This document shows, one piece after another, positions 1-64,000 of a DNA stretch of 64,000 nucleotides. The notes under the pieces were generated by a model. It ran no database searches, was not told the origin of the DNA, and was given only the letters and a program-made list of their open reading frames with translations. Each line of letters begins with the position of its first letter. Position 1 is the first letter of the stretch. Both the position numbers and the translations under genes were made by a program. Source of the stretch: Microtetraspora sp. NBRC 16547 (GTDB lineage Bacteria > Actinomycetota > Actinomycetes > Streptosporangiales > Streptosporangiaceae); the NCBI RefSeq assembly GCF_030268965.1, contig NZ_BSSE01000027.1, positions 1 through 64,000 on the forward strand. Direction: 5' to 3'.

Positions 1-2
1 TG

Positions 3-278
3 TGCGCCGACTTCGAGGTCGAGCTGCGTGAGTTCAACGGCGAACATGACCACGTCCACCTACTGATCCACTACCCGCCGAAGGTCGCCCTGTCCAAACT
101 GGTCAACAGTCTCAAGGGCGTTTCGGCACGGCTCCTGCGCAAGGAGTATGCCGCGCATGTCGGCAAGTATCTGTGGGGTGGACACTTCTGGTCCGGGTCC
201 TACTTCGCCGGATCAGTCGGCGGCGCACCGCTCACGGCAGTCGAGCAGTACATCGAGCAGCAGCAACGCCCACTGTGA
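3..278 (+). CDS. tnpA: IS200/IS605 family transposase TnpA, 5' truncated by window edge
   Basis: Reading from base 3 gives about 91 residues ending at a TGA. The visible protein has the HUH metal-binding signature of Y1 transposases (HDHVHLL) and, near the C-terminus, the tyrosine helix (AVEQYIEQQ) that supplies the nucleophile for single-strand cleavage. In between is the usual KGVSARLLRKEY and LWGGHFWSGSYF block of the family. The start lies outside the window. No TnpB follows, so on this side it is a TnpA-only copy. Family assignment is firm; activity cannot be judged from a fragment. Confidence 0.9.
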   Translation, partial: CADFEVELREFNGEHDHVHLLIHYPPKVALSKLVNSLKGVSARLLRKEYAAHVGKYLWGGHFWSGSYFAGSVGGAPLTAVEQYIEQQQRPL

Positions 279-283
279 CCTGT

Positions 284-349
284 GGGTGAAGGCACGCTCG
301 CGCCCTAGCGGGCACTCCCGCGCGGGCCTTCACCCCTGGCCTGAAGGCC
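284..349 (+). repeat. Nested hairpins after tnpA (probable IS right end)
   Basis: A perfect 10-bp inverted repeat (GGGTGAAGGC at 284-293 and its complement at 326-335) encloses a GC-rich loop. A second small hairpin, GGCCT-GA-AGGCC, lies at 338-349. IS200/IS605 elements carry subterminal imperfect hairpins recognised by TnpA, so this is probably the right end. A terminator for tnpA is the alternative. The exact end of the element is not visible. Confidence 0.5.
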
Positions 350-390
350 GGAGCACTGGCCCGCATTTCGGTAGATCTTCCGGAGTTTTG

Positions 391-1245
391 TCAGTCGTCG
401 AGGACGCCGACCGCGAGGAGGCAGGTGTCGTCCTCCGGGTTGGGGCCGCCGAGCGCGTCGAGCAGCCGGTCCAGGCCGGGGTCGAGGTCGTCGTGCCCGG
501 ATATCGTCTCGGCCGCCCCGAGGGTCAGGGCGAGGCCCTCGTCGATGTCGCGCGAGCGCCGCTCCACCAGGCCGTCGGTGAACATCAGCAGCAGGTCGTC
601 GGGGTGGAGCAGGATCTCGGCCACGCTGTACCGCGGGCCGGGGGCCGCGCCGAGAACCACCCCCTGCGGCGGCTGGAGCTGGCGGGCCACGCCGTCCCGG
701 ACGAGGATGGGCGACAGGTGGCCCGCCTGGGCCCAGGTGAAGACGCGGGTGGCCGGGTCGAACCGGCCGACGATCACGGTCGCGGTGGTCTCGTCGAGGC
801 GGCTGAGCACGAGCTCGTTGAGCCACGCCAGGAGCCGGTCGGGGGACTCGCCCGTCATGGTCAGTCCCACCAGGGCGTGCCGGAGCTGGGCCATCTGGGC
901 GATGGCGGGGAGCCCGTGGCCGGAGACGTCGCCGATCGCGAGGAGCATCCGGCCGTCCGGAAGCTGGGCCGCCTCGTACCAGTCGCCGCCGAGGCTGGCC
1001 GCCTTCTCCGCCGGGACGTACCGGACCGCGACCCGCGCGTGCGGCAGGTCGATCGAGCCTCCGGGCTCGGGCAGGATCGCGTCCCGCAGCGCGAGCGTGA
1101 TGGTGCGGTCCTCGGCGGCCTGCTCGCGCACTTCGAGGAGCTGCGTCCGCAGCCGGTCCACGATCTCCGCGGTCGTCGTGGGGACCACTGTGCGTTCGCC
1201 GGTGAAAGGAGGGCATGGCCCGGCGCCGCCAGCTACGGCGATCAT
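391..1245 (-). CDS. PP2C/SpoIIE-type Ser/Thr phosphatase (RsbU-like)
   Basis: A 284-residue protein phosphatase of the SpoIIE/RsbU branch, which usually dephosphorylates STAS anti-anti-sigma proteins. The start chosen is an ATG with GGAG nine bases upstream; a longer frame to 1329 lacks this support. A short helical lead (about residues 25-60) precedes the domain. Metal-binding motifs are present: GGDWYE near residue 87, GDVSGHG near 105, FTDGLVERR near 222 and an EDDT block near 273. No sensor domain (PAS, GAF) or membrane segment is seen, so it is soluble. The only STAS gene here is 32 kb away, so the substrate is unknown. Confidence 0.88.
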   Translation of the reverse strand: MIAVAGGAGPCPPFTGERTVVPTTTAEIVDRLRTQLLEVREQAAEDRTITLALRDAILPEPGGSIDLPHARVAVRYVPAEKAASLGGDWYEAAQLPDGRMLLAIGDVSGHGLPAIAQMAQLRHALVGLTMTGESPDRLLAWLNELVLSRLDETTATVIVGRFDPATRVFTWAQAGHLSPILVRDGVARQLQPPQGVVLGAAPGPRYSVAEILLHPDDLLLMFTDGLVERRSRDIDEGLALTLGAAETISGHDDLDPGLDRLLDALGGPNPEDDTCLLAVGVLDD

Positions 1246-1399
1246 GGTGAACAGCTCCTCGAGCAGGAAGGGATGAGAACGGAAAGTGATTGTTCCGACG
1301 CGCAGCGTAGCATCGCGAGAGTGTTTCACGAACCGCGGGGGTGGGGGTCCAACCGGGTCAGGGCGGGCACCTGGTGCGTACCGATCGCGCGGCCCTCGT

Positions 1400-1412
1400 T
1401 AGATTGGACCGC
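1400..1412 (+). promoter_or_regulatory. Leaderless promoter -10 for the M24 peptidase
   Basis: TAGATT at 1400-1405 is followed by exactly seven bases and the GTG at 1413. No Shine-Dalgarno precedes that GTG. This geometry places the transcription start on the start codon. Confidence 0.55.
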
Positions 1413-2528
1413 GTGACAACGACGTCCTCTGACCTCTATCCCGTGTCCCGCCTCGCTGCCGTACGCGAGGCGACCGCCGCGGCGGGCCTCGGCGCGCTGC
1501 TGCTGACGCCCGGCCCCGACCTGCGCTACGTCACCGGGTACGACGCGCTCCCTCTGGAGCGGCTCACCTGTCTCGTCGTCCCGGCCGCGGGGGAGCCGTT
1601 CATGATGGTTCCCCGCCTCGAACTGCCGACCGCCGAGCACTCGCCCGCCTCGCGGCTCGGCGTCGAGTTCGTCGCCTGGGATGAGACGGACGACCCGTAC
1701 GTCCAGGTCGCGCACCGGCTGGGTTCGGTGGCCAAGGTGGGGCTCGCCGACCGGATGTGGGCCCTGCAGTCGCTGCGGTTCCGCGACGCGATGCCCGGAG
1801 CCGAGCAGGTGCTGGCCGGGTCCGTGCTGGGCCCGCTGCGTGCGCGCAAGTCCCCGGCCGAGGCCGCGGCGCTGCGGGCCGCGGGCGCCGCCATCGACGC
1901 CGTCCACGCCCAGGTGCCGCAGTTCCTCAAGGCGGGCCGCAGCGAGCGCGGGGTGGGCAGGGATATCGCCGAGGCGATCCTCGCCGCCGGGCATGCCACG
2001 GTCGACTTCGTGATCGTCGGCTCGGGGCCGAATGGCGCCAGCCCGCACCACGAGCTCTCCGACCGGGTCATCCAGCCGGGCGACCCCGTGGTGGTGGACA
2101 TCGGCGGCACGATGCCGAGCGGCTACTGCTCGGACTCCACCCGGGTCTACTGCGTCGGCGAGCCGTCCCCCGAGTTCGTGAAGTACTACGAGGTGCTGAA
2201 GGAAGCCCAGGAGGCGGCCTGCGCCCACGTGCGGCCCGGCGTGACCTGCGAGTCCGTGGACTCCGCCGCCCGCGACGTGATCAGCGAGGCCGGTTACGGC
2301 GAGTACTTCATCCACCGGACCGGGCACGGCATCGGCCTGGAGACCCACGAGGACCCGTACATCGTGTCGGGCAACACCACGCCGATGGAGCCGGGCTTCG
2401 CGTTCTCCATCGAGCCCGGGATCTACCTTCTCGGTCGCCACGGCGCGCGCATCGAGGACATCGTGATCTGCGGGGAGACCGCGGGAGAGCGGCTGAACCA
2501 CAGCACCCGCGACCTCGTCATCGTGTAA
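1413..2528 (+). CDS. M24 family metallopeptidase (Xaa-Pro aminopeptidase/dipeptidase type)
   Basis: A 371-residue cytosolic pita-bread metallopeptidase that removes residues next to proline or acts on dipeptides. The five dinuclear metal ligands are visible: Asp229 (VVDIGG), Asp241 (GYCSDST), His305 (RTGHGIG), Glu334 (SIEPG) and Glu348 (ARIEDIV). The first ~120 residues form the creatinase-like N-terminal domain (LLTPGPDLRYVTGYDA). The GTG at 1413 was preferred over an upstream GTG at 1341 because of the leaderless -10 and because family members start just before the SRLAAVREA helix. Prolidase and aminopeptidase P cannot be told apart by eye. Confidence 0.9.
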   Translation: MTTTSSDLYPVSRLAAVREATAAAGLGALLLTPGPDLRYVTGYDALPLERLTCLVVPAAGEPFMMVPRLELPTAEHSPASRLGVEFVAWDETDDPYVQVAHRLGSVAKVGLADRMWALQSLRFRDAMPGAEQVLAGSVLGPLRARKSPAEAAALRAAGAAIDAVHAQVPQFLKAGRSERGVGRDIAEAILAAGHATVDFVIVGSGPNGASPHHELSDRVIQPGDPVVVDIGGTMPSGYCSDSTRVYCVGEPSPEFVKYYEVLKEAQEAACAHVRPGVTCESVDSAARDVISEAGYGEYFIHRTGHGIGLETHEDPYIVSGNTTPMEPGFAFSIEPGIYLLGRHGARIEDIVICGETAGERLNHSTRDLVIV

Positions 2529-2543
2529 CACCCCAGTCGCCGT

Positions 2544-2572
2544 CCGCCCGGCCGGGCGGTACGGTGACCAGG
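2544..2572 (+). promoter_or_regulatory. 16-bp palindrome plus leaderless -10 before the acetyltransferase
   Basis: A perfect palindrome CCGCCCGGCCGGGCGG (2544-2559) directly abuts a TACGGT hexamer (2560-2565), seven bases before the ATG at 2573. The palindrome could end the upstream transcript, or it could be an operator, since it sits where RNA polymerase contacts the promoter. Confidence 0.5.
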
Positions 2573-3259
2573 ATGATCTCTCCATTGGACGCGCCGCCCG
2601 GCACACCGCGGTCTTCCGGCGCGCATCCACTCTTCGAGGTGTTGGACAGGGCGGGCAGGGGAGAGTTCCCGGACGCGGACGGCGCCGTGCGTATCCTGGG
2701 CCAGCCGAACGCCCGCGACTGCGGTGTGATCGCCTTCACCGCGCACAGCGTCGTCTTCGCGGACGTGGACCCCGCGTGGGCGCGCGGACTGCTGCCCGAG
2801 GACGATCTGTCCGCGCCGCTGAACCCGCCGTTCCTCAGCGCTCTGGAGGAGCGGACCGGGCGCAGGGTGAACAATGTCGACATTCTTGTGGTCGCCGGTC
2901 CGCTGCCCGGCCCGCCCCCGGTGCCGCTCACCGAGATCACCGATCCGGACCATCCCCGGGTGCGCCGTGCCGAACGGCACCGGGACGGCGTGCGGGTGTG
3001 GCGCGCGGACGGCGGGATAGTGCTGCTGGGCCGGGGCGTGGCGGGCCGCTGGGAGATCGCGGTGGAGGTCGATCCCGGGCACCGGGGTCGCGGGCTCGGC
3101 ACGCGGCTCGCCCGTGCCGGACGGCACCTGCTCGGCGAAGGGCGGGTGGTGTGGGCGCAGATCGCTCCCGGAAACGCGGCGAGCGTCCGGACCTTCCTGG
3201 CCGCCGGTTTCACCCCCGTCGGCGCCGAGGCCCTGCTCTGCTCGCCGTCGGAGGATTGA
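2573..3259 (+). CDS. GNAT family N-acetyltransferase
   Basis: A 228-residue protein whose C-terminal half has the acetyl-CoA-binding signature of GNAT enzymes: VEVDPGHRGRGLGTRLARAGR, followed by WAQIAPGNAASVRTFLAAGFTPVG, the usual motif A and B strands. The N-terminal ~100 residues (WARGLLPEDDLSAPLNPPFL, ERTGRRVNNVDIL) match GNATs that carry an extra domain related to the acetyltransferase fold. The ATG is supported by the leaderless promoter; a GTG nine bases upstream is an alternative. Substrate unknown. It lies 44 bp after the peptidase but has its own promoter. Confidence 0.85.
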   Translation: MISPLDAPPGTPRSSGAHPLFEVLDRAGRGEFPDADGAVRILGQPNARDCGVIAFTAHSVVFADVDPAWARGLLPEDDLSAPLNPPFLSALEERTGRRVNNVDILVVAGPLPGPPPVPLTEITDPDHPRVRRAERHRDGVRVWRADGGIVLLGRGVAGRWEIAVEVDPGHRGRGLGTRLARAGRHLLGEGRVVWAQIAPGNAASVRTFLAAGFTPVGAEALLCSPSED

Positions 3260-3317
3260 GCACGGCCCGCAGGCGTCGGCCTCTCACGCGGTGTCCGCCG
3301 TTCTGTGACGGGGCGTC

Positions 3318-3917
3318 TCAGACGGGGGTGTTGTCCAAGGTGGCGCCGATGGCGGCCGCGAGAGGCGTGGGCAGGGGATAGGGGCGCTCGACGGGGAGCA
3401 GGCCGGTCACGTCCCGCCCCTCCCGCACCGCCGCGTGGACGTCCCGGACGCGGCCGGTGATGTCGGAGATGCCCACGATCCACTCGTCCACGTAGCGGTC
3501 GACCGCCTCCCCGGACAGGCCGATCTGGATGGAGCGGTACGGCAGGGCGTTGTGGTGCGGGTCCCGCTCGGGGTCCCACTGGATCCGGACGGGGCTGCGC
3601 TGGAGCCGCTCCGCCCACGCGTCCCGGTCGGCGCCGTCCGGGTGGCTGAGGCAGGCGTGCCCGAGCGCCCACTCGAACCCGGATCGGGAGATGTCGATCG
3701 CCAGGACGCGGGTCTGCCCCGGCTTCACGGCCCAGCCGCAGCGGTACATCATCCAGAGGAACGAGGGCTTGATCCACGTCATGCGCTCGCGCTTGAACGG
3801 CGGGACGAATCGCCCCGCCGCGACGGCGGGGCCGGCGATCGCCGGATCGTAGGCCTGGTAGACGGTGACGGCCTTCTCGTCGTAGGCGGCGCGGATCTGC
3901 CGGTAGGGCGTGTTCAT
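3318..3917 (-). CDS. DUF4291 domain-containing protein
   Basis: A 199-residue protein recognised as DUF4291 from its start (YRQIRAAYDEKAVTVYQAY) and the conserved blocks RERMTWIKPSFLWMMYRCGWA and VRIQWDPERDPH. The family occurs in bacteria and fungi and has no established function; no catalytic residues can be assigned. There is no signal peptide or membrane segment. The ATG at 3917 matches the usual family N-terminus; the longer open frame to 4058 would overlap the divergent kinase. It converges with the acetyltransferase. Confidence 0.88.
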   Translation of the reverse strand: MNTPYRQIRAAYDEKAVTVYQAYDPAIAGPAVAAGRFVPPFKRERMTWIKPSFLWMMYRCGWAVKPGQTRVLAIDISRSGFEWALGHACLSHPDGADRDAWAERLQRSPVRIQWDPERDPHHNALPYRSIQIGLSGEAVDRYVDEWIVGISDITGRVRDVHAAVREGRDVTGLLPVERPYPLPTPLAAAIGATLDNTPV

Positions 3918-4056
3918 GCCGTTCAGGGTCGCGAACCCGTCCGCCGCCCGGCAACCGCATTTCCGGCCGTCGAGCCGCATGCGGCGCGGAGAGGTGGCGG
4001 TCCGCTCGGTGAAACGGCCTCTTGGCCGGTGGTGGGCGACGTAGCACCATCGGTGC

Positions 4057-7000
4057 ATGGCGGCCCTGGCTCCCGGCGACCCGCGCCGGATCGGTGAGTA
4101 CTGGCTCGCCGGTCGGCTGGGCGAGGGCGGCCAGGGGGTCGTCTACGAGGCGTACGACGCGGCGGGCCGCCGGGTGGCCGTCAAGGTGCTGCGCGCCGGT
4201 GACGGGGTGGGTACGCGCGCCAGGTTCGCCAAGGAGGCCGCCGCCGCGCGCCGGGTCGCCCCGTTCTGTACGGCGCGGGTGATCGGGGCCGACCTGGACG
4301 CATCTCTGCCGTACATCGTGAGCGAGTACGTGGGCGGGCCGAGTCTGCGGCGGGCGGTCGAGCTGGACGGGCCGTACGAGGAGGACCGGCTCTACCGGCT
4401 GGCCACCGGCGTGGCGACCGCGCTGGCGGCCATCCATCAGGCGTCGGTCATCCACCGCGACCTCAAACCGGACAACGTGCTCATCGGCCCGGACGGGCCG
4501 CGGGTGATCGACTTCGGGATCGCCCGGACCCGCGAGATGTCGCTCACGACCACGGGGCACGTGGCGGGCACGCCGGCGTTCATGGCGCCGGAGATCGTTC
4601 TCGGGCGGCGCGCGGGCCCGGAGGTGGACGTCTGGGCGTGGGGCGCGGTCACGGTGTTCGCCGCGACCGGGCGTGAGCCGTTCGGCGGGGACGGCGTCGC
4701 CGCGCTCTTCCACGGGATCCTGGCCGAGGAGCCGGATCTCTCCATGCTCAAGGAGCCGCTGCGGGGCCTGGTCGCCGCGGCGATGGCGAAGGACCCGCGC
4801 GACCGGCCGTCCTCCCGCAGGCTGCTGCTCGGCCTCGTCGGCGGCGGCGACGAACTGGCGCCGCTGCTCGCGGCGGGCACCCGTACGGCGGAGCCGGTCC
4901 GGCCCCCGGCGGGCGCCTCCCCGCCGTCGCTGGCGACGCTGGCCGAGGAGGTCTACGCCGGGCTGGTCCCCGGGGACCGGGCGCTGGTGCCCCGGGTGCT
5001 GCTCCGCATGATCACGCCGGGGGAGGGCGGCGACGACCTGCCGAGGAGGGCCCGTCCGGACGATCTCCTCGACGGCGTGGTGGGCGCGGAGACCGCCGAG
5101 CGCGTGCTGTCCGCGTTCGCCCGGATGGACCTGGTGGCGAGGGAGGGCGGCGCGGTGTCCCTCGCGAACGCGGCTCTGCCCCGGGCCTGGCCGCGGCTGC
5201 GGGAGTGGATCGACGCGGAGCGGGACGGCCTGCGCTTTCACCGGCGGCTCGGCGAGGCGGCCGCGCTGTGGGACGGCCACGGCCGCCGCCCCGGCGACCT
5301 CTACCAGGGGACGGCGCTGGAGGCGGCGGTGGCGTGGGCTGCCACCGGGCGCCGGCACGCCACGCTCAACCTGCTGGAGAGCGCCTTCCTCGACGCCTCG
5401 CTCGCGCTCGGCCGGGTGCGCGGCCGGCGCAGACGCCAGCTCACCGCGGCGCTCGCCGCGCTGCTCGTCCTCGCGCTCGCGTCGGCCGTGGTCGCGGTGG
5501 TGCAGGGGGCCGCGGCCGCCCGGCAGCGCGACGTCGCCGCCGCGCGGCAGACGGCGGCCCGCGCCGAATCGCTGCGGTCGTCCGACCCGGCCAGGGCGAT
5601 GCTGCTGAGCGTCGCCGCGTGGCGCCTCGCCCCGGTGTCCGAGGCGCGGGCCGCGCTGTACGGCTCGCTCGCCCAGCGCGAGCGCCGCGTGTCCGCGCCG
5701 CCGAAGGTCACGGCCGAGGCACGCTTTTCCCTCAGTGGCGACGGCCTGACCCTCGCCGTCGTGGACCAGGACCGCGCGGTGCTGTGGGACATGGCGGCGG
5801 GCCGGGAACGCGGCGCGGTGTCCGGCGTGGGCCGCGCCGTACGGGAGGTCGCGCTGAGCCGGGACGGCAGATGGCTCGCGGTCGCGGGAGAGCGGTCGGT
5901 GCGCGTCTGGGACCTGTCGGCGCGGCGGCCGGCCGGGCCGGAGATCGCCGAGGCGGCGCGGTGGCTGGAGTTCGGCCCGAGCGGGCGGCTGCTCGCCCTG
6001 GTGACCGACGGCGGCCGGTGGCAGGTCTGGGGCGTGGCCGGCGGCGCCCGGCTGATCGACCGTCCCACCTCGGGGGCCGAGGCCGTCGCGGTGTCGTACG
6101 ACGACCGGCTGGCGGCGCCGATGCTGGACGGCGACCGCTTCGAGCTGTGGGACCTGACCACGGGGCGGCAGCTGCGCGCCCCAGGTGGAGGGCGGGCGGT
6201 CTGGGTCGCCTTCGGCCCCGACGGCCGGACCCTCGCCGTGAGCGCGGGGCCCGACGTCGTCTTCTGGGACCTGACCGGCCGCGCCCGGCGCGGGACGCGG
6301 CTGGAGGGCGCGGGGGCGGTCTGGCTGGCCTTCGGCGCCGACGGCCGCCTCGTGGTCACCTACGACAAGCGGAGCGTCGGCCTGTGGACGTCCGAGGGCG
6401 TGTCGCTCCTGCGCTATCCGCTGGCCGACACCTCCGGGATGCCGTCGGCCGCGATCGGCGCGGACGGCCGCACTCTCAGCTACCTCCTCGGCGGAGGAGC
6501 GGTCGCGGTGCTGGACGTGGACGCCGGCGATCGGCCGCCGCGGGTCGCCTCCGAGATCCGGACGGTCGCCTTCAGCGGCGACGCGCGCCTGGCCGCCGTG
6601 CAGACCGCGACCTCCCTTGAGCTGTGGGACGTCGCCGCGGGCCGGAGGCTCGGCGATCCCCTGGAGTCCCCGGCGGCCACGGCGCTCGCGTTCAGCCCCG
6701 ACGGGCGGCTCCTGGCCGTGGGCGCGGAGGATCCCCCAGTGCTCTCCCTGTGGGACGTGGCCCGGCGGGTACGGCTGGCCGCGCTTCCGCTCGCGGACGT
6801 GAGCTGGGTGGGCGGGCTGGCCTTCAGCCCCGACGGGCGGACGCTCGCGGTGTCCCCGTCGAACGGCAGCTTCGAGCGGGTGCAGCTCTGGGACGTGGCC
6901 GCCCACAGGAGGTCGGCCGTCCTCGCGCACGAGGGCGGGGACGTCATGGCGTTCCGGCCGGACGGCGCGGCCCTGGCGGTGGGCGGGCTCGGAAACGCGC

Positions 7001-7512
7001 TCGTCGCGCTCCCGGGCGGGCGGGTCTGGGACCGGCCTTTCGGGCCCAGCGACGACGGCGTGCGCTCGGTGGCGTTCAGCCCGGACAGCCGCACCGTCGC
7101 GACCGGGTTCAGCAAGCTCGGGGTGGACCTGTGGGACGCCACGACGCGCCGCAGGATCGGCCGTCTCGCGCCGACCCAGGGACGCCTCGACGATGTGGTG
7201 GCGCTGGCGTTCTCCCCGGACGGCCGCCTGCTGGCCACCGGAGGGGCGAGCGGCGACGTGCGTCTGTGGGACGTGGCGGCGCGGCTGCCGCTCGGCCGGC
7301 CGTACTCGGCGCACTCGGGGCAGGTGGCGGCCCTCGCGTTCGGCCCGGGCGGGCGCGATCTCTACAGCCTGGGTGGGGACGGAACGCTGCAGCGTTATCT
7401 TGTCGATCCCGAGCGGGCCGCGACGGCGGTCTGCGCGCGTGTCGGGACGACGTTGTCGGAGGACGAATGGCGAGGCCTCATCCCTGAGGCGTCCTATCGA
7501 AAGGTGTGTTGA
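4057..7512 (+). CDS. Ser/Thr protein kinase fused to an nSTAND-type tail and WD40 propeller
   Basis: A 1151-residue membrane-anchored receptor-like kinase. The kinase domain (about residues 14-265) is complete: GRLGEGGQGVVYEAY loop, VAVKVL lysine, HRDLKPDNVL, DFGIA, and APEIVLG in the activation segment. Residues ~290-455 match the region that follows the NTPase in nSTAND/WD40 proteins (ALPRAWPRLREWIDAERDGLRF, then EAAALWDGHGR and DLYQGTALEAAVAWA), but no P-loop is present. One transmembrane helix follows at ~458-480, then a coiled stretch rich in RQ and AR, then about 13 WD40 repeats (e.g. FSPDGRLLAVG, LWDVAARRR). In hPkn and PknB-like kinases the sensor lies outside, and the propeller probably does so here. 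The next gene overlaps its stop and is probably its partner. Confidence 0.9.
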   Translation: MAALAPGDPRRIGEYWLAGRLGEGGQGVVYEAYDAAGRRVAVKVLRAGDGVGTRARFAKEAAAARRVAPFCTARVIGADLDASLPYIVSEYVGGPSLRRAVELDGPYEEDRLYRLATGVATALAAIHQASVIHRDLKPDNVLIGPDGPRVIDFGIARTREMSLTTTGHVAGTPAFMAPEIVLGRRAGPEVDVWAWGAVTVFAATGREPFGGDGVAALFHGILAEEPDLSMLKEPLRGLVAAAMAKDPRDRPSSRRLLLGLVGGGDELAPLLAAGTRTAEPVRPPAGASPPSLATLAEEVYAGLVPGDRALVPRVLLRMITPGEGGDDLPRRARPDDLLDGVVGAETAERVLSAFARMDLVAREGGAVSLANAALPRAWPRLREWIDAERDGLRFHRRLGEAAALWDGHGRRPGDLYQGTALEAAVAWAATGRRHATLNLLESAFLDASLALGRVRGRRRRQLTAALAALLVLALASAVVAVVQGAAAARQRDVAAARQTAARAESLRSSDPARAMLLSVAAWRLAPVSEARAALYGSLAQRERRVSAPPKVTAEARFSLSGDGLTLAVVDQDRAVLWDMAAGRERGAVSGVGRAVREVALSRDGRWLAVAGERSVRVWDLSARRPAGPEIAEAARWLEFGPSGRLLALVTDGGRWQVWGVAGGARLIDRPTSGAEAVAVSYDDRLAAPMLDGDRFELWDLTTGRQLRAPGGGRAVWVAFGPDGRTLAVSAGPDVVFWDLTGRARRGTRLEGAGAVWLAFGADGRLVVTYDKRSVGLWTSEGVSLLRYPLADTSGMPSAAIGADGRTLSYLLGGGAVAVLDVDAGDRPPRVASEIRTVAFSGDARLAAVQTATSLELWDVAAGRRLGDPLESPAATALAFSPDGRLLAVGAEDPPVLSLWDVARRVRLAALPLADVSWVGGLAFSPDGRTLAVSPSNGSFERVQLWDVAAHRRSAVLAHEGGDVMAFRPDGAALAVGGLGNALVALPGGRVWDRPFGPSDDGVRSVAFSPDSRTVATGFSKLGVDLWDATTRRRIGRLAPTQGRLDDVVALAFSPDGRLLATGGASGDVRLWDVAARLPLGRPYSAHSGQVAALAFGPGGRDLYSLGGDGTLQRYLVDPERAATAVCARVGTTLSEDEWRGLIPEASYRKVC

Positions 7513-8585
7513 CCGTGCTGCGACTTCTCCTTCTGCTCTGGAGGTCCACGCTCGCCCGCCTCTCCGGGGGCGGCCGGCGACCGGGCGACGACCGGGACCG
7601 GGACCCGGCGGCCGTCGAATACGCCGAGGTCGTCCCGGACCCGGTGGTGCTGGAACGGGGTGCGCGGACGCCGATCCTGATCAACCTCGTCACCAGCGGA
7701 TCGGCCGGTGAGCGGCCGCGCGGCGTCCTGGAGGGGCCGGACGGCTCCCGCGCCGAGCTGGGCTTCGACCGCTCCGACAAGGCGCCGTACGAGGAGGGCT
7801 GGCGGGCGGAGCACGTCTTCCTCCCGGGCATCGCCCTCGGGACCTGGCGGGCGGTCATCGATTATGGCGCGGCCGTCCACGAGCTGGAGTTCTCGGTCGA
7901 GGACGCGGAGGAGCGGGATCCGGCCACGATCGTGGACTTCCGGGTGGTCCCCGACCCGGTGGAGGAAGACGCCCCGATCACGCTCGCGGGCTTCTTGAAG
8001 GCCGAGCGGTCCCGGCTGCGGGATCGCCGGATCGCGCTGTCCTTCCGCCCCGAGGACGCGCTCGCCTGGAGCGAGATCGCGGAGGCGTGGACCGGAGAGG
8101 ACGGCGACTTCGCCGTGACGCTCGACGCGTGGGAGCCGGGATGGTGGCGCGCGGTCTACTACGGGACGCCACGCTGGTCCGACGGCGGGCGCCCGTTGCG
8201 GAGCACGCGCAGCGAGGCCGTCTTCATGGTGATGCGCAGCGGGCCCAAGACGCGGTCGCGGTTCTCCGGCTACACCGCGCAGCCCTCGCCCACGCCTGCC
8301 GGGAAGCTGGTGAAGCACTCGGGGCGGCTCGTCCACGAGACCCCGCTCGACCCGCCGCCCGGCGTCGAATGGGTGTCCGCCGCGTCCCGGGAGGTGACGT
8401 TCTGGTTCAAGCCCGCGGGCGGTTCGTGGTCTCCGAGCCCGGTCGGCAGGGCGACGACCACGAACAACGGCTCCTTCACCAAGAAGCTCCCCGCGTCGAG
8501 GTCGGGGGAGTGGCAGGTGCGTTACGGCGGGCAGAGCGGGGACCTGAAAGCCACCCCCAAGAGCTGCCAGGTGAAGGTCAGGTGA
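7506..8585 (+). CDS. Hypothetical protein coupled to the WD40 kinase; predicted beta-sandwich repeats
   Basis: A ~359-residue protein with no recognised family name. A short hydrophobic start (LRLLLLLWRSTLARL) is too short and too basic for a clear secretion signal. The rest is rich in beta-type sequence, with three or four Ig-like units (VVPDPVVLERGARTPILINL; VVPDPVEEDAPITLAGF; VTFWFKPAGGSWS ... GEWQVRYGG). The last two resemble the bacterial Ig-like modules built around the phrase 'GxWxVRYxG'. GTG 7506 overlaps the kinase stop; GTG 7515, with an AAGG ten bases before it, is an equally good start. Coupling to the kinase suggests it is a ligand, substrate or scaffold for it (inference). Confidence 0.75.
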   Translation: MLTVLRLLLLLWRSTLARLSGGGRRPGDDRDRDPAAVEYAEVVPDPVVLERGARTPILINLVTSGSAGERPRGVLEGPDGSRAELGFDRSDKAPYEEGWRAEHVFLPGIALGTWRAVIDYGAAVHELEFSVEDAEERDPATIVDFRVVPDPVEEDAPITLAGFLKAERSRLRDRRIALSFRPEDALAWSEIAEAWTGEDGDFAVTLDAWEPGWWRAVYYGTPRWSDGGRPLRSTRSEAVFMVMRSGPKTRSRFSGYTAQPSPTPAGKLVKHSGRLVHETPLDPPPGVEWVSAASREVTFWFKPAGGSWSPSPVGRATTTNNGSFTKKLPASRSGEWQVRYGGQSGDLKATPKSCQVKVR

Positions 8586-8638
8586 GAGTGAGGACAAACT
8601 GACACCTTCTGGCAGCCCCTGGCGCTTCGATCCGGCGC

Positions 8639-8651
8639 TACCGTGTCAGGG
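8639..8651 (+). promoter_or_regulatory. Leaderless -10 of the Lrp-like gene
   Basis: TACCGT (8639-8644) lies seven bases before the ATG at 8652, with no Shine-Dalgarno. Upstream, at 8600-8614, TGACACCTTCTGGCA is an imperfect inverted repeat that could be an Lrp autoregulatory site. Confidence 0.5.
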
Positions 8652-9125
8652 ATGGAGGAGATCGATCGCCGCATCGTGTCGTTGCTGGCCCGCGACGGCC
8701 GGATGAGCTTCACCGATCTGGCCAAGGAGACGGGGCTGTCGGTGTCGGCCGTGCACCAGCGGGTGCGCCGGTTGGAGAAACGCGGCGTGATCCGCGGATA
8801 CGCGGCGCTCGTCGACTACGACGAGATCGGCCTTCCGCTGACCGCGTTCATCTCGATCAAGCCGATCGACCCGGCCGCGCCCGACGACGCCCCGATCCGG
8901 CTGAGCCACATCACCGCGATCGAGGCGTGCCACAGCGTGGCGGGCGACGAGAGCTACATCCTCAAGGTCCGGGTGGCCTCGCCGATCGCCCTGGAGGAGC
9001 TGCTGCAGCAGATCCGCGCCTCGGCCAACGTGAGCACCCGCACCACGATCGTCCTGAGCACGCCGTACGACTACCGCAGCCCGGAGATCGAGCCCGGCCA
9101 GGCCGGCGACGACGCCGAGCGCTGA
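8652..9125 (+). CDS. Lrp/AsnC family transcriptional regulator (LrpA-like)
   Basis: A 157-residue feast/famine regulator: N-terminal winged HTH (EIDRRIVSLLARDGRMSFTDLAKETGLSVS, residues 3-50), hinge, then an alpha-beta ligand domain with HSVAGDESYILKVRV. Sequence and length are close to what I recall of mycobacterial LrpA (Rv3291c), which shares the 'PDDAP.RL' and 'SVAG.ESY' blocks and is linked to the lysine aminotransferase gene lat. No lat gene is present here, so the target is unknown. Amino acids are the usual effectors. It converges with the sugar operon. Confidence 0.9.
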   Translation: MEEIDRRIVSLLARDGRMSFTDLAKETGLSVSAVHQRVRRLEKRGVIRGYAALVDYDEIGLPLTAFISIKPIDPAAPDDAPIRLSHITAIEACHSVAGDESYILKVRVASPIALEELLQQIRASANVSTRTTIVLSTPYDYRSPEIEPGQAGDDAER

Positions 9126-9145
9126 CCGGGCCGCCACCGGCCGGG
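9126..9145. terminator. Candidate bidirectional terminator between convergent genes
   Basis: CCGGGCCG and CGGCCGGG form an 8-bp stem with one mismatch and a 4-base loop in the 24-bp gap between the lrp-like stop and the end of the sugar operon. There is no T tract, as is usual in actinomycetes. Confidence 0.4.
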
Positions 9146-9149
9146 CAGG

Positions 9150-10145
9150 TCAGACCTGGGCCGGGAGGAAGTGCCCGCGCACCCGTTCGTAGGCCTCGGG
9201 CGCGGCGCCGATCCGGTCGAGGCCGAGCAGGGCGGCCCCGACGATCGGAGGCACGTCCGCGACGACCAGCACGGCGTGCGGCGCGCGCTCGGCGTAGCCC
9301 CGTTCGACGAGCGACATGAGCAACTCGTCGCCCGCGGTCAGCACCCCGCCGCCGAGGACGACCTCGCACGGCTCCTCCAGCAGGCCGAGGCGGCGCATCG
9401 CCACCTCGCCGAGGACGGTCACCTCCTCCGCCAGCCGCTCGACCAGGCCGCGAGAGATCGCGTCGCTCCCGGCCGCCGCCAGCAGCGGGGGCACCAGCTC
9501 GTGCAGCCGCTCGACGGACAGCTCACCGAAGTGCAGCCCGATGACGGCCTCCTCGACCGTGGCGGTGCCGAAAGCGGCGCGCACCACATCCACCAGGGCC
9601 GTCCCCGGCCCCCTGCCGTCCTCGGCGCGCGCGGCGTGCCAGAGCACCTCCTCGCCGAGGCCGTACCCGCCGCCCCAGTCGCCGCTGAGCCGGCCGAGCG
9701 CGGGGAACCTGGCCACCTCGCCGGACGGGGCGACACCGACCGCGTTGATGCCGGCGCCGCAGACCACCGCCACGCCCCACGGCCCCCTGGCTCCGGCCCG
9801 CAGCAGGGCGAACGTGTCGTTGCCCACGACGACGTCCGGCGCGTAGCCGCGGGCGAGCAGCTCGTCCCGGAGCCGCTCTTCCTCGATCGGCAGGTCGGCT
9901 CCCGCGACGTAGGCGGCGATGTGGTCGGCGTTCCCGGTCCCACCGGGAAGGGCCGACTCAGGGAGGGTGCGCCGGGCGATCTCGCCGATGACGTCGATCG
10001 CCGCGGCCACCCCGGCGCTCTGCGGCAGGAACGCCGCGCCCCTGCCGGTGGCGAGCACGGAGCCGTCCTCCGACACGAGGGCCACGTCGGTCTTGCTGTT
10101 CCCTCCGTCGACCGCCAGCACGGTACGCGGGTGACGATCGGTCAC
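9150..10145 (-). CDS. BadF/BadG-type N-acetylglucosamine kinase-like sugar kinase
   Basis: A 331-residue ASKHA-fold kinase of the BadF/BadG/BcrA/BcrD group, which includes N-acetylglucosamine kinase. ATP-binding features: phosphate-1 loop VLAVDGGNSKTDVALV at the N-terminus, VVCGAGINAVGV (phosphate 2), LSGDWGGGYGLGEEVLW, and the adenosine loop EVVLGGGVLTAGD. Last gene of the six-gene operon; its GTG overlaps the hydrolase stop (GTGA), so the two are translationally coupled. Because the importer does not phosphorylate its sugar, this kinase may make the 6-phosphate needed by the GH4 partner, or phosphorylate its product (inference). Confidence 0.88.
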   Translation of the reverse strand: MTDRHPRTVLAVDGGNSKTDVALVSEDGSVLATGRGAAFLPQSAGVAAAIDVIGEIARRTLPESALPGGTGNADHIAAYVAGADLPIEEERLRDELLARGYAPDVVVGNDTFALLRAGARGPWGVAVVCGAGINAVGVAPSGEVARFPALGRLSGDWGGGYGLGEEVLWHAARAEDGRGPGTALVDVVRAAFGTATVEEAVIGLHFGELSVERLHELVPPLLAAAGSDAISRGLVERLAEEVTVLGEVAMRRLGLLEEPCEVVLGGGVLTAGDELLMSLVERGYAERAPHAVLVVADVPPIVGAALLGLDRIGAAPEAYERVRGHFLPAQV

Positions 10146-11404
10146 CGGGACACCGCCCAGGCGAGGTGCGGCCGGTTGGCCTCGACGAGCAGCCGGGCCA
10201 GGTCGTCCGCCAGGGACGCCTGCCCGACCAGCGGATGCGCGAGCAGCGCGTCCCGCACCCGCCTTTCGCCGCCGCGCAGCGCCGCGTCGAGTGCCAGCGA
10301 CTCGTACGCCGAGACGTGCGCGACCAGGCCCCGGTACAGCGGTTGGAGCGGATCGACCGGCAGCGGCGCGGCCCCGCCGGCGGTGATCCGCGCGGGCACC
10401 TCGATGACCGCGTCGGCGTCCAGGAACGGCAGCGTGCCGCCGTTGCGCGTGTTGACCACCTGGACGTCGCCCCTGTCGTTGACCAGAGACGCGATCAACG
10501 CCACGGCCGCTTCCGAGTAGAAGGCGCCTCCCCGCTTCTCCAGCAGCTCCGGCTTGGTGTCCACCGACGGGTCGGCGTAGATGTCGAGCAGCGCGGACTC
10601 CATGGCCGCCACCTCGGCCGCCCTGGACGGCTTGCTCCGCTGCTCGTCCACCACCTGGTCGTGCGCGTAGAAGTAGCGCAGATAGTAGGAAGGGACCGTC
10701 CCGAGGTCGCGGATCAGCTCCACCGGCAGGTCGAGGTCGCCGGCGATCTCGTCGCCGTGCTCGGCCAGGATCCGGGGGAGGACGTCCTCCCCGTCGAGGT
10801 GGACGGAGCGCACCCAGGTCAGGTGGTTGAGCCCGACGTGGCCGAGCGAGACCCGGTCGGGGGTCACGCCGAGGCCGGCCGCGAAGCGGCGCTGGAATCC
10901 GATCGCCACGTTGCACAGGCCGATCGCGCGGTGGCCCGCGTCGAGCAGCGCCCGGGTGACGATGCCCACGGGGTTGGTGAAGTCCACGATCCACGCGTCG
11001 GGCGCGAGGCGGCGCACCTTCTCGGCGATGCCGAGCACCACCGGGGCCGTGCGCAGCGCCTTGGCCAGGCCCCCGGCTCCGGTCGTCTCCTGGCCGACGC
11101 ACCCGCATTGGAGCGGGAGCGTCTCGTCGAGGTTCCGGGTGGCCTGCCCGCCGACGCGCAGCTGCAGCAGCACGGCGGCCGCCCCGGCGACGCCGTCCTC
11201 GACGGTCGTGGCCGTGCCGACCGTGGCGGGATGCCCGGCACGGGCCAGCATCCGCCGCGCCATCCCGGCCACGAGCGCCAGGCGGTGCTCGTCCGGGTCG
11301 ATCAGGACGATCTCGGAAAGCGGGAGTTCGTCGCGCAGGCGGGCGAACCCGTCGATCAGCTCCGGCGTGTACGTCGAGCCGCCCCCGACAACGGCCAGCT
11401 TCAT
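10142..11404 (-). CDS. Glycoside hydrolase family 4 (6-phospho-beta-glucosidase type)
   Basis: A 420-residue NAD- and metal-dependent GH4 hydrolase that cleaves phosphoglycosides by oxidation at C3 and elimination. Visible: Rossmann start MKLAVVGGGSTYTPELI, DPDEHRLALV strand end, QLRVGGQATRNLDETLPLQ, the metal-binding Cys/His region (GLCNVAIGFQRR, VGLNHLTW) and the C-terminal dinucleotide-fold region. The sequence is closest to the 6-phospho-beta-glucosidase LicH/BglA branch. The ATG overlaps the stop of the permease upstream (ATGA). An ABC importer plus GH4 plus kinase, without a PTS, implies intracellular phosphorylation of the imported disaccharide. Confidence 0.9.
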   Translation of the reverse strand: MKLAVVGGGSTYTPELIDGFARLRDELPLSEIVLIDPDEHRLALVAGMARRMLARAGHPATVGTATTVEDGVAGAAAVLLQLRVGGQATRNLDETLPLQCGCVGQETTGAGGLAKALRTAPVVLGIAEKVRRLAPDAWIVDFTNPVGIVTRALLDAGHRAIGLCNVAIGFQRRFAAGLGVTPDRVSLGHVGLNHLTWVRSVHLDGEDVLPRILAEHGDEIAGDLDLPVELIRDLGTVPSYYLRYFYAHDQVVDEQRSKPSRAAEVAAMESALLDIYADPSVDTKPELLEKRGGAFYSEAAVALIASLVNDRGDVQVVNTRNGGTLPFLDADAVIEVPARITAGGAAPLPVDPLQPLYRGLVAHVSAYESLALDAALRGGERRVRDALLAHPLVGQASLADDLARLLVEANRPHLAWAVSR

Positions 11405-12279
11405 TTCACTCCTGTCAGTTTGACGCCCTCGATGAAGACCTTCTGGGCGAAGAAGAACACGACGATCACGGGTGCCATGGCCAGGACCGTCGCGGCCATG
11501 GTGAGGTTCCACTGGACGCGGTGCACCGACCGGAACGCGGCCAGCCCCAGCGACAGCGTCCAGTTGTCTTGGTTCGTCTGCGCGTACAGCAGCGGGCCGT
11601 AGTAGTCGTTCCAGCAGTAGAAGAACTGGAACAGCGCGACGGCGGCGATGGCCGGTCTCGCCATCGGCAGGATCACCCGAATGAGCGTCCGGAACTCGCC
11701 GCAGCCGTCGACCCGGGCCGCGTCGGAGTACTCGCGCGGGATCGTCACGAGGAACTGGCGCAGCAGGAAGATCGAGAACGCGTCACCGAGCAGCATCGGG
11801 ATGATCAGCGGCCACAGCGTGCCCGTGAGCTCGAAGCGCGCCCAGATGAGATAGACGGGCACGGCGACCACCTGCGGCGGCAGCATCATCGTGGTGATGA
11901 CCAGCAGGAACGCCAGCTTGCGCCCCCGGAACTTGAACCTGGCCAGCGCGTACGCCACCGGGATCGACGACAGCAGCATGAACGCGGTGGCGAGCACCGA
12001 GTACATGAGCGTGTTGCGGATCCAGGTGAGCAGCGGCGCCTTCTCGAAGATGTCCGCGAAGTTGCCCCAGTCCCAGGTCTTCGGCCACAACTGCGACGTC
12101 AGCGCCTGCTGGTCGCTCATCACGGCGGTGAGGACGATGAAGACGAGCGGCCCGACGAACATGATCGACAAGGCGATCGCCACGGCGTGCTTGGCGATCC
12201 AATACAGCGTGGCGCGGCCACGGCGCCCACGCGCGGGCGCGGGCGCGGGGGCGATCGCGGCGGCGCGGATGGCGGTCAC
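11401..12279 (-). CDS. Carbohydrate ABC transporter permease, MalG type
   Basis: A 292-residue inner-membrane permease with about six transmembrane segments. The EAA loop that docks on the ATPase is seen as EYSDAARVDGCGEFRTLIRVILP, and the C-terminal pair of helices ends in AQKVFIEGVKLTGVK, typical of MalG-like CUT1 permeases. The GTG overlaps the stop of the MalF-type gene (GTGA). No ATPase gene is in the operon; CUT1 systems of actinomycetes often share one MsiK-type ATPase encoded elsewhere. Confidence 0.92.
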   Translation of the reverse strand: MTAIRAAAIAPAPAPARGRRGRATLYWIAKHAVAIALSIMFVGPLVFIVLTAVMSDQQALTSQLWPKTWDWGNFADIFEKAPLLTWIRNTLMYSVLATAFMLLSSIPVAYALARFKFRGRKLAFLLVITTMMLPPQVVAVPVYLIWARFELTGTLWPLIIPMLLGDAFSIFLLRQFLVTIPREYSDAARVDGCGEFRTLIRVILPMARPAIAAVALFQFFYCWNDYYGPLLYAQTNQDNWTLSLGLAAFRSVHRVQWNLTMAATVLAMAPVIVVFFFAQKVFIEGVKLTGVK

Positions 12280-13196
12280 GCTTCCTCCTCGGCGAAGCCG
12301 CGGAACTGGCGCAGCAGGATCAGGGTGAACACCATGGAGACCGCGAACAGGATGAGCGCCAGCACGCAGGCGTAGCCCATCGCGAAGTCGCGGAAACCCT
12401 GGTGGAACAGCCATTCGGGGAAGGTCAGGGTGGACTGGTCGGGATAGCCGGGGACGAAGACCGACCCGGCGGAATCGGTCGCGCCCGAGGCGACCCGGGC
12501 GGCCACCATCGCCTGGGTGAAGTACTGCAGGGTCTGGATGACCCCGGTCACCGCGGCGAACATGAGCACCGGCCGGATCACCGGAAGCGTGATGTGCGTG
12601 AACTGCCGCCAGCCGGTCGCGCCGTCGAGCGCGGCAGCCTCGTACAGCTGCTTCGGCACGTCCAGCAGGGCGGCCATGAAGATGACCATCAGGTCGCCCA
12701 CGGACCAGAGGGCCAGCAGCGTGAGCCCCCACTTGGAGTAGGCGGGGTCGCCGAACCAGTCCGGGGACTGGACGCCGACCGTGCCGAGGATCGCCTGCAC
12801 CGGCCCGGTGCTCGGGTTGAGCAGGTAGACGAAGCCGAGCGTTCCGGCGACGAGCGGCACGAGCGCCGGCAGGTAGAAGATCGTACGGAAGATCCCGGCG
12901 CCCGCTTTCAGCCGCGTGATGAGCTGCGCGACGCCGAGGCCGAAGACGACGCGCAGCGGGACCATCACGACCACCAGCCACAGCGTGTTCCTGATTGAGG
13001 TCCAGGCGGCCTCGTCCTTCAGGAAGTACCGGTAGTTCAGCAGTCCGACCGGTTCGAGGGTGAACAGGTCGTATCTCTGGAACGAGAAGTACACCGTGGA
13101 GATCAGCGGGTAGACGAGGAAGAGCGCGAACCCGATCAGCCAGGGGGAGAGGTAGGCGAGCGGGCGGAGCCGGTTCCTGAGGGTGACGGCGGCCAT
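12276..13196 (-). CDS. Carbohydrate ABC transporter permease, MalF type
   Basis: A 306-residue CUT1 permease with an N-terminal helix (YLSPWLIGFALFLVYPLIST) and about six membrane segments. The EAA loop reads QLYEAAALDGATGWRQFTHITLP. It forms the heterodimeric channel with the next gene. It starts at ATG 13196, four bases after the binding-protein stop, so the two genes are almost certainly cotranscribed. Confidence 0.92.
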   Translation of the reverse strand: MAAVTLRNRLRPLAYLSPWLIGFALFLVYPLISTVYFSFQRYDLFTLEPVGLLNYRYFLKDEAAWTSIRNTLWLVVVMVPLRVVFGLGVAQLITRLKAGAGIFRTIFYLPALVPLVAGTLGFVYLLNPSTGPVQAILGTVGVQSPDWFGDPAYSKWGLTLLALWSVGDLMVIFMAALLDVPKQLYEAAALDGATGWRQFTHITLPVIRPVLMFAAVTGVIQTLQYFTQAMVAARVASGATDSAGSVFVPGYPDQSTLTFPEWLFHQGFRDFAMGYACVLALILFAVSMVFTLILLRQFRGFAEEEA

Positions 13197-13200
13197 CGGG

Positions 13201-14523
13201 TCAGCCGCCCGCGGTCAGCGTGAGCTTCTCGTCGATCTTCTTGTCCACCCCGGCGAGGAGCGCGTCCAGGTCGGGGGCCCGGCCGGACTCCCAGAGGATC
13301 TGGGCCTCCTGCAGGGTCTGCTGGTTGAAGACGGAGTTGATGTGCGCCGGCAGCGTGGAGCTGTTCGGGTTGGCGAAGACGTCGAGGAACGTCTGGAAGT
13401 TCTGGTCCTTGTCCAGCTTGGGCGACTGCAGCGCGGGCAGCGTGCTCGGCACGTTCTTGATCGCGTTGGAGAGCGTCACCAGCGCGTCGGTGTCGGTGGT
13501 GAGGTACTTCACCAGCTCCCAGGCGGCCTCCTGGTGCTTGGCGCCGCGCGGGATGCCGATGACGGTGCCGGCGATGAAGCCCGCGCCGTACCGCTGCCGC
13601 TGGTCGTCGGCGACCGGCAGCGGGGCGGTGCCGTACTCCAGGTCGGGCGCGTCGGCGGTGATCATGGCGTTGCGCCACTCGCCGTCGATGGCCATGGCGA
13701 CCTTGCCCTTCTGGAAGGGGTTGTCGGCGGACCACTCGTCGCCGAAGCCCTTGCGGAACTTCTCGAGCTTGTCGTAGCCGAACCAGTCCGTGAGGTCCTT
13801 CTGCCACTTCATCAAGGTCCTCCACGCCGGGTCCGAGCCGATCGCGGAGGTGCCGTCCGGGTTCGTCCACTTGGCGCCGACCATGACACCGGTGTGGATC
13901 GGGGCGTTCTCGTACATCTGGCTGGTCGGCACGAACCCGGCCACCTTGATGGTGCCGTCCGGGTCCCGGACCGTGAGCTTCTTGGTGAGGTCGGCCAGCT
14001 CGGACAGCGTCTTGGGCGGCTCGTGCCCCTTCATCAGCTTCTTGTTGTAGTAGAGGCCATAGGTGTCGGCGAGCATCGGCATCACGCACCGCTTGCCCTG
14101 GTACTGGGTGTACTCGGCGATCACCTTCGGGAAGAGCGTCGCGGCGTCGATCTTGCTCGTCGAGAGGTACGGGTTGAGGTCCTGGAAGATCCCGGCCTTG
14201 CAGAACTGGGCGACACTGTCGGTGGTGAACGACAGGGCCACGTCCGGCGGGTTGCCGCCGCGGACGGCCTGCAGGATCTGGTCGTCCTGGATCGCCTTGG
14301 TCGCCTTCACGGTGATCCACGGGAACTTCTGCTTGAACCCGGCCAGGGTGTCCTCGAACGCCTTGAGCTCGTTGTCGGCGCTGAAACCGTGCCAGAACTC
14401 GATCGTGACCGGATCGTTCGCGGTCGTGGACTTGAGCGCGGGCCCGGGGGACTCGGTGCCCGCCGTGCAGGCGGTGACCAGGGCGAGACCCACCGCGGCG
14501 GAGATCGCCGGCAATCGTTTCAC
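13201..14523 (-). CDS. Extracellular sugar-binding lipoprotein of an ABC importer
   Basis: A 440-residue solute-binding protein (family 1). The N-terminus MKRLPAISAAVGLALVTAC is a lipoprotein signal with the acylated Cys at residue 19. The mature start IEFWHGFSADNELKAFED and VALSFTTDSVAQFCKAGIFQDL are typical for CUT1 sugar-binding proteins. The GTG start has an excellent Shine-Dalgarno: the TAG stop of the ROK gene is itself part of TAGGAGG. The ligand is probably an oligosaccharide such as a beta-glucoside or chitobiose-type disaccharide, judged only from the GH4 partner. Confidence 0.92.
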   Translation of the reverse strand: MKRLPAISAAVGLALVTACTAGTESPGPALKSTTANDPVTIEFWHGFSADNELKAFEDTLAGFKQKFPWITVKATKAIQDDQILQAVRGGNPPDVALSFTTDSVAQFCKAGIFQDLNPYLSTSKIDAATLFPKVIAEYTQYQGKRCVMPMLADTYGLYYNKKLMKGHEPPKTLSELADLTKKLTVRDPDGTIKVAGFVPTSQMYENAPIHTGVMVGAKWTNPDGTSAIGSDPAWRTLMKWQKDLTDWFGYDKLEKFRKGFGDEWSADNPFQKGKVAMAIDGEWRNAMITADAPDLEYGTAPLPVADDQRQRYGAGFIAGTVIGIPRGAKHQEAAWELVKYLTTDTDALVTLSNAIKNVPSTLPALQSPKLDKDQNFQTFLDVFANPNSSTLPAHINSVFNQQTLQEAQILWESGRAPDLDALLAGVDKKIDEKLTLTAGG

Positions 14524-14532
14524 ATGTGCCTC

Positions 14533-15864
14533 CTACGGGCGAAGGGGGGTGGTGACGAGCGGGGTGCCACCCCGCTCGGGCGCTTCACGGCGTCCGGCCG
14601 ATCCGAAGACCTCGTCGCGCGCGGTGTCGAGGGCGAGGTCCAGGGCCCCGGTGAGGACGGGGTTGCCCTCGACGGTGGACAGGCGCAGCGGGGGCCGCGG
14701 AATGGTCAGCGTGTGGAGCTCGCGCTCGACGAGCTCGCGTAGCGTGTCGCCCCCGGCGATCAGCACCCCGCCGGACAGGACGACGATCTCGGGATCGACG
14801 ACCGCGGTGATCGCGCCCAGGCCGACGGCGAGGCGGGAGGCGAGCTCGTGCAGCGCCTCGCCGGCCGCCGCGGCGAGCCGCCCGCCGGACTCGACCGCCC
14901 GCACCGCGTTCTGCACGGCCGCCGCCGGCGTGGCCCCGCGCAGCCCGTGGGCGCGCATGATCCGCAGCACGGCCGGGCCGCCCGCGAGCGCCTGGAAGCC
15001 GTGGTCGGCGCGCCTGCCGACGTCGCGGGCGGTGGGGGCGCCGATCGCCGGCATGTAGCCGACTTCGCCCGCGCCGCCGGTGGCCCCCCTGTGCAGCCGG
15101 CCGCCGAGCACGAGCGCCGATCCGATGCCCTCGTCCGCCCACAGCAGCACGTAGTCCTGGTGCCCACGGGCGGCGCCGCGGGCCTGCTCGGCCTGGGCGA
15201 CCAGGTTGACGTCGTTCTCCACGTCGACCGGCACGCCGACGCCGTCCCGCAGCGTGCCGACGACGTCGGAGATGTGCCAGCCGGGGATGTGTGCGGCGTA
15301 TCCCAGGCGGCCGGTCGAGGGATCGACCGCGCCGCCGATGCCGATGACCACGCGCCGCAACGCGGTGATGTCGATCCCGGTGCCGGGCTTGGCGCCGGCT
15401 TCGGCCGCGTCGGCGGTGGCGTCGCCGGTGGCGTCCGGACTGGCGTCCGTCTTGACGGCGGCGCAGGCGCCGTCGAGGGCGGCCCGTACCCTCTCCACGA
15501 TGTCGCCGCCCGTCCGTCCGGGAGTGGGCAGGCGGAACTCGGAGACGACCGTCCCGGTGATGTCGGCGACGGCGACGGCGATCCGCGCCGGGGTGACGTC
15601 GAGCGCCGCGACGTACGCGGCGGACGCGTTGATCCGGTACAGCTCGGCCGTACGCCCGGGGAGGCCCTCGCGGATGCCGTCCAGGACGACCAGGCCGGCC
15701 TCCTGGAGCCGGGAGAGGAGCTGGGACGCCGTGGGTTTGGACAGGCCGGTGAGTGCCCCGAGCTCGGGCCGGGTGAGGGGGCCGCGTTCGAGCAGGACCA
15801 TCAGCGCGGCGCGGTCGTTGATCGCGCGCAGCAGGCTCGGCGTGCCGGGGATCGGCTGGCTCAC
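14533..15864 (-). CDS. ROK family transcriptional repressor of the sugar operon
   Basis: A 443-residue ROK (NagC/XylR-type) regulator: winged HTH at residues ~10-65 (RAALMVLLERGPLTRPELGALTGLSKPTASQLLSRL), then a sugar-kinase fold with VIGIGGAVDPSTG, YVLLWADEGIGSALVLGGRL and VVLSGGVLIAGGD. ROK proteins normally hold zinc with a CxCGxxGCxE cluster after the GE(V/L)G(H/Y) motif; here GEVGYMPAIGAPTARDVGRRA has no cysteine, so the zinc site is lost. An internal low-complexity stretch near residue 145 (DASPDATGDATADAAEAGAK) is an insertion. It is the first gene of the operon it presumably controls. Confidence 0.9.
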   Translation of the reverse strand: MSQPIPGTPSLLRAINDRAALMVLLERGPLTRPELGALTGLSKPTASQLLSRLQEAGLVVLDGIREGLPGRTAELYRINASAAYVAALDVTPARIAVAVADITGTVVSEFRLPTPGRTGGDIVERVRAALDGACAAVKTDASPDATGDATADAAEAGAKPGTGIDITALRRVVIGIGGAVDPSTGRLGYAAHIPGWHISDVVGTLRDGVGVPVDVENDVNLVAQAEQARGAARGHQDYVLLWADEGIGSALVLGGRLHRGATGGAGEVGYMPAIGAPTARDVGRRADHGFQALAGGPAVLRIMRAHGLRGATPAAAVQNAVRAVESGGRLAAAAGEALHELASRLAVGLGAITAVVDPEIVVLSGGVLIAGGDTLRELVERELHTLTIPRPPLRLSTVEGNPVLTGALDLALDTARDEVFGSAGRREAPERGGTPLVTTPLRP

Positions 15865-15888
15865 GGGAGTCCTTCCGGAGGTACGAGC

Positions 15889-15909
15889 AGTTAGGAAGGA
15901 TCCCTAACT
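15889..15909. promoter_or_regulatory. Probable operator of the ROK-led sugar operon
   Basis: A perfect inverted repeat AGTTAGG-N7-CCTAACT lies 24 bp upstream of the ROK start. An A-rich stretch follows (AAAGAGAAAGTAAAGAAA, 15911-15928), unusual for this GC content. ROK repressors bind such two-fold sites, so this is the likely operator, relieved by the imported sugar or its phosphate. Confidence 0.65.
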
Positions 15910-15995
15910 GAAAGAGAAAGTAAAGAAACCTTCCAAACTCGTCAAGGGGTCGCCGTTCCCCGCAACCGACTCGTGACGTGGCCCGGAGACGGGCG

Positions 15996-16039
15996 GAGCA
16001 CGGGGGGAGCACGGGGGAAGCACGGGGGAAGCACGGGGC
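15996..16039 (+). repeat. Four tandem 11-bp repeats upstream of the helicase gene
   Basis: Units of the form (G/A)AGCACGGGG(G/C) occur at 15996-16006, 16007-16017, 16018-16028 and 16029-16039. They end about 28 bp before the -10 hexamer of the helicase gene. Confidence 0.85.
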
Positions 16040-16066
16040 GAGATGGAGGAGCTCTCGAGGGGCACG

Positions 16067-16082
16067 TAGAATCGGTCGGCCT
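16067..16082 (+). promoter_or_regulatory. Candidate -10 of the HelR-like gene
   Basis: TAGAAT (16067-16072) lies ten bases before the ATG at 16083, implying a leaderless or nearly leaderless transcript. No TTGACA-like -35 is evident. Confidence 0.45.
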
Positions 16083-18329
16083 ATGCCTCATTCATCGGCG
16101 GGCGAGCTGGCCCGAGAGCAGAAGTACGTTGCCGCGCTCTACGAGCGGCTCGACGTGCTGCGGGAGCGGACGCGCGGGCAGCTGGACGGCGTGCTCGCCC
16201 AGGGCGCGACGGGCACCCACCAGAACCGTTCCGAGCGCGATTCGTTCGCCGACATGTACGCGCAGCGCCTGGCCAGGCTGTGGGCCGTCGAGAACGGCCT
16301 GTGCTTCGGCCGGCTCGACAACGCCGACGGCGGCCGGCTGTACATCGGCAGGATCGGCCTGGCCGACGACGACCAGGAGCGGCTGCTGATCGACTGGCGG
16401 GCGCCGGTCGCCCAGCCGTTCTACCGCGCCACCCCGGCCGCCCCGATGGGCGTCACCCGCCGCAGGCATCTGCAAGCCCGGGGCCGGACCGTCACGAACA
16501 TCGACGACGACCTCCTCGACCTCGACGGCCTGTCCGACGCCGACCGCGCCTCGCTCAACGGCGAGGCGGCGCTGCTGGCCGCGCTGGGCGAGAAGCGCAC
16601 CGGCCGCATGCGCGACATCGTCGCGACCATCCAGTCCGAACAGGACACGATCATCCGGAGCGACCTGAACGGCGTGCTCGTCGTCCAGGGGGGCCCGGGA
16701 ACCGGCAAGACCGTGGTGGCCCTGCACCGCGCCGCGTACCTCCTCTACACCTACCGCGAGCGGCTGGAGCGGCGCGGCGTCCTCATCATCGGCCCGAACC
16801 TGACCTTCCTGCGCTACATCGAGCAGGTCCTGCCCTCGCTGGGCGAGACCGACGTGCTGCTGTCCACCGTCGCCGAGCTGTACCCGGGGCTTACGGCCAC
16901 CCGCTGGGAGCCGCAGCAGGTCGCCGCGGTCAAGGGCGACGTCCGGATGGCGGAGGTGATCGAGAAGGCCGTGCGGGACCGGCAGCGGGTGCCGTCCAAG
17001 CCGGTCGAGATCCGCCTGGACAAGTTCACGCTGAAGCTCGACCGGCAGACCTTCGAGGCGGCCAGGTCGCGGGCCGTCCGGTCGCGGAGGCCGCACAACG
17101 AGGCGCGGGCCGTGTTCGTACGGCACCTGCTCAACGCGCTGACGAGGCAGGCGGCCAGGCAGCTCGGCCGGGGCATGCTCGACGACGACGACTTCGCCGA
17201 CCTGCGCGAGGACCTGCGGACCGAGACGCCGGTGCGCACGGCGCTCAACCGGCTGTGGCCCTACCTCACGCCCCAGCAGCTCCTGATCGGGCTGTTCACC
17301 TCCGAGGAGCGGATGGCCCACGCCGGGCTGGACTCCGCGGAGCGGGACCTGCTGCTGCGGGAGCCGCCGCGCCCGGGCGAGAACTGGTGGAGCGAGGCCG
17401 ACGTGCCGCTCCTCGACGAGGCGGCCGAGCTGCTCGGCCACATCGACGAGGGCGTGCTGCGCGCGGCCCGGCGCGCCGAGGAGGAGCGCGAGGAACAGCT
17501 CGCGTACGCGCGCGAGGTGCTGGAGCTGACCGGCATGGCGGACATCATGGACGCCGAGCGGTTCGCCGCCAGGCAGCGGGCCGACGAGGTCTACCTGACC
17601 ACCGCCGAACGGGCCGCGAAGGACCGCACGTGGGCGTTCGGCCACGTGATCGTCGACGAGGCGCAGGAGCTGTCCGCGATGGCCTGGCGGGCGCTGATGC
17701 GGCGCTGCCCGAGCCGCTCGATGACCGTCGTGGGCGACATCGCGCAGACGGGGTCGGCGGCCGGCGCGGCGAGCTGGGGCCGGGTGCTCGACCCGTACGT
17801 CAAGGGCCGCTGGCGCGAGGCGGGGCTGTCGGTCAACTACCGCACGCCGACCGAGATCATGTCGGTGGCCGCCGACGTGCTCGGCCTGGTCGGCCCCGGT
17901 CTGAAGGCGCCCGAGTCGGTACGCGAGACGGGCGACCGGCCATGGGCGGCGAAGGTCGACGACCTGGAGACCGGCCTCGCGTCCCTCGTCCGGGACGAGG
18001 TCGTCCCGGACGGCCGCCTGGCCGTCATCGTCCCCCACGCGCGAGAGGCGGAGCTGGGAGAGGCGCTGGTCGCCGGGGTGCCGGGGGCGGTCGCCGGTCC
18101 GGGCCCCGCGGCGCTCGACGCGCCGGTGTGCGTGCTGACCGTCGCCGACGCCAAGGGCCTGGAGTTCGACTCGGTGATCGTGGTGGATCCGGGCGAGATC
18201 CTCCGGGAGTCCCCGCGAGGACCAAGCGATCTTTATGTGGCGCTGACCCGGGCGACGCGACGGCTCGGCGTGGTCCACTCCGGAGCTCTTCCCGAGGCGC
18301 TGGAGAGCCTCGTTCCGCGTACCGAGTGA
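16083..18329 (+). CDS. helR: HelR/HelD-like RNA polymerase-associated superfamily 1 helicase
   Basis: A 748-residue UvrD-like ATPase. It starts with a long coiled coil (residues ~5-60, AREQKYVAALYERLDVLRER) typical of HelD/HelR proteins, which insert into the RNA polymerase channel. Helicase motifs: Walker A GGPGTGKT near residue 202, DEAQELS (motif II), GDIAQTGSAAGAASWG (motif III), YRTPTEI (motif IV), DAKGLEFDSVIVVDP (motif V) and YVALTRATRRLGV (motif VI). HelR releases stalled polymerase and displaces rifamycins. It stands alone between unrelated genes. HelD versus HelR subtype rests on overall resemblance. Confidence 0.85.
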   Translation: MPHSSAGELAREQKYVAALYERLDVLRERTRGQLDGVLAQGATGTHQNRSERDSFADMYAQRLARLWAVENGLCFGRLDNADGGRLYIGRIGLADDDQERLLIDWRAPVAQPFYRATPAAPMGVTRRRHLQARGRTVTNIDDDLLDLDGLSDADRASLNGEAALLAALGEKRTGRMRDIVATIQSEQDTIIRSDLNGVLVVQGGPGTGKTVVALHRAAYLLYTYRERLERRGVLIIGPNLTFLRYIEQVLPSLGETDVLLSTVAELYPGLTATRWEPQQVAAVKGDVRMAEVIEKAVRDRQRVPSKPVEIRLDKFTLKLDRQTFEAARSRAVRSRRPHNEARAVFVRHLLNALTRQAARQLGRGMLDDDDFADLREDLRTETPVRTALNRLWPYLTPQQLLIGLFTSEERMAHAGLDSAERDLLLREPPRPGENWWSEADVPLLDEAAELLGHIDEGVLRAARRAEEEREEQLAYAREVLELTGMADIMDAERFAARQRADEVYLTTAERAAKDRTWAFGHVIVDEAQELSAMAWRALMRRCPSRSMTVVGDIAQTGSAAGAASWGRVLDPYVKGRWREAGLSVNYRTPTEIMSVAADVLGLVGPGLKAPESVRETGDRPWAAKVDDLETGLASLVRDEVVPDGRLAVIVPHAREAELGEALVAGVPGAVAGPGPAALDAPVCVLTVADAKGLEFDSVIVVDPGEILRESPRGPSDLYVALTRATRRLGVVHSGALPEALESLVPRTE

Positions 18330-18449
18330 TGCGGGAGTGCCGGGATCTGTGCGAATATGAGCGAGATCGCCCACACGTCCCGCCTCGATCCCGGACATCC
18401 AGCCTGTCCTAGCTGCGAAAACTTGGTGTTTCCGCTGTTCGGGCCACGG

Positions 18450-18477
18450 TTGACATCTGAGCTGAGGTCGGTAGTTT
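18450..18477 (+). promoter_or_regulatory. Housekeeping-type promoter TTGACA-16-TAGTTT
   Basis: TTGACA (18450-18455) is separated by 16 bp from TAGTTT (18472-18477). It is the best -35/-10 pair noticed in the window. Transcription would start near 18484, about 530 bp before lnt. Confidence 0.5.
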
Positions 18478-18850
18478 GCTGCGCAGTCCAGCACGGGACT
18501 GACCGGTTGACCGTCTTCTGACTTCGCCCGATTCTGCGTCCGTGACGGAGGGGACTCCGTCTGCACAGCCAGGCGCAGCGCTGGCGTTCCGTCGAGTCGG
18601 GGCACCTCAGCCGGCCGGGGGGTTGGACCCGGGAGGGGTCCGGATACCCAGTAGACAACGGAGCTCCGCGCCCGCCGCCGACGGGACGGATCCGGTCCGA
18701 AGGGTCTGTCCGGGCCCCCTTCCGTCATCGAACGCTCTTCCAGGAAGGCAGCCCCCGTCCCCCGCGGGAGGAAGCCCTTCCTGCCTCGCCTGCGTGACCG
18801 GATAAAGTCTGGATGTTCCGCGATAGCCAAGTGGGACGCGCAAGGACTTC

Positions 18851-18898
18851 CCTTTCCGCGCCAGACGCGGCACGGCGCGCCGTGCCCGCGCGGAAAGG
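18851..18898 (+). ncRNA. Large two-stem hairpin: lnt leader element or terminator of an upstream small RNA
   Basis: Outer stem: CCTTTCCGCGC (18851-18861) pairs perfectly with GCGCGGAAAGG (18888-18898). Inner stem: the 18-bp palindrome GGCACGGCGCGCCGTGCC (18869-18886). Only small internal loops separate them, so the structure is extremely stable. It could end a transcript from the 18450 promoter or fold within the lnt 5' leader. Confidence 0.45.
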
Positions 18899-19015
18899 CC
18901 TCGGGGCCGCCCGGACCGCGAACCGCGACCCGATCGGCCGCGGGGAAGGCCGGGCGCTGGAATCCCCGGCCGTCACGCCGCGGGAGGACGTCGAAGGCGA
19001 GGAGACAACCGCCCC

Positions 19016-20656
19016 GTGGCAACCGAAGTGAAACAGCAGGCGACGCCGGCCGCCCCCGTGCCCGGCGCCGGTCGCGTGCCCGGCACTCGCCTGGCGGCGC
19101 GGGTCGGCTGCTCCGTCGTGGGCGCGCTGCTGCTCTTCCTCGCCTTCCCGCCCATCGACTTGTGGTTCTGCGCCCCGATCGGTGTCGGCCTGCTCACGCT
19201 GGCCCTGTACGGCACCCGCCCGCGCCGCGCGGCGTGGCTGGCCTACGTCGGCGCGTTCGCCTTCCTGCTGCCGACGCTGTCGTGGGTCCGCCCGATCGGT
19301 GACGACACCTGGCTGGCCCTGGTCGCGATCGAGAGCCTGTTCTGGGCGGCGCTGGGGGTGGCGGCCACCCTCGTGATGCGCGTGCGTCTGTGGCCGCTCT
19401 GGGTGGCCTGCCTGTGGGTCGCCCAGGAGTGGGCCCGCGGCGTCGTCCCCTTCGGCGGCTTCCCCTGGGCCCGGGTGGCGTTCAGCCAGGGCGAGTCGCC
19501 GTACACCGGCTTCGCCGCGCTGGGCGGCGCGCCGCTTGTGACTTTCGCGGTCGTCCTGTCGGGGACACTGCTGTCCCTGCTGCTCGTCCGGCTCGCCGCC
19601 GGTGTCCGGCGACCCCGCGTCGCCGCGGGCGTGCTGCTCGCCGCGACAGCCGTACCCCTGCTGGGGCTCGCGGTGCCCCGGCCCGGTGACGAGGGCGGCA
19701 CGGTGAAGATCGGGGTCATCCAGGGCAACGTGCCCGGCCGGGGAATGGACTTCCTGGGCGACGAGCCGGCCGTCGTGCTCCAGAACCACGCCAACGAGAC
19801 CCACAGGCTGGCCGAGGCCGTACGAGCCGGAAAGCTTCCCAAACCCGACATCGTGGTCTGGCCGGAGAACTCCAGCGACATCGACCCCTACCGCAGCGAG
19901 TTCGCCCGCAATGTCATCGACTCGGCGGCCAAGGACGTCGGCGTGCCGATCCTCACCGGCGTCATCGCCCTGATCGGCGACGAGAGCCGCGCGACGCGGA
20001 GTCTGATCTGGGACCCGGTCACCGGTCCCGGCGCCTACTACGACAAGCGGAACCTCGTGCCGTTCGGTGAGTTCACGCCGTTCAAGGAGATCATCCTGGC
20101 GCTGTCGGAGCGGGCCAACCTGGTCGGGCGCCAGTCGGTCCCCGGAGACCGGCCCGGCGCGCTACGGATGGGCCCCGTCACGGTCGGCGCGGTCAGCTGT
20201 TACGAGGTCGCCTTCGACGGGACGGTGCGCGACACGGTCGCCGCGGGCGGCAACCCGCTGGTCGTGCAGACCAACAACGCCAGCTACGCGCTGACCAACC
20301 TCCCACCGCAGCAGCTCGCCATGTCCAAGCTGCGGGCCGTCGAGCACAACAGAAGTGTGATCACTACCGCCACGACGGGTATATCCGCATATGTGAAGCC
20401 GGATGGCACGGTCGCGTGGCGGACCCGCGAGCTCGAACCCGCGATGAACGTCGTGACCGTCCCCGTAAGGACACGCGACACGCTTGCCACGGAAGTGGGC
20501 GCGCTGCCCGAGTGGATCCTGATACTGATGGGAGCCGGCGCGACGGCGGTTGCGGTGATCTCGCGGAAGCGAACGCGGAACGCGGCCGTCGCGGACGTCC
20601 CGCCCGTGCGTCAGGCACGGTCGGCGGATCTCGGCGACGCGAGCGAGGAGCGGTGA
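19016..20656 (+). CDS. lnt: Apolipoprotein N-acyltransferase
   Basis: A 546-residue membrane enzyme that adds the third acyl chain to the N-terminal cysteine of lipoproteins. An N-terminal block of about seven transmembrane segments (residues ~30-220) is followed by a nitrilase-fold domain with the catalytic triad Glu284 (VVWPENS), Lys344 ([13 protein letters not shown]) and Cys395 (AVSCYEVAF), and a C-terminal membrane segment near 500. The GTG at 19016 has GGAG eleven bases upstream. The stop overlaps ppm1 (GTGA). In M. tuberculosis the two activities are one polypeptide (Ppm1); here they are separate but coupled. Confidence 0.95.
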
Positions 20657-21429
20657 GCGACCCCTTGGGCATGGAGGAAGAGCTGATGGAGCGGACTCCC
20701 GGGCGGGTGCTCGTCATCGTCCCCACGTACAACGAATGCGAGAACCTCCCGATGATCGTCGGGCGACTTCGCGCGGCGCTGCCCGACGTGGACCTGCTCA
20801 TCGCCGACGACAACAGCCCCGACGGCACCGGGAAGATCGCCGACGAGCTCGCCGAGAAGGACGACCACATCCACGTCATGCACCGGCCGGGCAAGCAGGG
20901 GCTCGGCGCCGCATACGTGGCGGGCTTCCAGTGGGGCCTGGCCGAGGGATACGACGTCCTGGTCGAGATGGACGCCGACGGTTCCCACCAGCCCGAGGAG
21001 CTGCACAAGCTCCTCGACGCGGTGGCCGAGGGCGCCGACCTGGCGATCGGCTCGCGCTGGGTGCCGGGCGGCAAGGTCGTCAACTGGCCCGCCTCCCGCG
21101 AGTTCCTGTCCCGGGGGGCCAACACCTACAGCCGCCTCATGCTCGGCATGCCCGTACGGGACGCCACCGCCGGCTTCCGGGCCTACCGCGCGGCCACCCT
21201 GGAGAAGGTGGGCCTGCGCGACGTCGAGTCGCAGGGATACTGCTTCCAGGTCGACCTCACCCTCCGCACGGTACGGCAGGGACTGCGCGTGGTCGAGGTG
21301 CCGATCACGTTCGTCGAGCGCACGGCCGGCGCGAGCAAGATGAACCGCGCCATCATGACCGAGGCGTTCTGGCGGATCGCCGTCTGGGGCGTCGGCGGCC
21401 TGCCCAGCCGGCTCCGCAAGAAGAACTGA
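20653..21429 (+). CDS. ppm1: Polyprenol monophosphomannose synthase
   Basis: A 258-residue GT2 glycosyltransferase of the DPM1 type, making polyprenyl-phosphate-mannose for lipoglycans and protein O-mannosylation. Visible: [46 protein letters not shown] (DxD metal site), GSRWVPGG and the acceptor loop [12 protein letters not shown]. No C-terminal membrane helices, so it belongs to the single-domain class and probably pairs with the Lnt membrane part, as in mycobacteria and Streptomyces. The GTG overlaps the lnt stop and is preceded by GAGGAG. Confidence 0.94.
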
Positions 21430-21447
21430 TCACCGGCGATCCTCCGC

Positions 21448-21467
21448 GCCCGTGCCGTCCCACGGGC
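21448..21467 (+). terminator. Hairpin after ppm1
   Basis: GCCCGTG and CACGGGC form a perfect 7-bp stem with a 6-base loop, 18 bp after the ppm1 stop. No T tract. Confidence 0.55.
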
Positions 21468-21550
21468 CCGGCGGGGCCTCCGCGCTTTCGCTCTGAGCGA
21501 TACCGGAACCGTCTGAGCGGATGAAGGCGTTGCCTCTAGCGGAGGTCGTG

Positions 21551-22081
21551 ATGTCGCGTACTTGGCTGCTCCCCGGGTTGTTGCTCTTTCCCGTCGTGGA
21601 GATCGTGCTGCTCATCCTCGTCGGTCAGGCGATCGGCGGCGGGTTGACGGTCGTGCTGCTGCTGGCCGGCGCCCTGGTGGGGGCGTCGCTGATGCGCAAG
21701 GAGGGGCGGCGGGCCTGGGCCGCCTTGCAGGGCGCGGCGCAGTCGGGCCGCATGCCGGACCGCGAGCTGGGCGACTCCGCCATGGTGATGGCCGGCGGCG
21801 CGCTGCTGGTGATCCCGGGCTTCCTCAGCGACCTCGTAGGGATCTTCCTCCTCCTGCCGGTCACGCGGCCGATCGCGCGGCGCGGGCTGGCGTGGTTCGT
21901 CGGCCGCCGGGTGGACGCCATGGCCGCTCGCTCGCCGTACGGGCCGCTGTTCGACCGGGCGGACGGCCCTGGCGCTCCGGGTGGCGCGGGCCGGGTCGTG
22001 CACGGCGAGGTGATCCAGGACGACGAGGTCATCGAGGGCCAGATCGTTGTCCAGCGTCGCGATCCTCGGCAGGACCCCTGA
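21551..22081 (+). CDS. fxsA: FxsA family membrane protein
   Basis: A 176-residue cytoplasmic-membrane protein. FxsA signature: N-terminal helix LLPGLLLFPVVEIVLLILVG, then TVVLLLAGALVGASLMRKEGR and GGALLVIPGFLSDLVGIFLLLPVTRP. The C-terminal ~50 residues are soluble and end in an acidic stretch (IQDDEVIEGQIVV). ATG 21551 with GGAGG just upstream fits the family start; an upstream ATG at 21521 adds ten residues. In E. coli FxsA counteracts F-plasmid exclusion of phage T7; its normal role is unclear. It commonly follows ppm1 in actinomycetes. Confidence 0.88.
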   Translation: MSRTWLLPGLLLFPVVEIVLLILVGQAIGGGLTVVLLLAGALVGASLMRKEGRRAWAALQGAAQSGRMPDRELGDSAMVMAGGALLVIPGFLSDLVGIFLLLPVTRPIARRGLAWFVGRRVDAMAARSPYGPLFDRADGPGAPGGAGRVVHGEVIQDDEVIEGQIVVQRRDPRQDP

Positions 22082-22083
22082 TC

Positions 22084-22457
22084 AGCCCCTGGGCGTATCG
22101 GCGGCGGATGGAGCGCCGGGCGGGTTCGGGCAATTTGGGCTGCTTGCCCTTGAGCTTGCCGTTCTTCTTGGCTAGGGCCATGCCCTCGCGGGTGCGCATG
22201 TGTCCGAGGTCGGCCTCGAACTCGGCGACCATGGCGAGGGTCTGCAGGAACAGCCGCCCGAACGGGTCGTTCCAGTCGTAGACCGAGCCGCCGAGTCCGA
22301 ACAGGACGCCCCGTCCGGACAAGTCGGTGAGGATCTCGTTGGCCTCGGCCATGTCGCGGGCGAACCGGTCGAACGTGGTGACAGTGAACACCGACCCATT
22401 CCAGACAGCGGCGAGGGCCTGGTCTGCTCCCGAAGCTGTCTCAAGCTCCCAAAGTAG
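22084..22457 (-). pseudogene. Truncated serine recombinase (resolvase) remnant
   Basis: Reading on the minus strand from ~22457, the frame gives GADQALAAVWNGSVFTVTTFDRFARDMAEANEIL, then LFLQTLAMVAEFEADLGHMRTREGMALAKKNGKLKGKQPKL and stops matching after RRSIRRRYAQG. The N-terminal part with the catalytic serine and the C-terminal HTH are both missing. The family match ends within a few bases of the fxsA stop, so an insertion or deletion joined it there. It is a relic of a Tn3-like or IS607-type element. Confidence 0.8.
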
Positions 22458-22475
22458 CTGTGAGCTAGATCACAG
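22458..22475. promoter_or_regulatory. Crp-type binding site upstream of the serine hydrolase
   Basis: CTGTGA-GCTAGA-TCACAG is a perfect inverted repeat and fits the TGTGA-N6-TCACA consensus of cAMP-receptor-family regulators. It lies 85 bp before the hydrolase ATG. A second inverted repeat, TGACC-TTG-GGTCA, follows at 22483-22495 and may mark the promoter or a second operator. Confidence 0.6.
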
Positions 22476-22560
22476 TTGAGGTTGACCTTGGGTCAGGGTG
22501 GAAGCTCGGCGCAGCGGCACGACGCCGACCCGGACATACAGATTCGAAGGACAAACCACC

Positions 22561-24126
22561 ATGACGATCACCCTTTCCGACCAGGACAAGAGCACCCTGC
22601 GGACTGCCGCGTACGGCGCCGTGTCGCTGATGGCCGCCGCCGGTGCCGCCGGCAAGCCTCACAAGATCGCCACCCACGGCAGCATCGCGCTGGGCTCGGC
22701 CACCGGTCTGGTTGGGCACGTGCTCGCCGACTACCCCAAGGGCAAGGACCTGGTCGGCAAGTCCGTGGCCGAACTCGCCGACCGCGTGCTGCCGGCTCTG
22801 ACCGCGGCCATGAACCTCCTGAAGCAGCAGGATCCGGCCGAGGCCGACAACTTCCGCAGCACAGTTCTCATTGCTGTCGAAACCGCCCAGATACACCAGG
22901 GCCAGCCGAGCCCCACCCTGGCCGAGATGGCCCGCAAGATCACCGAAGCCCTCGACGCCGCCAGGGTGGCCGCTGCGGACAGCGGCGCCGTGCCGGAAGC
23001 TGCGGCCGGGCAGGATCGCCCGGAGCTGCAGAAGGCGATCGAGGAGATGGTCGAGTCCGGTTTCGTCGGGGTGTCGATGCGCGTGCACGATGAGCGGGGC
23101 GAGTGGGCCGGCAGCGCCGGGGCGGCCGAGCTGGGCCGGACCGCCAAGCCGCCGATCAATGGGCACGTCCGGATCGGCAGCAACACCAAGACCTTCACCG
23201 CGACCCTGGTGCTGCAACTGGTGGCCGAGGGCAAGGTCGGGCTGGACACCCCGGCGGCGGACTACCTGCCCGAGTTCGGGCTGGACCGGCGGATCACCGT
23301 GCGGATGCTGTTGCAGCACACCAGCGGGGTGTTCAACTTCAGCGGCGAGGTCTACGACGACGGGACGGTCGTGCCGGGGATCCCCATCCCCTACGGCACC
23401 ACGGGCCAGGAGTGGGTGGACAACCGGTTCAAGGCCTACCGGCCGCAGGAGCTGGTGGAGCTGGCGTTGTCCAAGCCGGCGCGGTTCGAGCCGGGGACGG
23501 GTTGGAGCTATTCCAACACCAACTACGTGCTGGCGCGGCTGCTGATCGAGAAGGTCACCGGCCGCTCGCTCGCCGAGGAGATGCAGCGGCTGATCCTGGG
23601 GCCGCTCGGGCTGTCGGGCACCGTGGTGCCGGACGCCTCGCCGGAGATCCCCAAGCCACACGCCCACGCCTATTACCGCTACGAGGACGGCGGCGAGCAG
23701 AAGACGGTCGACATCACCCGCCAGAACCCCTCCTGGATCTCCACGGGCGGTGACATGATCTCGACCCCCCGCGACCTGCACACTTTCATCTCCGCGCTGC
23801 TGGGCGGCAAGCTCCTGCCGGCCCCGCTGCTGGCCGAGATGTGCACCCCGCGCCCGACGGGCATCCCGAACATGGACTACGGCCTGGGCGTGTTCGTGCT
23901 GACCACGGACGGCGGAGGCACCGTCATCTCCCACAACGGCGGCTCCGTGGGCCACGCGGCGCTGATGTACAGCACACCCGACGGTAGCAAGACCCTTACT
24001 GCCGCGCTGAACTGCGTGGACGACGCCGACCTGTCCATCGCGGCAGCGTTCCAGAAGGCCCAGCAGAGGCTCCTCAACGAGGTGTTCTGCGGTGGGCAGG
24101 CCGATCCGGCTCAGCCGACGGGCTGA
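22561..24126 (+). CDS. S12 serine hydrolase (beta-lactamase/DD-peptidase fold) with a fused N-terminal helical domain
   Basis: A 521-residue protein in two parts. Residues 1-~140 are a helical domain of unknown function (TLRTAAYGAVSLMAAAG ... SVAELADRVLPALTAAMNLL) which I recall as a stand-alone ~150-residue actinobacterial protein. Residues ~155-510 form a class C-like serine hydrolase with intact catalytic motifs: Ser207-x-x-Lys210 (SNTK), Tyr317-Ser-Asn (YSN) and His458-Asn-Gly (HNG). D-alanyl-D-alanine carboxypeptidases and related enzymes are normally exported; here no signal peptide precedes either part, so the enzyme is probably cytosolic. The ATG was chosen because the domain begins there (MTITLSDQD). 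Substrate unknown; esterase, DD-peptidase or amidase are possible. Confidence 0.85.
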   Translation: MTITLSDQDKSTLRTAAYGAVSLMAAAGAAGKPHKIATHGSIALGSATGLVGHVLADYPKGKDLVGKSVAELADRVLPALTAAMNLLKQQDPAEADNFRSTVLIAVETAQIHQGQPSPTLAEMARKITEALDAARVAAADSGAVPEAAAGQDRPELQKAIEEMVESGFVGVSMRVHDERGEWAGSAGAAELGRTAKPPINGHVRIGSNTKTFTATLVLQLVAEGKVGLDTPAADYLPEFGLDRRITVRMLLQHTSGVFNFSGEVYDDGTVVPGIPIPYGTTGQEWVDNRFKAYRPQELVELALSKPARFEPGTGWSYSNTNYVLARLLIEKVTGRSLAEEMQRLILGPLGLSGTVVPDASPEIPKPHAHAYYRYEDGGEQKTVDITRQNPSWISTGGDMISTPRDLHTFISALLGGKLLPAPLLAEMCTPRPTGIPNMDYGLGVFVLTTDGGGTVISHNGGSVGHAALMYSTPDGSKTLTAALNCVDDADLSIAAAFQKAQQRLLNEVFCGGQADPAQPTG

Positions 24127-24194
24127 GCACTGGTGACCCGTACGCCTCAAGGGGCCGCACCTTCCGGTCGTGCACCAGGGAGAACGCGAACGGG

Positions 24195-24227
24195 GGCCAC
24201 ACCGAGCTCGACGAGCTCGGCGTGGCC
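24195..24227. promoter_or_regulatory. Long inverted repeat between the hydrolase and MerR genes
   Basis: GGCCAC-A-CCGAGCTC-GAC-GAGCTCGG-C-GTGGCC: 15-bp arms with a single mismatch around a 3-base centre. It is 69 bp after the hydrolase stop and 64 bp before the MerR start. It may be a terminator, a MerR operator, or both; a related half-site CCGAGCTCGAGC lies at 24261. Confidence 0.5.
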
Positions 24228-24291
24228 TGTCCACATGCTCGGCTGTGGTCTGCCTGGTCGCCGAGCTCGAGCACAAGGCAGGATTGCGCAG

Positions 24292-25074
24292 ATGAACGGA
24301 GTCACGATCGGGCAGGCGGCGGCATTCGTCGGCGTCACGGTGAAGACGGTGCGGCACTACCACAAGCTTGGCCTGGTGAAGGAGCCGGAACGCGACAGCT
24401 CCGGCTACCGGCGGTACGGATCGGCCGAGCTGCTGCGGCTGGTGCAGGCCCGAACGCTGGCCGCCGCCGGGGTGCCCCTGGCCGAGATCGGACCCCTGCT
24501 CGACGCCGACCCCGCGCAGTTCGCCACCACGCTCACCGACGTCGAGCGGCAGCTCACCGAACGGATCGAGGAGTTGATCGCGCGGCGTGACACGCTGCGT
24601 CGGCTTGCCGATGGTGACCGGGCTCTGCTGCCCGACCGCGCTGTGGCGCTGCTGGAGCGGATGTCCGGCCTCGGATTCCCCGCAGCCGAGGTGGCGGCCG
24701 CCAGGGAGGGCTGGGTGCTGGCCAGGGCACTGGTCCCCGAGGGCTTCGACGACTACCTCACCCATGTCGAGCACGCCCTGCAAGACTCCCGGTTCGTCGC
24801 CTTGATCAAGCGCGCAACCGAAGCCGCGGCCTAGGCACCGGACGACCCGCGCATCGCCGAGCTCGCCACCGCCATGGCCGACCACTTCCTCGCCAACCCC
24901 GCACACCTGAAGATCGTGACCGGTCTGCAAGCCCGCACCGAGGCCGCGACCCGGTACAAGCTGATCGCCCTCCACGGCGAAGATCAGGGATCGGCCGCGG
25001 CCCGGGGGGTCACGCTCGTCGAGACCAAGCTCCGCGCCGCCGGCATCCATATCCCCAGACCAGACACCCACTGA
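24292..25074 (+). pseudogene. MerR family regulator interrupted by an in-frame amber codon
   Basis: From ATG 24292 the protein has the MerR HTH (MNGVTIGQAAAFVGVTVKTVRHYHKLGLVKEPERD, residues 1-35), RRYGSAELLRLVQARTLAAAGVPLAEI and a coiled coil. The frame meets TAG at 24832-24834 after 180 residues (KRATEAAA), then continues in the same frame with APDDPRIAELATAMADHFLANP ... HIPRPDTH up to TGA at 25074. The downstream part reads like the rest of the effector domain, so a single substitution has split the gene. The truncated 180-residue product keeps HTH and dimerisation helix and might still bind DNA. Confidence 0.75.
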
Positions 25075-25225
25075 CCGCGCCGTGCCCCGGTCCTTCGGCC
25101 CGTACGCCCGCGTCGTCCCGTCACCAACGGCTGTTCCCGGGCTCCTCAACCCCGGTACGGCCGGATGTGGACGCGCGACCGCCTGTCGATGCGGAAAAGG
25201 CGAATACATAGAGTGTCGATACTTA

Positions 25226-25231
25226 TACTAT
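25226..25231 (+). promoter_or_regulatory. Candidate -10 of the propeller-protein gene
   Basis: TACTAT lies in an AT-rich stretch (25198-25250) 58 bp before the start codon; no convincing -35 is seen. Confidence 0.35.
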
Positions 25232-25288
25232 GCGTGACTAAATCTTGGGCGGGTACGGATTCCCGCCTGACCTCACGCGGAGGCGCGC

Positions 25289-26095
25289 ATGACGACTGAT
25301 TCGGCGATCCGGCACAGGCGATCCTCACTCGGGACCAGGCTCGCCTGCGCGACGGGTCTGGTGCTGACCGCACTGGGCACGGCGACGTCCGTGCAGGCGC
25401 AGGCCGCGACCGCCCCGCCTCGGATCGGAGTGCTCAAGTCCGACGGCAGCGCTCTCGTCAAGGAGGGGGGCCTGTCCACCACCTGGGTGACCGAGAACAC
25501 CGACATCATCCAGGTCGCTCTCGCGGGCAGCCGCATCGGCGTTCTCAAGTCCGACGGCAGCGCCTGGGTCAAGGAGGGCGGTCTCTCCACCAACTGGGTG
25601 CTCGAAAACACCGATGTCAAGCAGATCGCCCTGTCCGGCGACCGCATCGGTGTTCTCAAGGCGAACGGCACGGCGCTGGTGAAGGAGGGTGGCCTGTCTG
25701 CGACGTGGGTGACGGAGAACACTGATGTCAAGCAGATCGCCCTGTCCGGCGACCGCATCGGTGTCCTGAAGGCGAACGGCACGGCGCTGGTGAAGGAGGG
25801 TGGCCTGTCTGCGACGTGGGTGACGGAGAACACTGATGTCAAGCAGATCGCCCTGTCCGGCGACCGCATCGGTGTTCTCAAGGCGAACGGCACGGCGCTG
25901 GTGAAGGAGGGTGGCCTGTCCACCAGCTGGGTGACCGAGAACACCGACACCATCCAGATCGCTCTCGCGGGCAGCCGCATCGGCGTTCTCAAGTCCGACG
26001 GCACCGCGCTGGTCAAGGAGGGCGGCCTGTCCGCCACCTGGGTGACGGAGAACACCGACGTCACCCAGATCGCCCTTGCCGGCGGCACTGACTGA
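25289..26095 (+). CDS. Secreted tectonin/tachylectin-like protein of six 37-residue repeats
   Basis: A 268-residue exported protein. The signal peptide (about residues 1-39, hydrophobic LACATGLVLTALGTATSV, cleavage likely after AQA) is followed at residue 45 by six consecutive 37-residue units of the form RIGVL-(K)-xDGxxxVKEGGLSxxWVxENTDxxQxALxG. The pattern of one Trp per unit and the WV.E motif is like the blades of tectonin or tachylectin propellers, which bind sugars. Six blades would close one propeller. Repeats 3 and 4 are almost identical in DNA. GGAGG precedes the ATG by five bases. Lectin function is inference. Confidence 0.8.
   Translation: MTTDSAIRHRRSSLGTRLACATGLVLTALGTATSVQAQAATAPPRIGVLKSDGSALVKEGGLSTTWVTENTDIIQVALAGSRIGVLKSDGSAWVKEGGLSTNWVLENTDVKQIALSGDRIGVLKANGTALVKEGGLSATWVTENTDVKQIALSGDRIGVLKANGTALVKEGGLSATWVTENTDVKQIALSGDRIGVLKANGTALVKEGGLSTSWVTENTDTIQIALAGSRIGVLKSDGTALVKEGGLSATWVTENTDVTQIALAGGTD
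25421..26086 (+). repeat. Six tandem 111-bp coding repeats
   Basis: Period 111 bp, starting 25421, 25532, 25643, 25754, 25865 and 25976. The middle copies are nearly identical in DNA, including silent positions, which points to recent duplication or gene conversion inside the gene. Confidence 0.85.
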
Positions 26096-26112
26096 TTCGG
26101 AACCCGCACGTT

Positions 26113-26176
26113 GGACCTGGGACCTTCCCGTGATCCGGCTCCTTGCCCGATCACGGGGAGCGACCGGCCCAGGTCC
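26113..26176 (+). terminator. Double-stem terminator after the propeller gene
   Basis: Outer arms GGACCTGGG (26113-26121) and CCCAGGTCC (26168-26176) enclose inner arms CCCGTGATC (26127-26135) and GATCACGGG (26149-26157). All pairs are perfect. It starts 17 bp after the stop codon. The rest of the gap up to 26439 shows no gene. Confidence 0.6.
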
Positions 26177-26439
26177 CCGGGATTCCACCGTGCGGAATGC
26201 GGTACCGACGCAATGGGGACGGAGACAGGGGTAGGAGAGGACGATGCCTCGCTCAGACGGATCGGATGTCCGTAGCCGATGGGGAAGCCGCAGGTCAAGC
26301 AGGCAAAGCGGCGGACTGGACGCCCTTGGACCCCTCCCGAGGGGGAAGGCGCCGCGGCCGGCGGAGGCAGCGAATGATCCCAGTAGCGGATGGACACTCC
26401 CCGAACCGCGCGCTCACCGGCGGAACAGGGGTGTCTCCC

Positions 26440-26481
26440 TAGCCTGGCCGAATGGCGCAGCGACTCCACAGGCCGTCATGA
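26440..26481 (+). CDS. Leaderless 9-codon mini-cistron overlapping the YVTN lipoprotein start
   Basis: TAGCCT (26440-26445) stands six bases before ATG 26452, which opens MAQRLHRPS and stops at TGA 26479-26481. The stop overlaps the ATG of the lipoprotein gene (ATGA, 26478-26481). The lipoprotein ATG itself has no Shine-Dalgarno, so its translation may depend on termination and re-initiation from this mini-cistron. Coordinates include the -10. Short chance frames are common, so confidence is moderate. Confidence 0.45.
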
Positions 26482-27770
26482 CGGCGGCCGGCCCCTTGTG
26501 GCGAGCAGGCGAGCGGACCGGCGCGACCCAGACCCCGGGAAGAGCAGTCACCACCGCACCGTCCGGCCCGGTTTCCGGCCCGTGGCGGTTCCGTTCGGTC
26601 GCCCTGGTTCTGCTCGCGGCGACACTCGCCGGATGCGGCACGGCTTCTCATGACGTCACGACCAGCCCGGCCGCGGAACGCAGCACGGCTCCGGCGTCGC
26701 CCACGCCGAGGTCCGGCTCCGCGTCGCCCAAGTCCACGCCCGGTCCCGCGCGGGCGGACTCCGGACGGGCTTCCGAGCACGACATCTACGCGGCGGACCG
26801 GCCGGGGATGCTCAGCCCCGCCGTGGCGAGTTTCCCGTCCCGCGTGTACGTGCCCAACAGCGAGAGCGACAGCGTCGATGTCATCGACCCGAAGACGTAC
26901 AAGATCATCGACCACTTCCGGACCGACCGCCTGCCGCAGCACGTGGTGCCGTCGTGGGACATGAAGCAGCTGTGGGTCAACAACAACATCGGGAACACGC
27001 TCACCCCGATCGATCCGAAGACCGGCAAGCCCGGTAAGGCCATTCCGGTGGAGGATCCGTACAACCTGTACTTCACGCCCGACGGCCGGACCGCCCTGGT
27101 GATGGCCGAGCGGAACAACGAGCTCGACTTCCGTGACCCGAAAACCATGCGGCTCCTGCACTCGATGCCGGTGCCCTGCCGGGGGATCAACCACGCCGAC
27201 TTCACCGCGGACGGATCCCTCTTCCTCGCGAGCTGCGAGTTCTCCGGTGACCTCGTCGTCATCGACTGGCAGCGGCGCGCGATGTCCAAGGTGATCGCCC
27301 TGGGCGCGACGAGCATGCCGCAGGACGTCAAGCTGTCGCCGGACGGCACGATCTTCTACGTGGCCGACATGGCGAAGGGCGGGGTCTGGCTGGTGGACGC
27401 GGCCACCTTAAAGATCATCCGTTTCATGCCGACCGGAGCCGGAGCGCACGGCCTGTACGTCAGCAGGGACTCACGCGTCCTCTACGTCTCCAACCGGGGC
27501 GCCGGATCCGTCTCGGTCGTGTCGTTCAAGGAGCAGAAGCCGATCGCGACCTGGACCATCCCCGGTGGCGGCTCGCCGGACATGGGCGGGCTGACCGCCG
27601 ACGGCCGCGAGTTGTGGCTGTCCGGGCGGTACCACGGCGTGGTCTACGTCTTCTCCACGGTGTCCGGCAAGCTGACGCACAAGATCAACGTCGGGTCGGG
27701 GCCGCACGGTCTGTGCGTCTATCCCCAGCCCGGCCGTTACTCGCTCGGCCATACCGGGATCTTCCGGTGA
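26478..27770 (+). CDS. YVTN/YncE-type beta-propeller lipoprotein
   Basis: A 430-residue exported lipoprotein. The hydrophobic stretch FRSVALVLLAATLAGC ends in a lipobox with the acylated cysteine about residue 54; the n-region is unusually long, and an upstream in-frame start (26244) would make it longer still. A Ser/Pro/Thr linker follows, then a seven-bladed YVTN propeller: RVYVPNSESDSVDVIDPKT, QLWVNNNIGNTLTPIDPKT, GTIFYVADMAKGGVWLVD, VLYVSNRGAGSVSVV, ELWLSGRYHGVVYVFS. Such proteins serve as surface or periplasmic scaffolds. It overlaps the next gene by four bases (GTGA), so the two products probably act together at the cell surface. Confidence 0.85.
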   Translation: MTAAGPLWRAGERTGATQTPGRAVTTAPSGPVSGPWRFRSVALVLLAATLAGCGTASHDVTTSPAAERSTAPASPTPRSGSASPKSTPGPARADSGRASEHDIYAADRPGMLSPAVASFPSRVYVPNSESDSVDVIDPKTYKIIDHFRTDRLPQHVVPSWDMKQLWVNNNIGNTLTPIDPKTGKPGKAIPVEDPYNLYFTPDGRTALVMAERNNELDFRDPKTMRLLHSMPVPCRGINHADFTADGSLFLASCEFSGDLVVIDWQRRAMSKVIALGATSMPQDVKLSPDGTIFYVADMAKGGVWLVDAATLKIIRFMPTGAGAHGLYVSRDSRVLYVSNRGAGSVSVVSFKEQKPIATWTIPGGGSPDMGGLTADGRELWLSGRYHGVVYVFSTVSGKLTHKINVGSGPHGLCVYPQPGRYSLGHTGIFR

Positions 27771-28669
27771 GCTCGCAGTCGGGCGGGGAGGCGGGTTCCG
27801 GGACCGTCGGCGACGACGCACCGCGGTCCGCGCCCCTACGGCTGAAGCGCCGACTGTTCTTCCTGGCCGGGGCGCTGGCCGTCGCCTCCGCCTGCTCCGG
27901 TCCCCATGACGGCGACGCCGACCGTGGCGGTGAATCCGGCCGTGACGGCAATGCCGGCCGTGACGGTGAATCCGGCCGTGACGGCATGGACGCGGGTTCT
28001 CCGGCGGGGCGCTCAGCCCAGGAGCGGTCCGGATATCCCGACCCGACGGCGGGGGCCGCACCACGGTTGCCCGCCGAGGTCGTCCACGGTCCCCGTGAGC
28101 GTCCTATGGTCGCGTTGACCTTCCACGGTGCCGGATCGCCGAAGCTCGCGGACGAGGCGCTCCTGGCGATCGAGAAGGCCGGAGGACACGCCACGGTGCT
28201 CGCCGTCGGCACCTGGCTCGACCAGTATCCGGCGATGGCCCGGCGCGTGCTGGACGGCGGCCACGACCTCGGCAACCACACCCAGAACCACCTTGACATC
28301 TCCTCGATGGACGCCGTCTCCGCGCGGAGGGAGATCGAGGAGTGCGCGGCCCGCCTGCGGACGCTGACCGGGTCGATCGGTTCCTGGTTCCGGCCGTCGG
28401 CGGCCCGCACGGCCACGCCGCTGGTGCGCAGGCTCAGCGCCCGCGCGGGCTATCCCACCTGCCTGTCCTATGACGTCGACTCGCTCGACCACACCGATCC
28501 CGGGCCGGACGCCGTCGTCGCCAACGTCCTGCGCGCCGTACGGCCCGGCTCCGTCGTGAGCATGCACCTCGGGCACCCGGGGACGGTGACGGCGCTGCCC
28601 CGGATCCTGGACGGCCTACGGACCAGGGGCCTGCGCGCGGTCACCGTGACCGATCTCCTGCGCCGCTGA
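27767..28669 (+). CDS. NodB-homology (polysaccharide deacetylase-like) lipoprotein with altered active site
   Basis: A 300-residue exported lipoprotein (lipobox AVASAC near residue 45, after LFFLAGAL). A low-complexity Gly/Asp/Arg linker (GGESGRDGNAGRDGESGRDG) precedes the NodB domain, residues ~105-300. The canonical TFDDG motif reads TFHGAG: both aspartates, the catalytic base and a metal ligand, are replaced. The second motif is intact (GNHTQNHLD, two metal-binding His), followed by WFRPSAART and SYDVDSLDHTD. I recall a Streptomyces subgroup with the same TFHG motif, so this is a conserved variant rather than decay; it may use another metal geometry or only bind glycan. Confidence 0.82.
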   Translation: MSSQSGGEAGSGTVGDDAPRSAPLRLKRRLFFLAGALAVASACSGPHDGDADRGGESGRDGNAGRDGESGRDGMDAGSPAGRSAQERSGYPDPTAGAAPRLPAEVVHGPRERPMVALTFHGAGSPKLADEALLAIEKAGGHATVLAVGTWLDQYPAMARRVLDGGHDLGNHTQNHLDISSMDAVSARREIEECAARLRTLTGSIGSWFRPSAARTATPLVRRLSARAGYPTCLSYDVDSLDHTDPGPDAVVANVLRAVRPGSVVSMHLGHPGTVTALPRILDGLRTRGLRAVTVTDLLRR

Positions 28670-28739
28670 GGCAGGACCCTCTCTCATCCACCCGATTCGC
28701 CGCCACATCCGCCGCCGCGTCCGGGGTCGGCGCGGAGGA

Positions 28740-29768
28740 TCAGTGGCCGACGGTTTCGGCGAGGGCGGCCAGCGCGGCGCCCCGGGCGCCCGCCATGTCG
28801 AGGTCGTCGACCAGTGACACGGTGGCGACCCGCCGCTGCTCCTCGCGCAGCAGGGTGTGCTCGCGCACCTTCTCCAGGAACCACTCGCGGAAGTGCGGCG
28901 CCGCCTCGACCACCCCGCCGCCCAGGAAGTACGCGCTGGGGTCGGTGAAATTGGCGGCGATCGTGAAGAGCCGGCCGATCGCCATCGCCTGCTGCTCGAA
29001 CACCTTGAGGGCGAGCGGGTCGCCGTTCTCGCCGTAGCCGCGCAGCAGCTTGGCGGCCTTCCCGATCGGTTCCACGGAGGCCAGCTCGTGGTCGGGGAAC
29101 CGGGTCAGCCAGAAGGGCAGCAGGTTCTTCTCGATGCCGGTCAGGGACGCCACGCTCTCGGCGTCGCCGGAGAAGCCGCAGTTGCACTCCGGCAGCGGCT
29201 GGCCGTCCTCCAGGAGGCCGTGCAGCGGGATGTGGACGTGTCCCAGCTCGCCCGCCATCCCGGCGGCACCCTTGACCACCCGTCCGTCCTCGACGATGCC
29301 GCCGCCGAGCCCCGTGCCGACGATCACGGAGATCGAGGAGTGCTCCGACGCGCGGGAGCCGAAGCGCGCGTGATGGGCGTAGAGGGCGGCGGCGTTGCCG
29401 TCGTTGTTGTAGACGACCGGGAGGCCCAGGTGGGCTTCGAGCGCGCCACGGAAGTCGTAGCCGTGCCAGGCGGGCTCGGAGAAGTTGGTCGCGCCCTTCG
29501 TGGAGATCACGCCGTCCGCGCTGGCCGGGCCCGGGGTGTCCAGGCCGACGGCGCGCACCTGGGAGCGGGCGATCCCGGTCAGCCGGAGCACGTTCTCCAT
29601 GGCGTGGGCGAGGCGCTCCACCGCCACCTCGGGCCCTTCGCGGACCAGGCTGGGCGTCTCCACCAGCCGATCCACCAGGAAACGGCCCGAGGCGTCGAGC
29701 ACGGTCGCGTTGTTGCTGGTGCCGCCGTTGTCGAGGCCGACGACGACCCACGAGTCTGCATGTGCCAT
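28740..29768 (-). CDS. ROK family sugar kinase
   Basis: A 342-residue cytosolic ROK kinase, probably glucokinase- or fructokinase-like. ATP motif VVGLDNGGTSNNATVLD at the N-terminus, VGLDTPGPASADGVI, the catalytic-region NNDGNAAALYAH with Asp, VIVGTGLGGGIVEDG, GELGHVHIPLHG, and an incomplete zinc cluster CNCGFSGDAES where the third cysteine of CxCGxxGC is Asp. No HTH, so it is an enzyme rather than a repressor. A -10-like TAGTCT lies at 29804-29809 (minus strand). It follows the HAD gene on the same strand but a terminator-like hairpin separates them. Confidence 0.88.
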   Translation of the reverse strand: MAHADSWVVVGLDNGGTSNNATVLDASGRFLVDRLVETPSLVREGPEVAVERLAHAMENVLRLTGIARSQVRAVGLDTPGPASADGVISTKGATNFSEPAWHGYDFRGALEAHLGLPVVYNNDGNAAALYAHHARFGSRASEHSSISVIVGTGLGGGIVEDGRVVKGAAGMAGELGHVHIPLHGLLEDGQPLPECNCGFSGDAESVASLTGIEKNLLPFWLTRFPDHELASVEPIGKAAKLLRGYGENGDPLALKVFEQQAMAIGRLFTIAANFTDPSAYFLGGGVVEAAPHFREWFLEKVREHTLLREEQRRVATVSLVDDLDMAGARGAALAALAETVGH

Positions 29769-29868
29769 GCCGGAGATTCCTTTGCCCTCGCTTGTCAGAG
29801 CGAAGACTATTGCGAGAACCGCCCGGCAGGCACGCGCCGCACGGATCCGTACGCGATCACCACCCAGG

Positions 29869-29896
29869 GCCGGCGGGCGGGGCGAGCACCGCCGGC
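29869..29896 (-). terminator. Hairpin downstream of the HAD gene
   Basis: GCCGGCGG and CCGCCGGC form a perfect 8-bp stem with a 12-base loop, 7 bp beyond the HAD stop codon. Confidence 0.5.
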
Positions 29897-29902
29897 ACCG
29901 GT

Positions 29903-30655
29903 TCAGCGCGTGGTCGCGGGGACCCGGCCCGTCACCGACACCTCGTCGAGGTCGGAGACGACCAGATCCGCCATGGCGAGACCGCGGTCGGGACCGGACG
30001 GTGTCGCCCGCGTCCCGTCCCGGTCCACGTCGATCACCAGGCCGAAGCCGCCACGCCGCGCCGCTTCCAGGCCGGGCAGCGTGTTCTCCACCACGACGGT
30101 GCGTTCCGGGGGGACGCCGAGACGGCGGGCGGCCTCCAAGAGAAGGGCCGGGTCGGGCCGTCCGGGGAGCCCGATCCGCCCCGCGTCGCGGCCGTCCACC
30201 ACCTCGTCGAACAGATGGGCGACCGCGGCGGCGGTGAGGACCTGGCGGCAGTGCCGACTGACCGAGACGGCGGCGATCCGCGCGCCACGCCTGCGCAGTT
30301 CGCGGAGCAGCGCCACGCTGCCGGGGTAGGCCGCGACGCCATGCCGCCGGAGATGCGCGGTGAACAGCGCGTCCTTCTCCGCGGCCAGGGAGCGGACGCT
30401 CGCGGTGCCGGGCGGGCCGTCCTCGGGCAGGCTGAGGCCGCGGGAGGCCAGGAACGTGCGGATGCCGTCGAACCGCGGCCGCCCGTCCACGTGGCGCAGG
30501 TAGTCGTCGCGGATGTCGAACGGCTCCGAGCGGCCGTGCAGGAACGTGTCGAACACGTGCTTCCACGCCGCCGCGTGCACGCGGGCGGTGTCGGTGACCA
30601 CGCCGTCGGTGTCGAGGATCGCCGCGCTGAACGAGGTCAGGTCGATGGCCGCCAT
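29903..30655 (-). CDS. HAD family hydrolase, beta-phosphoglucomutase-like
   Basis: A 250-residue HAD enzyme: AAILDTDGVVTDTARVHAAAW (motif I with the nucleophile and acid Asp), the helical cap FDIRDDYLRHVDGRPRFDGI that is characteristic of beta-phosphoglucomutase-like proteins from maltose/trehalose pathways, IAAVSVSRHCRQVL (motif II), and VVVENTLPGLEAARRGGFGLVIDVD. Motif IV normally reads ED; here it is EN, so one Mg-binding acid is replaced. The ATG has GGAAGGGG upstream. With the ROK kinase downstream it may serve phosphosugar metabolism, but no phosphorylase gene is present. Confidence 0.85.
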   Translation of the reverse strand: MAAIDLTSFSAAILDTDGVVTDTARVHAAAWKHVFDTFLHGRSEPFDIRDDYLRHVDGRPRFDGIRTFLASRGLSLPEDGPPGTASVRSLAAEKDALFTAHLRRHGVAAYPGSVALLRELRRRGARIAAVSVSRHCRQVLTAAAVAHLFDEVVDGRDAGRIGLPGRPDPALLLEAARRLGVPPERTVVVENTLPGLEAARRGGFGLVIDVDRDGTRATPSGPDRGLAMADLVVSDLDEVSVTGRVPATTR

Positions 30656-30956
30656 GGCGCCGCCCCTTCCGTGCTGGGCGTTGGAGTGAACACGAGCCTC
30701 TCCGTTCCGGGTCGGATGGGCACCCACCGGATCGTTCCATCATGGGGGACGGCTCCATGGCGGCCTCGAACCACCCCACCATTCCGTGCGGCTCTCGGGA
30801 AAGGCCGAAGGTCCGTGATCGGCGGGCCGAATGTCCCGCGGCGTACGAACCGGCACGGGCGCGGGTCCATCGGCCGGGTCCTTGGGCACTGTGGCGGCCC
30901 CGGGCGCAGGGTCCAGAGTGGGGGGAGGGGTCTTCGCCTCGGGGAAGGGAACGCAC
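30656..30956. promoter_or_regulatory. Divergent promoter region between the HAD and P1B-ATPase genes
   Basis: 301 bp between divergent starts. It holds GGACCTTCGGCCTTTCC (minus strand, 30799-30815), which resembles half of the GGGACC-N3-GGCCC boxes bound by DosR/DevR-type regulators in actinobacteria. No clear -35/-10 pair was found. Confidence 0.3.
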
Positions 30957-33242
30957 GTGAGACGGTTCGGCCTGATCGCACTGCTCGTCGTCACGATCGG
31001 CGCGCTGCTCGCCGGAGGCGCGCTGTACGTGCTCGGCGCGGTCGCCGCGGCCGACGTGGCGTGGATCGTGGGGACGGTGGCCGCCCTGCTCCCCGCTCTC
31101 TGGTGGGTGGTCTCGGCGTTGCTGCGCGGCAGGCTGGGCGTGGACGCCATCGCCGTGCTCGCGCTGGCCGGTTCGCTGGCCGTGGGGGAGTATCTGGCCG
31201 GCGCGCTGATCGGCGTGATGCTCTCGACCGGCCAGGTCCTGGACGACTACGCGCTGCGCCGGGCCCGCCGGGACCTGACGGCCCTGTATGAGCGCGCGCC
31301 GCGCACGGCCCGCCGCTACGACGACGGGACGCCGCACGTCATCCCCGTCGACGACGTACGGCTCGGTGACCTGCTGCTGGTCCCGAGCGGCGAGATCGTC
31401 CCGGTCGACGGCGTGGTGCGGCGGGGCGTTGCGCTGCTCGACGAGTCGGCGCTGACGGGGGAGTCCCTGCCGGTGGAGCACTCCGAGGGTGAGAGCGTGC
31501 CCAGCGGCGTGGTCAACGCGGGCGCGGCGTTCGACATATGCGCGACCGTGACCGCGTCCGAGAGCACGTACGCGGGCGTGGTGCGGCTCGCCCGCGAGAC
31601 CGAGGCGGACAGCGCCCCCATCGTGCGGCTCGCCGACCGCTTCGCGGCCTGGTTCCTGCCCGCGACGCTCCTGGTCGCCGGGCTGGCCTGGCTGCTCTCC
31701 GGCGATCCGGTGCGCGCGGTCGCGGTGCTCGTCGTGGCGACCCCCTGCCCGCTGCTGCTCGCCGCCCCCGCCGCCATCGCCTCCGGACTGTCCCGTACGG
31801 CACGGCACGGCGTGGTGGTGAAGGGCGGCGGAGCCCTGGAGACCCTCGGCCGCGCCCGCACGCTGGTGCTGGACAAGACCGGGACGCTCACCGTCGGGCG
31901 GCCGCAGGTGGTGGACGTCGTGCCCGCGCCCGGCGGGGATCCCGACGACGTCCTGCGGCTGGCGGCGGCGGTGGACCAGATGTCGTCGCACGTGCTGGCC
32001 GCGGCGATCGTGCGTACGGCACGAGAGAGGGGCATCGCCCTGCCCGCGCCGAGCGACGTGCGGGAGGAGCCGGGCAGCGGCACGACGGCGCTCGTCGAGG
32101 GCGCCAAGGTCCGTGTCGGGAAGGCCCCTACGGCGCCGCGGTCCGGCTGGGAGGAAGCCCAGAGGGCGAGGGCCGCGCTCGACGGCGCCATGACCGTGTG
32201 GGTGACCGTGGATGACCGGGTGACGGGCGTGATCCTGCTCCGAGACCAGGTGCGCGGGGACGCCGGTCGCACGCTGCGGCGGCTGCGGGCGGCCGGGATC
32301 GACCGGGTGGTGATGCTCACCGGAGACCGGGCCGAGGTCGCCGAGAGCGTCGCGACGGTGCTGGGCATCGACCAGGTGCTCGCCGAGCGGACCCCGGCCG
32401 CCAAGGTGGAGGGGGTCAAGGACGAGGCGCGGCGGGCCACGACCGCGATGGTCGGCGACGGCATCAACGACGCGCCCGCGCTGGCCGCCGCCGACGTCGG
32501 CGTGGCGATGGGCGCCCGCGGGTCCGGCGCCTCCGCGCAGGCCGCCGACGTGGTGCTCACCACCGACCGGCTCGACCGGCTGGCCGACGCGATGGACGTG
32601 GCCCGTAGATCGCGGCGGATCGCCGTGCAGAGCGCGGGCGTGGGCATCGGGCTCTCACTGGCCGCCATGGTCGTGGCCGCGCTGGGGTACCTGCCCCCGG
32701 CGGGCGGCGCGTTGCTCCAGGAGGGCATCGACGTCGCGGTCATCCTGAACGCGTTGCGGGCGCTCACCCCCGGCCTCGGCGCACGGCGGCGGGTGGACGG
32801 CCGGACGGACGCCTTGCTGCGCCGGTTCGAGAGCGAGCATGCCGAGCTGCGCCCTCCGCTGGAGATGATCAGAGAGGTCGCCGACGGGCTGACCTCGCCT
32901 CCGAGGCCGGACGCCCTCGCCCGGCTGCGGCGGGTCCACGACTTCCTCACCCGGGACCTGCTGCCGCACGAGCACGAGGAGGAGCAGCGGCTCTACCCCG
33001 CGATGGGCGAGCTGCTCGGCGATCCGGAGGCGACCGTGACGATGAGCCGGGCACACGCCGAGATCGACCGGCTCATCACGCGGCTCGGCCGGCACATCGA
33101 CCTCGCGGAGCCCGGCGGCCCGCACCCGGGGCAGCTCGACGACCTGCGGGCCTGCCTGTACGGCCTGTACGCCGTGCTGACCCTGCACTTCGCCCAGGAG
33201 GAGGAGGCGTACTTCTCCCTCGCGACGAGCACCCGCGAATGA
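30957..33242 (+). CDS. P1B-5-like heavy-metal P-type ATPase with C-terminal hemerythrin domain
   Basis: A 761-residue metal pump. No N-terminal metal-binding domain; membrane helices begin at residue ~5. Core motifs: TGES at 167-170, membrane metal site TPCPL (Thr262-Pro-Cys), phosphorylation DKTGTLT (Asp306) and GDGINDAPAL near 500. Residues ~615-755 form a hemerythrin-like four-helix bundle with spaced ligands (ESEHAEL, LLPHEHEEEQRLYP, SRAHAEIDRL, LTLHFAQEEE). This TPC motif plus hemerythrin domain is the mark of the P1B-5 group (S. meliloti Nia, the Acidothermus cellulolyticus enzyme), which exports nickel and iron. The GTG has AAGGGA six bases upstream. It is followed without a gap by a STAS gene. 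Confidence 0.9.
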   Translation: MRRFGLIALLVVTIGALLAGGALYVLGAVAAADVAWIVGTVAALLPALWWVVSALLRGRLGVDAIAVLALAGSLAVGEYLAGALIGVMLSTGQVLDDYALRRARRDLTALYERAPRTARRYDDGTPHVIPVDDVRLGDLLLVPSGEIVPVDGVVRRGVALLDESALTGESLPVEHSEGESVPSGVVNAGAAFDICATVTASESTYAGVVRLARETEADSAPIVRLADRFAAWFLPATLLVAGLAWLLSGDPVRAVAVLVVATPCPLLLAAPAAIASGLSRTARHGVVVKGGGALETLGRARTLVLDKTGTLTVGRPQVVDVVPAPGGDPDDVLRLAAAVDQMSSHVLAAAIVRTARERGIALPAPSDVREEPGSGTTALVEGAKVRVGKAPTAPRSGWEEAQRARAALDGAMTVWVTVDDRVTGVILLRDQVRGDAGRTLRRLRAAGIDRVVMLTGDRAEVAESVATVLGIDQVLAERTPAAKVEGVKDEARRATTAMVGDGINDAPALAAADVGVAMGARGSGASAQAADVVLTTDRLDRLADAMDVARRSRRIAVQSAGVGIGLSLAAMVVAALGYLPPAGGALLQEGIDVAVILNALRALTPGLGARRRVDGRTDALLRRFESEHAELRPPLEMIREVADGLTSPPRPDALARLRRVHDFLTRDLLPHEHEEEQRLYPAMGELLGDPEATVTMSRAHAEIDRLITRLGRHIDLAEPGGPHPGQLDDLRACLYGLYAVLTLHFAQEEEAYFSLATSTRE

Positions 33243-33287
33243 ACCAGGGGAACCACGATCTTGATCATCTTTTGTCCTGCCTGGTCG

Positions 33288-33293
33288 TACAAT
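33288..33293 (+). promoter_or_regulatory. Candidate -10 (TACAAT) of the STAS gene
   Basis: TACAAT is a near-consensus -10 in the short gap after the ATPase gene, 41 bp before the STAS start. TTGATC (33261-33266) lies 21 bp upstream, too far for a standard spacer. Confidence 0.4.
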
Positions 33294-33334
33294 TACGGAC
33301 GGGACCGGGTCCTTCACCATGGGAGGTGGAGAAC

Positions 33335-33688
33335 GTGCATGATTTCCGTGTGTCGGTCTCGCCGCACCCGCCGTTCACGGTCGTGAGCGTGATCGGTGAA
33401 CTCGACGTGATAACCGAGCCCGAGCTTCGCCGGAACGTGGAAATGACCCTCGAGGACGAGCCGTCGTGCCGACTGCTTTTCGACTTGACCGCGCTGCGGT
33501 TCATCGACAGTTCCGGCGTCCGGGTCATCCTGGACTGCTACACGCGCACCCGCGACTCGGGTGGGAGCGTGACGGTGTGCGGGCTGAACCCGCACATGCA
33601 GCATCTGTTCGGCATCCTGGGGCTCACCGTCAGGGTGAATGTCTATCCCTCGCTCGCCGCCGCGGTCAGCCACGCCGTCGGCGAGTAG
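33335..33688 (+). CDS. STAS domain anti-sigma factor antagonist
   Basis: A 117-residue anti-anti-sigma factor. The STAS fold is complete: VVSVIGELDVITEPELRRNV, LLFDLTALRFIDSSGVRVIL with the phosphorylatable Ser at 59 or 60, and a C-terminal IlG-L helix region. When dephosphorylated, such proteins trap the anti-sigma factor and release a stress sigma factor. GTG 33335 follows GGGAGGTGGAGAAC, a good Shine-Dalgarno; an in-frame ATG at 33239 overlaps the ATPase stop but adds a non-homologous 32-residue leader. No anti-sigma kinase or sigma gene is close. Confidence 0.9.
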   Translation: MHDFRVSVSPHPPFTVVSVIGELDVITEPELRRNVEMTLEDEPSCRLLFDLTALRFIDSSGVRVILDCYTRTRDSGGSVTVCGLNPHMQHLFGILGLTVRVNVYPSLAAAVSHAVGE

Positions 33689-33794
33689 CCCGGCTCGCGG
33701 CGCGGCCCGGCCCCACGTGACGGTCCCCGGCCCGCGGCTCGCGGCTCGCGGCACGCGCGTACGGCTTCCGGCCCGCGGCTCGCTGCCGACCTGG

Positions 33795-34157
33795 TCACGG
33801 GATGGCGGGCCGCATGTGGAGGGTCACCAGCGTCTGGGTCCCTTCCTGGTCCTCGATGTCCAGCGCCCACGGCATCCCCGGGATCGACGATGTCGTGAGG
33901 ATCCGCCGCGGCCGGGAGATGGCGTGCCGCAGCACCACCGGAAACCTGCTGTCACGCCCGCCCAGGCCCACCGAGAAGCAGTCGTCCTTCTCGTCGTACT
34001 CCAGATAGGCGAGCGGAAGACTCGCGGCCTCCAACTGGTCCCCGAACGAGCGGTTCAGCACCTCGACGGTCACGTTCGAGCCCTCGTAGTCCTTGGTCAG
34101 CATCTCAAAGAAGTTGTGCCACTCCGCGCGGGGGAGCTCGCCCTGTTGCTCGGTCAT
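33795..34157 (-). CDS. DUF5335 family protein
   Basis: A 120-residue soluble protein recognised as DUF5335 by length and pattern (PRAEWHNFFEMLTKDYEGSNVTVEVL, LPLAYLEYDEKDDCFSVGLG). Function unknown. Such genes tend to lie next to stress-related genes; here it converges with the STAS gene. No catalytic motif, signal or membrane segment. It starts at ATG 34157 with AGGAGCC-type sequence just upstream. Confidence 0.85.
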   Translation of the reverse strand: MTEQQGELPRAEWHNFFEMLTKDYEGSNVTVEVLNRSFGDQLEAASLPLAYLEYDEKDDCFSVGLGGRDSRFPVVLRHAISRPRRILTTSSIPGMPWALDIEDQEGTQTLVTLHMRPAIP

Positions 34158-34358
34158 CTTCTGGCTCCTTCGGCTCGCCTCACTTCATGCTGATCAAGCC
34201 TCGGGGGCCGTCACATCACCCGATCGGGTAGGACTCAGTCAGTAATGGTCGATGCCGACATCGCCTGATGTCTGAGCCGGCCGCCCGTCCCGAACGCCTT
34301 GGCTAGTCTGATCAAGGGGCCGCGCGGTCCCACCGTAGGGCGACGGGAGAGGCGTGGG

Positions 34359-35468
34359 ATGGCGGGAAACCGGGCGTTGCGTGCGGGAGCGGCTCTGGCC
34401 GGGGTGGCAGTCCTTGCCGCCGCGGGATGGGCGCTCAGAGACGTTCCGGCGGCGCTCGGCGCCAGGCCCACGGGCGCGCGCGCGGCGCGGGTGCGCCGCT
34501 CACCGCAGTTCAAGGGCAGGGCCTTCGCCAACTCGATGCCCGGAATGGTCGCCTCGCCGGGGCAGAGTCCGCAACTCATCCGCGACATGCTCATGAGCGG
34601 GCGGCGGCGGAAACCGACCGGGCCGGTCCCGGTACTGGTCCCGTCCGACGTCGCCGAGTCCGACCTGGACATCGTCTGGTATGGCCACGCGACGACACTG
34701 GTGGAGATCGAGGGTCGCCGCGTGCTGCTCGACCCGGTGTGGAGCGATCGATGCTCGCCGGTGCCCCTGGTGGGCCCGAAGCGGCTGCACCCGCTCCCCG
34801 TCCCGGCCGAGGAGCTTCCGCCGGTGGACGCCATCGTGATCTCCCATGACCACTACGACCACCTCGACATGGCCACCGTCCGCACGCTGGCGAGGACGCA
34901 GGTGGCGCCGTTCCTCGTGCCGCTGGGAGTGGGCGCGCACCTCGACAGGTGGGGCGTTCCCGCGAACCGGATCGTCGAGCTCGACTGGGATGAGACCTTC
35001 ACGATCGCCGGGTTGCGCGTCACGGTCACCGAGGCGCGCCACTTCTCCGGCCGCGCGCTCTCCCGCAACCCGACCCTCTGGGGGTCCTGGATGCTCGCCG
35101 GAGAGCGGCGGAGGGTCTTCTACACGGGTGACAGCGGATACTTCGACGGCTACGCCCGTCTCGGCGCCGAGTACGGGCCGTTCGACGTGACGCTCATGCA
35201 GATCGGCGCGTACAGCCCGAGCTGGCCCGACATTCACATGACCCCGGAGGAGGCCGTCGAGGCCCACGTCGCCCTCCGCGGGGATCTACTCGTGCCCGTG
35301 CACTGGGCGACCTTCGTCCTCGCCTTCCACGCCTGGGCGGAGCCGGTCGACCGGCTGTGGCGCGAGGCGAAGGCCCGTGACCTGCGGATCGCCGTCCCGC
35401 GCCCCGGGGAGCGGATCAGCGTGGACCGGCCGCCCGCCGTCGACGCCTGGTGGCAGGCGGTCCTGTGA
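34359..35468 (+). CDS. MBL-fold metallo-hydrolase (NAPE-PLD/UlaG-like)
   Basis: A 369-residue protein with an N-terminal hydrophobic segment (residues ~8-28, AALAGVAVLAAAGWAL) that acts as signal or anchor. The MBL domain has HDHYDH (motif 2, two-metal site), a conserved LVEIEGRRVLLDPVWSDRCSP start, ARHFSGRALSRNPTLWGSW, FYTGDSGYFDGY and VPVHWATF, matching the group that holds N-acylphosphatidylethanolamine phospholipase D and RomA. A phospholipase-like role at the membrane is plausible; substrate unknown. ATG 34359 follows GGGAGAGG; a longer frame starts at 34299. Confidence 0.88.
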   Translation: MAGNRALRAGAALAGVAVLAAAGWALRDVPAALGARPTGARAARVRRSPQFKGRAFANSMPGMVASPGQSPQLIRDMLMSGRRRKPTGPVPVLVPSDVAESDLDIVWYGHATTLVEIEGRRVLLDPVWSDRCSPVPLVGPKRLHPLPVPAEELPPVDAIVISHDHYDHLDMATVRTLARTQVAPFLVPLGVGAHLDRWGVPANRIVELDWDETFTIAGLRVTVTEARHFSGRALSRNPTLWGSWMLAGERRRVFYTGDSGYFDGYARLGAEYGPFDVTLMQIGAYSPSWPDIHMTPEEAVEAHVALRGDLLVPVHWATFVLAFHAWAEPVDRLWREAKARDLRIAVPRPGERISVDRPPAVDAWWQAVL

Positions 35469-35503
35469 CCTGTCCGTACGCGCCGGGGGGTCGGCGGCGG
35501 CTG

Positions 35504-36283
35504 TCACGGCAGGGTGAGCACCCTGGGGCCGTCCTCGGCGACAGCCATGGTGTGCTCCACGTGGGCGGCCCGGCTGCGGTCCACGCTCCGCAGCGTCCAC
35601 CCGTCCGGGGCGACGCGGTACTGGTCCCGGCCGCCGGAGATGAACATCGGCTCGATGGCCAGCACCATGCCCGGCCGCAGCACCATGCCACGTCCCGGCC
35701 GGGCCTCGTTGGGGACGTGCGGGTCCTCGTGCATGTGCCGGCCGACGCCGTGGCCGCCGAAGTCGGAGAGGATGCCGTATCCGGCGGCCCGCCCCACGGT
35801 GGAGACGGCGTGGCCGATGTCGCCCAGCCGTGCGCCCGGCACGGCGGCCGCGATCGCCGCGTCCAGCGCGGCCTGGGCCGTCTGGATGAGGGCCAGGTCG
35901 GCGGCGGAGGCGGTGGGATCGGACCGTCCGACGACGACGCTGATGGCCGCGTCCCCGGCCCAGCCGTCCAGGTAGGCGCCGCAGTCCACGCTCAGCAGGT
36001 CGCCCTCGCGCAGGCGGTAGCCGTCCGGGATGCCGTGCACGACGCTGTCGTTCACCGACGTGCAGATCATCGCCGGGAACGGGGTCGGCGCGAAGTGCGG
36101 CTTGTAGTTGAGGAAGGCGGATGTGGCGCCCGACTCGTGGATGACCGTGGCGGCGGCCTCGTTCAGATCCTTCAGTGCCGCTCCGGGCACCGCCAGTTCC
36201 CGTGCCGCGGCGAGCGCGCGGGCCACCACCCTGCCCGCCTCGCGCATCACGGTCAGTTCTCCCTCGGTCTTGATCTCGACCAT
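35504..36283 (-). CDS. map: Type I methionine aminopeptidase
   Basis: A 259-residue M24A enzyme that removes the initiator methionine. It starts directly at the catalytic domain (MVEIKTEGELTVMREAGRVVARAL), with no SH3-binding zinc-finger extension. Metal-site motifs: VDCGAYLDGWAGDAA (two Asp), GGHGVGRHMHEDPHVPN (His), LAIEPMF (Glu) and AHVEHTMAV (Glu). GGGAGG lies six bases before the ATG. The gene is not with the usual ribosomal-protein operon (secY-adk-map), so it is probably a second, conditionally expressed MetAP; its promoter is shared with the XRE gene. Confidence 0.93.
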   Translation of the reverse strand: MVEIKTEGELTVMREAGRVVARALAAARELAVPGAALKDLNEAAATVIHESGATSAFLNYKPHFAPTPFPAMICTSVNDSVVHGIPDGYRLREGDLLSVDCGAYLDGWAGDAAISVVVGRSDPTASAADLALIQTAQAALDAAIAAAVPGARLGDIGHAVSTVGRAAGYGILSDFGGHGVGRHMHEDPHVPNEARPGRGMVLRPGMVLAIEPMFISGGRDQYRVAPDGWTLRSVDRSRAAHVEHTMAVAEDGPRVLTLP

Positions 36284-36303
36284 GTGATCCTCCCGGTTGC
36301 CCT

Positions 36304-36325
36304 ATAACAATACCGGTATTGTTAT
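36304..36325. promoter_or_regulatory. Perfect 22-bp palindromic operator between map and XRE regulator
   Basis: ATAACAATACC followed by its exact complement GGTATTGTTAT. Its edge is 9 bp from the XRE -10 and 20 bp from the map start, so it overlaps both core promoters. It is AT-rich in an otherwise GC-rich region and is the expected target of the XRE protein. Confidence 0.85.
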
Positions 36326-36334
36326 CACGCTTGC

Positions 36335-36346
36335 TAGGATCTGCGC
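36335..36346 (+). promoter_or_regulatory. Leaderless -10 of the XRE gene
   Basis: TAGGAT (36335-36340) lies six bases before ATG 36347, and no Shine-Dalgarno is present. Confidence 0.55.
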
Positions 36347-36601
36347 ATGGTGCGACCGCCGCTGACCGAGCTTGATCACGAACGAGGCAACCGCCTGGGC
36401 GCCCTGCTGCGGCAGGCGCGGGGCGAGCGGAGCATGGTGGAGGTGGCCGCCGCCGCCGGCCTGTCCCCGGAGACGCTGCGCAAGATCGAGACCGGTCGGG
36501 TACCGACGCCGGCCTTCTTCACGATCGCGGCGCTCGCCGCCGCCCTGAACGTCTCCCTGGACGTGCTCGCCGAGGTCTGCGCCCAGGATCGCGCCGCCTG
36601 A
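36347..36601 (+). CDS. XRE family helix-turn-helix regulator
   Basis: An 84-residue protein consisting almost entirely of one Cro/C1-type HTH: RGNRLGALLRQARGERSMVEVAAAAGLSPETLRKIETGRVPTPAFFTIAALAAALNVSLDVL. There is no effector domain. Transcribed away from map, with a perfect palindrome between them, it is likely an autorepressor that also controls map. After its stop the sequence runs directly into gene remnants. Confidence 0.9.
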   Translation: MVRPPLTELDHERGNRLGALLRQARGERSMVEVAAAAGLSPETLRKIETGRVPTPAFFTIAALAAALNVSLDVLAEVCAQDRAA

Positions 36602-36607
36602 GCCGCC

Positions 36608-36733
36608 GGTTCTACCGGCAGCCCGCCCGTGATCCTCGACCACTCCTGCGGCGCCGAACTCGACCCCGTGGTGGTCTGCGGGGCCTGCCGGGAGCCGGTC
36701 GTGAAAGAGTCACTGACCGCGCGGTTCCAGGTC
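36608..36733 (+). pseudogene. C-terminal remnant of an HxlR-type regulator
   Basis: The frame after the XRE stop reads PPVILDHSCGAELDPVVVCGACREPVV, the cysteine-bearing tail found at the end of many HxlR-family winged-HTH proteins (HSCG..L.PVVVC..C). The HTH is absent. The frame runs on without meaning. Confidence 0.6.
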
Positions 36734-36756
36734 CCCGGCTGGACGGCGGCGGTGAG

Positions 36757-36945
36757 ATGCTGTCTCGGCAGCCGCGGGCCTCCTTCGTCCTGTCCACGAA
36801 GGTCGGCCGTGTCATCCACGACGAGGTGGAGAACCCCGCCGAGAACCTCGGCGCCCTGTGTGAGGTGGTCCCCGCCGCCTTCTGGCGCGATCTGCGGGGG
36901 ACCGGCCTGCTCGACCCGGCCGCCCCACTCCCGGCCGGCGCCTGA
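36757..36945 (+). pseudogene. Internally deleted aldo/keto reductase remnant
   Basis: The 62-residue frame joins two separated parts of an aldo/keto reductase. RQPRASFVLSTKVGRVI matches the N-terminal strand and loop (RPRdefVLSTKVGRLL), and PAAFWRDLRGTGLLDP matches the extreme C-terminus. About 250 residues with the catalytic Tyr/Lys/His are deleted. It lies next to the HxlR remnant, so a former regulator-reductase pair has decayed here. Confidence 0.55.
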
Positions 36946-37011
36946 CCCGCCCGGCACCCCCGCAAGACCGCAACCCCACGTACGCTTGATCAGCCGACCC
37001 GGTGGTTTCCG

Positions 37012-39369
<2,358 letters not shown>

Positions 39370-39562
39370 GGTCGCCTATTCTGCCCGACGCCTCCGACAG
39401 TCCGCGTCGTCCGGCCAGGCAGGGCCGTACGCGGAGCGAGGGGAGCGGGCGTGATCCGGCACCGGGGAAGTGCCGAGGAAGACAGGAGAGCGGGCGGTCG
39501 AAGGGCGCAGGGGGGTGTGGAGGGGTGCGAGAGTTGTGGCCGCGGAGAAGCGGAGAAGTGGT

Positions 39563-39594
39563 GCCGGGGGCGCGGGTCGGGCCGCGCCCCCGGC
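39563..39594 (-). terminator. 13-bp hairpin terminator of the chitinase gene
   Basis: GCCGGGGGCGCGG (39563-39575) pairs perfectly with CCGCGCCCCCGGC (39582-39594) around a 6-base loop, seven bases beyond the chitinase stop. Confidence 0.75.
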
Positions 39595-39601
39595 GGCCGG
39601 C

Positions 39602-41869
<2,268 letters not shown>

Positions 41870-42024
41870 GCGTGCTCCACGTCCGGTGGGCTGATGGGGG
41901 ATGGGGGTGCGATGGACGCGTGCGACGCGGCGGGCACCGGTCGTCGCTGGGTGGTGAGACGCGGATTCGGCACTGTCGGGTGGTGATCGCGGCATGGACG
42001 CGCTCCCGCCTGCGGGTCTCCTAG

Positions 42025-42037
42025 TTACTATTAGTAA
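42025..42037. promoter_or_regulatory. TTACTATTAGTAA palindrome in the chitinase promoter
   Basis: A perfect 13-bp inverted repeat in a strongly AT-rich stretch (42022-42058) about 156 bp upstream of the chitinase start. It overlaps possible minus-strand -10 hexamers. The 310-bp gap 41870-42179 contains no gene. Confidence 0.45.
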
Positions 42038-42179
42038 GCTTTCTTTTTAGTTTTGCCGTGAACGTACCCGTGGCGGGACCTCGCGTCAATATCCGCCGGG
42101 AAGCGGCGGACCGGGGAACATCCGGCGTCCACCGGTGTTCGGCCCGCGCCGCCGGAGGCGGGCGCTAGGCGCGCCGCCG

Positions 42180-43826
42180 TCACGGAAGGCGGAGCCGTTT
42201 CCGCCTGGTCACGACGCGCAGGTCGGCCTCGATCCGGGCGGCCGTCTCGGTAAGCGGGGGCAGCAGCGCCGCGAGCGTCTCCTCGACGGGACCCCGCGCC
42301 GCGTGCGTCGCGACATTGAGCGCGGCCACGACCCGGCCCGTCCCATCCCTGACCGGGACGGCCAGCGAGCGCAGCCCCGCCTCCAGCTCCTCGTCGACGA
42401 AGGCGTGGCCCCGCTCCGCGACGCCATCGACGATCTCCGCCAGCTCGGCGGGATCCGTGACGGTCCGCTCGGTGATGGGGCGCAGCGCCGTACCGGCCAG
42501 CAGGGCCGCGCGCTCGGAGTGCGGGAGGTCGGCGAGCAGTACCCGGCCCATCGAGGTCGCGTACGCGGGGAAGCGGGTGCCCAGCGTGATGTCCACGCTC
42601 ATGATGCTGTAGGTCGGCACGCGGGCGACGTAGCGGATGTCGTCGCCGTCGAGCACCGCCATGGACGCCGACTCGCGCGTGCGCCGGACCAGATCCGCCA
42701 TGTGCGGCTGGACGATCTCGGCGAAGCCGAGCGACGACAGGTGGGCGTAGCCGAGCTCGAGCACGCGCGGCAGTAGCCGGAAGTCGTGCCCGGTGCGCTC
42801 GACGTAGCCGAGGTGCTCCAGGGTGAGCAGGGCGCGCCGCGCGGTGGCCCTGGCCAGGCCGGTGGCCTCGGCGACCGCCGTGAGCGGGCGCGGGCCGTCG
42901 AGCGCGCACATCACCGTGAGGCCCCTGGCCAGCGACTGCAGGAACTCCGGGCCCAGCTCGCGCTTGGCCGTACGCGCGGGGTCGGCGCCCACGGCGTTGG
43001 CGGCCGTGCCGCCCGCACCCTCGGTGGCGGCGGTGCGCGAGGTCCCGGCCCGCTCCGCGAGGGAGCGCGCGAGAGCCTCCTCCATGGCGCTGGTCTCCGC
43101 GCGCAGCCGGGGCAGCGTGGCCTCGGCGAGCGAGGCGGCCGTGTGCCTGCTGGTGTGGCTCGCCACGCTGACCGCGCAGGCCGTGCGGCCGTCCGGGCCG
43201 CGCACGGGCACGGCCACCGCGACGAGGCCGGGCTCGATGAGCTGGTCGTCCGCCGACCAGCCGTCGGCCGCGGCGCGGGCGACCCGCCGGTCGAACTCCT
43301 CCGCGCTCGCGGCGGGGCGGGCGGGCACGGCGGGAAAACGCTCGGGGGAGTCCCGCCGCTCGAGCCACGCGGCGCGGGCGGTCTCGTCCCACTCGGCGGC
43401 GAACAGCGCTCCGGGGGCGCAGCGCTCCGCGGGCAGCAGGTCGCCGATGCGGAACGCCAGCGACATGGTGCGGCGGCGGGTGATCTGGGTGACGAACCTG
43501 ACGCCGTCGCCGTCCGGCACCGCGATGGAGACCGACTCGTCGAACTCGTCGGCCAGCCGCTCGGCGACCGGCCCGAGCGCGTCGGGAACGCCGCATCCCG
43601 TGAGGTAGGCGTTGCCGGGCTCCATCAGCGGCGGGGCGAGCTCGACCTCGCGGTCGGTCTCGCGGAGATGGCCGAGGTGGACGAGCGTGGCCAGCACGCG
43701 GTCGACGGTCGAGCGGGCGAGGCCGGTGGCCCGGGCGAGCTCGCTCGGGCGCATCCGGTGCCCGCCGGGCGCCGACATGGCGCGCAGCACGGTCAGCCCT
43801 CGTTCGAGCGGCCCGACGACATCCAT
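42180..43826 (-). CDS. IclR family regulator with two tandem IclR modules, probable pca/pob regulator
   Basis: A 548-residue protein that is two complete IclR proteins in a row. Module 1 (residues ~5-265): HTH LERGLTVLRAMSAPGGHRMRPSELARATGLARSTVDRVLATLVHLG, effector domain with SIAVPDGDGVRFVTQIT. Module 2 (~295-545): SLARGLTVMCALDGPRPLTAVAEATGLARATARRALLTLEHLGYV, effector domain ASMAVLDGDDIRYVARVPTYSIMSVDITLGTRFPAYATSMGRVLL, closely PcaR/PcaU-like. Divergent from pcaI with operator-like repeats between, so it probably activates the operon in response to protocatechuate or 3-oxoadipate. Two DNA-binding heads in one chain could grip paired sites. Confidence 0.9.
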   Translation of the reverse strand: MDVVGPLERGLTVLRAMSAPGGHRMRPSELARATGLARSTVDRVLATLVHLGHLRETDREVELAPPLMEPGNAYLTGCGVPDALGPVAERLADEFDESVSIAVPDGDGVRFVTQITRRRTMSLAFRIGDLLPAERCAPGALFAAEWDETARAAWLERRDSPERFPAVPARPAASAEEFDRRVARAAADGWSADDQLIEPGLVAVAVPVRGPDGRTACAVSVASHTSRHTAASLAEATLPRLRAETSAMEEALARSLAERAGTSRTAATEGAGGTAANAVGADPARTAKRELGPEFLQSLARGLTVMCALDGPRPLTAVAEATGLARATARRALLTLEHLGYVERTGHDFRLLPRVLELGYAHLSSLGFAEIVQPHMADLVRRTRESASMAVLDGDDIRYVARVPTYSIMSVDITLGTRFPAYATSMGRVLLADLPHSERAALLAGTALRPITERTVTDPAELAEIVDGVAERGHAFVDEELEAGLRSLAVPVRDGTGRVVAALNVATHAARGPVEETLAALLPPLTETAARIEADLRVVTRRKRLRLP

Positions 43827-43834
43827 TTGACATC

Positions 43835-43897
43835 CGTTCGTAGGCGGGAGGAAACTCCAGGCAAGCCAAATTATGAACGAAAGTTCACTGGACGAAC
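43835..43897. promoter_or_regulatory. Operator-like repeats between the IclR regulator and pcaI
   Basis: GAAC-GAAA-GTTC (43875-43886) is an inverted repeat; CGTTCG (43835-43840) and GACGAAC (43891-43897) are further copies of the same half-site. PcaU/PcaR-type IclR proteins bind three related ~10-bp units. No clear -10/-35 for pcaI was recognised. Confidence 0.55.
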
Positions 43898-43911
43898 AAC
43901 TCTGAGGAGCG

Positions 43912-44721
43912 ATGGCAGAGATCCGGAGTCTGCGTGACGCCGTGGCCGAGCTCATCCACGACGGCGACACCGTCGCCATGGAGGGCTTCACCCATCTGAT
44001 CCCGTTCGCGGCCGCGCACGAGATCATTCGCCAGGGCATCACGGATCTGACCCTCGTCCGCATGACCCCCGACGTGATCTACGACCAGCTCATCGGCATG
44101 GGCACCGCGCGGCGGCTTGTCTTCTCCTGGGGCGGCAACCCCGGCGTGGGTTCGCTGCACCGGTTCCGCGACGCGGTGGAGAACGGCTGGCCGCGCCCGC
44201 TGGAGCTCGACGAGCACAGCCACGCGGGCATGGCGAACCGCTACGTCGCGGGCGCCTCCCGGCTGCCGTTCGCCGTGCTGCGGGGCTACCGCGGCAGCGA
44301 CCTGCCGAAGCGGTCCTCGACCATCGCGACGGTCACCTGCCCGTTCACGGGTGAGGAGCTGGCCGCCGTCGCGGCGGTGAACCCCGACGTGACGGTCATC
44401 CACGCCCAGCGGGCCGATCGGGAGGGCAACGTCCAGCTCTGGGGCCTCGTCGGCGTGCAGAAGGAGGCCGCGCTCGCCGCCGACCGGGTCCTGGTCACCG
44501 TGGAGGAGATCGTCGAGGAGCTGAAGCCCCGGCCGGACGCCGTGGTCCTGCCGAGCTGGACGGTGCACGCCGTGGCGCACGTCCCGGGCGGCGCCCACCC
44601 GTCGTACGCCGCGGGCTACACCGTCCGTGACAACGAGTTCTACCAGGCATGGGATCCCATCTCCCGCGACCGCGAGACGTTCCTCGCCTGGATGCGCGAG
44701 CACGTGCTGGAGGCATCGTGA
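43912..44721 (+). CDS. pcaI: 3-oxoadipate CoA-transferase subunit A
   Basis: A 269-residue family I CoA-transferase alpha subunit. It transfers CoA from succinyl-CoA to 3-oxoadipate with PcaJ. Visible: LRDAVAELIHDGDTVAMEGFTHLIPFAAAHEIIRQ, LTLVRMTPDVIYDQLIGMG, VIHAQRADREGNVQLWGLVG and QKEAALAADRVLVTVEEIVEEL. The ATG follows GAGGAG closely. It is the first gene of an eight-gene operon whose order, I-J-F-H-G-B-L-pobA, is typical for actinobacteria. Confidence 0.94.
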   Translation: MAEIRSLRDAVAELIHDGDTVAMEGFTHLIPFAAAHEIIRQGITDLTLVRMTPDVIYDQLIGMGTARRLVFSWGGNPGVGSLHRFRDAVENGWPRPLELDEHSHAGMANRYVAGASRLPFAVLRGYRGSDLPKRSSTIATVTCPFTGEELAAVAAVNPDVTVIHAQRADREGNVQLWGLVGVQKEAALAADRVLVTVEEIVEELKPRPDAVVLPSWTVHAVAHVPGGAHPSYAAGYTVRDNEFYQAWDPISRDRETFLAWMREHVLEAS

Positions 44722-45599
44722 ACGGCACCGCGAACGGCACTGCGAACGGCACTGCGAACGGCACCGCGAACGGCACTGCGAACGGCACCGCGAATGGCAC
44801 CGTCGAGGGGGCGGGGAGCGGCGCCGCGCAGCCGGCCGCGGCGTGGGCGCCCGACGAGTTGATGACCGTCAACGCCGCGCGGGCCCTCAGCGGCTCCCGG
44901 ACCTGCTTCGTCGGCATCGGCCTCCCCAGCGCCGCCGCCAACCTGGCCCGCCGTACGTCCCAGCCGGACCTCGTCCTGATCTACGAGTCGGGCACGCTCG
45001 GGTCCAAGCCGAGCCGGCTGCCGCTGTCGATCGGCGATGGCGAGCTGGCCGACACCGCCGACGCCGTGGTGTCCGTGCCCGAGATCTTCAACTACTGGCT
45101 GCAGGCCGGCCGGATTGACGTCGGCTTCCTCGGCGCCGCGCAGGTCGACCGGTACGCCAACATCAACACGACCGTCATCGACCGCGGCCCCGACCGGCCC
45201 GAGGGCCGCCTCCCGGGTGCGGGCGGCGCGCCGGAGATCGCGGCGAGCTGCCGCAAGGTGCTCATGGTGCTGCGCCACTCCCGGCGCAACTTCGTGGAGC
45301 GACTCGACTTCGTCACCACCGTGGGGCACGGCTCCGGCCCCGGCGACCGGGCCAGGCTGGGACTCCTGGGCGAGGGCCCGGTGGCCGTGATCACCGATCT
45401 CGGTGTGCTCCGCCCCGACCCTGAGACGGCCGAGCTCGTCCTCACCGAGATCCACCCGGGCGTCACCGTCGAGCAGGTGACCGAGGCGACCGGCTGGAAG
45501 CTTCGGGTCGCCGACGGCGTCGGCGTCACCGAACCCCCCACCCAGGCCGAGCTGGCCGCGCTTCGTGCGCTCAAGACCGGAGGTGATCCCCGTGCGTGA
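44718..45599 (+). CDS. pcaJ: 3-oxoadipate CoA-transferase subunit B with a repetitive N-terminal extension
   Basis: A 293-residue beta subunit; the usual protein starts near the DELMTVNAARAL segment at residue ~50. Features: TCFVGIGLPSAAANLARRT, the catalytic glutamate in IYESGTLG, and FLGAAQVDRYANINTTVI. Here the GTG overlaps the pcaI stop (GTGA) and opens a 30-residue tract of NGTA repeats plus a linker. A later start (ATG in the DELMTV segment) would avoid the tract but has no Shine-Dalgarno. The repeat is in frame and adds a flexible tail. Confidence 0.92.
   Translation: MNGTANGTANGTANGTANGTANGTANGTVEGAGSGAAQPAAAWAPDELMTVNAARALSGSRTCFVGIGLPSAAANLARRTSQPDLVLIYESGTLGSKPSRLPLSIGDGELADTADAVVSVPEIFNYWLQAGRIDVGFLGAAQVDRYANINTTVIDRGPDRPEGRLPGAGGAPEIAASCRKVLMVLRHSRRNFVERLDFVTTVGHGSGPGDRARLGLLGEGPVAVITDLGVLRPDPETAELVLTEIHPGVTVEQVTEATGWKLRVADGVGVTEPPTQAELAALRALKTGGDPRA
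44721..44804 (+). repeat. Seven 12-bp tandem repeats at the start of pcaJ
   Basis: Seven consecutive 12-mers, AACGGCAC(C/T)GCG with one AAT variant at the end, encode Asn-Gly-Thr-Ala units. They begin directly after the GTG start codon. Confidence 0.95.
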
Positions 45600-46764
45600 C
45601 GTCTACATCGTCGACGCCGTCCGCACTCCCATCGGCAGGTACGGCGGAGCGTTGTCCGGCGTGCGGCCGGACGACCTCGCCGCGCACGTGATGCGCGCGC
45701 TCGCCGACCGCACTTCGGAGCTGGACCTCGCGCGCGTGGACGACGTGGTGTTCGGCAACGCCAACGGCGCGGGCGAGGAGAACCGCAACGTCGCCCGCAT
45801 GGCTGCCCTGCTCGCCGGGTTCCCGGTGACCGTCCCGGGCAGCACGGTCAACCGGCTCTGCGGCTCCGGGATGGAGGCCGTGATCCAGGCCTACCGCGCC
45901 ATCGCGGTCGGGGACGCCTCCGTGGTGGTCGCGGGCGGCGTCGAGTCGATGAGCCGCGCGCCCTGGGTCGTGCCCAAGCCCGAGCGGGCGTTCCCCGCCG
46001 GACACCAGCAGATGGTGTCCACCACGCTCGGCTGGCGGCTGGTCAACCCCCGCATGCCGGAGGAGTGGACCATCGCGCTGGGCGAGAGCGCCGAGCTCCT
46101 CGCCGACGAATACGCCGTGACCCGCGAGGCCCAGGACGCCTTCGCCCTCGCCAGCCACGAGAAGGCGGCCCGCGCCTGGAAGGACGGCGCGTACGCCGCC
46201 GAGGTCGTCCCCGTGAACGACCTCGTCCGCGACGAGGGCATCCGCGAGGACACCTCGCTGGAGGCGCTGGCCAAGCTCAAGCCCGCCTTCAGGAAGGGCG
46301 GCACGGTCACCGCCGGCAACTCCTCTCCGCTGAACGACGGCGCGGCCGCGCTGCTGCTCACCGACGAGGCCGGGCTGGCCGCCACCGGGCGCGAGCCGCT
46401 CGCGCGGATCCGGGCCTCCGCCGTGACCGCGATCGAGCCGCAGTACTTCGGCGTCGGCCCGGTCGAGGCGGTGAACCGGGCTCTCGGACGCGCCTCACGG
46501 AGCCTCGGCGACTTGCTGACCTTCGAGCTGAACGAGGCGTTCGCCGCCCAGGCGCTGTCCTGCCTCGGCCAGTGGCCCGGCCTCGACCCGGCCGTCGTCA
46601 ACCCGCGCGGCGGCGCCATCGCTATCGGCCACCCGCTGGGCGCCTCCGGCGCCCGGATCACCGGGGCGGTCGCCCACCAGCTCGCGGCGGCCGGTTCCGG
46701 AACCGGCCTGGCCGCGCTCTGCATCGGCGTGGGCCAGGGCCTCGCCGTCGTCCTTGAACGCTGA
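45592..46764 (+). CDS. pcaF: 3-oxoadipyl-CoA/acetyl-CoA thiolase
   Basis: A 390-residue thiolase that cleaves 3-oxoadipyl-CoA to succinyl-CoA and acetyl-CoA. Catalytic residues are seen: nucleophile Cys in VNRLCGSGMEA (about residue 91), the His of GHPLGASGARITG and the second Cys in CIGVGQGLA. Overlaps pcaJ by eight bases; its GTG has a very strong GGAGGTGATC upstream, inside pcaJ. Ends 48 bp before pcaH. Confidence 0.95.
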   Translation: MRDVYIVDAVRTPIGRYGGALSGVRPDDLAAHVMRALADRTSELDLARVDDVVFGNANGAGEENRNVARMAALLAGFPVTVPGSTVNRLCGSGMEAVIQAYRAIAVGDASVVVAGGVESMSRAPWVVPKPERAFPAGHQQMVSTTLGWRLVNPRMPEEWTIALGESAELLADEYAVTREAQDAFALASHEKAARAWKDGAYAAEVVPVNDLVRDEGIREDTSLEALAKLKPAFRKGGTVTAGNSSPLNDGAAALLLTDEAGLAATGREPLARIRASAVTAIEPQYFGVGPVEAVNRALGRASRSLGDLLTFELNEAFAAQALSCLGQWPGLDPAVVNPRGGAIAIGHPLGASGARITGAVAHQLAAAGSGTGLAALCIGVGQGLAVVLER

Positions 46765-46786
46765 CCGGCGAAGGAGCGAGCCCCTC

Positions 46787-46816
46787 ATGACCATGACAGC
46801 GAGGAGGCAGGCGTGA
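46787..46816 (+). CDS. Nine-codon mini-cistron overlapping the pcaH start
   Basis: ATG 46787 opens MTMTARRQA, preceded by AAGGAG (46771-46776). Its TGA overlaps the pcaH GTG (GTGA). Two consecutive AGG codons also make up the pcaH Shine-Dalgarno. It may couple pcaH to pcaF, but pcaH can also start unaided. Confidence 0.35.
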   Translation: MTMTARRQA

Positions 46817-47592
46817 GCACGACCCCTCCGACTCCAGAACCCCAGGCCGTCATCGACGCCGAGATGGCGCGGATCCAGACGGATGCCGACAAGGCGCTCG
46901 CCGACGGCGGCCAGGAGGAGCTCCAGCCGCGACGCGACTACCCGCCCTACCGAAGCTCCGACCTCCGCCACCCCAAGCGGCCCCTCGTCGCCGCGCGGGA
47001 GGCGTTCACCGAACTGCGCGGGCCGGTGTTCGGCGTGACCGACGTGACGGAGCTGGACAGCGACCTCACCCGCCAGCACCATGGCGAACCGCTCGGCGAG
47101 CGGATCGTCGTGACCGGGCGGGTCCTCGACCGGGACGGCCGCCCGGTGCGCGGCCAGCTTGTGGAGATCTGGCAGGCCAACGCGGCCGGCCGGTACGCGC
47201 ACAAGCGCGACCAGCACCCCGCGCCGCTCGATCCCAACTTCACCGGAACCGGCCGCTGCCTCACCGACGACGAGGGCCGTTACACCTTCACCAGCATCAA
47301 GCCGGGCGCGTACCCGTGGCGCAACCACCAGAACGCCTGGCGCCCGGCGCACATCCACTTCTCGCTGTTCGGCACGGCCTTCACCCAGCGGCTCGTCACC
47401 CAGTTGTACTTCCCGGGTGATCCGTTGCTCGCGTACGACCCGATCTTCAACTCGATCACCGACGAGCGGGCGCGGCAGCGCCTGAGCGCCGTCTACGACC
47501 ATGACCTGTCCAGCCCCGAATGGTCGCTCGGTTACCGTTGGGACATCGTCCTCGACGGGCCGTCCGCGACCTGGATGGAGGAAGGCCGTTGA
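46813..47592 (+). CDS. pcaH: Protocatechuate 3,4-dioxygenase beta subunit
   Basis: A 259-residue intradiol dioxygenase subunit carrying the non-haem Fe(III). The N-terminal part (RRDYPPYRSSDLRHPKRPLV) is typical of PcaH. Iron ligands lie in GAYPWRNHQNAWRPAHIHFSLFG (Tyr, His, His) plus the Tyr of the upstream NAAGRYAHKRD segment. It opens protocatechuate to 3-carboxy-cis,cis-muconate with PcaG. GAGGAGG lies five bases before the GTG. Confidence 0.95.
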   Translation: MSTTPPTPEPQAVIDAEMARIQTDADKALADGGQEELQPRRDYPPYRSSDLRHPKRPLVAAREAFTELRGPVFGVTDVTELDSDLTRQHHGEPLGERIVVTGRVLDRDGRPVRGQLVEIWQANAAGRYAHKRDQHPAPLDPNFTGTGRCLTDDEGRYTFTSIKPGAYPWRNHQNAWRPAHIHFSLFGTAFTQRLVTQLYFPGDPLLAYDPIFNSITDERARQRLSAVYDHDLSSPEWSLGYRWDIVLDGPSATWMEEGR

Positions 47593-48155
47593 GACCGCCC
47601 ACACCGTCCCAGACCGTCGGTCCCTTCTTCGGCTACGCGCTGCCGTTCGCGGAAGGGGGAGAGCTCGTCCCGTCCGGGCATCCGGGTGCGATCACGGTGC
47701 ACGGCGTGGTCTACGACGGCGCCGGTCAGCCGATCCCCGACGCGCTGCTGGAGTTCTGGCAGGCTGACTCCGCCGGAGGGCTCGACGGCGGGCCGGGCTC
47801 GATGCGCCGTGACCCGGTCACCGGCACGTTCGCCGGCCGCTCCGGCGTCGGGTTCACCGGGTTCGGGCGGGTCGCGACCGATGCCGACGGCCACTGGACC
47901 ATCCGCACCCTCACCCCGGGCCCGGCCGCTCCCGGCACCCTGCCGTACATCTCGGTGTGCGTCTTCGCGCGCGGGCTGCTGCACCACCTGTACACCCGCG
48001 TCTACCTGGAGGACGCGGCGGGCGACCCGTTGCTCGACTCCCTCGACGCGGACCGCCGCGCCACGCTGGTCGCCCGGCCCGAGCCGCACGCGACCTACCG
48101 GTTCGACATCCATCTCCAGGGCAGCGAGGAGACGGTCTTCCTTGAGTTCGGCTGA
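47589..48155 (+). CDS. pcaG: Protocatechuate 3,4-dioxygenase alpha subunit
   Basis: A 188-residue subunit without iron: PPTPSQTVGPFFGYALPF start, GVVYDGAGQPIPDALLEFWQAD, then ARGLLHHLYTRVYLED where PcaH has the iron site, and YRFDIHLQGSEETVFLEF end. It starts at TTG 47589, overlapping the pcaH stop (TTGA), with GGAAGG just upstream. The alpha/beta heterodimer is the active unit. A GTG or ATG start is not available near the homologous N-terminus, which supports the TTG. Confidence 0.93.
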   Translation: MRPPTPSQTVGPFFGYALPFAEGGELVPSGHPGAITVHGVVYDGAGQPIPDALLEFWQADSAGGLDGGPGSMRRDPVTGTFAGRSGVGFTGFGRVATDADGHWTIRTLTPGPAAPGTLPYISVCVFARGLLHHLYTRVYLEDAAGDPLLDSLDADRRATLVARPEPHATYRFDIHLQGSEETVFLEFG

Positions 48156-49659
48156 GAGTTCGGCTGAGAGTCTGGCTGGGAGTCTGGCTGGAAGCCCGGC
48201 CGGCGAGCCGGGCCTGCTCACGCCCGTCTGGACCGGTAGCGCCGTCGAGGCCGCCACGGGCGACATCGCCGTGCTGCGGGCCATGCTCGACGCCGAGGCG
48301 GCGCTCGCCCGGGCCCAGGCCGCGCTCGGGGTCGTCCCGGGCGCGGCGGCCGATGTGGTGTGCGAGGCGGCCGACGTCCGGCTCTACGACGTGCGGGACA
48401 TCGCGTCCCGGGCCAGGTCCGGCGGCAACCCGGCGATCCCGCTGGTCGCCGATCTCACCGCCGCCGTGGCCCGCCGCTCGCCCGAGGCCGCGCCGTACGT
48501 GCACCTGGGGGCGACCAGCCAGGACATTGTGGACACGGCGCTGATGCTGGTGGCGTCCCGGGCGCTTCCGCTGATCATCGACGATCTGGGCCGCGCCGCC
48601 GACGCGCTGGCCCGGCTCGCCGCCGAGCACCGCGACACAGTGCTGCCCGGCCGCACCCTCACCCAGCACGCCGTCCCCACCACCTTCGGACTGAAGGCGG
48701 CGGGGTGGCGGGCGCTGGTCCTCGACGCCATGGACCGCCTCTCCCGGGTCGTCCTGCCCGCGCAGCTCGGCGGCGCCGCCGGAACGCTGGCCGCCTTCCA
48801 GGAGTACGCCTTCCAGGAGTACGCCTTCCAGGAGTACGCCGTTCAGGAGCACGCCGGGAACGGCACCGGAGACGGCTCCGCGCAGGGGCCCGCGGAGCGC
48901 GCCGTGGAGGGCGAGAAGGGGGGCGCTGCGGAGTGCGCCGCTCTGGCGCTGCTCCGCGGGTTCGCCGCGGAGACCGGGCTGGCCGAGCCGCCGCTGCCCT
49001 GGCACGTGCTGCGGACGCCGGTCGCCGACCTCGGGGCCGCTCTCGCCTTCACCGCCGCCGCCCTCGGCAAGATGGCCGCCGACGTGCTGGTCCTGTCCCG
49101 CACCGAGATCGGCGAGGTCGCCGAGGGCGCGGGCGGCGGGTCCTCCGCGATGCCGCACAAGAGCAACCCGGTCCGGGCCACGCTCGTGGCGGCCGTCGCG
49201 CGGCAGGCTCCCGCGCTCGCCGCCGTCCTCCTTGGGTGCCTCTCGGCCGAGGACGAGCGGCCCCCGGGCGCGTGGCACGCCGAATGGCCGGCCCTGCGCG
49301 AGCTGCTGCGGCTCGCGGGCGGGGCCGCGACGAGTGCCGCCGAGCTGGCCGAGGGGTTGCGGGTCCATCCCGGCCGGATGCGCGCCAACCTCGACCGCAC
49401 CGGTGGTCTCCTCCTCGCGGAACGCCTCGCGGTGGCGCTCACCCCGCTGATGGGCCGCGCCGAGGCCAGGGCCACCGTGGAACGCGCCTCCCGCAGGTCG
49501 GCCGCCGAGGAGATCGGCCTGGCCGAGGCGTTGCGGGACGAACGACTCCCCTTCACGGAGGAAGAGCTGCGCCGCCTGCTCGACCCCGCCACGTACGTGG
49601 GCCCCGCGCCGGCGCTGACCGATCGGGCCCTTCGCCGCCAGCCGCAGGTCAAGGAGTGA
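48142..49659 (+). CDS. pcaB: 3-carboxy-cis,cis-muconate cycloisomerase with repeat insertions
   Basis: A ~505-residue member of the fumarase/aspartase superfamily, longer than the usual ~450. The signature GGGSSAMPHKSNPVRATL and the catalytic HLGATSQDIVDTALML are intact. Start: TTG 48142 inside pcaG, the only reasonable start; it opens five SxAx repeats. A second insertion at residues ~218-262 has three FQEYA units, one VQEHA, then a Gly/Ala/Glu-rich stretch (GNGTGDGSAQGPAERAVEGEKGG) before the normal sequence resumes with ECAALALLRGFAAETGL. Confidence 0.92.
   Translation: MSSAESSAESLAGSLAGSPAGEPGLLTPVWTGSAVEAATGDIAVLRAMLDAEAALARAQAALGVVPGAAADVVCEAADVRLYDVRDIASRARSGGNPAIPLVADLTAAVARRSPEAAPYVHLGATSQDIVDTALMLVASRALPLIIDDLGRAADALARLAAEHRDTVLPGRTLTQHAVPTTFGLKAAGWRALVLDAMDRLSRVVLPAQLGGAAGTLAAFQEYAFQEYAFQEYAVQEHAGNGTGDGSAQGPAERAVEGEKGGAAECAALALLRGFAAETGLAEPPLPWHVLRTPVADLGAALAFTAAALGKMAADVLVLSRTEIGEVAEGAGGGSSAMPHKSNPVRATLVAAVARQAPALAAVLLGCLSAEDERPPGAWHAEWPALRELLRLAGGAATSAAELAEGLRVHPGRMRANLDRTGGLLLAERLAVALTPLMGRAEARATVERASRRSAAEEIGLAEALRDERLPFTEEELRRLLDPATYVGPAPALTDRALRRQPQVKE
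48145..48204 (+). repeat. Five 12-bp tandem repeats at the start of pcaB
   Basis: Units AGTTCGGCTGAG (twice), AGTCTGGCTGGG, AGTCTGGCTGGA and AGCCCGGCCGGC follow the TTG directly. They encode SSAE, SSAE, SLAG, SLAG, SPAG. The first overlaps the pcaG stop codon. Confidence 0.9.
48793..48852 (+). repeat. Four 15-bp tandem repeats inside pcaB
   Basis: GCCTTCCAGGAGTAC occurs three times (48793-48837), followed by a diverged copy GCCGTTCAGGAGCAC. They encode AFQEY units in a surface insertion. Confidence 0.95.
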
Positions 49660-49661
49660 CG

Positions 49662-50858
49662 ATGAATCCCGCCCACGCACCTGGGACTTCCGGAACCTCC
49701 GGGATGCCCGCCACCTCCGGGGCGCCGCGCCTGCACCATCGCGCTGAAGGCCCGGCGAGCGCCCCCGCGCTCCTGCTCGGCCCCTCGCTCGGCACCTCGC
49801 TCGCCGTCTGGGACCCGCAGGTACCCGCGCTCGCCCGCGACCACCGGGTCGTACGGTGGGACCTGCCCGGGCACGGGGACTCCCCGTCCGCGCTTCCGGA
49901 GGGGGCCACGATCGCGGACCTCGCCGCGCTCGTCCTCGACGTGGCCGACAGCCTGGGCATCGACCGGTTCCACTACGCCGGGATCTCCCTGGGCGGCGCG
50001 GTCGGCGCGTGGCTGGCGCTCCACCATCCCGAGCGGGTGTCCTCGCTGACCATGGTCTGCTCGTCGGCATGGTTCGGCCCCGCCGACGGGTGGCGCGAGC
50101 GGGCCGCCGTCGTCCGGGCGAAGGGCACCGGCGTCATGGCCGAGAGCGCCGTCCAGCGGTGGTTCACCCCCGCGTTCGATGGAGCCGGCCCGTTCCTCGA
50201 GCACCTGCGCGGGGTCGCCGCCGACGGATACGCCGCCTGCTGCGACGCGCTGGCCTCATACGACGTCCGTGCCGAGCTGGGCGGGATCGCCGCGCCGACC
50301 CTGGTCATCGGCGGGCGGGACGACCCGGCCACGCCGCCCGCGCACGCCCGCGAGCTGGCGGACGGCATCCCCGGCGCGACGCTCGTGGAGATCCCGGGCA
50401 CCGCCCATCTGGCCGGTGTGGAACGGCCCGAGCCCGTGCTCACAGCCCTGCTCGCCCACCTCGGCGACGGGGACGGCGCGCGCCGGTACGCCGCCGGCAT
50501 GGGCGTGCGCCGTGCGGTGCTCGGGGACGCGCACGTGGACCGCGCGACCGCGAACGTCGACGCGTTCACGGCCGACTTCCAGGACTTCATCACCCGCTAC
50601 GCGTGGGGCGAGATCTGGACGAGGCCCGGCCTGGACCGCCGGACGCGCAGCTGCGTCACGCTGACCGCCCTCGTCGCGGGCGGACACCTGGAGGAGCTGG
50701 CGATGCACGTCAGAGCCGCCCTCCGCAACGGGCTCACCCCCGACGAGATCAAGGAAGTCCTGCTGCAGTCCGCCGTGTACTGCGGCGTCCCGGCCGCCAA
50801 CGCGGCCTTCGCCGTGGCGCAGCGCACGCTCCGCGAGTCCCAGGAGCCGAACCGATGA
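49662..50858 (+). CDS. pcaL: 3-oxoadipate enol-lactonase / 4-carboxymuconolactone decarboxylase fusion
   Basis: A 398-residue bifunctional enzyme (PcaD-PcaC). Residues ~20-265: alpha/beta hydrolase with the nucleophile in YAGISLGGAVG, Asp in GGRDDPATPP and His in IPGTAHLAG. Residues ~275-398: carboxymuconolactone decarboxylase (FTADFQDFITRYAWGEIWTRPGLDRRTRS, then VAGGHLEELAMHVRAALRNG). It catalyses the two steps from carboxymuconolactone to 3-oxoadipate. The N-terminal 20 residues are a GTSG-rich repeat tail not found in typical PcaL. ATG with AAGGAG eight bases upstream. Confidence 0.94.
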   Translation: MNPAHAPGTSGTSGMPATSGAPRLHHRAEGPASAPALLLGPSLGTSLAVWDPQVPALARDHRVVRWDLPGHGDSPSALPEGATIADLAALVLDVADSLGIDRFHYAGISLGGAVGAWLALHHPERVSSLTMVCSSAWFGPADGWRERAAVVRAKGTGVMAESAVQRWFTPAFDGAGPFLEHLRGVAADGYAACCDALASYDVRAELGGIAAPTLVIGGRDDPATPPAHARELADGIPGATLVEIPGTAHLAGVERPEPVLTALLAHLGDGDGARRYAAGMGVRRAVLGDAHVDRATANVDAFTADFQDFITRYAWGEIWTRPGLDRRTRSCVTLTALVAGGHLEELAMHVRAALRNGLTPDEIKEVLLQSAVYCGVPAANAAFAVAQRTLRESQEPNR

Positions 50859-52042
50859 GCATCCCCACCCGCACCACCGTCGCGATCATCGGAGCCGGCC
50901 CCGCCGGGCTGCTCCTGGCCCGGCTCCTCCGGCGCGCCGGCATCGACTCCGTCGTACTTGAGCACCGCGACCGCGCGTACATCGAGCAGCGCCAGCGCGC
51001 CGGCATCCTGGAGCAGGGAACGATCGACGTGCTGCGCGAGTGCGGCGCGGGCGAGCGGATGGACCGCCAGGGACTCCCGCACAACGGCGTCGAGCTGCGG
51101 TTCGACCGCCGAGGCCACCGGATCGACTTCCCCTCGCTCACCGGCGGCCGCGCCGTCATGGTCTACGCCCAGACCGAGATGGTGAAGGACCTGGTCGCGC
51201 TCCAGCTCGCCGACGGCGACCCGCTGCTGTTCGAGGCGCAGGCCGTCGCCGTCGAGGGGCTGGAGTCCGGGCAGCCGTCCGTCCGGTACGTCCACGAGGG
51301 CGGCGAGCGGACCCTGTCCTGCGACTTCGTCGTGGGGTGCGACGGATTCCACGGCATCGCGCGGGCCGCAGTCCCGTCCGGGGTGCTGCGGACCTTCGAG
51401 CGGGAGTACCCCTACTCCTGGCTCGGCATCCTGGCCGACGTGCCGCCGTCGTCCGACGAGCTGATCTACGCGCACTCCGACCACGGGTTCGCCCTGCTCA
51501 GCATGCGCTCGCCGAGCGTCAGCCGGCTCTACCTCCAGGTGCCGAACGGCACGAACGCCGCCGACTGGCCGGACGAGCGGATCTGGGACGAGCTCGACCT
51601 CCGGTTCGCCGTGGACGGCGACTGGAAGCTGGAGCGCGGCCCGATCACCTCCAAGTCGGTCACTCCGATGCGCAGCTTCGTCGCCGAGCCCATGCGGTAC
51701 GGCCCGCTGTTCCTTGCCGGGGACGCCGCGCACATCGTGCCGCCGACCGGGGCCAAGGGGCTCAACCTCGCGGTATCGGACGTCGTCGTCCTGGCCGAGG
51801 CGCTCACTCGGTGGCACGACACCGGGAGCACCGGCCTGCTCGACGCGTACTCGGACACCTCCCTGCGCCGGGTCTGGAGGGCCGAGCACTTCTCCTACTT
51901 CATGACCACGACGCTGCACCCCGACCCGGCGCAGAGCGACTTCGACACCCGGTTGCAGCTCTCCCAGCTGCACCGGATCGCCGATTCCGAGGCCGCGGCG
52001 ACGGAGCTGGCGCAGAACTACGTCGGCATCCCCTTCGAGTGA
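50855..52042 (+). CDS. pobA: 4-hydroxybenzoate 3-monooxygenase
   Basis: A 395-residue FAD monooxygenase that turns 4-hydroxybenzoate into protocatechuate, feeding the operon. FAD motifs: VAIIGAGPAGLLLARLLRRAG (GxGxxG), CDFVVGCDGFHGIAR and GPLFLAGDAAHIVPPTGAKGLNLA. Substrate-site features of PHBH are present (RQRAGILEQGTIDVL; PYSWLGILAD). It overlaps pcaL by four bases (ATGA) and is the last gene of the operon. A 4-HB-specific transporter is not in the window. Confidence 0.95.
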   Translation: MSIPTRTTVAIIGAGPAGLLLARLLRRAGIDSVVLEHRDRAYIEQRQRAGILEQGTIDVLRECGAGERMDRQGLPHNGVELRFDRRGHRIDFPSLTGGRAVMVYAQTEMVKDLVALQLADGDPLLFEAQAVAVEGLESGQPSVRYVHEGGERTLSCDFVVGCDGFHGIARAAVPSGVLRTFEREYPYSWLGILADVPPSSDELIYAHSDHGFALLSMRSPSVSRLYLQVPNGTNAADWPDERIWDELDLRFAVDGDWKLERGPITSKSVTPMRSFVAEPMRYGPLFLAGDAAHIVPPTGAKGLNLAVSDVVVLAEALTRWHDTGSTGLLDAYSDTSLRRVWRAEHFSYFMTTTLHPDPAQSDFDTRLQLSQLHRIADSEAAATELAQNYVGIPFE

Positions 52043-52164
52043 TCGCGGGCCCGCGTCCACGCCCTCTGATCAGCAGGCGTCTGGTCGGAGGGCGTGTGGT
52101 CGGCGGGCGTGTGGTCGGAGGGCTCCGCCCGCCCCGATGGTGCACGCAGGTGCGCTATGACGTA

Positions 52165-52180
52165 TGCCTATTTATAGGCA
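52165..52180. promoter_or_regulatory. Palindrome TGCCTA-TTTA-TAGGCA upstream of the small membrane protein
   Basis: Perfect 6-bp arms around an AT-rich centre, 70 bp before the ATG at 52250, in a locally AT-rich stretch. It may be an operator over the promoter. Just before it (52081-52130) the motif GGTCGG(A/C)GGGCGTGT is repeated in tandem after pobA. Confidence 0.4.
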
Positions 52181-52249
52181 GATAAAGCGTGACCTGCTGT
52201 TGGAAGGGCACCTGCTGTCCTTTGGGGGTCGGAGTCGGGGAGGAAGCGG

Positions 52250-52501
52250 ATGATTGAGCTGCTGGGAGCGATGATCTCCCTGGCGGCCGTGACGGTGCTC
52301 GGTCTGATCGCGTTGCTGCTGATCTCGCTCTGCGTGCTCGTCGGGCTGGCGGCCCTGGCCGCCTCCACCCGGCGGGAGACGTACGAGCGGGTGGAGGCGG
52401 GACGCGACCAGGCGGCGGGGGCGTCCGCCACGCGGGAGCGGCTCGTCCGCTACGGCGCACCCGCCCGTCCCGACCCGGTGCGCGGGCACGGTTCGCCCTG
52501 A
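52250..52501 (+). CDS. Small single-pass membrane protein, hypothetical
   Basis: An 83-residue protein. One long hydrophobic segment (residues ~3-38, MISLAAVTVLGLIALLLISLCVLVG) followed by a charged, probably cytosolic tail (STRRETYERVEAGRDQ). GGGAGGAAG lies seven bases before the ATG. I do not recognise the family. It resembles small membrane proteins that recruit or anchor partners, but nothing nearby suggests one. Confidence 0.65.
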   Translation: MIELLGAMISLAAVTVLGLIALLLISLCVLVGLAALAASTRRETYERVEAGRDQAAGASATRERLVRYGAPARPDPVRGHGSP

Positions 52502-52582
52502 CTCCTGTGCCCGCCGATCGCGGTGCCTTGCTGACCCCTGATGGCCCGGCCGCGCGGTGGGACGCTCTGACGTCTCTGCATT

Positions 52583-52608
52583 TGCCCAAAATCGGGATTC
52601 GAACCCGG
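52583..52608 (-). other. tRNA 3'-end-like fragment (possible attachment-site relic)
   Basis: On the minus strand the sequence reads CCGGGTTCGAATCCCG followed by ATTTTGGGCA: a T-stem and T-loop (GGTTCGAATCC) and the 3' acceptor strand of a tRNA. The T-stem has four of five pairs. No D-arm, anticodon arm or matching 5' acceptor lies upstream, so it is not a complete tRNA. Integrative elements often leave such 3' fragments at attachment sites. Confidence 0.4.
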
Positions 52609-52699
52609 AAAGGCGGCTTCGCGTACCGGCGCGGGCCCTCCGCGTCACGGACCCGCAAAGCGGCCGGGCCCGCAGGCATACGGCGGCAGGGAGGGGCAG

Positions 52700-53176
52700 G
52701 TGACCCGTATGACTCAGCACACGAGACCGGAACCCGATCCACGTTCCCGGGCCGAGGACGAAGGCATCCCCGATCTCAGGGAGGGGACCCCGGAGCGGGA
52801 GTGGGCGCACGACCCCCAGGAGGAGCCGATTCCGGCGGAGTCGCCGGTCGGCATCGACGAGTGCGGCACCACGTCCGAGGAGATGGCCCGGGGGGAGCCG
52901 CTGGACATGCGGCTCCGCCGGGAGGTCCCCGACAAGACCCTGCTCTACGGCTCCTTCGAGGACGCCGAACCGGCCGCCGCCGATGAGAGGGTTCCGTACG
53001 GAGGCGAGGAGGACACCGGCTATCCGGAGGATGCCCGTCGTCCGACGGGACGTCTGGTGGACCCGGACGAGGGGGTCCGTGCGGACGTGGACCAGCAGAT
53101 GATCGGGGAGGACGTCGGACCCGACGTCGGCGGCTACGGGCCCGAGGAGACCGCGATGCGGATCGAACCCGAATGA
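52700..53176 (+). CDS. DUF5709 family protein
   Basis: A 158-residue highly acidic protein without a hydrophobic segment, probably disordered. The family pattern is visible: GIDECGTTSEEMARGEPLDMRLRREVPD and the C-terminal TGRLVDPDEGVRADVDQQMIGEDVGPD. DUF5709 proteins are widespread in actinomycetes and have no known function. GTG 52700 with GGGAGGGG upstream; an ATG three codons later is an alternative. Confidence 0.85.
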   Translation: MTRMTQHTRPEPDPRSRAEDEGIPDLREGTPEREWAHDPQEEPIPAESPVGIDECGTTSEEMARGEPLDMRLRREVPDKTLLYGSFEDAEPAAADERVPYGGEEDTGYPEDARRPTGRLVDPDEGVRADVDQQMIGEDVGPDVGGYGPEETAMRIEPE

Positions 53177-53349
53177 CCCAGCCCCGCCTGGAACGGCCTG
53201 GAACGGCCTGGAACGGCCGGGGCCGGGGCAGGCCGGGGATCGGGGGGAGAACCGAAGGACCGAGGCGGGGGATCAACCGGGCGATCTACGGAGAGATCGG
53301 CTGTGAGCGAAGTGGGCGCTCACGATCCGCGACCCCCGTCCGGACCCGT

Positions 53350-53361
53350 TAGGCTGCGACG
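53350..53361 (+). promoter_or_regulatory. Leaderless -10 of the PH-domain gene
   Basis: TAGGCT (53350-53355) is six bases before ATG 53362, without a Shine-Dalgarno. Confidence 0.5.
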
Positions 53362-53775
53362 ATGGCGGGTGTTGACGCGCGGCACGAGTGGCGGGTGCCG
53401 CGACGGATCCTGGCGGCGAAGACGGTCGCCGCCGCTGTCTGTGTCGTAGTCGCGCTGGTCGGCGACCGTTACCAGATCTTCCTGGCGGGGGTCGCCGCGG
53501 CCGGGTTCGCCGCGCTGGTCCTGCGTGACCTGCTCGCGCCGGTACGGCTGGCGGTGGACGAGGGCGGCATCACGGTCGTCTCGGGTTTCGCCGGCCACCA
53601 GCGGCTCTCCTGGAACGACGTCGACCGGATCCGGGTGGACACGCGCCACCGCTACGGGGTCACGGCGCGGCTGCTGGAGATCGACACGGGGGAGCAGGTT
53701 CACCTGTTCAGCCGCCACGACCTCGGCACGTCCGTGATCGAGGTGGCCGAGATCGTGATGCGGATGCGCCCCTGA
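53362..53775 (+). CDS. Bacterial PH-domain membrane protein
   Basis: A 137-residue protein with two membrane segments close together (residues ~20-55, ILAAKTVAAAVCVVVALVGD and IFLAGVAAAGFAALVL), then a small bacterial pleckstrin-homology-like domain: LAVDEGGITVVSGFAGHQRLSWNDVDRIRVD and LEIDTGEQVHLFSRHDLGTSVIEVAEIV. This layout is common in actinobacteria (PH domain-containing protein), with no established function. Confidence 0.8.
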   Translation: MAGVDARHEWRVPRRILAAKTVAAAVCVVVALVGDRYQIFLAGVAAAGFAALVLRDLLAPVRLAVDEGGITVVSGFAGHQRLSWNDVDRIRVDTRHRYGVTARLLEIDTGEQVHLFSRHDLGTSVIEVAEIVMRMRP

Positions 53776-54018
53776 ACGGGCGAGGCGTCTCCAACCCCCT
53801 GACCGGGGGTGACGTCCGGATGCTCTTGTAGCCGTCGAAGGACCGGCTGGCGGTCTGCTCGGTGACGCGGCGCCAGGTGCGGTTAGCCGCTTGCCGTCGG
53901 TCGCACGCCTTTCGCGCTGTCTTCGGAGCACCCCGCCGACCCGGTCGCGCCGTACGAGGTGCACCATCACTGGTGGAAGGCGATAGGAAGAACCGGACAA
54001 CGGGGGCAGTGACCAGGT

Positions 54019-55461
54019 ATGGCGCGGCAGCTGAGCGCGCTCGACGCGCAGTTCCTCAACTTCGAGACGTCGGCCAACCTCGCGCACATCGCGGGCCTCG
54101 CCGTCCTCGACCCCTCGACGGCACCGGGCGGGGAGGTCACCCGTGAGGCGCTGATCGGGCTGATCAGGGAACGGGTGCACCTCGCCCCGCCGCTGCGGCG
54201 CCGCCTGCTGCAGGTGCCGTTCCGGCTCGACCATCCGTACTGGGTGGAGGACCGGGAGATCGACTTCGACTACCACGTTCGCGAGATCGCCCTGCCGCGC
54301 CCGGGTGACGATCACCAGCTCGGCGAGCAGGTCGCCCGCCTCCACGGCCGGCGCTTGGATCGGCGGCGCCCGCTGTGGGAGGTCTACCTCATCCACGGGC
54401 TGTCCGGCGGCCGCGTCGCCGTCTACACCAAGGTGCACCACTCCGCCATCGACGGCGTGACCGGAGCGGAGGTGCTCGCCGCGCTCATGGACCTCGGTCC
54501 CGAGCCGCGCCGCGAGGTCGCACCCTCGGACTCCGAGCCGGAGGCGCCGCCCGAGACGGTCGAGATGATCGCCCGCGGAATCGGCCGTGTGTTGGAGAAC
54601 CCGGGGGCCGCGGTGCGCTTCCTCGCGGGCGCGATGCCGCGGCTCGACGAGATCCCGGTCATCTCGCAGATCCCCGGCACCGGACTCGTCTCGCGGCTCG
54701 TCCGCGGCATCGGCGCGGAGCCGCTGCCCAGCCTGCCGCGGATGACCGTGCCCCGAACCCCGTTCTCCGGGCTGATCTCGCCTCACCGCAGGTTCGCGTT
54801 CGGGACGCTGCCGCTCGCCGACGTCAAGCGGGTCAAGAACGCCTTCGGCGTGACGGTGAACGATGTGGTCCTGTCACTGTGCGCCGCCGCGCTGCGGCGC
54901 TGGCTGGTCCAGCGTGACGACCTGCCCCGGGAACCGCTGGTCGCCGGCATCCCGATCTCCAGCCGAGGGCTGTCGGAAGGCGGTGACATCCCCGCCAACG
55001 AGGTCGTGCTCGCGTTGGCGACGCTGCCCACGGACGTCGCCGACCCCGGAGAGCGGCTGCGCGGCGTGAGCCGTTCCATGAAGACGGTGAAGGACCGGTA
55101 CGCGGCGGCACCCGCCACGTGGTTGCTGGAGTTCAGCGAGGCCATGCCCGCCGCGCTGAGCGGCCTCGCCGACCGCGCCGCGTTCCGGATCGCGTCGCGT
55201 ACGGCGCCCGCCATGAACCTGATGGTGTCGAACGTCCCCGGACCGCAGTTCCCGCTGTACATGTGCGGGGCGCGGCTGCTGGCGCACTACCCGGTCTCGG
55301 TGATCACCGACGTCAGCGGGGGCATCAACATCACGGTGTTCTCCTACGACGGCTCGCTCGACGTCGGCATCGTGGTCGACCGCGACATGGTGCCCGACGT
55401 GTGGGACTTCATCGACTACCTGCGAGACGCCCTGGACGAGCTGAGCCGTACGGGCCCGTGA
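54019..55461 (+). CDS. Wax ester synthase/diacylglycerol acyltransferase (WS/DGAT)
   Basis: A 480-residue acyltransferase making triacylglycerol or wax esters from acyl-CoA. N-terminus MARQLSALDAQFLNFETSANLAHIAGLAVLD; the catalytic HHxxxDG is HHSAIDG at residues 140-146; other family blocks are VNDVVLSLCAAALRRWL, NLMVSNVPGPQFPLYMCGARL and the C-terminal GGINITVFSYDGSLDVGIV. Expected to act at the membrane or lipid-droplet surface. The 243 bp upstream hold no gene. Confidence 0.93.
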   Translation: MARQLSALDAQFLNFETSANLAHIAGLAVLDPSTAPGGEVTREALIGLIRERVHLAPPLRRRLLQVPFRLDHPYWVEDREIDFDYHVREIALPRPGDDHQLGEQVARLHGRRLDRRRPLWEVYLIHGLSGGRVAVYTKVHHSAIDGVTGAEVLAALMDLGPEPRREVAPSDSEPEAPPETVEMIARGIGRVLENPGAAVRFLAGAMPRLDEIPVISQIPGTGLVSRLVRGIGAEPLPSLPRMTVPRTPFSGLISPHRRFAFGTLPLADVKRVKNAFGVTVNDVVLSLCAAALRRWLVQRDDLPREPLVAGIPISSRGLSEGGDIPANEVVLALATLPTDVADPGERLRGVSRSMKTVKDRYAAAPATWLLEFSEAMPAALSGLADRAAFRIASRTAPAMNLMVSNVPGPQFPLYMCGARLLAHYPVSVITDVSGGINITVFSYDGSLDVGIVVDRDMVPDVWDFIDYLRDALDELSRTGP

Positions 55462-55562
55462 GCGCGCGCTGAGGGCGACCCCGCACGGCGATCGCGCGGG
55501 ATCGGGTGGGATGCAGGATGCGCGGGATCGGGCGGGCGTCGCCGGGGGAGGGGCGCGATAGG

Positions 55563-57263
55563 TCAGGTGCGCCGGCCGAACCGGGACCCCGGGGTGTCGG
55601 GTCCGGCCAGCCGTCCGAGGCACCGGTAGCTGCGCACGCCCGCCGCGTACTTGGCCGCGCTCGGCGGCAGCACGGTGACCTCCCACCCGTCCGCGATCGC
55701 GGCGGAGGGACCGCGCCGGGACAGCAGGAGGATGTACTGCGAGCAGAGCAGCGTCACCGTGGGGTGCTTCGCCACGGTGTCCTCGTCGCTGGTGACCCCC
55801 GGCGGCAGGGGCGCGATCGCGAACGTCTCCCACACGTGCGGCTTCCCGCAGGAGGTGGGCTGCGCGGTCACGTCACCGGCGATGGAGACTGGGCCGCGCC
55901 AGCACTCGGGGGCCGAGACGCACGCCCCGGCCGCGGAGGGCACCTCGGCGGCGGGGCAGCCCTCCGTATACGTCGCCACCTCGACCTCGTTCTGCCCGCC
56001 GCCTGCAGTCGAGGAGGGCGGCCCCGAGGAGGGCCCGGTGGCGGAGCCGGACGGTACGGCGGAGCCGGGGACCGTGGAGCCGGGACGTGTGCCGGTGCCG
56101 CCCTGATCCGGGTTCTGCGGTACCAGCATGACGATCCCGATGATGAGCAGGGTCGTGAAAACCGCCGTCGCCGCGGCGAAGATCGCCCAATGGCGGGACG
56201 CCTTCGGCGGCGGTGGCACCGGCGGCAGGGTGACGATCGCAGAACGGGGATCCGCGAGCGGGTGCCCGGCCACGCCGTTCACCGGCCGGGGCTCCGGCCC
56301 CCGACCGCCGATCGGATGTGGCTCCGGCGCGCGTCCTGCCGTCAGGTCTGGCTGGGGTGTCGGACCCGTTGACGGATGTGGCTCCGGTGCCCCGCCTGCC
56401 ATCGGATGCTTCGGTGCCGGGCTCACGGACGCGCCGTCGGGACGGAGTTCGGAGAGCGCGTCGCGTAGTTCCGCCGCGCTGCCGATGCGCTGCCGGGGGT
56501 CGCTCGCCATGCCGTGGCGCAGCACTTCGATCAGCCCGGGCGGCACTCCGTGGATCTCCGGGATGGGGAGCCGGTGGAGGGCGAGGATCGCCGCGATGTT
56601 GACGACGCCGCCCTCGGGGAAGCGGGGCGGCCTGCCGTTCAGCAGCGCGTACAGCGTGGCGGACAGCGCGTAGACGTCCCCGGCGGCGGTCGGCTCGGTG
56701 AGTTCGAACGCCTCGGGAGGCGCGAACGCGGGGGTGAGCGACTCCCGGGTCACCGAGGCGTGCTCACCGGCGCCGTCTCCCGGCATCGTGGCCAGCCCGA
56801 AGTCGGACAACGCCACCAGACCGTAGGAGTTGATCAGGATGTTCGCCGGCTTGACGTCCCGGTGCAGCACTCCGGCCGCGTGCGCGGCGGACAGCGCGTC
56901 GGCGATCTTGATTCCGATGTCGCGGACCTCGGGCGCGCTCAGCGGCCCGTGCGCGCTGACCCGATCCGCCAGCGATCCGCCGGGGCACAGCTCCAGCACC
57001 ATGTACGGCCGGCCGTCCGGCAGCACGCCCGCGTCGTAGACGTCGGCCACATGGGGGTGACCGGACAGTGCCCCCGCCGCGGTCACCTCGCGCAGGAACC
57101 GGCGGCGGTCGCGGTCGGACAGCAGAACGCGATTGTCGAGCTTCAGCGCGACCTCGCGGCCGACGGCCAGTTGGCGGGCCCGGTAGACCACGCCGAAGCC
57201 GCCCTGCCCAAGGACGCCGAGCACCTCGTAGCCCGGTAACAGCGGCGCGCCCGCCTCGCCCAC
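55563..57263 (-). CDS. Membrane-anchored Ser/Thr protein kinase with cysteine-rich extracellular domain
   Basis: A 566-residue kinase. Kinase domain ~1-262: VLGQGGFGVVYRARQL, VALKLDN, VLHRDVKPANILIN, LSDFGLATM, and TPAFAPPEAFEL in the activation segment. A Pro-rich linker with degenerate repeats of the type (P/S)xGGxxPEPHPxxG follows (~275-345), then one membrane helix (HWAIFAAATAVFTTLLIIGIVML) and an extracellular domain with several cysteines (YTEGCPA, GACVSAPEC, TSCGKPHVWETFAIA, LLCSQYILLL, RSYRCLG), like septum-formation-type domains. GTG 57263 is chosen because GGAGG lies eight bases before it; a GTG at 57272 overlaps the Shine-Dalgarno. -10 candidate TAGTGT at 57291-57296. Confidence 0.88.
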   Translation of the reverse strand: MGEAGAPLLPGYEVLGVLGQGGFGVVYRARQLAVGREVALKLDNRVLLSDRDRRRFLREVTAAGALSGHPHVADVYDAGVLPDGRPYMVLELCPGGSLADRVSAHGPLSAPEVRDIGIKIADALSAAHAAGVLHRDVKPANILINSYGLVALSDFGLATMPGDGAGEHASVTRESLTPAFAPPEAFELTEPTAAGDVYALSATLYALLNGRPPRFPEGGVVNIAAILALHRLPIPEIHGVPPGLIEVLRHGMASDPRQRIGSAAELRDALSELRPDGASVSPAPKHPMAGGAPEPHPSTGPTPQPDLTAGRAPEPHPIGGRGPEPRPVNGVAGHPLADPRSAIVTLPPVPPPPKASRHWAIFAAATAVFTTLLIIGIVMLVPQNPDQGGTGTRPGSTVPGSAVPSGSATGPSSGPPSSTAGGGQNEVEVATYTEGCPAAEVPSAAGACVSAPECWRGPVSIAGDVTAQPTSCGKPHVWETFAIAPLPPGVTSDEDTVAKHPTVTLLCSQYILLLSRRGPSAAIADGWEVTVLPPSAAKYAAGVRSYRCLGRLAGPDTPGSRFGRRT

Positions 57264-57369
57264 CCGACCCACCTCCAGAAACCGTGCGGAACACTACCGC
57301 AGAGATCGCGCTATAGGCGGGCATAGCGGGATCACCGTGGCCGAGGCGAAGTCAGGCGCCGTCCTTGTC

Positions 57370-57439
57370 GAAGTCGCCCGAAGTCGCCCGGAGTCGCCCG
57401 GAGTCGCCCGGAGTCGCCCGGAGTCGGTCGGAGTCAGCC
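57370..57439 (+). repeat. Seven tandem 10-bp intergenic repeats
   Basis: Units G(A/G)AGTCGCCC repeat seven times, the last two diverged. They lie in the 379-bp gene-free gap 57264-57642. Confidence 0.9.
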
Positions 57440-57517
57440 GGGAAGACGACGGCGCCCGGTGACCTCGCGAGGAGGCACCGGGCGGACGCCGCACAGGCCG
57501 GCGCGGATCGGCGCGAG

Positions 57518-57630
57518 CCGGCCCGTAAAAACCGGCCCGTAAAAACCGGTCGGTACGAAGCGGTCGGTAGGGAGCGATCAGTACGAAGCGTGTACGAGCC
57601 GGCCCGTACGACCGGCCCGTACGACCGGCG
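57518..57630 (+). repeat. CCGGCCCGTAAAAA and related repeats
   Basis: CCGGCCCGTAAAAA occurs twice in tandem (57518-57545), followed by degenerate copies of the type CCGG(C/T)C(C/G)GTACGA. The A-tracts are unusual for this genome. Apart from these repeats the gap holds nothing recognisable. Confidence 0.75.
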
Positions 57631-57642
57631 TGGTCGGGGGGA

Positions 57643-59229
57643 TCAGGAGGAGCCGGCGATCTCCAGATCATGGACGCGGGGGTCGTCCCGGTCGGCGACG
57701 TAGTCGTCGGGCCGGGTGGCGTCCTGCCCCTCCGCCATCTTGATCGCCCGAGCCAGCCATGTCCCGAGCACGGCGACGATCAGGTTGACGGCGAGCGCGA
57801 GGAACCCGGCGTAGACGGTCATCTTGGTGTCAAGGCCCAGCTTCTCCAGCGGGAACGCCGAGCCGCCGAAGTGCGCGTGCTTGGTGGCCGGGTTCGCGAT
57901 GTTGTACAGCATCACCAGCCCCGAGCCCATCCCGGCGACCCACCCGGCGATGAGACCGGCCCGGTGGAACCAGCGCCCGAAGAGGCCGAGGGCCACGGAC
58001 GGCAGGGTCTGCAAGATGATCACGCCGCCGATGAGCTGCAGGTCGATCGAGAACTGGGGGTCGATCAGCAGGATGAACAGCACCGCGCCGACCTTCACGA
58101 CCAGCGAGACGATCTTGCTGACCGAGGCTTCCTGGGCGTCCGTGGCGTCGGGCCTGATGTACTCCCGGTAGATGTTCCGCGTGAACAGGTTAGCCGCGGC
58201 GATCGACATGATCGCGGCGGGCACCAGCGCTCCGATGCCGACCGCGGCGAACGCCACGCCCGCGAACCAGTCGGGGAACATCTTGTCGAAGAGCTGCGGC
58301 ACCACGGTGTTCACGTCGGTGCCGATGGGCTTGATCCCGGCCGCGATCGCCATGTAGCCGAGTAGCGCGATCAGGCCGAGCAGCAGGCTGTAGGCGGGCA
58401 GCGCGGACATGTTGCGCTTGATGACGTCGCGGCTCTTCGCCGCCAGCACACCCGTGACGCTGTGCGGGTAGAGGAACAGCGCCATGGCCGAGCCGAGGGC
58501 CAGCGTGACGTACTGGAGCTGGTTGTTCGAGTTGAGCAGGATGCCGTCGCCCGGCGCCGGGGTGGCGTCGAACTTCGCCTGCGCCGCGTCGAAGATCGCT
58601 CCCCAGCCGCCGAGCTTGGAGGGGATGTAGATCACCGCGACCAGGATCACGAGGTAGATCAGCGCGTCCTTGACGAAGGCGATCAGCGCCGGCGCGCGCA
58701 GCCCGGACTGGTACGTGTACGCCGCGAGGATCGCGAACGCGATGATCAATGGCAGGTCGCCCCGCACACCCATCGTCTTCAGCACCGCCTCGATGCCGAC
58801 GAGCTGCAGCGCGATGTACGGCATGGTCGCCACGATGCCGGTGAGGGCGACCAGCAGCGCCAGCGTCGGCGAGCCGAACCTCGCCCGGACGAAGTCGGCC
58901 GGGGTGACCAGCCCGTGCACGTGCGAGACCGACCACAGCCGGATCATCACGAGGAAGACCAGCGGATAGGTCACCACCGTGTACGGCAGGGCGAAGAACC
59001 CGGTGGCCCCCGCGCCGAAGAGCAGCGCGGGCACCGCCACGAAGGTGTAGGCCGTGTAGAGGTCCCCGCCGACCAGGAACCAGGTGATCCACGACCCGAA
59101 GCTGCGGCCGCCGAGCCCCCACTCGTGCAGGCTGGCCAGGTTGTCCGCCCGCCGCCACCGGGCCGCCACGAAGCCCATGCCGCTCACGAGCAGGAAAAGG
59201 ACCGCGAAGACGACGATCTCGGTGCTCAC
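57643..59229 (-). CDS. Sodium:solute symporter, monocarboxylate (MctP) type
   Basis: A 528-residue SSS-family transporter with about 13 membrane segments. N-terminal MctP pattern LHEWGLGGRSFGSWITWFLVGGDLYTAYTFVAVPALLFGAGATGF, then HGLVTPADFVRARFG, and the sodium-site region GIGALVPAAIMSIAAANLFTRNIYREYI. MctP carries lactate, pyruvate, acetate and alanine in rhizobia and related bacteria. The GTG overlaps the DUF3311 stop (GTGA); this pairing is a hallmark of the group. The hydrophilic tail ends in DPRVHDLEIAGSS. Confidence 0.92.
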   Translation of the reverse strand: MSTEIVVFAVLFLLVSGMGFVAARWRRADNLASLHEWGLGGRSFGSWITWFLVGGDLYTAYTFVAVPALLFGAGATGFFALPYTVVTYPLVFLVMIRLWSVSHVHGLVTPADFVRARFGSPTLALLVALTGIVATMPYIALQLVGIEAVLKTMGVRGDLPLIIAFAILAAYTYQSGLRAPALIAFVKDALIYLVILVAVIYIPSKLGGWGAIFDAAQAKFDATPAPGDGILLNSNNQLQYVTLALGSAMALFLYPHSVTGVLAAKSRDVIKRNMSALPAYSLLLGLIALLGYMAIAAGIKPIGTDVNTVVPQLFDKMFPDWFAGVAFAAVGIGALVPAAIMSIAAANLFTRNIYREYIRPDATDAQEASVSKIVSLVVKVGAVLFILLIDPQFSIDLQLIGGVIILQTLPSVALGLFGRWFHRAGLIAGWVAGMGSGLVMLYNIANPATKHAHFGGSAFPLEKLGLDTKMTVYAGFLALAVNLIVAVLGTWLARAIKMAEGQDATRPDDYVADRDDPRVHDLEIAGSS

Positions 59230-59429
59230 CGGCGGCTCCTGGTCATCCGGTAGACCACAGTGGTGGCGGTGACGCCGAGCAGGATGAAGGCGAGCTGCAG
59301 CCAGTAGAACAGCGGGATGCCGAACAGGCGCGGCTCGACGGTGTTGTACAGGGCGGGGATGAGGGGGATCGCGATCGGTATCAGAAGGAGCCAGTTCCAG
59401 GGACTTCGGTCACTGCGCGGGGCGGCCAA
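59226..59429 (-). CDS. DUF3311 small membrane protein, MctP partner
   Basis: A 67-residue protein with two membrane helices (WNWLLLIPIAIPLIPALYN and GIPLFYWLQLAFILLGVTATTVVYRMT). The PxLYN and FYW motifs identify DUF3311, which accompanies SSS monocarboxylate transporters and probably supports their folding or assembly. It starts at TTG 59429 with AAGGAGG six bases upstream. Confidence 0.9.
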   Translation of the reverse strand: MAAPRSDRSPWNWLLLIPIAIPLIPALYNTVEPRLFGIPLFYWLQLAFILLGVTATTVVYRMTRSRR

Positions 59430-59470
59430 CGCGCCCTCCTTTCTGACTGGGGGTCGCTCCGCAGCGTAAA

Positions 59471-59484
59471 GTGACGCGCGTCAC
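59471..59484. promoter_or_regulatory. Crp-type site upstream of the DUF3311-MctP operon
   Basis: GTGACGCGCGTCAC, a perfect palindrome, is GTGA-N6-TCAC followed by A, as in Crp/GlxR sites. It stands 42 bp upstream of the TTG start and just upstream of a possible -10, TACGCT (minus strand, 59463-59468). Overlap with the -35 region suggests repression, but activation cannot be excluded. Confidence 0.65.
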
Positions 59485-59531
59485 ATCCGGATCGCCGATC
59501 GCCGAACGGTCGAGTCGGCGCGCCGAGCGTT

Positions 59532-59564
59532 CACAGCCCCGCCACAGCCCCGCCACAGCCCCGC
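59532..59564 (+). repeat. Three tandem 11-bp repeats (CACAGCCCCGC)
   Basis: Perfect tandem units between the DUF3311 start and the CocE stop. Nearby (59618-59660) GATCAGACGGAAGGCC is also duplicated. No gene lies in 59430-59687. Confidence 0.85.
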
Positions 59565-59687
59565 GCCGGACCCCGAACCCGCCCGCGCCGGGCCGGAATC
59601 CGGGACCCGTCCTGATCAGACGGAAGGCCGTACAGATCAGACGGAAGGCCCGTACGGGTCAGGCGGACGATTACGCGGACGGGACGG

Positions 59688-61331
59688 TCAGGCGGACGGG
59701 CCGACCCGGGGGAGTACGACCGCGGAGGGGTGGGCAGGGTCGTGCAGGACCTCGTGGTCGCAGCAGACCATGGCCGAGCCTGGCCCGAGCGGGTCGCCGG
59801 TGCCGGTGTTGCGGGAGATCCGGGGGTACGCGCCGCCCGCCACCTGGACCCTGATCCGGTGGCCGCGCCGGAACCGGTGCCCGATCGGCCACAGGTCCAC
59901 CCGGACCCTCCGTACGCCGTCCTCGCCGGAACGGTCGGCCGGGGTCAGTCTGCGGACGCCCTCGCACACGTTCATCGACCTCCCGTCCGGGTGGACGTCG
60001 CACACGCGGACCACGATGTCGGCGTGCTCCGTGCTCGTCCGGACGAACAGGTCCGCCGACACCTCCCCGATCAACTCCGTGTCCGCGGCCAGTACGGGGG
60101 AGGTGTAGACCAGCACGTCCCGCCGCGACTCCACCCGCCGGTTGTCCCGGGGCATCGAGTTGCCGAGGAGGATGGGACCGCCGAGCACCGGGGTGGGGTG
60201 CTGCGGGTCGTACCGGAAACGGTCCGGCTCCGATGGCGACGGATTGTCGGTGGAGAGCCCCGATCCGGGCTGCAGATGCCAACGTTCCGCCCGCGTCCCC
60301 GGCACCGGCCAGTCCGGGTGGTCCCGCCACTCGTCCGCGCCGGTCACGTAGACCCGCACCGGGGAGGCGCGCAACCCGGACGGGTCGCCGAGCAGGTGGG
60401 CGCGGAACCAGGCCAGCGCGTCCGCGCCCGCGGCCCTCTCCATGTTGAGGCCGGCATGATACCACGGCCCGATCGTTAGGTACGGCTGCCGCCCCGCCTT
60501 CCGCATCGCCGCGTAGTCCTTGAGCTGCCACGGCAGGAACACGTCGTACCAGCCGCCGGTCATGGTCACCTCGGCCAGCACGTCCCCGACCGAGGCGGAG
60601 AAGTCCCGCTTGCTCCAGTACGACGACGCCGGGTCGGCGTGGTCGGTGTGGTTGCTGTGGTCGGTGTGGTTGGCGAGCAGATCGCGGAAGAACGGCAGCG
60701 GCCGGCCCGCCGAGAGGAGGTCGAGCTCGGACAGCGGGCGGCCGGACAGGACGGCGCGGCGGGTTCGGCGCGGGGCGAGGAACGTCGCGGCCGCGCCGCC
60801 CAGCCGCCCGTCCATGCTCGCGGTGAGGGTCGTCCACGCGAGCGTGGACTCCAGCGCGAACGACCCGCCGACATAGGCGGCCTCGCGGAAGCATGACGCG
60901 GTCACCTGCGTGGCCATCGCCTTGAGATCGGGTGTCTCCGCGGCGATCGCCCACTGTGTGTACCCGAGATAGGACGGTCCGTGCATGGCGAAGCCCCCGC
61001 CGTACCATGACTGGGACCGCATCCAGGCGACCGTGGCCAGGCCGTCCTCGCGCTCGTTGGCGAGCGGGTCGAGCAGCCCGCCTGAGCCGAAGCCGCCGCG
61101 GCAGCTCTGGATCACCACGTGGAAGCCGTGCCGGGCGAACGTCCTGCCGTACATCCAGCCGACGAACCCGGCCCGGCCGTACGGAGAGCGGATCAGGATG
61201 GTCGGCGCGCGGACGGCGCCCACCGGCACGTACCGGTCGGCGAGCAGCGTGACCCCGTCCGGCATCGGCACGGGTTCGTTACGGCGGACGAGCACTCGAT
61301 GAGCTCGGCGCCGGGGCAGCATGAGCGTCAT
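59688..61331 (-). CDS. CocE/NonD family hydrolase
   Basis: A 547-residue alpha/beta hydrolase of the cocaine-esterase/X-Pro dipeptidyl-peptidase S15 group. Start RRNEPVPMPDGVTLLADRYVP; ILIRSPYGRAGFVGWMYGRTFARHGFHVVIQSCRGGFGSGG; nucleophile Ser120 in MHGPSYLGYTQW; Asp/His triad region near TGGWYDVFLPWQLKDY and GPWYHAG. The C-terminal jelly-roll (XPD C) starts at ~360. No signal peptide. A short run NHTDHSNHTDHADP is a small repeat. ATG 61331 has GAGGTGG upstream; a GTG at 61340 is within that sequence. Substrate unknown; no duplicated gene nearby. Confidence 0.88.
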   Translation of the reverse strand: MTLMLPRRRAHRVLVRRNEPVPMPDGVTLLADRYVPVGAVRAPTILIRSPYGRAGFVGWMYGRTFARHGFHVVIQSCRGGFGSGGLLDPLANEREDGLATVAWMRSQSWYGGGFAMHGPSYLGYTQWAIAAETPDLKAMATQVTASCFREAAYVGGSFALESTLAWTTLTASMDGRLGGAAATFLAPRRTRRAVLSGRPLSELDLLSAGRPLPFFRDLLANHTDHSNHTDHADPASSYWSKRDFSASVGDVLAEVTMTGGWYDVFLPWQLKDYAAMRKAGRQPYLTIGPWYHAGLNMERAAGADALAWFRAHLLGDPSGLRASPVRVYVTGADEWRDHPDWPVPGTRAERWHLQPGSGLSTDNPSPSEPDRFRYDPQHPTPVLGGPILLGNSMPRDNRRVESRRDVLVYTSPVLAADTELIGEVSADLFVRTSTEHADIVVRVCDVHPDGRSMNVCEGVRRLTPADRSGEDGVRRVRVDLWPIGHRFRRGHRIRVQVAGGAYPRISRNTGTGDPLGPGSAMVCCDHEVLHDPAHPSAVVLPRVGPSA

Positions 61332-61422
61332 TCGACCCACCTCGTCGTACGAGTTTACGTGCTAGTAACATTATTGGCCACGGCCAGGTCAGGTGTCGTT
61401 GCATGATCGTGCGCGCGCCCGG

Positions 61423-61428
61423 TAGCCT
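61423..61428 (+). promoter_or_regulatory. -10 of the trp leader transcript
   Basis: TAGCCT lies seven bases before the leader-peptide ATG at 61436, so the attenuator transcript is leaderless. Confidence 0.6.
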
Positions 61429-61435
61429 GTAGGGC

Positions 61436-61468
61436 ATGCGAAATCCAAATCAGTGGTGGCGCCGCTAG
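61436..61468 (+). CDS. trpL: trp leader peptide
   Basis: Ten codons, MRNPNQWWRR, with tandem tryptophans, followed by the attenuator. Ribosome stalling at TGG-TGG when tryptophan is scarce would let segment 2 pair with segment 3 and prevent the terminator. It starts at the 5' end of the RNA, with no Shine-Dalgarno. Its first eight bases (ATGCGAAA) also pair with 61482-61489 (TTTCGCAT), enlarging the pause hairpin. Confidence 0.85.
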   Translation: MRNPNQWWRR

Positions 61469-61535
61469 CAGGCGGCGTGGGTTTCGCATTCGCGAACAGG
61501 AGCAACCGGCCGCCCCGACAGGCGGCCTTCTTCAT
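61459..61535 (+). promoter_or_regulatory. trp attenuator with alternative hairpins
   Basis: Segment 1 CGCCGC (61460-61465) pairs with segment 2 GCGGCG (61472-61477). Segment 2 GGCGGC (61471-61476) can instead pair with segment 3 GCCGCC (61509-61514). Segment 3 GGCCGCC (61508-61514) and segment 4 GGCGGCC (61521-61527) make the 7-bp terminator, followed by TTCTTC. This is a complete four-segment attenuator. Confidence 0.85.
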
Positions 61536-61576
61536 GTCCGCCTCCGGGGCATTACGAAAATCAAGGGGCGAGACAA

Positions 61577-63706
61577 GTGGATACCAGCGGATACACCACG
61601 GCCGGCGGCGTCGAGGTCGAACGCTTCGTGCGAGAGGTGCCCGAGGCGGCGCTCGAAGAGATCGTGACCTCGCTCGGCGAGCGTCGCGGCGGCGCGTTCT
61701 CCTCCGGCATGGACTACCCCGGCCGGTACAGCCGCTGGGCTTTCGGCTACGTCGATCCCTGCGTGGAGATCGTCGCCAGGGGGCGGCGGATCTCGGCCCG
61801 CGCGCTCAACGAGCGCGGTCGCGTTGTCCTCCCCGCCATCGCCTCGTGCCTGCTCGCGGCGGGCAAGCCGGTGGTCGCCCCGACCTCCGAGCACGTCGAG
61901 GTGACGATCGACGAGTCCGAGGATCTGCTCCCCGAAGAGATGCGCAGCCGCCGCCCGACCGTGTTCACCGCGATCCGCGAGCTGATGGCGGCCTTCCGCG
62001 GCGACGACCCGCATCTCGGGCTGTACGGCGCCTTCGGATACGACCTGGCCTTCCAGTTCGAGCCGATCCGCTACACGCTGCCCCGGCCGGGTGATCAGCG
62101 CGACCTGGTGCTCCACCTGCCGGACCGGCTGGTCGTGATCGACCGCGTGCGCGAGACCAGCAGGGAATACCTTTACGACTTCGTCGTGGATGGCGTCTCC
62201 ACCCGGGGCCTGGAACGCACGGGTGAGACGTTCCCGATGGCCGCCCCCACCGAGATCCCGCCGAACCCGGAGAGGGGGGCGTACGCCGAGATCGTCGCCA
62301 AGGCGAAGGAGAAGTTCAAGCGCGGCGACCTGTTCGAGGTCGTCCCCGGCCAGGTCTTCCACTCCTCCTGCACCGACCCCGCCGCCTTCTACCGCTGCCT
62401 GCGCACGAGCAACCCGGCGCCGTACGAGTTCCTGCTCAACCTCGGTGACGGCGAGCACCTGGTGGGCGCGTCACCCGAGATGTACGTCCGGGTCACCGGC
62501 GACCGCGTCGAGACCTGCCCGATCTCCGGCACCATCGCCCGCGGGGCCAACCCCGTCGAGGACGCCGAGGCCATCCGCACCCTCCTTTCCAGCGTGAAGG
62601 AGGAGTCCGAGCTGACCATGTGCACCGACGTGGACCGCAACGACAAGTCGCGCATCTGCGTCCCCGGCACCGTGCGGGTCATCGGCCGCCGCCAGATCGA
62701 GATGTACTCCCGGCTCATCCACACCGTCGACCACATCGAGGGCCGGCTGCGTCCCGAGTTCGACGCCCTCGACGCGTTCCTCACCCACATGTGGGCGGTC
62801 ACCGTCACCGGAGCGCCCAAGACCTGGGCCATGCAGTTCATCGAGGACAACGAGGCCACCACCCGTCGCTGGTACGGCGGGGCCGTCGGCTTCATCGGCT
62901 TCGACGGCTCCATGAACACCGGCCTCACCCTGCGTACCGCGCAGATCCGCGGCGGCGTGGCCACGGTCAGGGCCGGCGCCACGCTGCTGTTCGACTCCGA
63001 CCCCGAGGCCGAGGAGCGCGAGACCGAGCTCAAGGCCAGCGCCCTCCTCGGGGCACTCGCCGCCGTCGGCCAGGAGCGGCAGGAGGCCGCGCAGGTGCAG
63101 GCCGCCGACCTGCCCGGCACGGGGCACACCGTGCTTCTTGTGGACCACGAGGACTCCTTCGTCAACACGCTGGCCGACTACTTCCGCCAGCAGGGCGCGT
63201 CCGTGGTGACCCTGCGGCACGGGTTCCCGCTGGAGATGCTCGACGAGATCGCGCCGACGCTCGTGGTCCTTTCGCCCGGCCCGGGCTGGCCGTCCGACTT
63301 CGGCTGCTCCGCCCTCGTCGAGGCGCTGTACACCAGGGAACTGCCTGTCTTCGGCGTCTGCCTCGGAATGCAGGCGATGATCGAGCAGGCCGGGGGCACC
63401 CTGGAGCTGCTCCCGTACCCCGAGCACGGCAAGCGCGGGCAGGTGCGCAGGGAAGGGGAGAGCGCGCTGCTCGACGGCCTGCCCGCCGAGTTCGTGGCCG
63501 CGCGCTACCACTCGCTGCACGCCAAGCGGCCCGGTGTGCGTGGTTTCGCCGTCACCGCCACGACTCCGGACGGCGCGGCGATGGCCATCGAGGACGCCGA
63601 GAACCGGCGCTTCGCCGTGCAGTTCCACCCCGAGTCGATCCTCACCACCCAGGGCGGCGCCGGCGCCAGGATCATCGCCAACGTCCTGCGCCTCTGCGCG
63701 CGATAG
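61577..63706 (+). CDS. trpE: Fused anthranilate synthase (TrpE-TrpG)
   Basis: A 709-residue single-chain anthranilate synthase: component I at residues ~1-505 and glutamine amidotransferase at ~520-709. Component I has FEVVPGQVFHSSCTDPAAFYRCLR, LVGASPEMYVRV, CPISGTIARGANPVEDAEAI, DVDRNDKSRICVPGTV and GGAVGFIGFDGSMNTGLTLRT. The amidotransferase has nucleophile Cys in VFGVCLGMQAM (~594) and FHPESIL with the His/Glu pair (~683). It converts chorismate and glutamine to anthranilate. Start: GTG 61577 with AAGGGG eight bases upstream, 42 bp after the attenuator. Fused TrpEG is typical of Streptomyces and rhizobia. No other trp gene is nearby. Confidence 0.95.
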   Translation: MDTSGYTTAGGVEVERFVREVPEAALEEIVTSLGERRGGAFSSGMDYPGRYSRWAFGYVDPCVEIVARGRRISARALNERGRVVLPAIASCLLAAGKPVVAPTSEHVEVTIDESEDLLPEEMRSRRPTVFTAIRELMAAFRGDDPHLGLYGAFGYDLAFQFEPIRYTLPRPGDQRDLVLHLPDRLVVIDRVRETSREYLYDFVVDGVSTRGLERTGETFPMAAPTEIPPNPERGAYAEIVAKAKEKFKRGDLFEVVPGQVFHSSCTDPAAFYRCLRTSNPAPYEFLLNLGDGEHLVGASPEMYVRVTGDRVETCPISGTIARGANPVEDAEAIRTLLSSVKEESELTMCTDVDRNDKSRICVPGTVRVIGRRQIEMYSRLIHTVDHIEGRLRPEFDALDAFLTHMWAVTVTGAPKTWAMQFIEDNEATTRRWYGGAVGFIGFDGSMNTGLTLRTAQIRGGVATVRAGATLLFDSDPEAEERETELKASALLGALAAVGQERQEAAQVQAADLPGTGHTVLLVDHEDSFVNTLADYFRQQGASVVTLRHGFPLEMLDEIAPTLVVLSPGPGWPSDFGCSALVEALYTRELPVFGVCLGMQAMIEQAGGTLELLPYPEHGKRGQVRREGESALLDGLPAEFVAARYHSLHAKRPGVRGFAVTATTPDGAAMAIEDAENRRFAVQFHPESILTTQGGAGARIIANVLRLCAR

Positions 63707-64000
63707 CCGTTCCCGTTCAGCGGCCGTCCGGGCCGGTGCGGAAAAGCCGTACCAGCCTGGGCGGCTGAACAACCTGAACAACCTGAAACTGCCTGAAACT
63801 GCCTGAACACCGTGAACAGGCCGCGCAGGGCGAACGAGGCGGGACGGTGGTGGTCGGGTCACCTTCGGGGGCGGCGGCAAGGCGAAACCGAGAACAATGC
63901 GAGTCTGCGGGGCAATGCCGCGCTCCTGGGATGCACGCCCTGGCCGATGCGCGCCGATGATCAGCTTTTCTCCCGTGGTCGGCCGCTCCCGTGGTCGGCC
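63707..64000 (+). other. Intergenic region after trpEG with short repeats
   Basis: No gene is recognised. CTGAACAAC is doubled and CTGAAACTGC is doubled within 63766-63810. At the window edge, CTCCCGTGGTCGGCC occurs twice (63970-63984 and 63986-64000). Confidence 0.6.

Follow-up and report, generated by a model that had tools for sequence, protein, structure and literature searches.

The tandem repeats in the pca operon of the window (the whole stretch of DNA analysed, 64,000 nucleotides long and located in a 7.8 Mb bacterial assembly) are probably products of minisatellite turnover by ordinary tandem duplication, filtered by reading frame and by the tolerance of the site. The coding arrays, with units of 12, 12 and 15 bp that differ or are absent in relatives, fit a frame-preserving coding minisatellite. 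The operon is not special; it is one case, and mostly an ordinary one, in a repeat-rich genome. The comparison covers four genomes of the same genus, one per species (G000, the window species, and G001 to G003), and 15 genomes of 15 other genera.

The operon spans positions 43912-52042 in the order pcaI-J-F-H-G-B-L-pobA and is backed by family searches. Genes pcaI (43912..44721, +) and pcaJ (44718..45599, +) encode a CoA-transferase alpha-type subunit and a 3-oxoadipate CoA-transferase beta-type subunit, respectively. The CoA_trans domains of PcaI and PcaJ (PF01144) and the thiolase domain of PcaF scored over the Pfam cut-offs; the NCBIfam models for pcaI (TIGR02429), pcaJ (TIGR02428) and pcaF were matched below their cut-offs. 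NCBIfam cut-offs were exceeded by PcaH, PcaG (protocatechuate 3,4-dioxygenase alpha subunit, 47589..48155, +; TIGR02423), PcaB (3-carboxy-cis,cis-muconate cycloisomerase, 48142..49659, +; TIGR02426), PcaL (bifunctional PcaDC, 49662..50858, +; NF051488) and PobA (4-hydroxybenzoate 3-monooxygenase, PRK08243). The nitrosuccinate lyase model NF052556 outscores TIGR02426 on PcaB, yet stays below its own cut-off.

An earlier sequence-only reading of this DNA had described pcaJ as opening with seven 12-bp repeats, pcaB as opening with five more that overlap the pcaG stop, and four 15-bp repeats inside pcaB; all three arrays were recovered. The PcaJ N-terminal array (44718..44801, +; TRF 7.6 copies, score 140) consists of seven units of the form GTG/GCG AAY GGC ACY and encodes (M)NGT(ANGT)6. 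The TGA stop of pcaI overlaps the pcaJ start in a 4-bp GTGA, and the GTG start codon at 44718 sits in unit 1; in the later copies of the pcaJ arrays of G000 and G003, GCG or GCC stands at this place. Every change between the copies of G000 is synonymous, as might be expected under weak selection on the peptide, although only two of the 12 positions vary. The PcaB N-terminal array (48145..48204, +) has five units, SSAE SSAE SLAG SLAG SPAG. The gene starts at TTG 48142, inside pcaG, and the unit equals its codons 2-5, overlapping the end and the stop of pcaG; unit 1 spans that stop (TGA 48153-48155), and unit 2 contains a second copy of it. This array is weaker by score (61, with 3.4 of the five units detected by TRF) and clear by eye. 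The PcaB internal array (48792..48855, +; score 107) has 4.3 copies of 15 bp, encoding AFQEY.

Two further claims stood in part. The repetitive tail reported for pcaL is a low-complexity N-terminal linker (GTSGTSGMPATSG) with about three loose 9-bp steps of weak periodicity at 49662-49733, but no TRF row was obtained for this segment, even at score 30. The pcaL gene of G003 carries a PET x 4 run. The repeats described after pobA are present (52076..52123, +; 15 bp x 3.2) and non-coding; because this array lies 3' of the pobA stop at 52042, the statement that every repeat is in frame does not hold here.

The junction repeats of pcaJ and pcaB are very probably translated, since three other species of the genus have kept both the starts and the reading frames. 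Both arrays are in frame, as had been proposed, and lie 3' of starts conserved in the four genus species: the GGAGG just 5' of the overlapping pcaJ start is found in all four, as is the TTG start of pcaB behind AGGAG. G001 and G002 keep the GTGA overlap behind GGAGG; G003 has the pcaI/pcaJ stop/start twice (CCGTGACCGTGA), which gives two in-frame GTG codons. All differences in N-terminal length of pcaJ and pcaB between G000 and G001 to G003 are multiples of three. For the internal PcaB array, the protein alignment is in frame in all four species; one of three length comparisons is -95, and the flank projection leaves that one ambiguous. That the arrays are untranslated and the true starts lie downstream, such as at the ATG within DELMTVN in pcaJ, is scarcely credible. 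A codon-usage caller did place the starts of pcaB (48271) and pcaL (49704) further downstream, but not that of pcaJ, and several orthologs from other genera have short N-termini, but the conserved motifs in front of both starts and the consistent multiples of three speak against it.

Alignment with related species, as the earlier reading had advised, showed that the presence of the arrays differs between species. Within the genus, the pcaJ array occurs in G000 and G003 only; the PcaJ linker is shorter in the array-less G001 and G002. In both species unit 1 is made up of the start codon and the three codons after it, GTG AAC GGC ACC in G000 and GTG AAC AAC ACA in G003. In this start-codon register the two units are alike at 9/12 bases, and codons 2-5 of G001 match each of them at 9/12. 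Tested against random in-frame 12-mers, a likeness of 9/12 has a P of 0.004 when the register is kept and of 0.016 when codon rotation is allowed; against a shuffled unit the values are 0.006 and 0.024, respectively. G000 and G003 are sisters on the operon protein tree (FastTree 0.997, ultrafast bootstrap 81). The view that the two units are unrelated was revised on account of the 9/12 bases in register and the sister relationship; the sequences fit either a single birth on the shared branch of G000 and G003 followed by unit divergence, or two births from one seed. The pcaJ pattern has no second place in the four genus genomes, so a dispersed repeat family was rejected for this unit. A contig search with the exact 33-base pattern of the unit returned four stretches in other actinobacteria, which say no more than that such a motif can come up in other places. 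In PcaB, the loop segment AFQEYA/AFHEYA is present in one copy in G001 to G003 and amplified in G000 only, and each of the two PcaB arrays is present in one of the four species.

The repeats lie outside the usual enzyme domains, in agreement with the sequence-only reading. The CoA_trans match in PcaJ starts at residue 50 (Pfam). AlphaFold models from shallow alignments (PcaJ: 13 rows, mean pLDDT 63.9; PcaB: 17 rows, mean pLDDT 78.9) gave pLDDT below 50 for PcaJ residues 1-40 and PcaB residues 1-26, the latter including a short helix at 7-14. Judged by pLDDT alone in these low-confidence models, both N-terminal tails appear disorder-like. The internal repeat of PcaB (about residues 218-238) falls within a modelled helix (210-238) of low confidence; from residue 211 onward the block means are 58-66.

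Array density was determined with TRF for periods of 6-30, at score 70 or more unless stated. For G000 the sample was the contig of the window, all 98 kb of it, plus 140 kb of a second contig. In the sampled stretches, a non-random choice that takes in the pca region and leans towards large contigs, G000 holds 35 arrays in 238 kb (14.7 per 100 kb, the operon's own counted), G001 17 in 220 kb, G002 12 in 200 kb and G003 17 in 200 kb, together 81 arrays in 858 kb; the 15 other genera hold 39 in 1,140 kb (3.4 per 100 kb pooled, range 0-10). A burst restricted to the genus is weakened by the other-genus genomes G006, G011, G014 and G018, whose 6.7-10 arrays per 100 kb lie in or above the range of G001 to G003 (6.0-8.5), and by G010 and G011, which at score 50 or more (39.0 and 37.5 per 100 kb) exceed G000 (33.6). 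Markov-1 simulations (140 kb on G000:C10 and 200 kb on G003) produced no array at score 70 or more; therefore the coding arrays of scores 140 and 107 are not due to chance. At score 50 or more, the same simulations gave 5 and 2 arrays, respectively. All four genus genomes, and 39 of the 41 genomes searched, have NucS_C over the cut-off, and loss of NucS mismatch repair was therefore rejected as a cause of the array density.

The idea that this operon is peculiar in its repeats did not survive the census. At score 50 or more, the stretch 43912-52123 contains 7 arrays against 2.76 expected, with an unadjusted Poisson P of 0.023. In the two sampled contigs, however, the densest stretches of 8.2 kb contain 11 and 9, and 92% of random placements yield a stretch at least as dense as the operon. 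With stricter scores the operon has 3 arrays against 1.21 expected (score 70; densest stretches 4 and 4) and 2 against 0.41 (score 100; densest stretches 2 and 2). An operon-specific hot spot was thus rejected by the scan statistic over the whole sample.

The genus sample holds 219 arrays at score 50 or more. Depletion is found inside genes (100 vs 153 expected), and enrichment is found after stops (27 vs 6.7), in start zones (68 vs 50) and elsewhere (24 vs 9.4). The period is divisible by three in 86/100 arrays inside genes, 48/68 in start zones, 11/27 after stops and 17/24 elsewhere. Orthologous length differences, counted if other than 0 and no greater than 300, are multiples of three in 32/36 comparisons inside genes, 28/42 in start zones, 5/20 after stops and 2/3 elsewhere. 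In four genomes of other genera, 60 arrays were distributed as 34 inside genes (37.8 expected), 1 after stops (2.4) and 22 in start zones (14.9). Arrays that straddle a stop codon are in excess in the genus: 14/131 against 6.2 at score 60, a number reached in 0/300 simulations, with two of the 14 coming from the finding in this operon; 15/219 against 9.1 at score 50 (14/300 simulations); and 10/81 against 4.5 at score 70 (5/300). Part of this excess may follow from the depletion within genes, because random placement ignores that depletion. Other genera show no stop-straddling excess (3/87 vs 3.8; 6/194 vs 7.5). No excess was seen at called starts in the genus (4/131 vs 6.4; 5/219 vs 9.6), counts that are rough because the home-made gene caller misplaced the starts of pcaB and pcaL. 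Taken around gene starts, middles and ends, a tandem-run score picked out 6, 4 and 13 of 596 genus genes, respectively, and 2, 1 and 7 of 768 genes from other genera, all of them small numbers.

Turnover was followed by mapping arrays of score 60 or more among the four species via both flanks, which left out arrays with unmapped flanks, including all of G000:C10. For arrays with three or more copies, 67 orthologous comparisons were obtained, with some sites, such as the pcaJ pair, counted from both sides. In 53 of these no score-50 array exists at the orthologous place, 14 have another unit (by rule including the pcaJ pair, despite its 9/12 bases in register), and none has an identical unit. 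Among further places where two species carry unlike arrays, a 20-bp array in G001 (C6:89672-89780) faces a 13-bp array at the orthologous place in G003.

Turnover of this kind would proceed as follows. In this repeat-rich actinomycete genome, short minisatellites would be made by tandem duplication, through slippage or through unequal exchange, and would persist mainly at tolerant places, namely N-terminal tails that appear disordered, a loop, and the DNA just 3' of a stop codon. The putative seeds are the first four codons of pcaJ, codons 2-5 of pcaB and the pre-existing FQEYA segment in the PcaB loop. A duplication over a stop/start overlap may be unusually safe: the upstream protein would still end at its first stop, and the downstream protein would keep its original start and gain an in-frame tail if the unit is a multiple of three. 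This idea of tolerant junctions is only partly borne out by the data. Between species the arrays are gained, diverge and disappear; they would be nearly neutral, and presumably unstable within species as well. The slippage-prone context suspected in the sequence-only reading is better described as a minisatellite-rich genome with tolerant sites.

Stronger roles for the arrays were weighed against this explanation. It is rather unlikely that stop/start overlaps serve more generally as safe landing sites, at which units from the first codons repeatedly turn the coupled starts of housekeeping operons into unstable, disordered linkers that may set initiation strength, as in pcaJ of the two sister species. 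An improbable reading is that the arrays tune translation, the pcaJ repeat loosening mRNA structure at the coupled start and its copy number acting as a rheostat on PcaJ and on the balance of operon products. The sole sign of a functional effect is that pcaJ start regions fold more weakly where an array is present: the folding energy of pcaJ from -20 to +60 is -23.3 (G000) and -16.1 kcal/mol (G003) with the array, against -37.1 (G001) and -32.2 kcal/mol (G002) without; called starts less structured than that of pcaJ make up 22% and 2% in G000 and G003, and 86% and 77% in G001 and G002. In Mycobacterium tuberculosis, the length of a tandem repeat upstream of fpg1 is reported to be linked to expression of that gene (PMC2734929). 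The pcaB start, however, breaks the pattern (82% in G000 with the array; 83%, 90% and 56% in the three species without), and the pcaJ array is missing in two of four species, with one or two independent events. Selection of the linkers for protein function (subunit association or solubility), variable length itself being favoured, is very unlikely. The hydrophilic linkers with pLDDT below 50 and the purely synonymous differences among the PcaJ copies of G000 would agree with it. Little positive evidence was otherwise found for the proposed selection for variable linkers: no array is present in two of four species for pcaJ and in three of four for each pcaB array, and like arrays occupy non-coding gaps. 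Minisatellite turnover at tolerant sites is preferred.

Phase-variable contingency loci are simple sequence repeats, with slippage-type arrays at gene starts. The arrays described here resemble them in being slippage-type arrays at gene starts and differ in that the genes encode catabolic enzymes and the coding arrays are built of units divisible by three, which leaves no room for on/off switching by frame. A search of titles and abstract openings with topic rather than genus-name queries found nothing on repeats in a pca operon. Borg arrays are described as follows: they evolve fast, arise independently in genic and intergenic places, have in-frame units divisible by three, commonly encode disordered segments, and in some cases begin within the end of a reading frame; they are mostly perfect and A-rich, are carried on extrachromosomal elements, and are virtually absent from the host (PMC9879509). 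The present arrays share with them in-frame units divisible by three, independent formation and disordered products (by pLDDT only, the PcaB internal repeat being a low-confidence helix), whereas they are imperfect, GC-rich and located in a bacterial genome, with lower pooled density in related genera. The MIRU units of Mycobacterium tuberculosis measure 40-100 bp and are scattered over 41 places, and the rnc-fpg1 stop-to-start gap is 279-358 bp in the tuberculosis complex vs 1-54 bp in the other tabulated species (PMC2734929). Repeats at gene junctions of a high-GC actinomycete and lineage-restricted expansion are common to MIRU/VNTR and the arrays described here. Unlike MIRU, the units are 12 and 15 bp long, the junction arrays lie inside coding sequence, and the pcaJ unit, the only pattern covered by the search, is found at one place rather than as one dispersed 40-100 bp family.

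The supposedly special operon thus belongs to a broader pattern, the turnover of minisatellites at tolerant sites. Its contribution is an example from a GC-rich bacterium whose seeds can be made out; comparing four species is enough to read the seed, the unit and the frame filter cleanly. As a by-product, the arrays provide candidate VNTR markers for the genus and an idea of why gene junctions may gather repeats.

The PcaR/PcaU-type regulator gene divergent from the pca operon (42180-43826, minus strand) encodes a protein of 548 aa. The protein contains two IclR units in tandem, with two matched stretches for each of the domains HTH_IclR and IclR_C. Arrays of same-genus species located just 5' of pcaI, in G001 (contig C6, C6:75352-75965) and in G003 (9 bp × 5.4), are placed by their position inside this regulator gene. 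In G003 the pcaI stop/pcaJ start is doubled (CCGTGACCGTGA; locus L037, 3310-3325), and the duplication yields two GTG codons, both in frame. A repetitive N-terminus of PcaB was also observed in a different genus (SGGSSGGLSGGSSGGLFGG; locus L048 of genome G023).

Short-period arrays detected by TRF are clustered at 57372-57629 (four arrays, with units of 10, 14, 14 and 13 bp) and at 59532-59667 (two arrays, with units of 11 and 21 bp); their units are unrelated to one another. These arrays sit close to called gene starts and 3' of called stops. In the between-species comparison, the counterpart of 57372-57629 is a 17-bp array in G001 and a shorter sequence without an array in G002, another species of the genus.

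Longer tandem units were also identified with TRF in the window: a 111-bp unit present six times (25424-26084), and a pair of 285-bp units with 95% matches (40725-41300), which has the appearance of a recent duplication.
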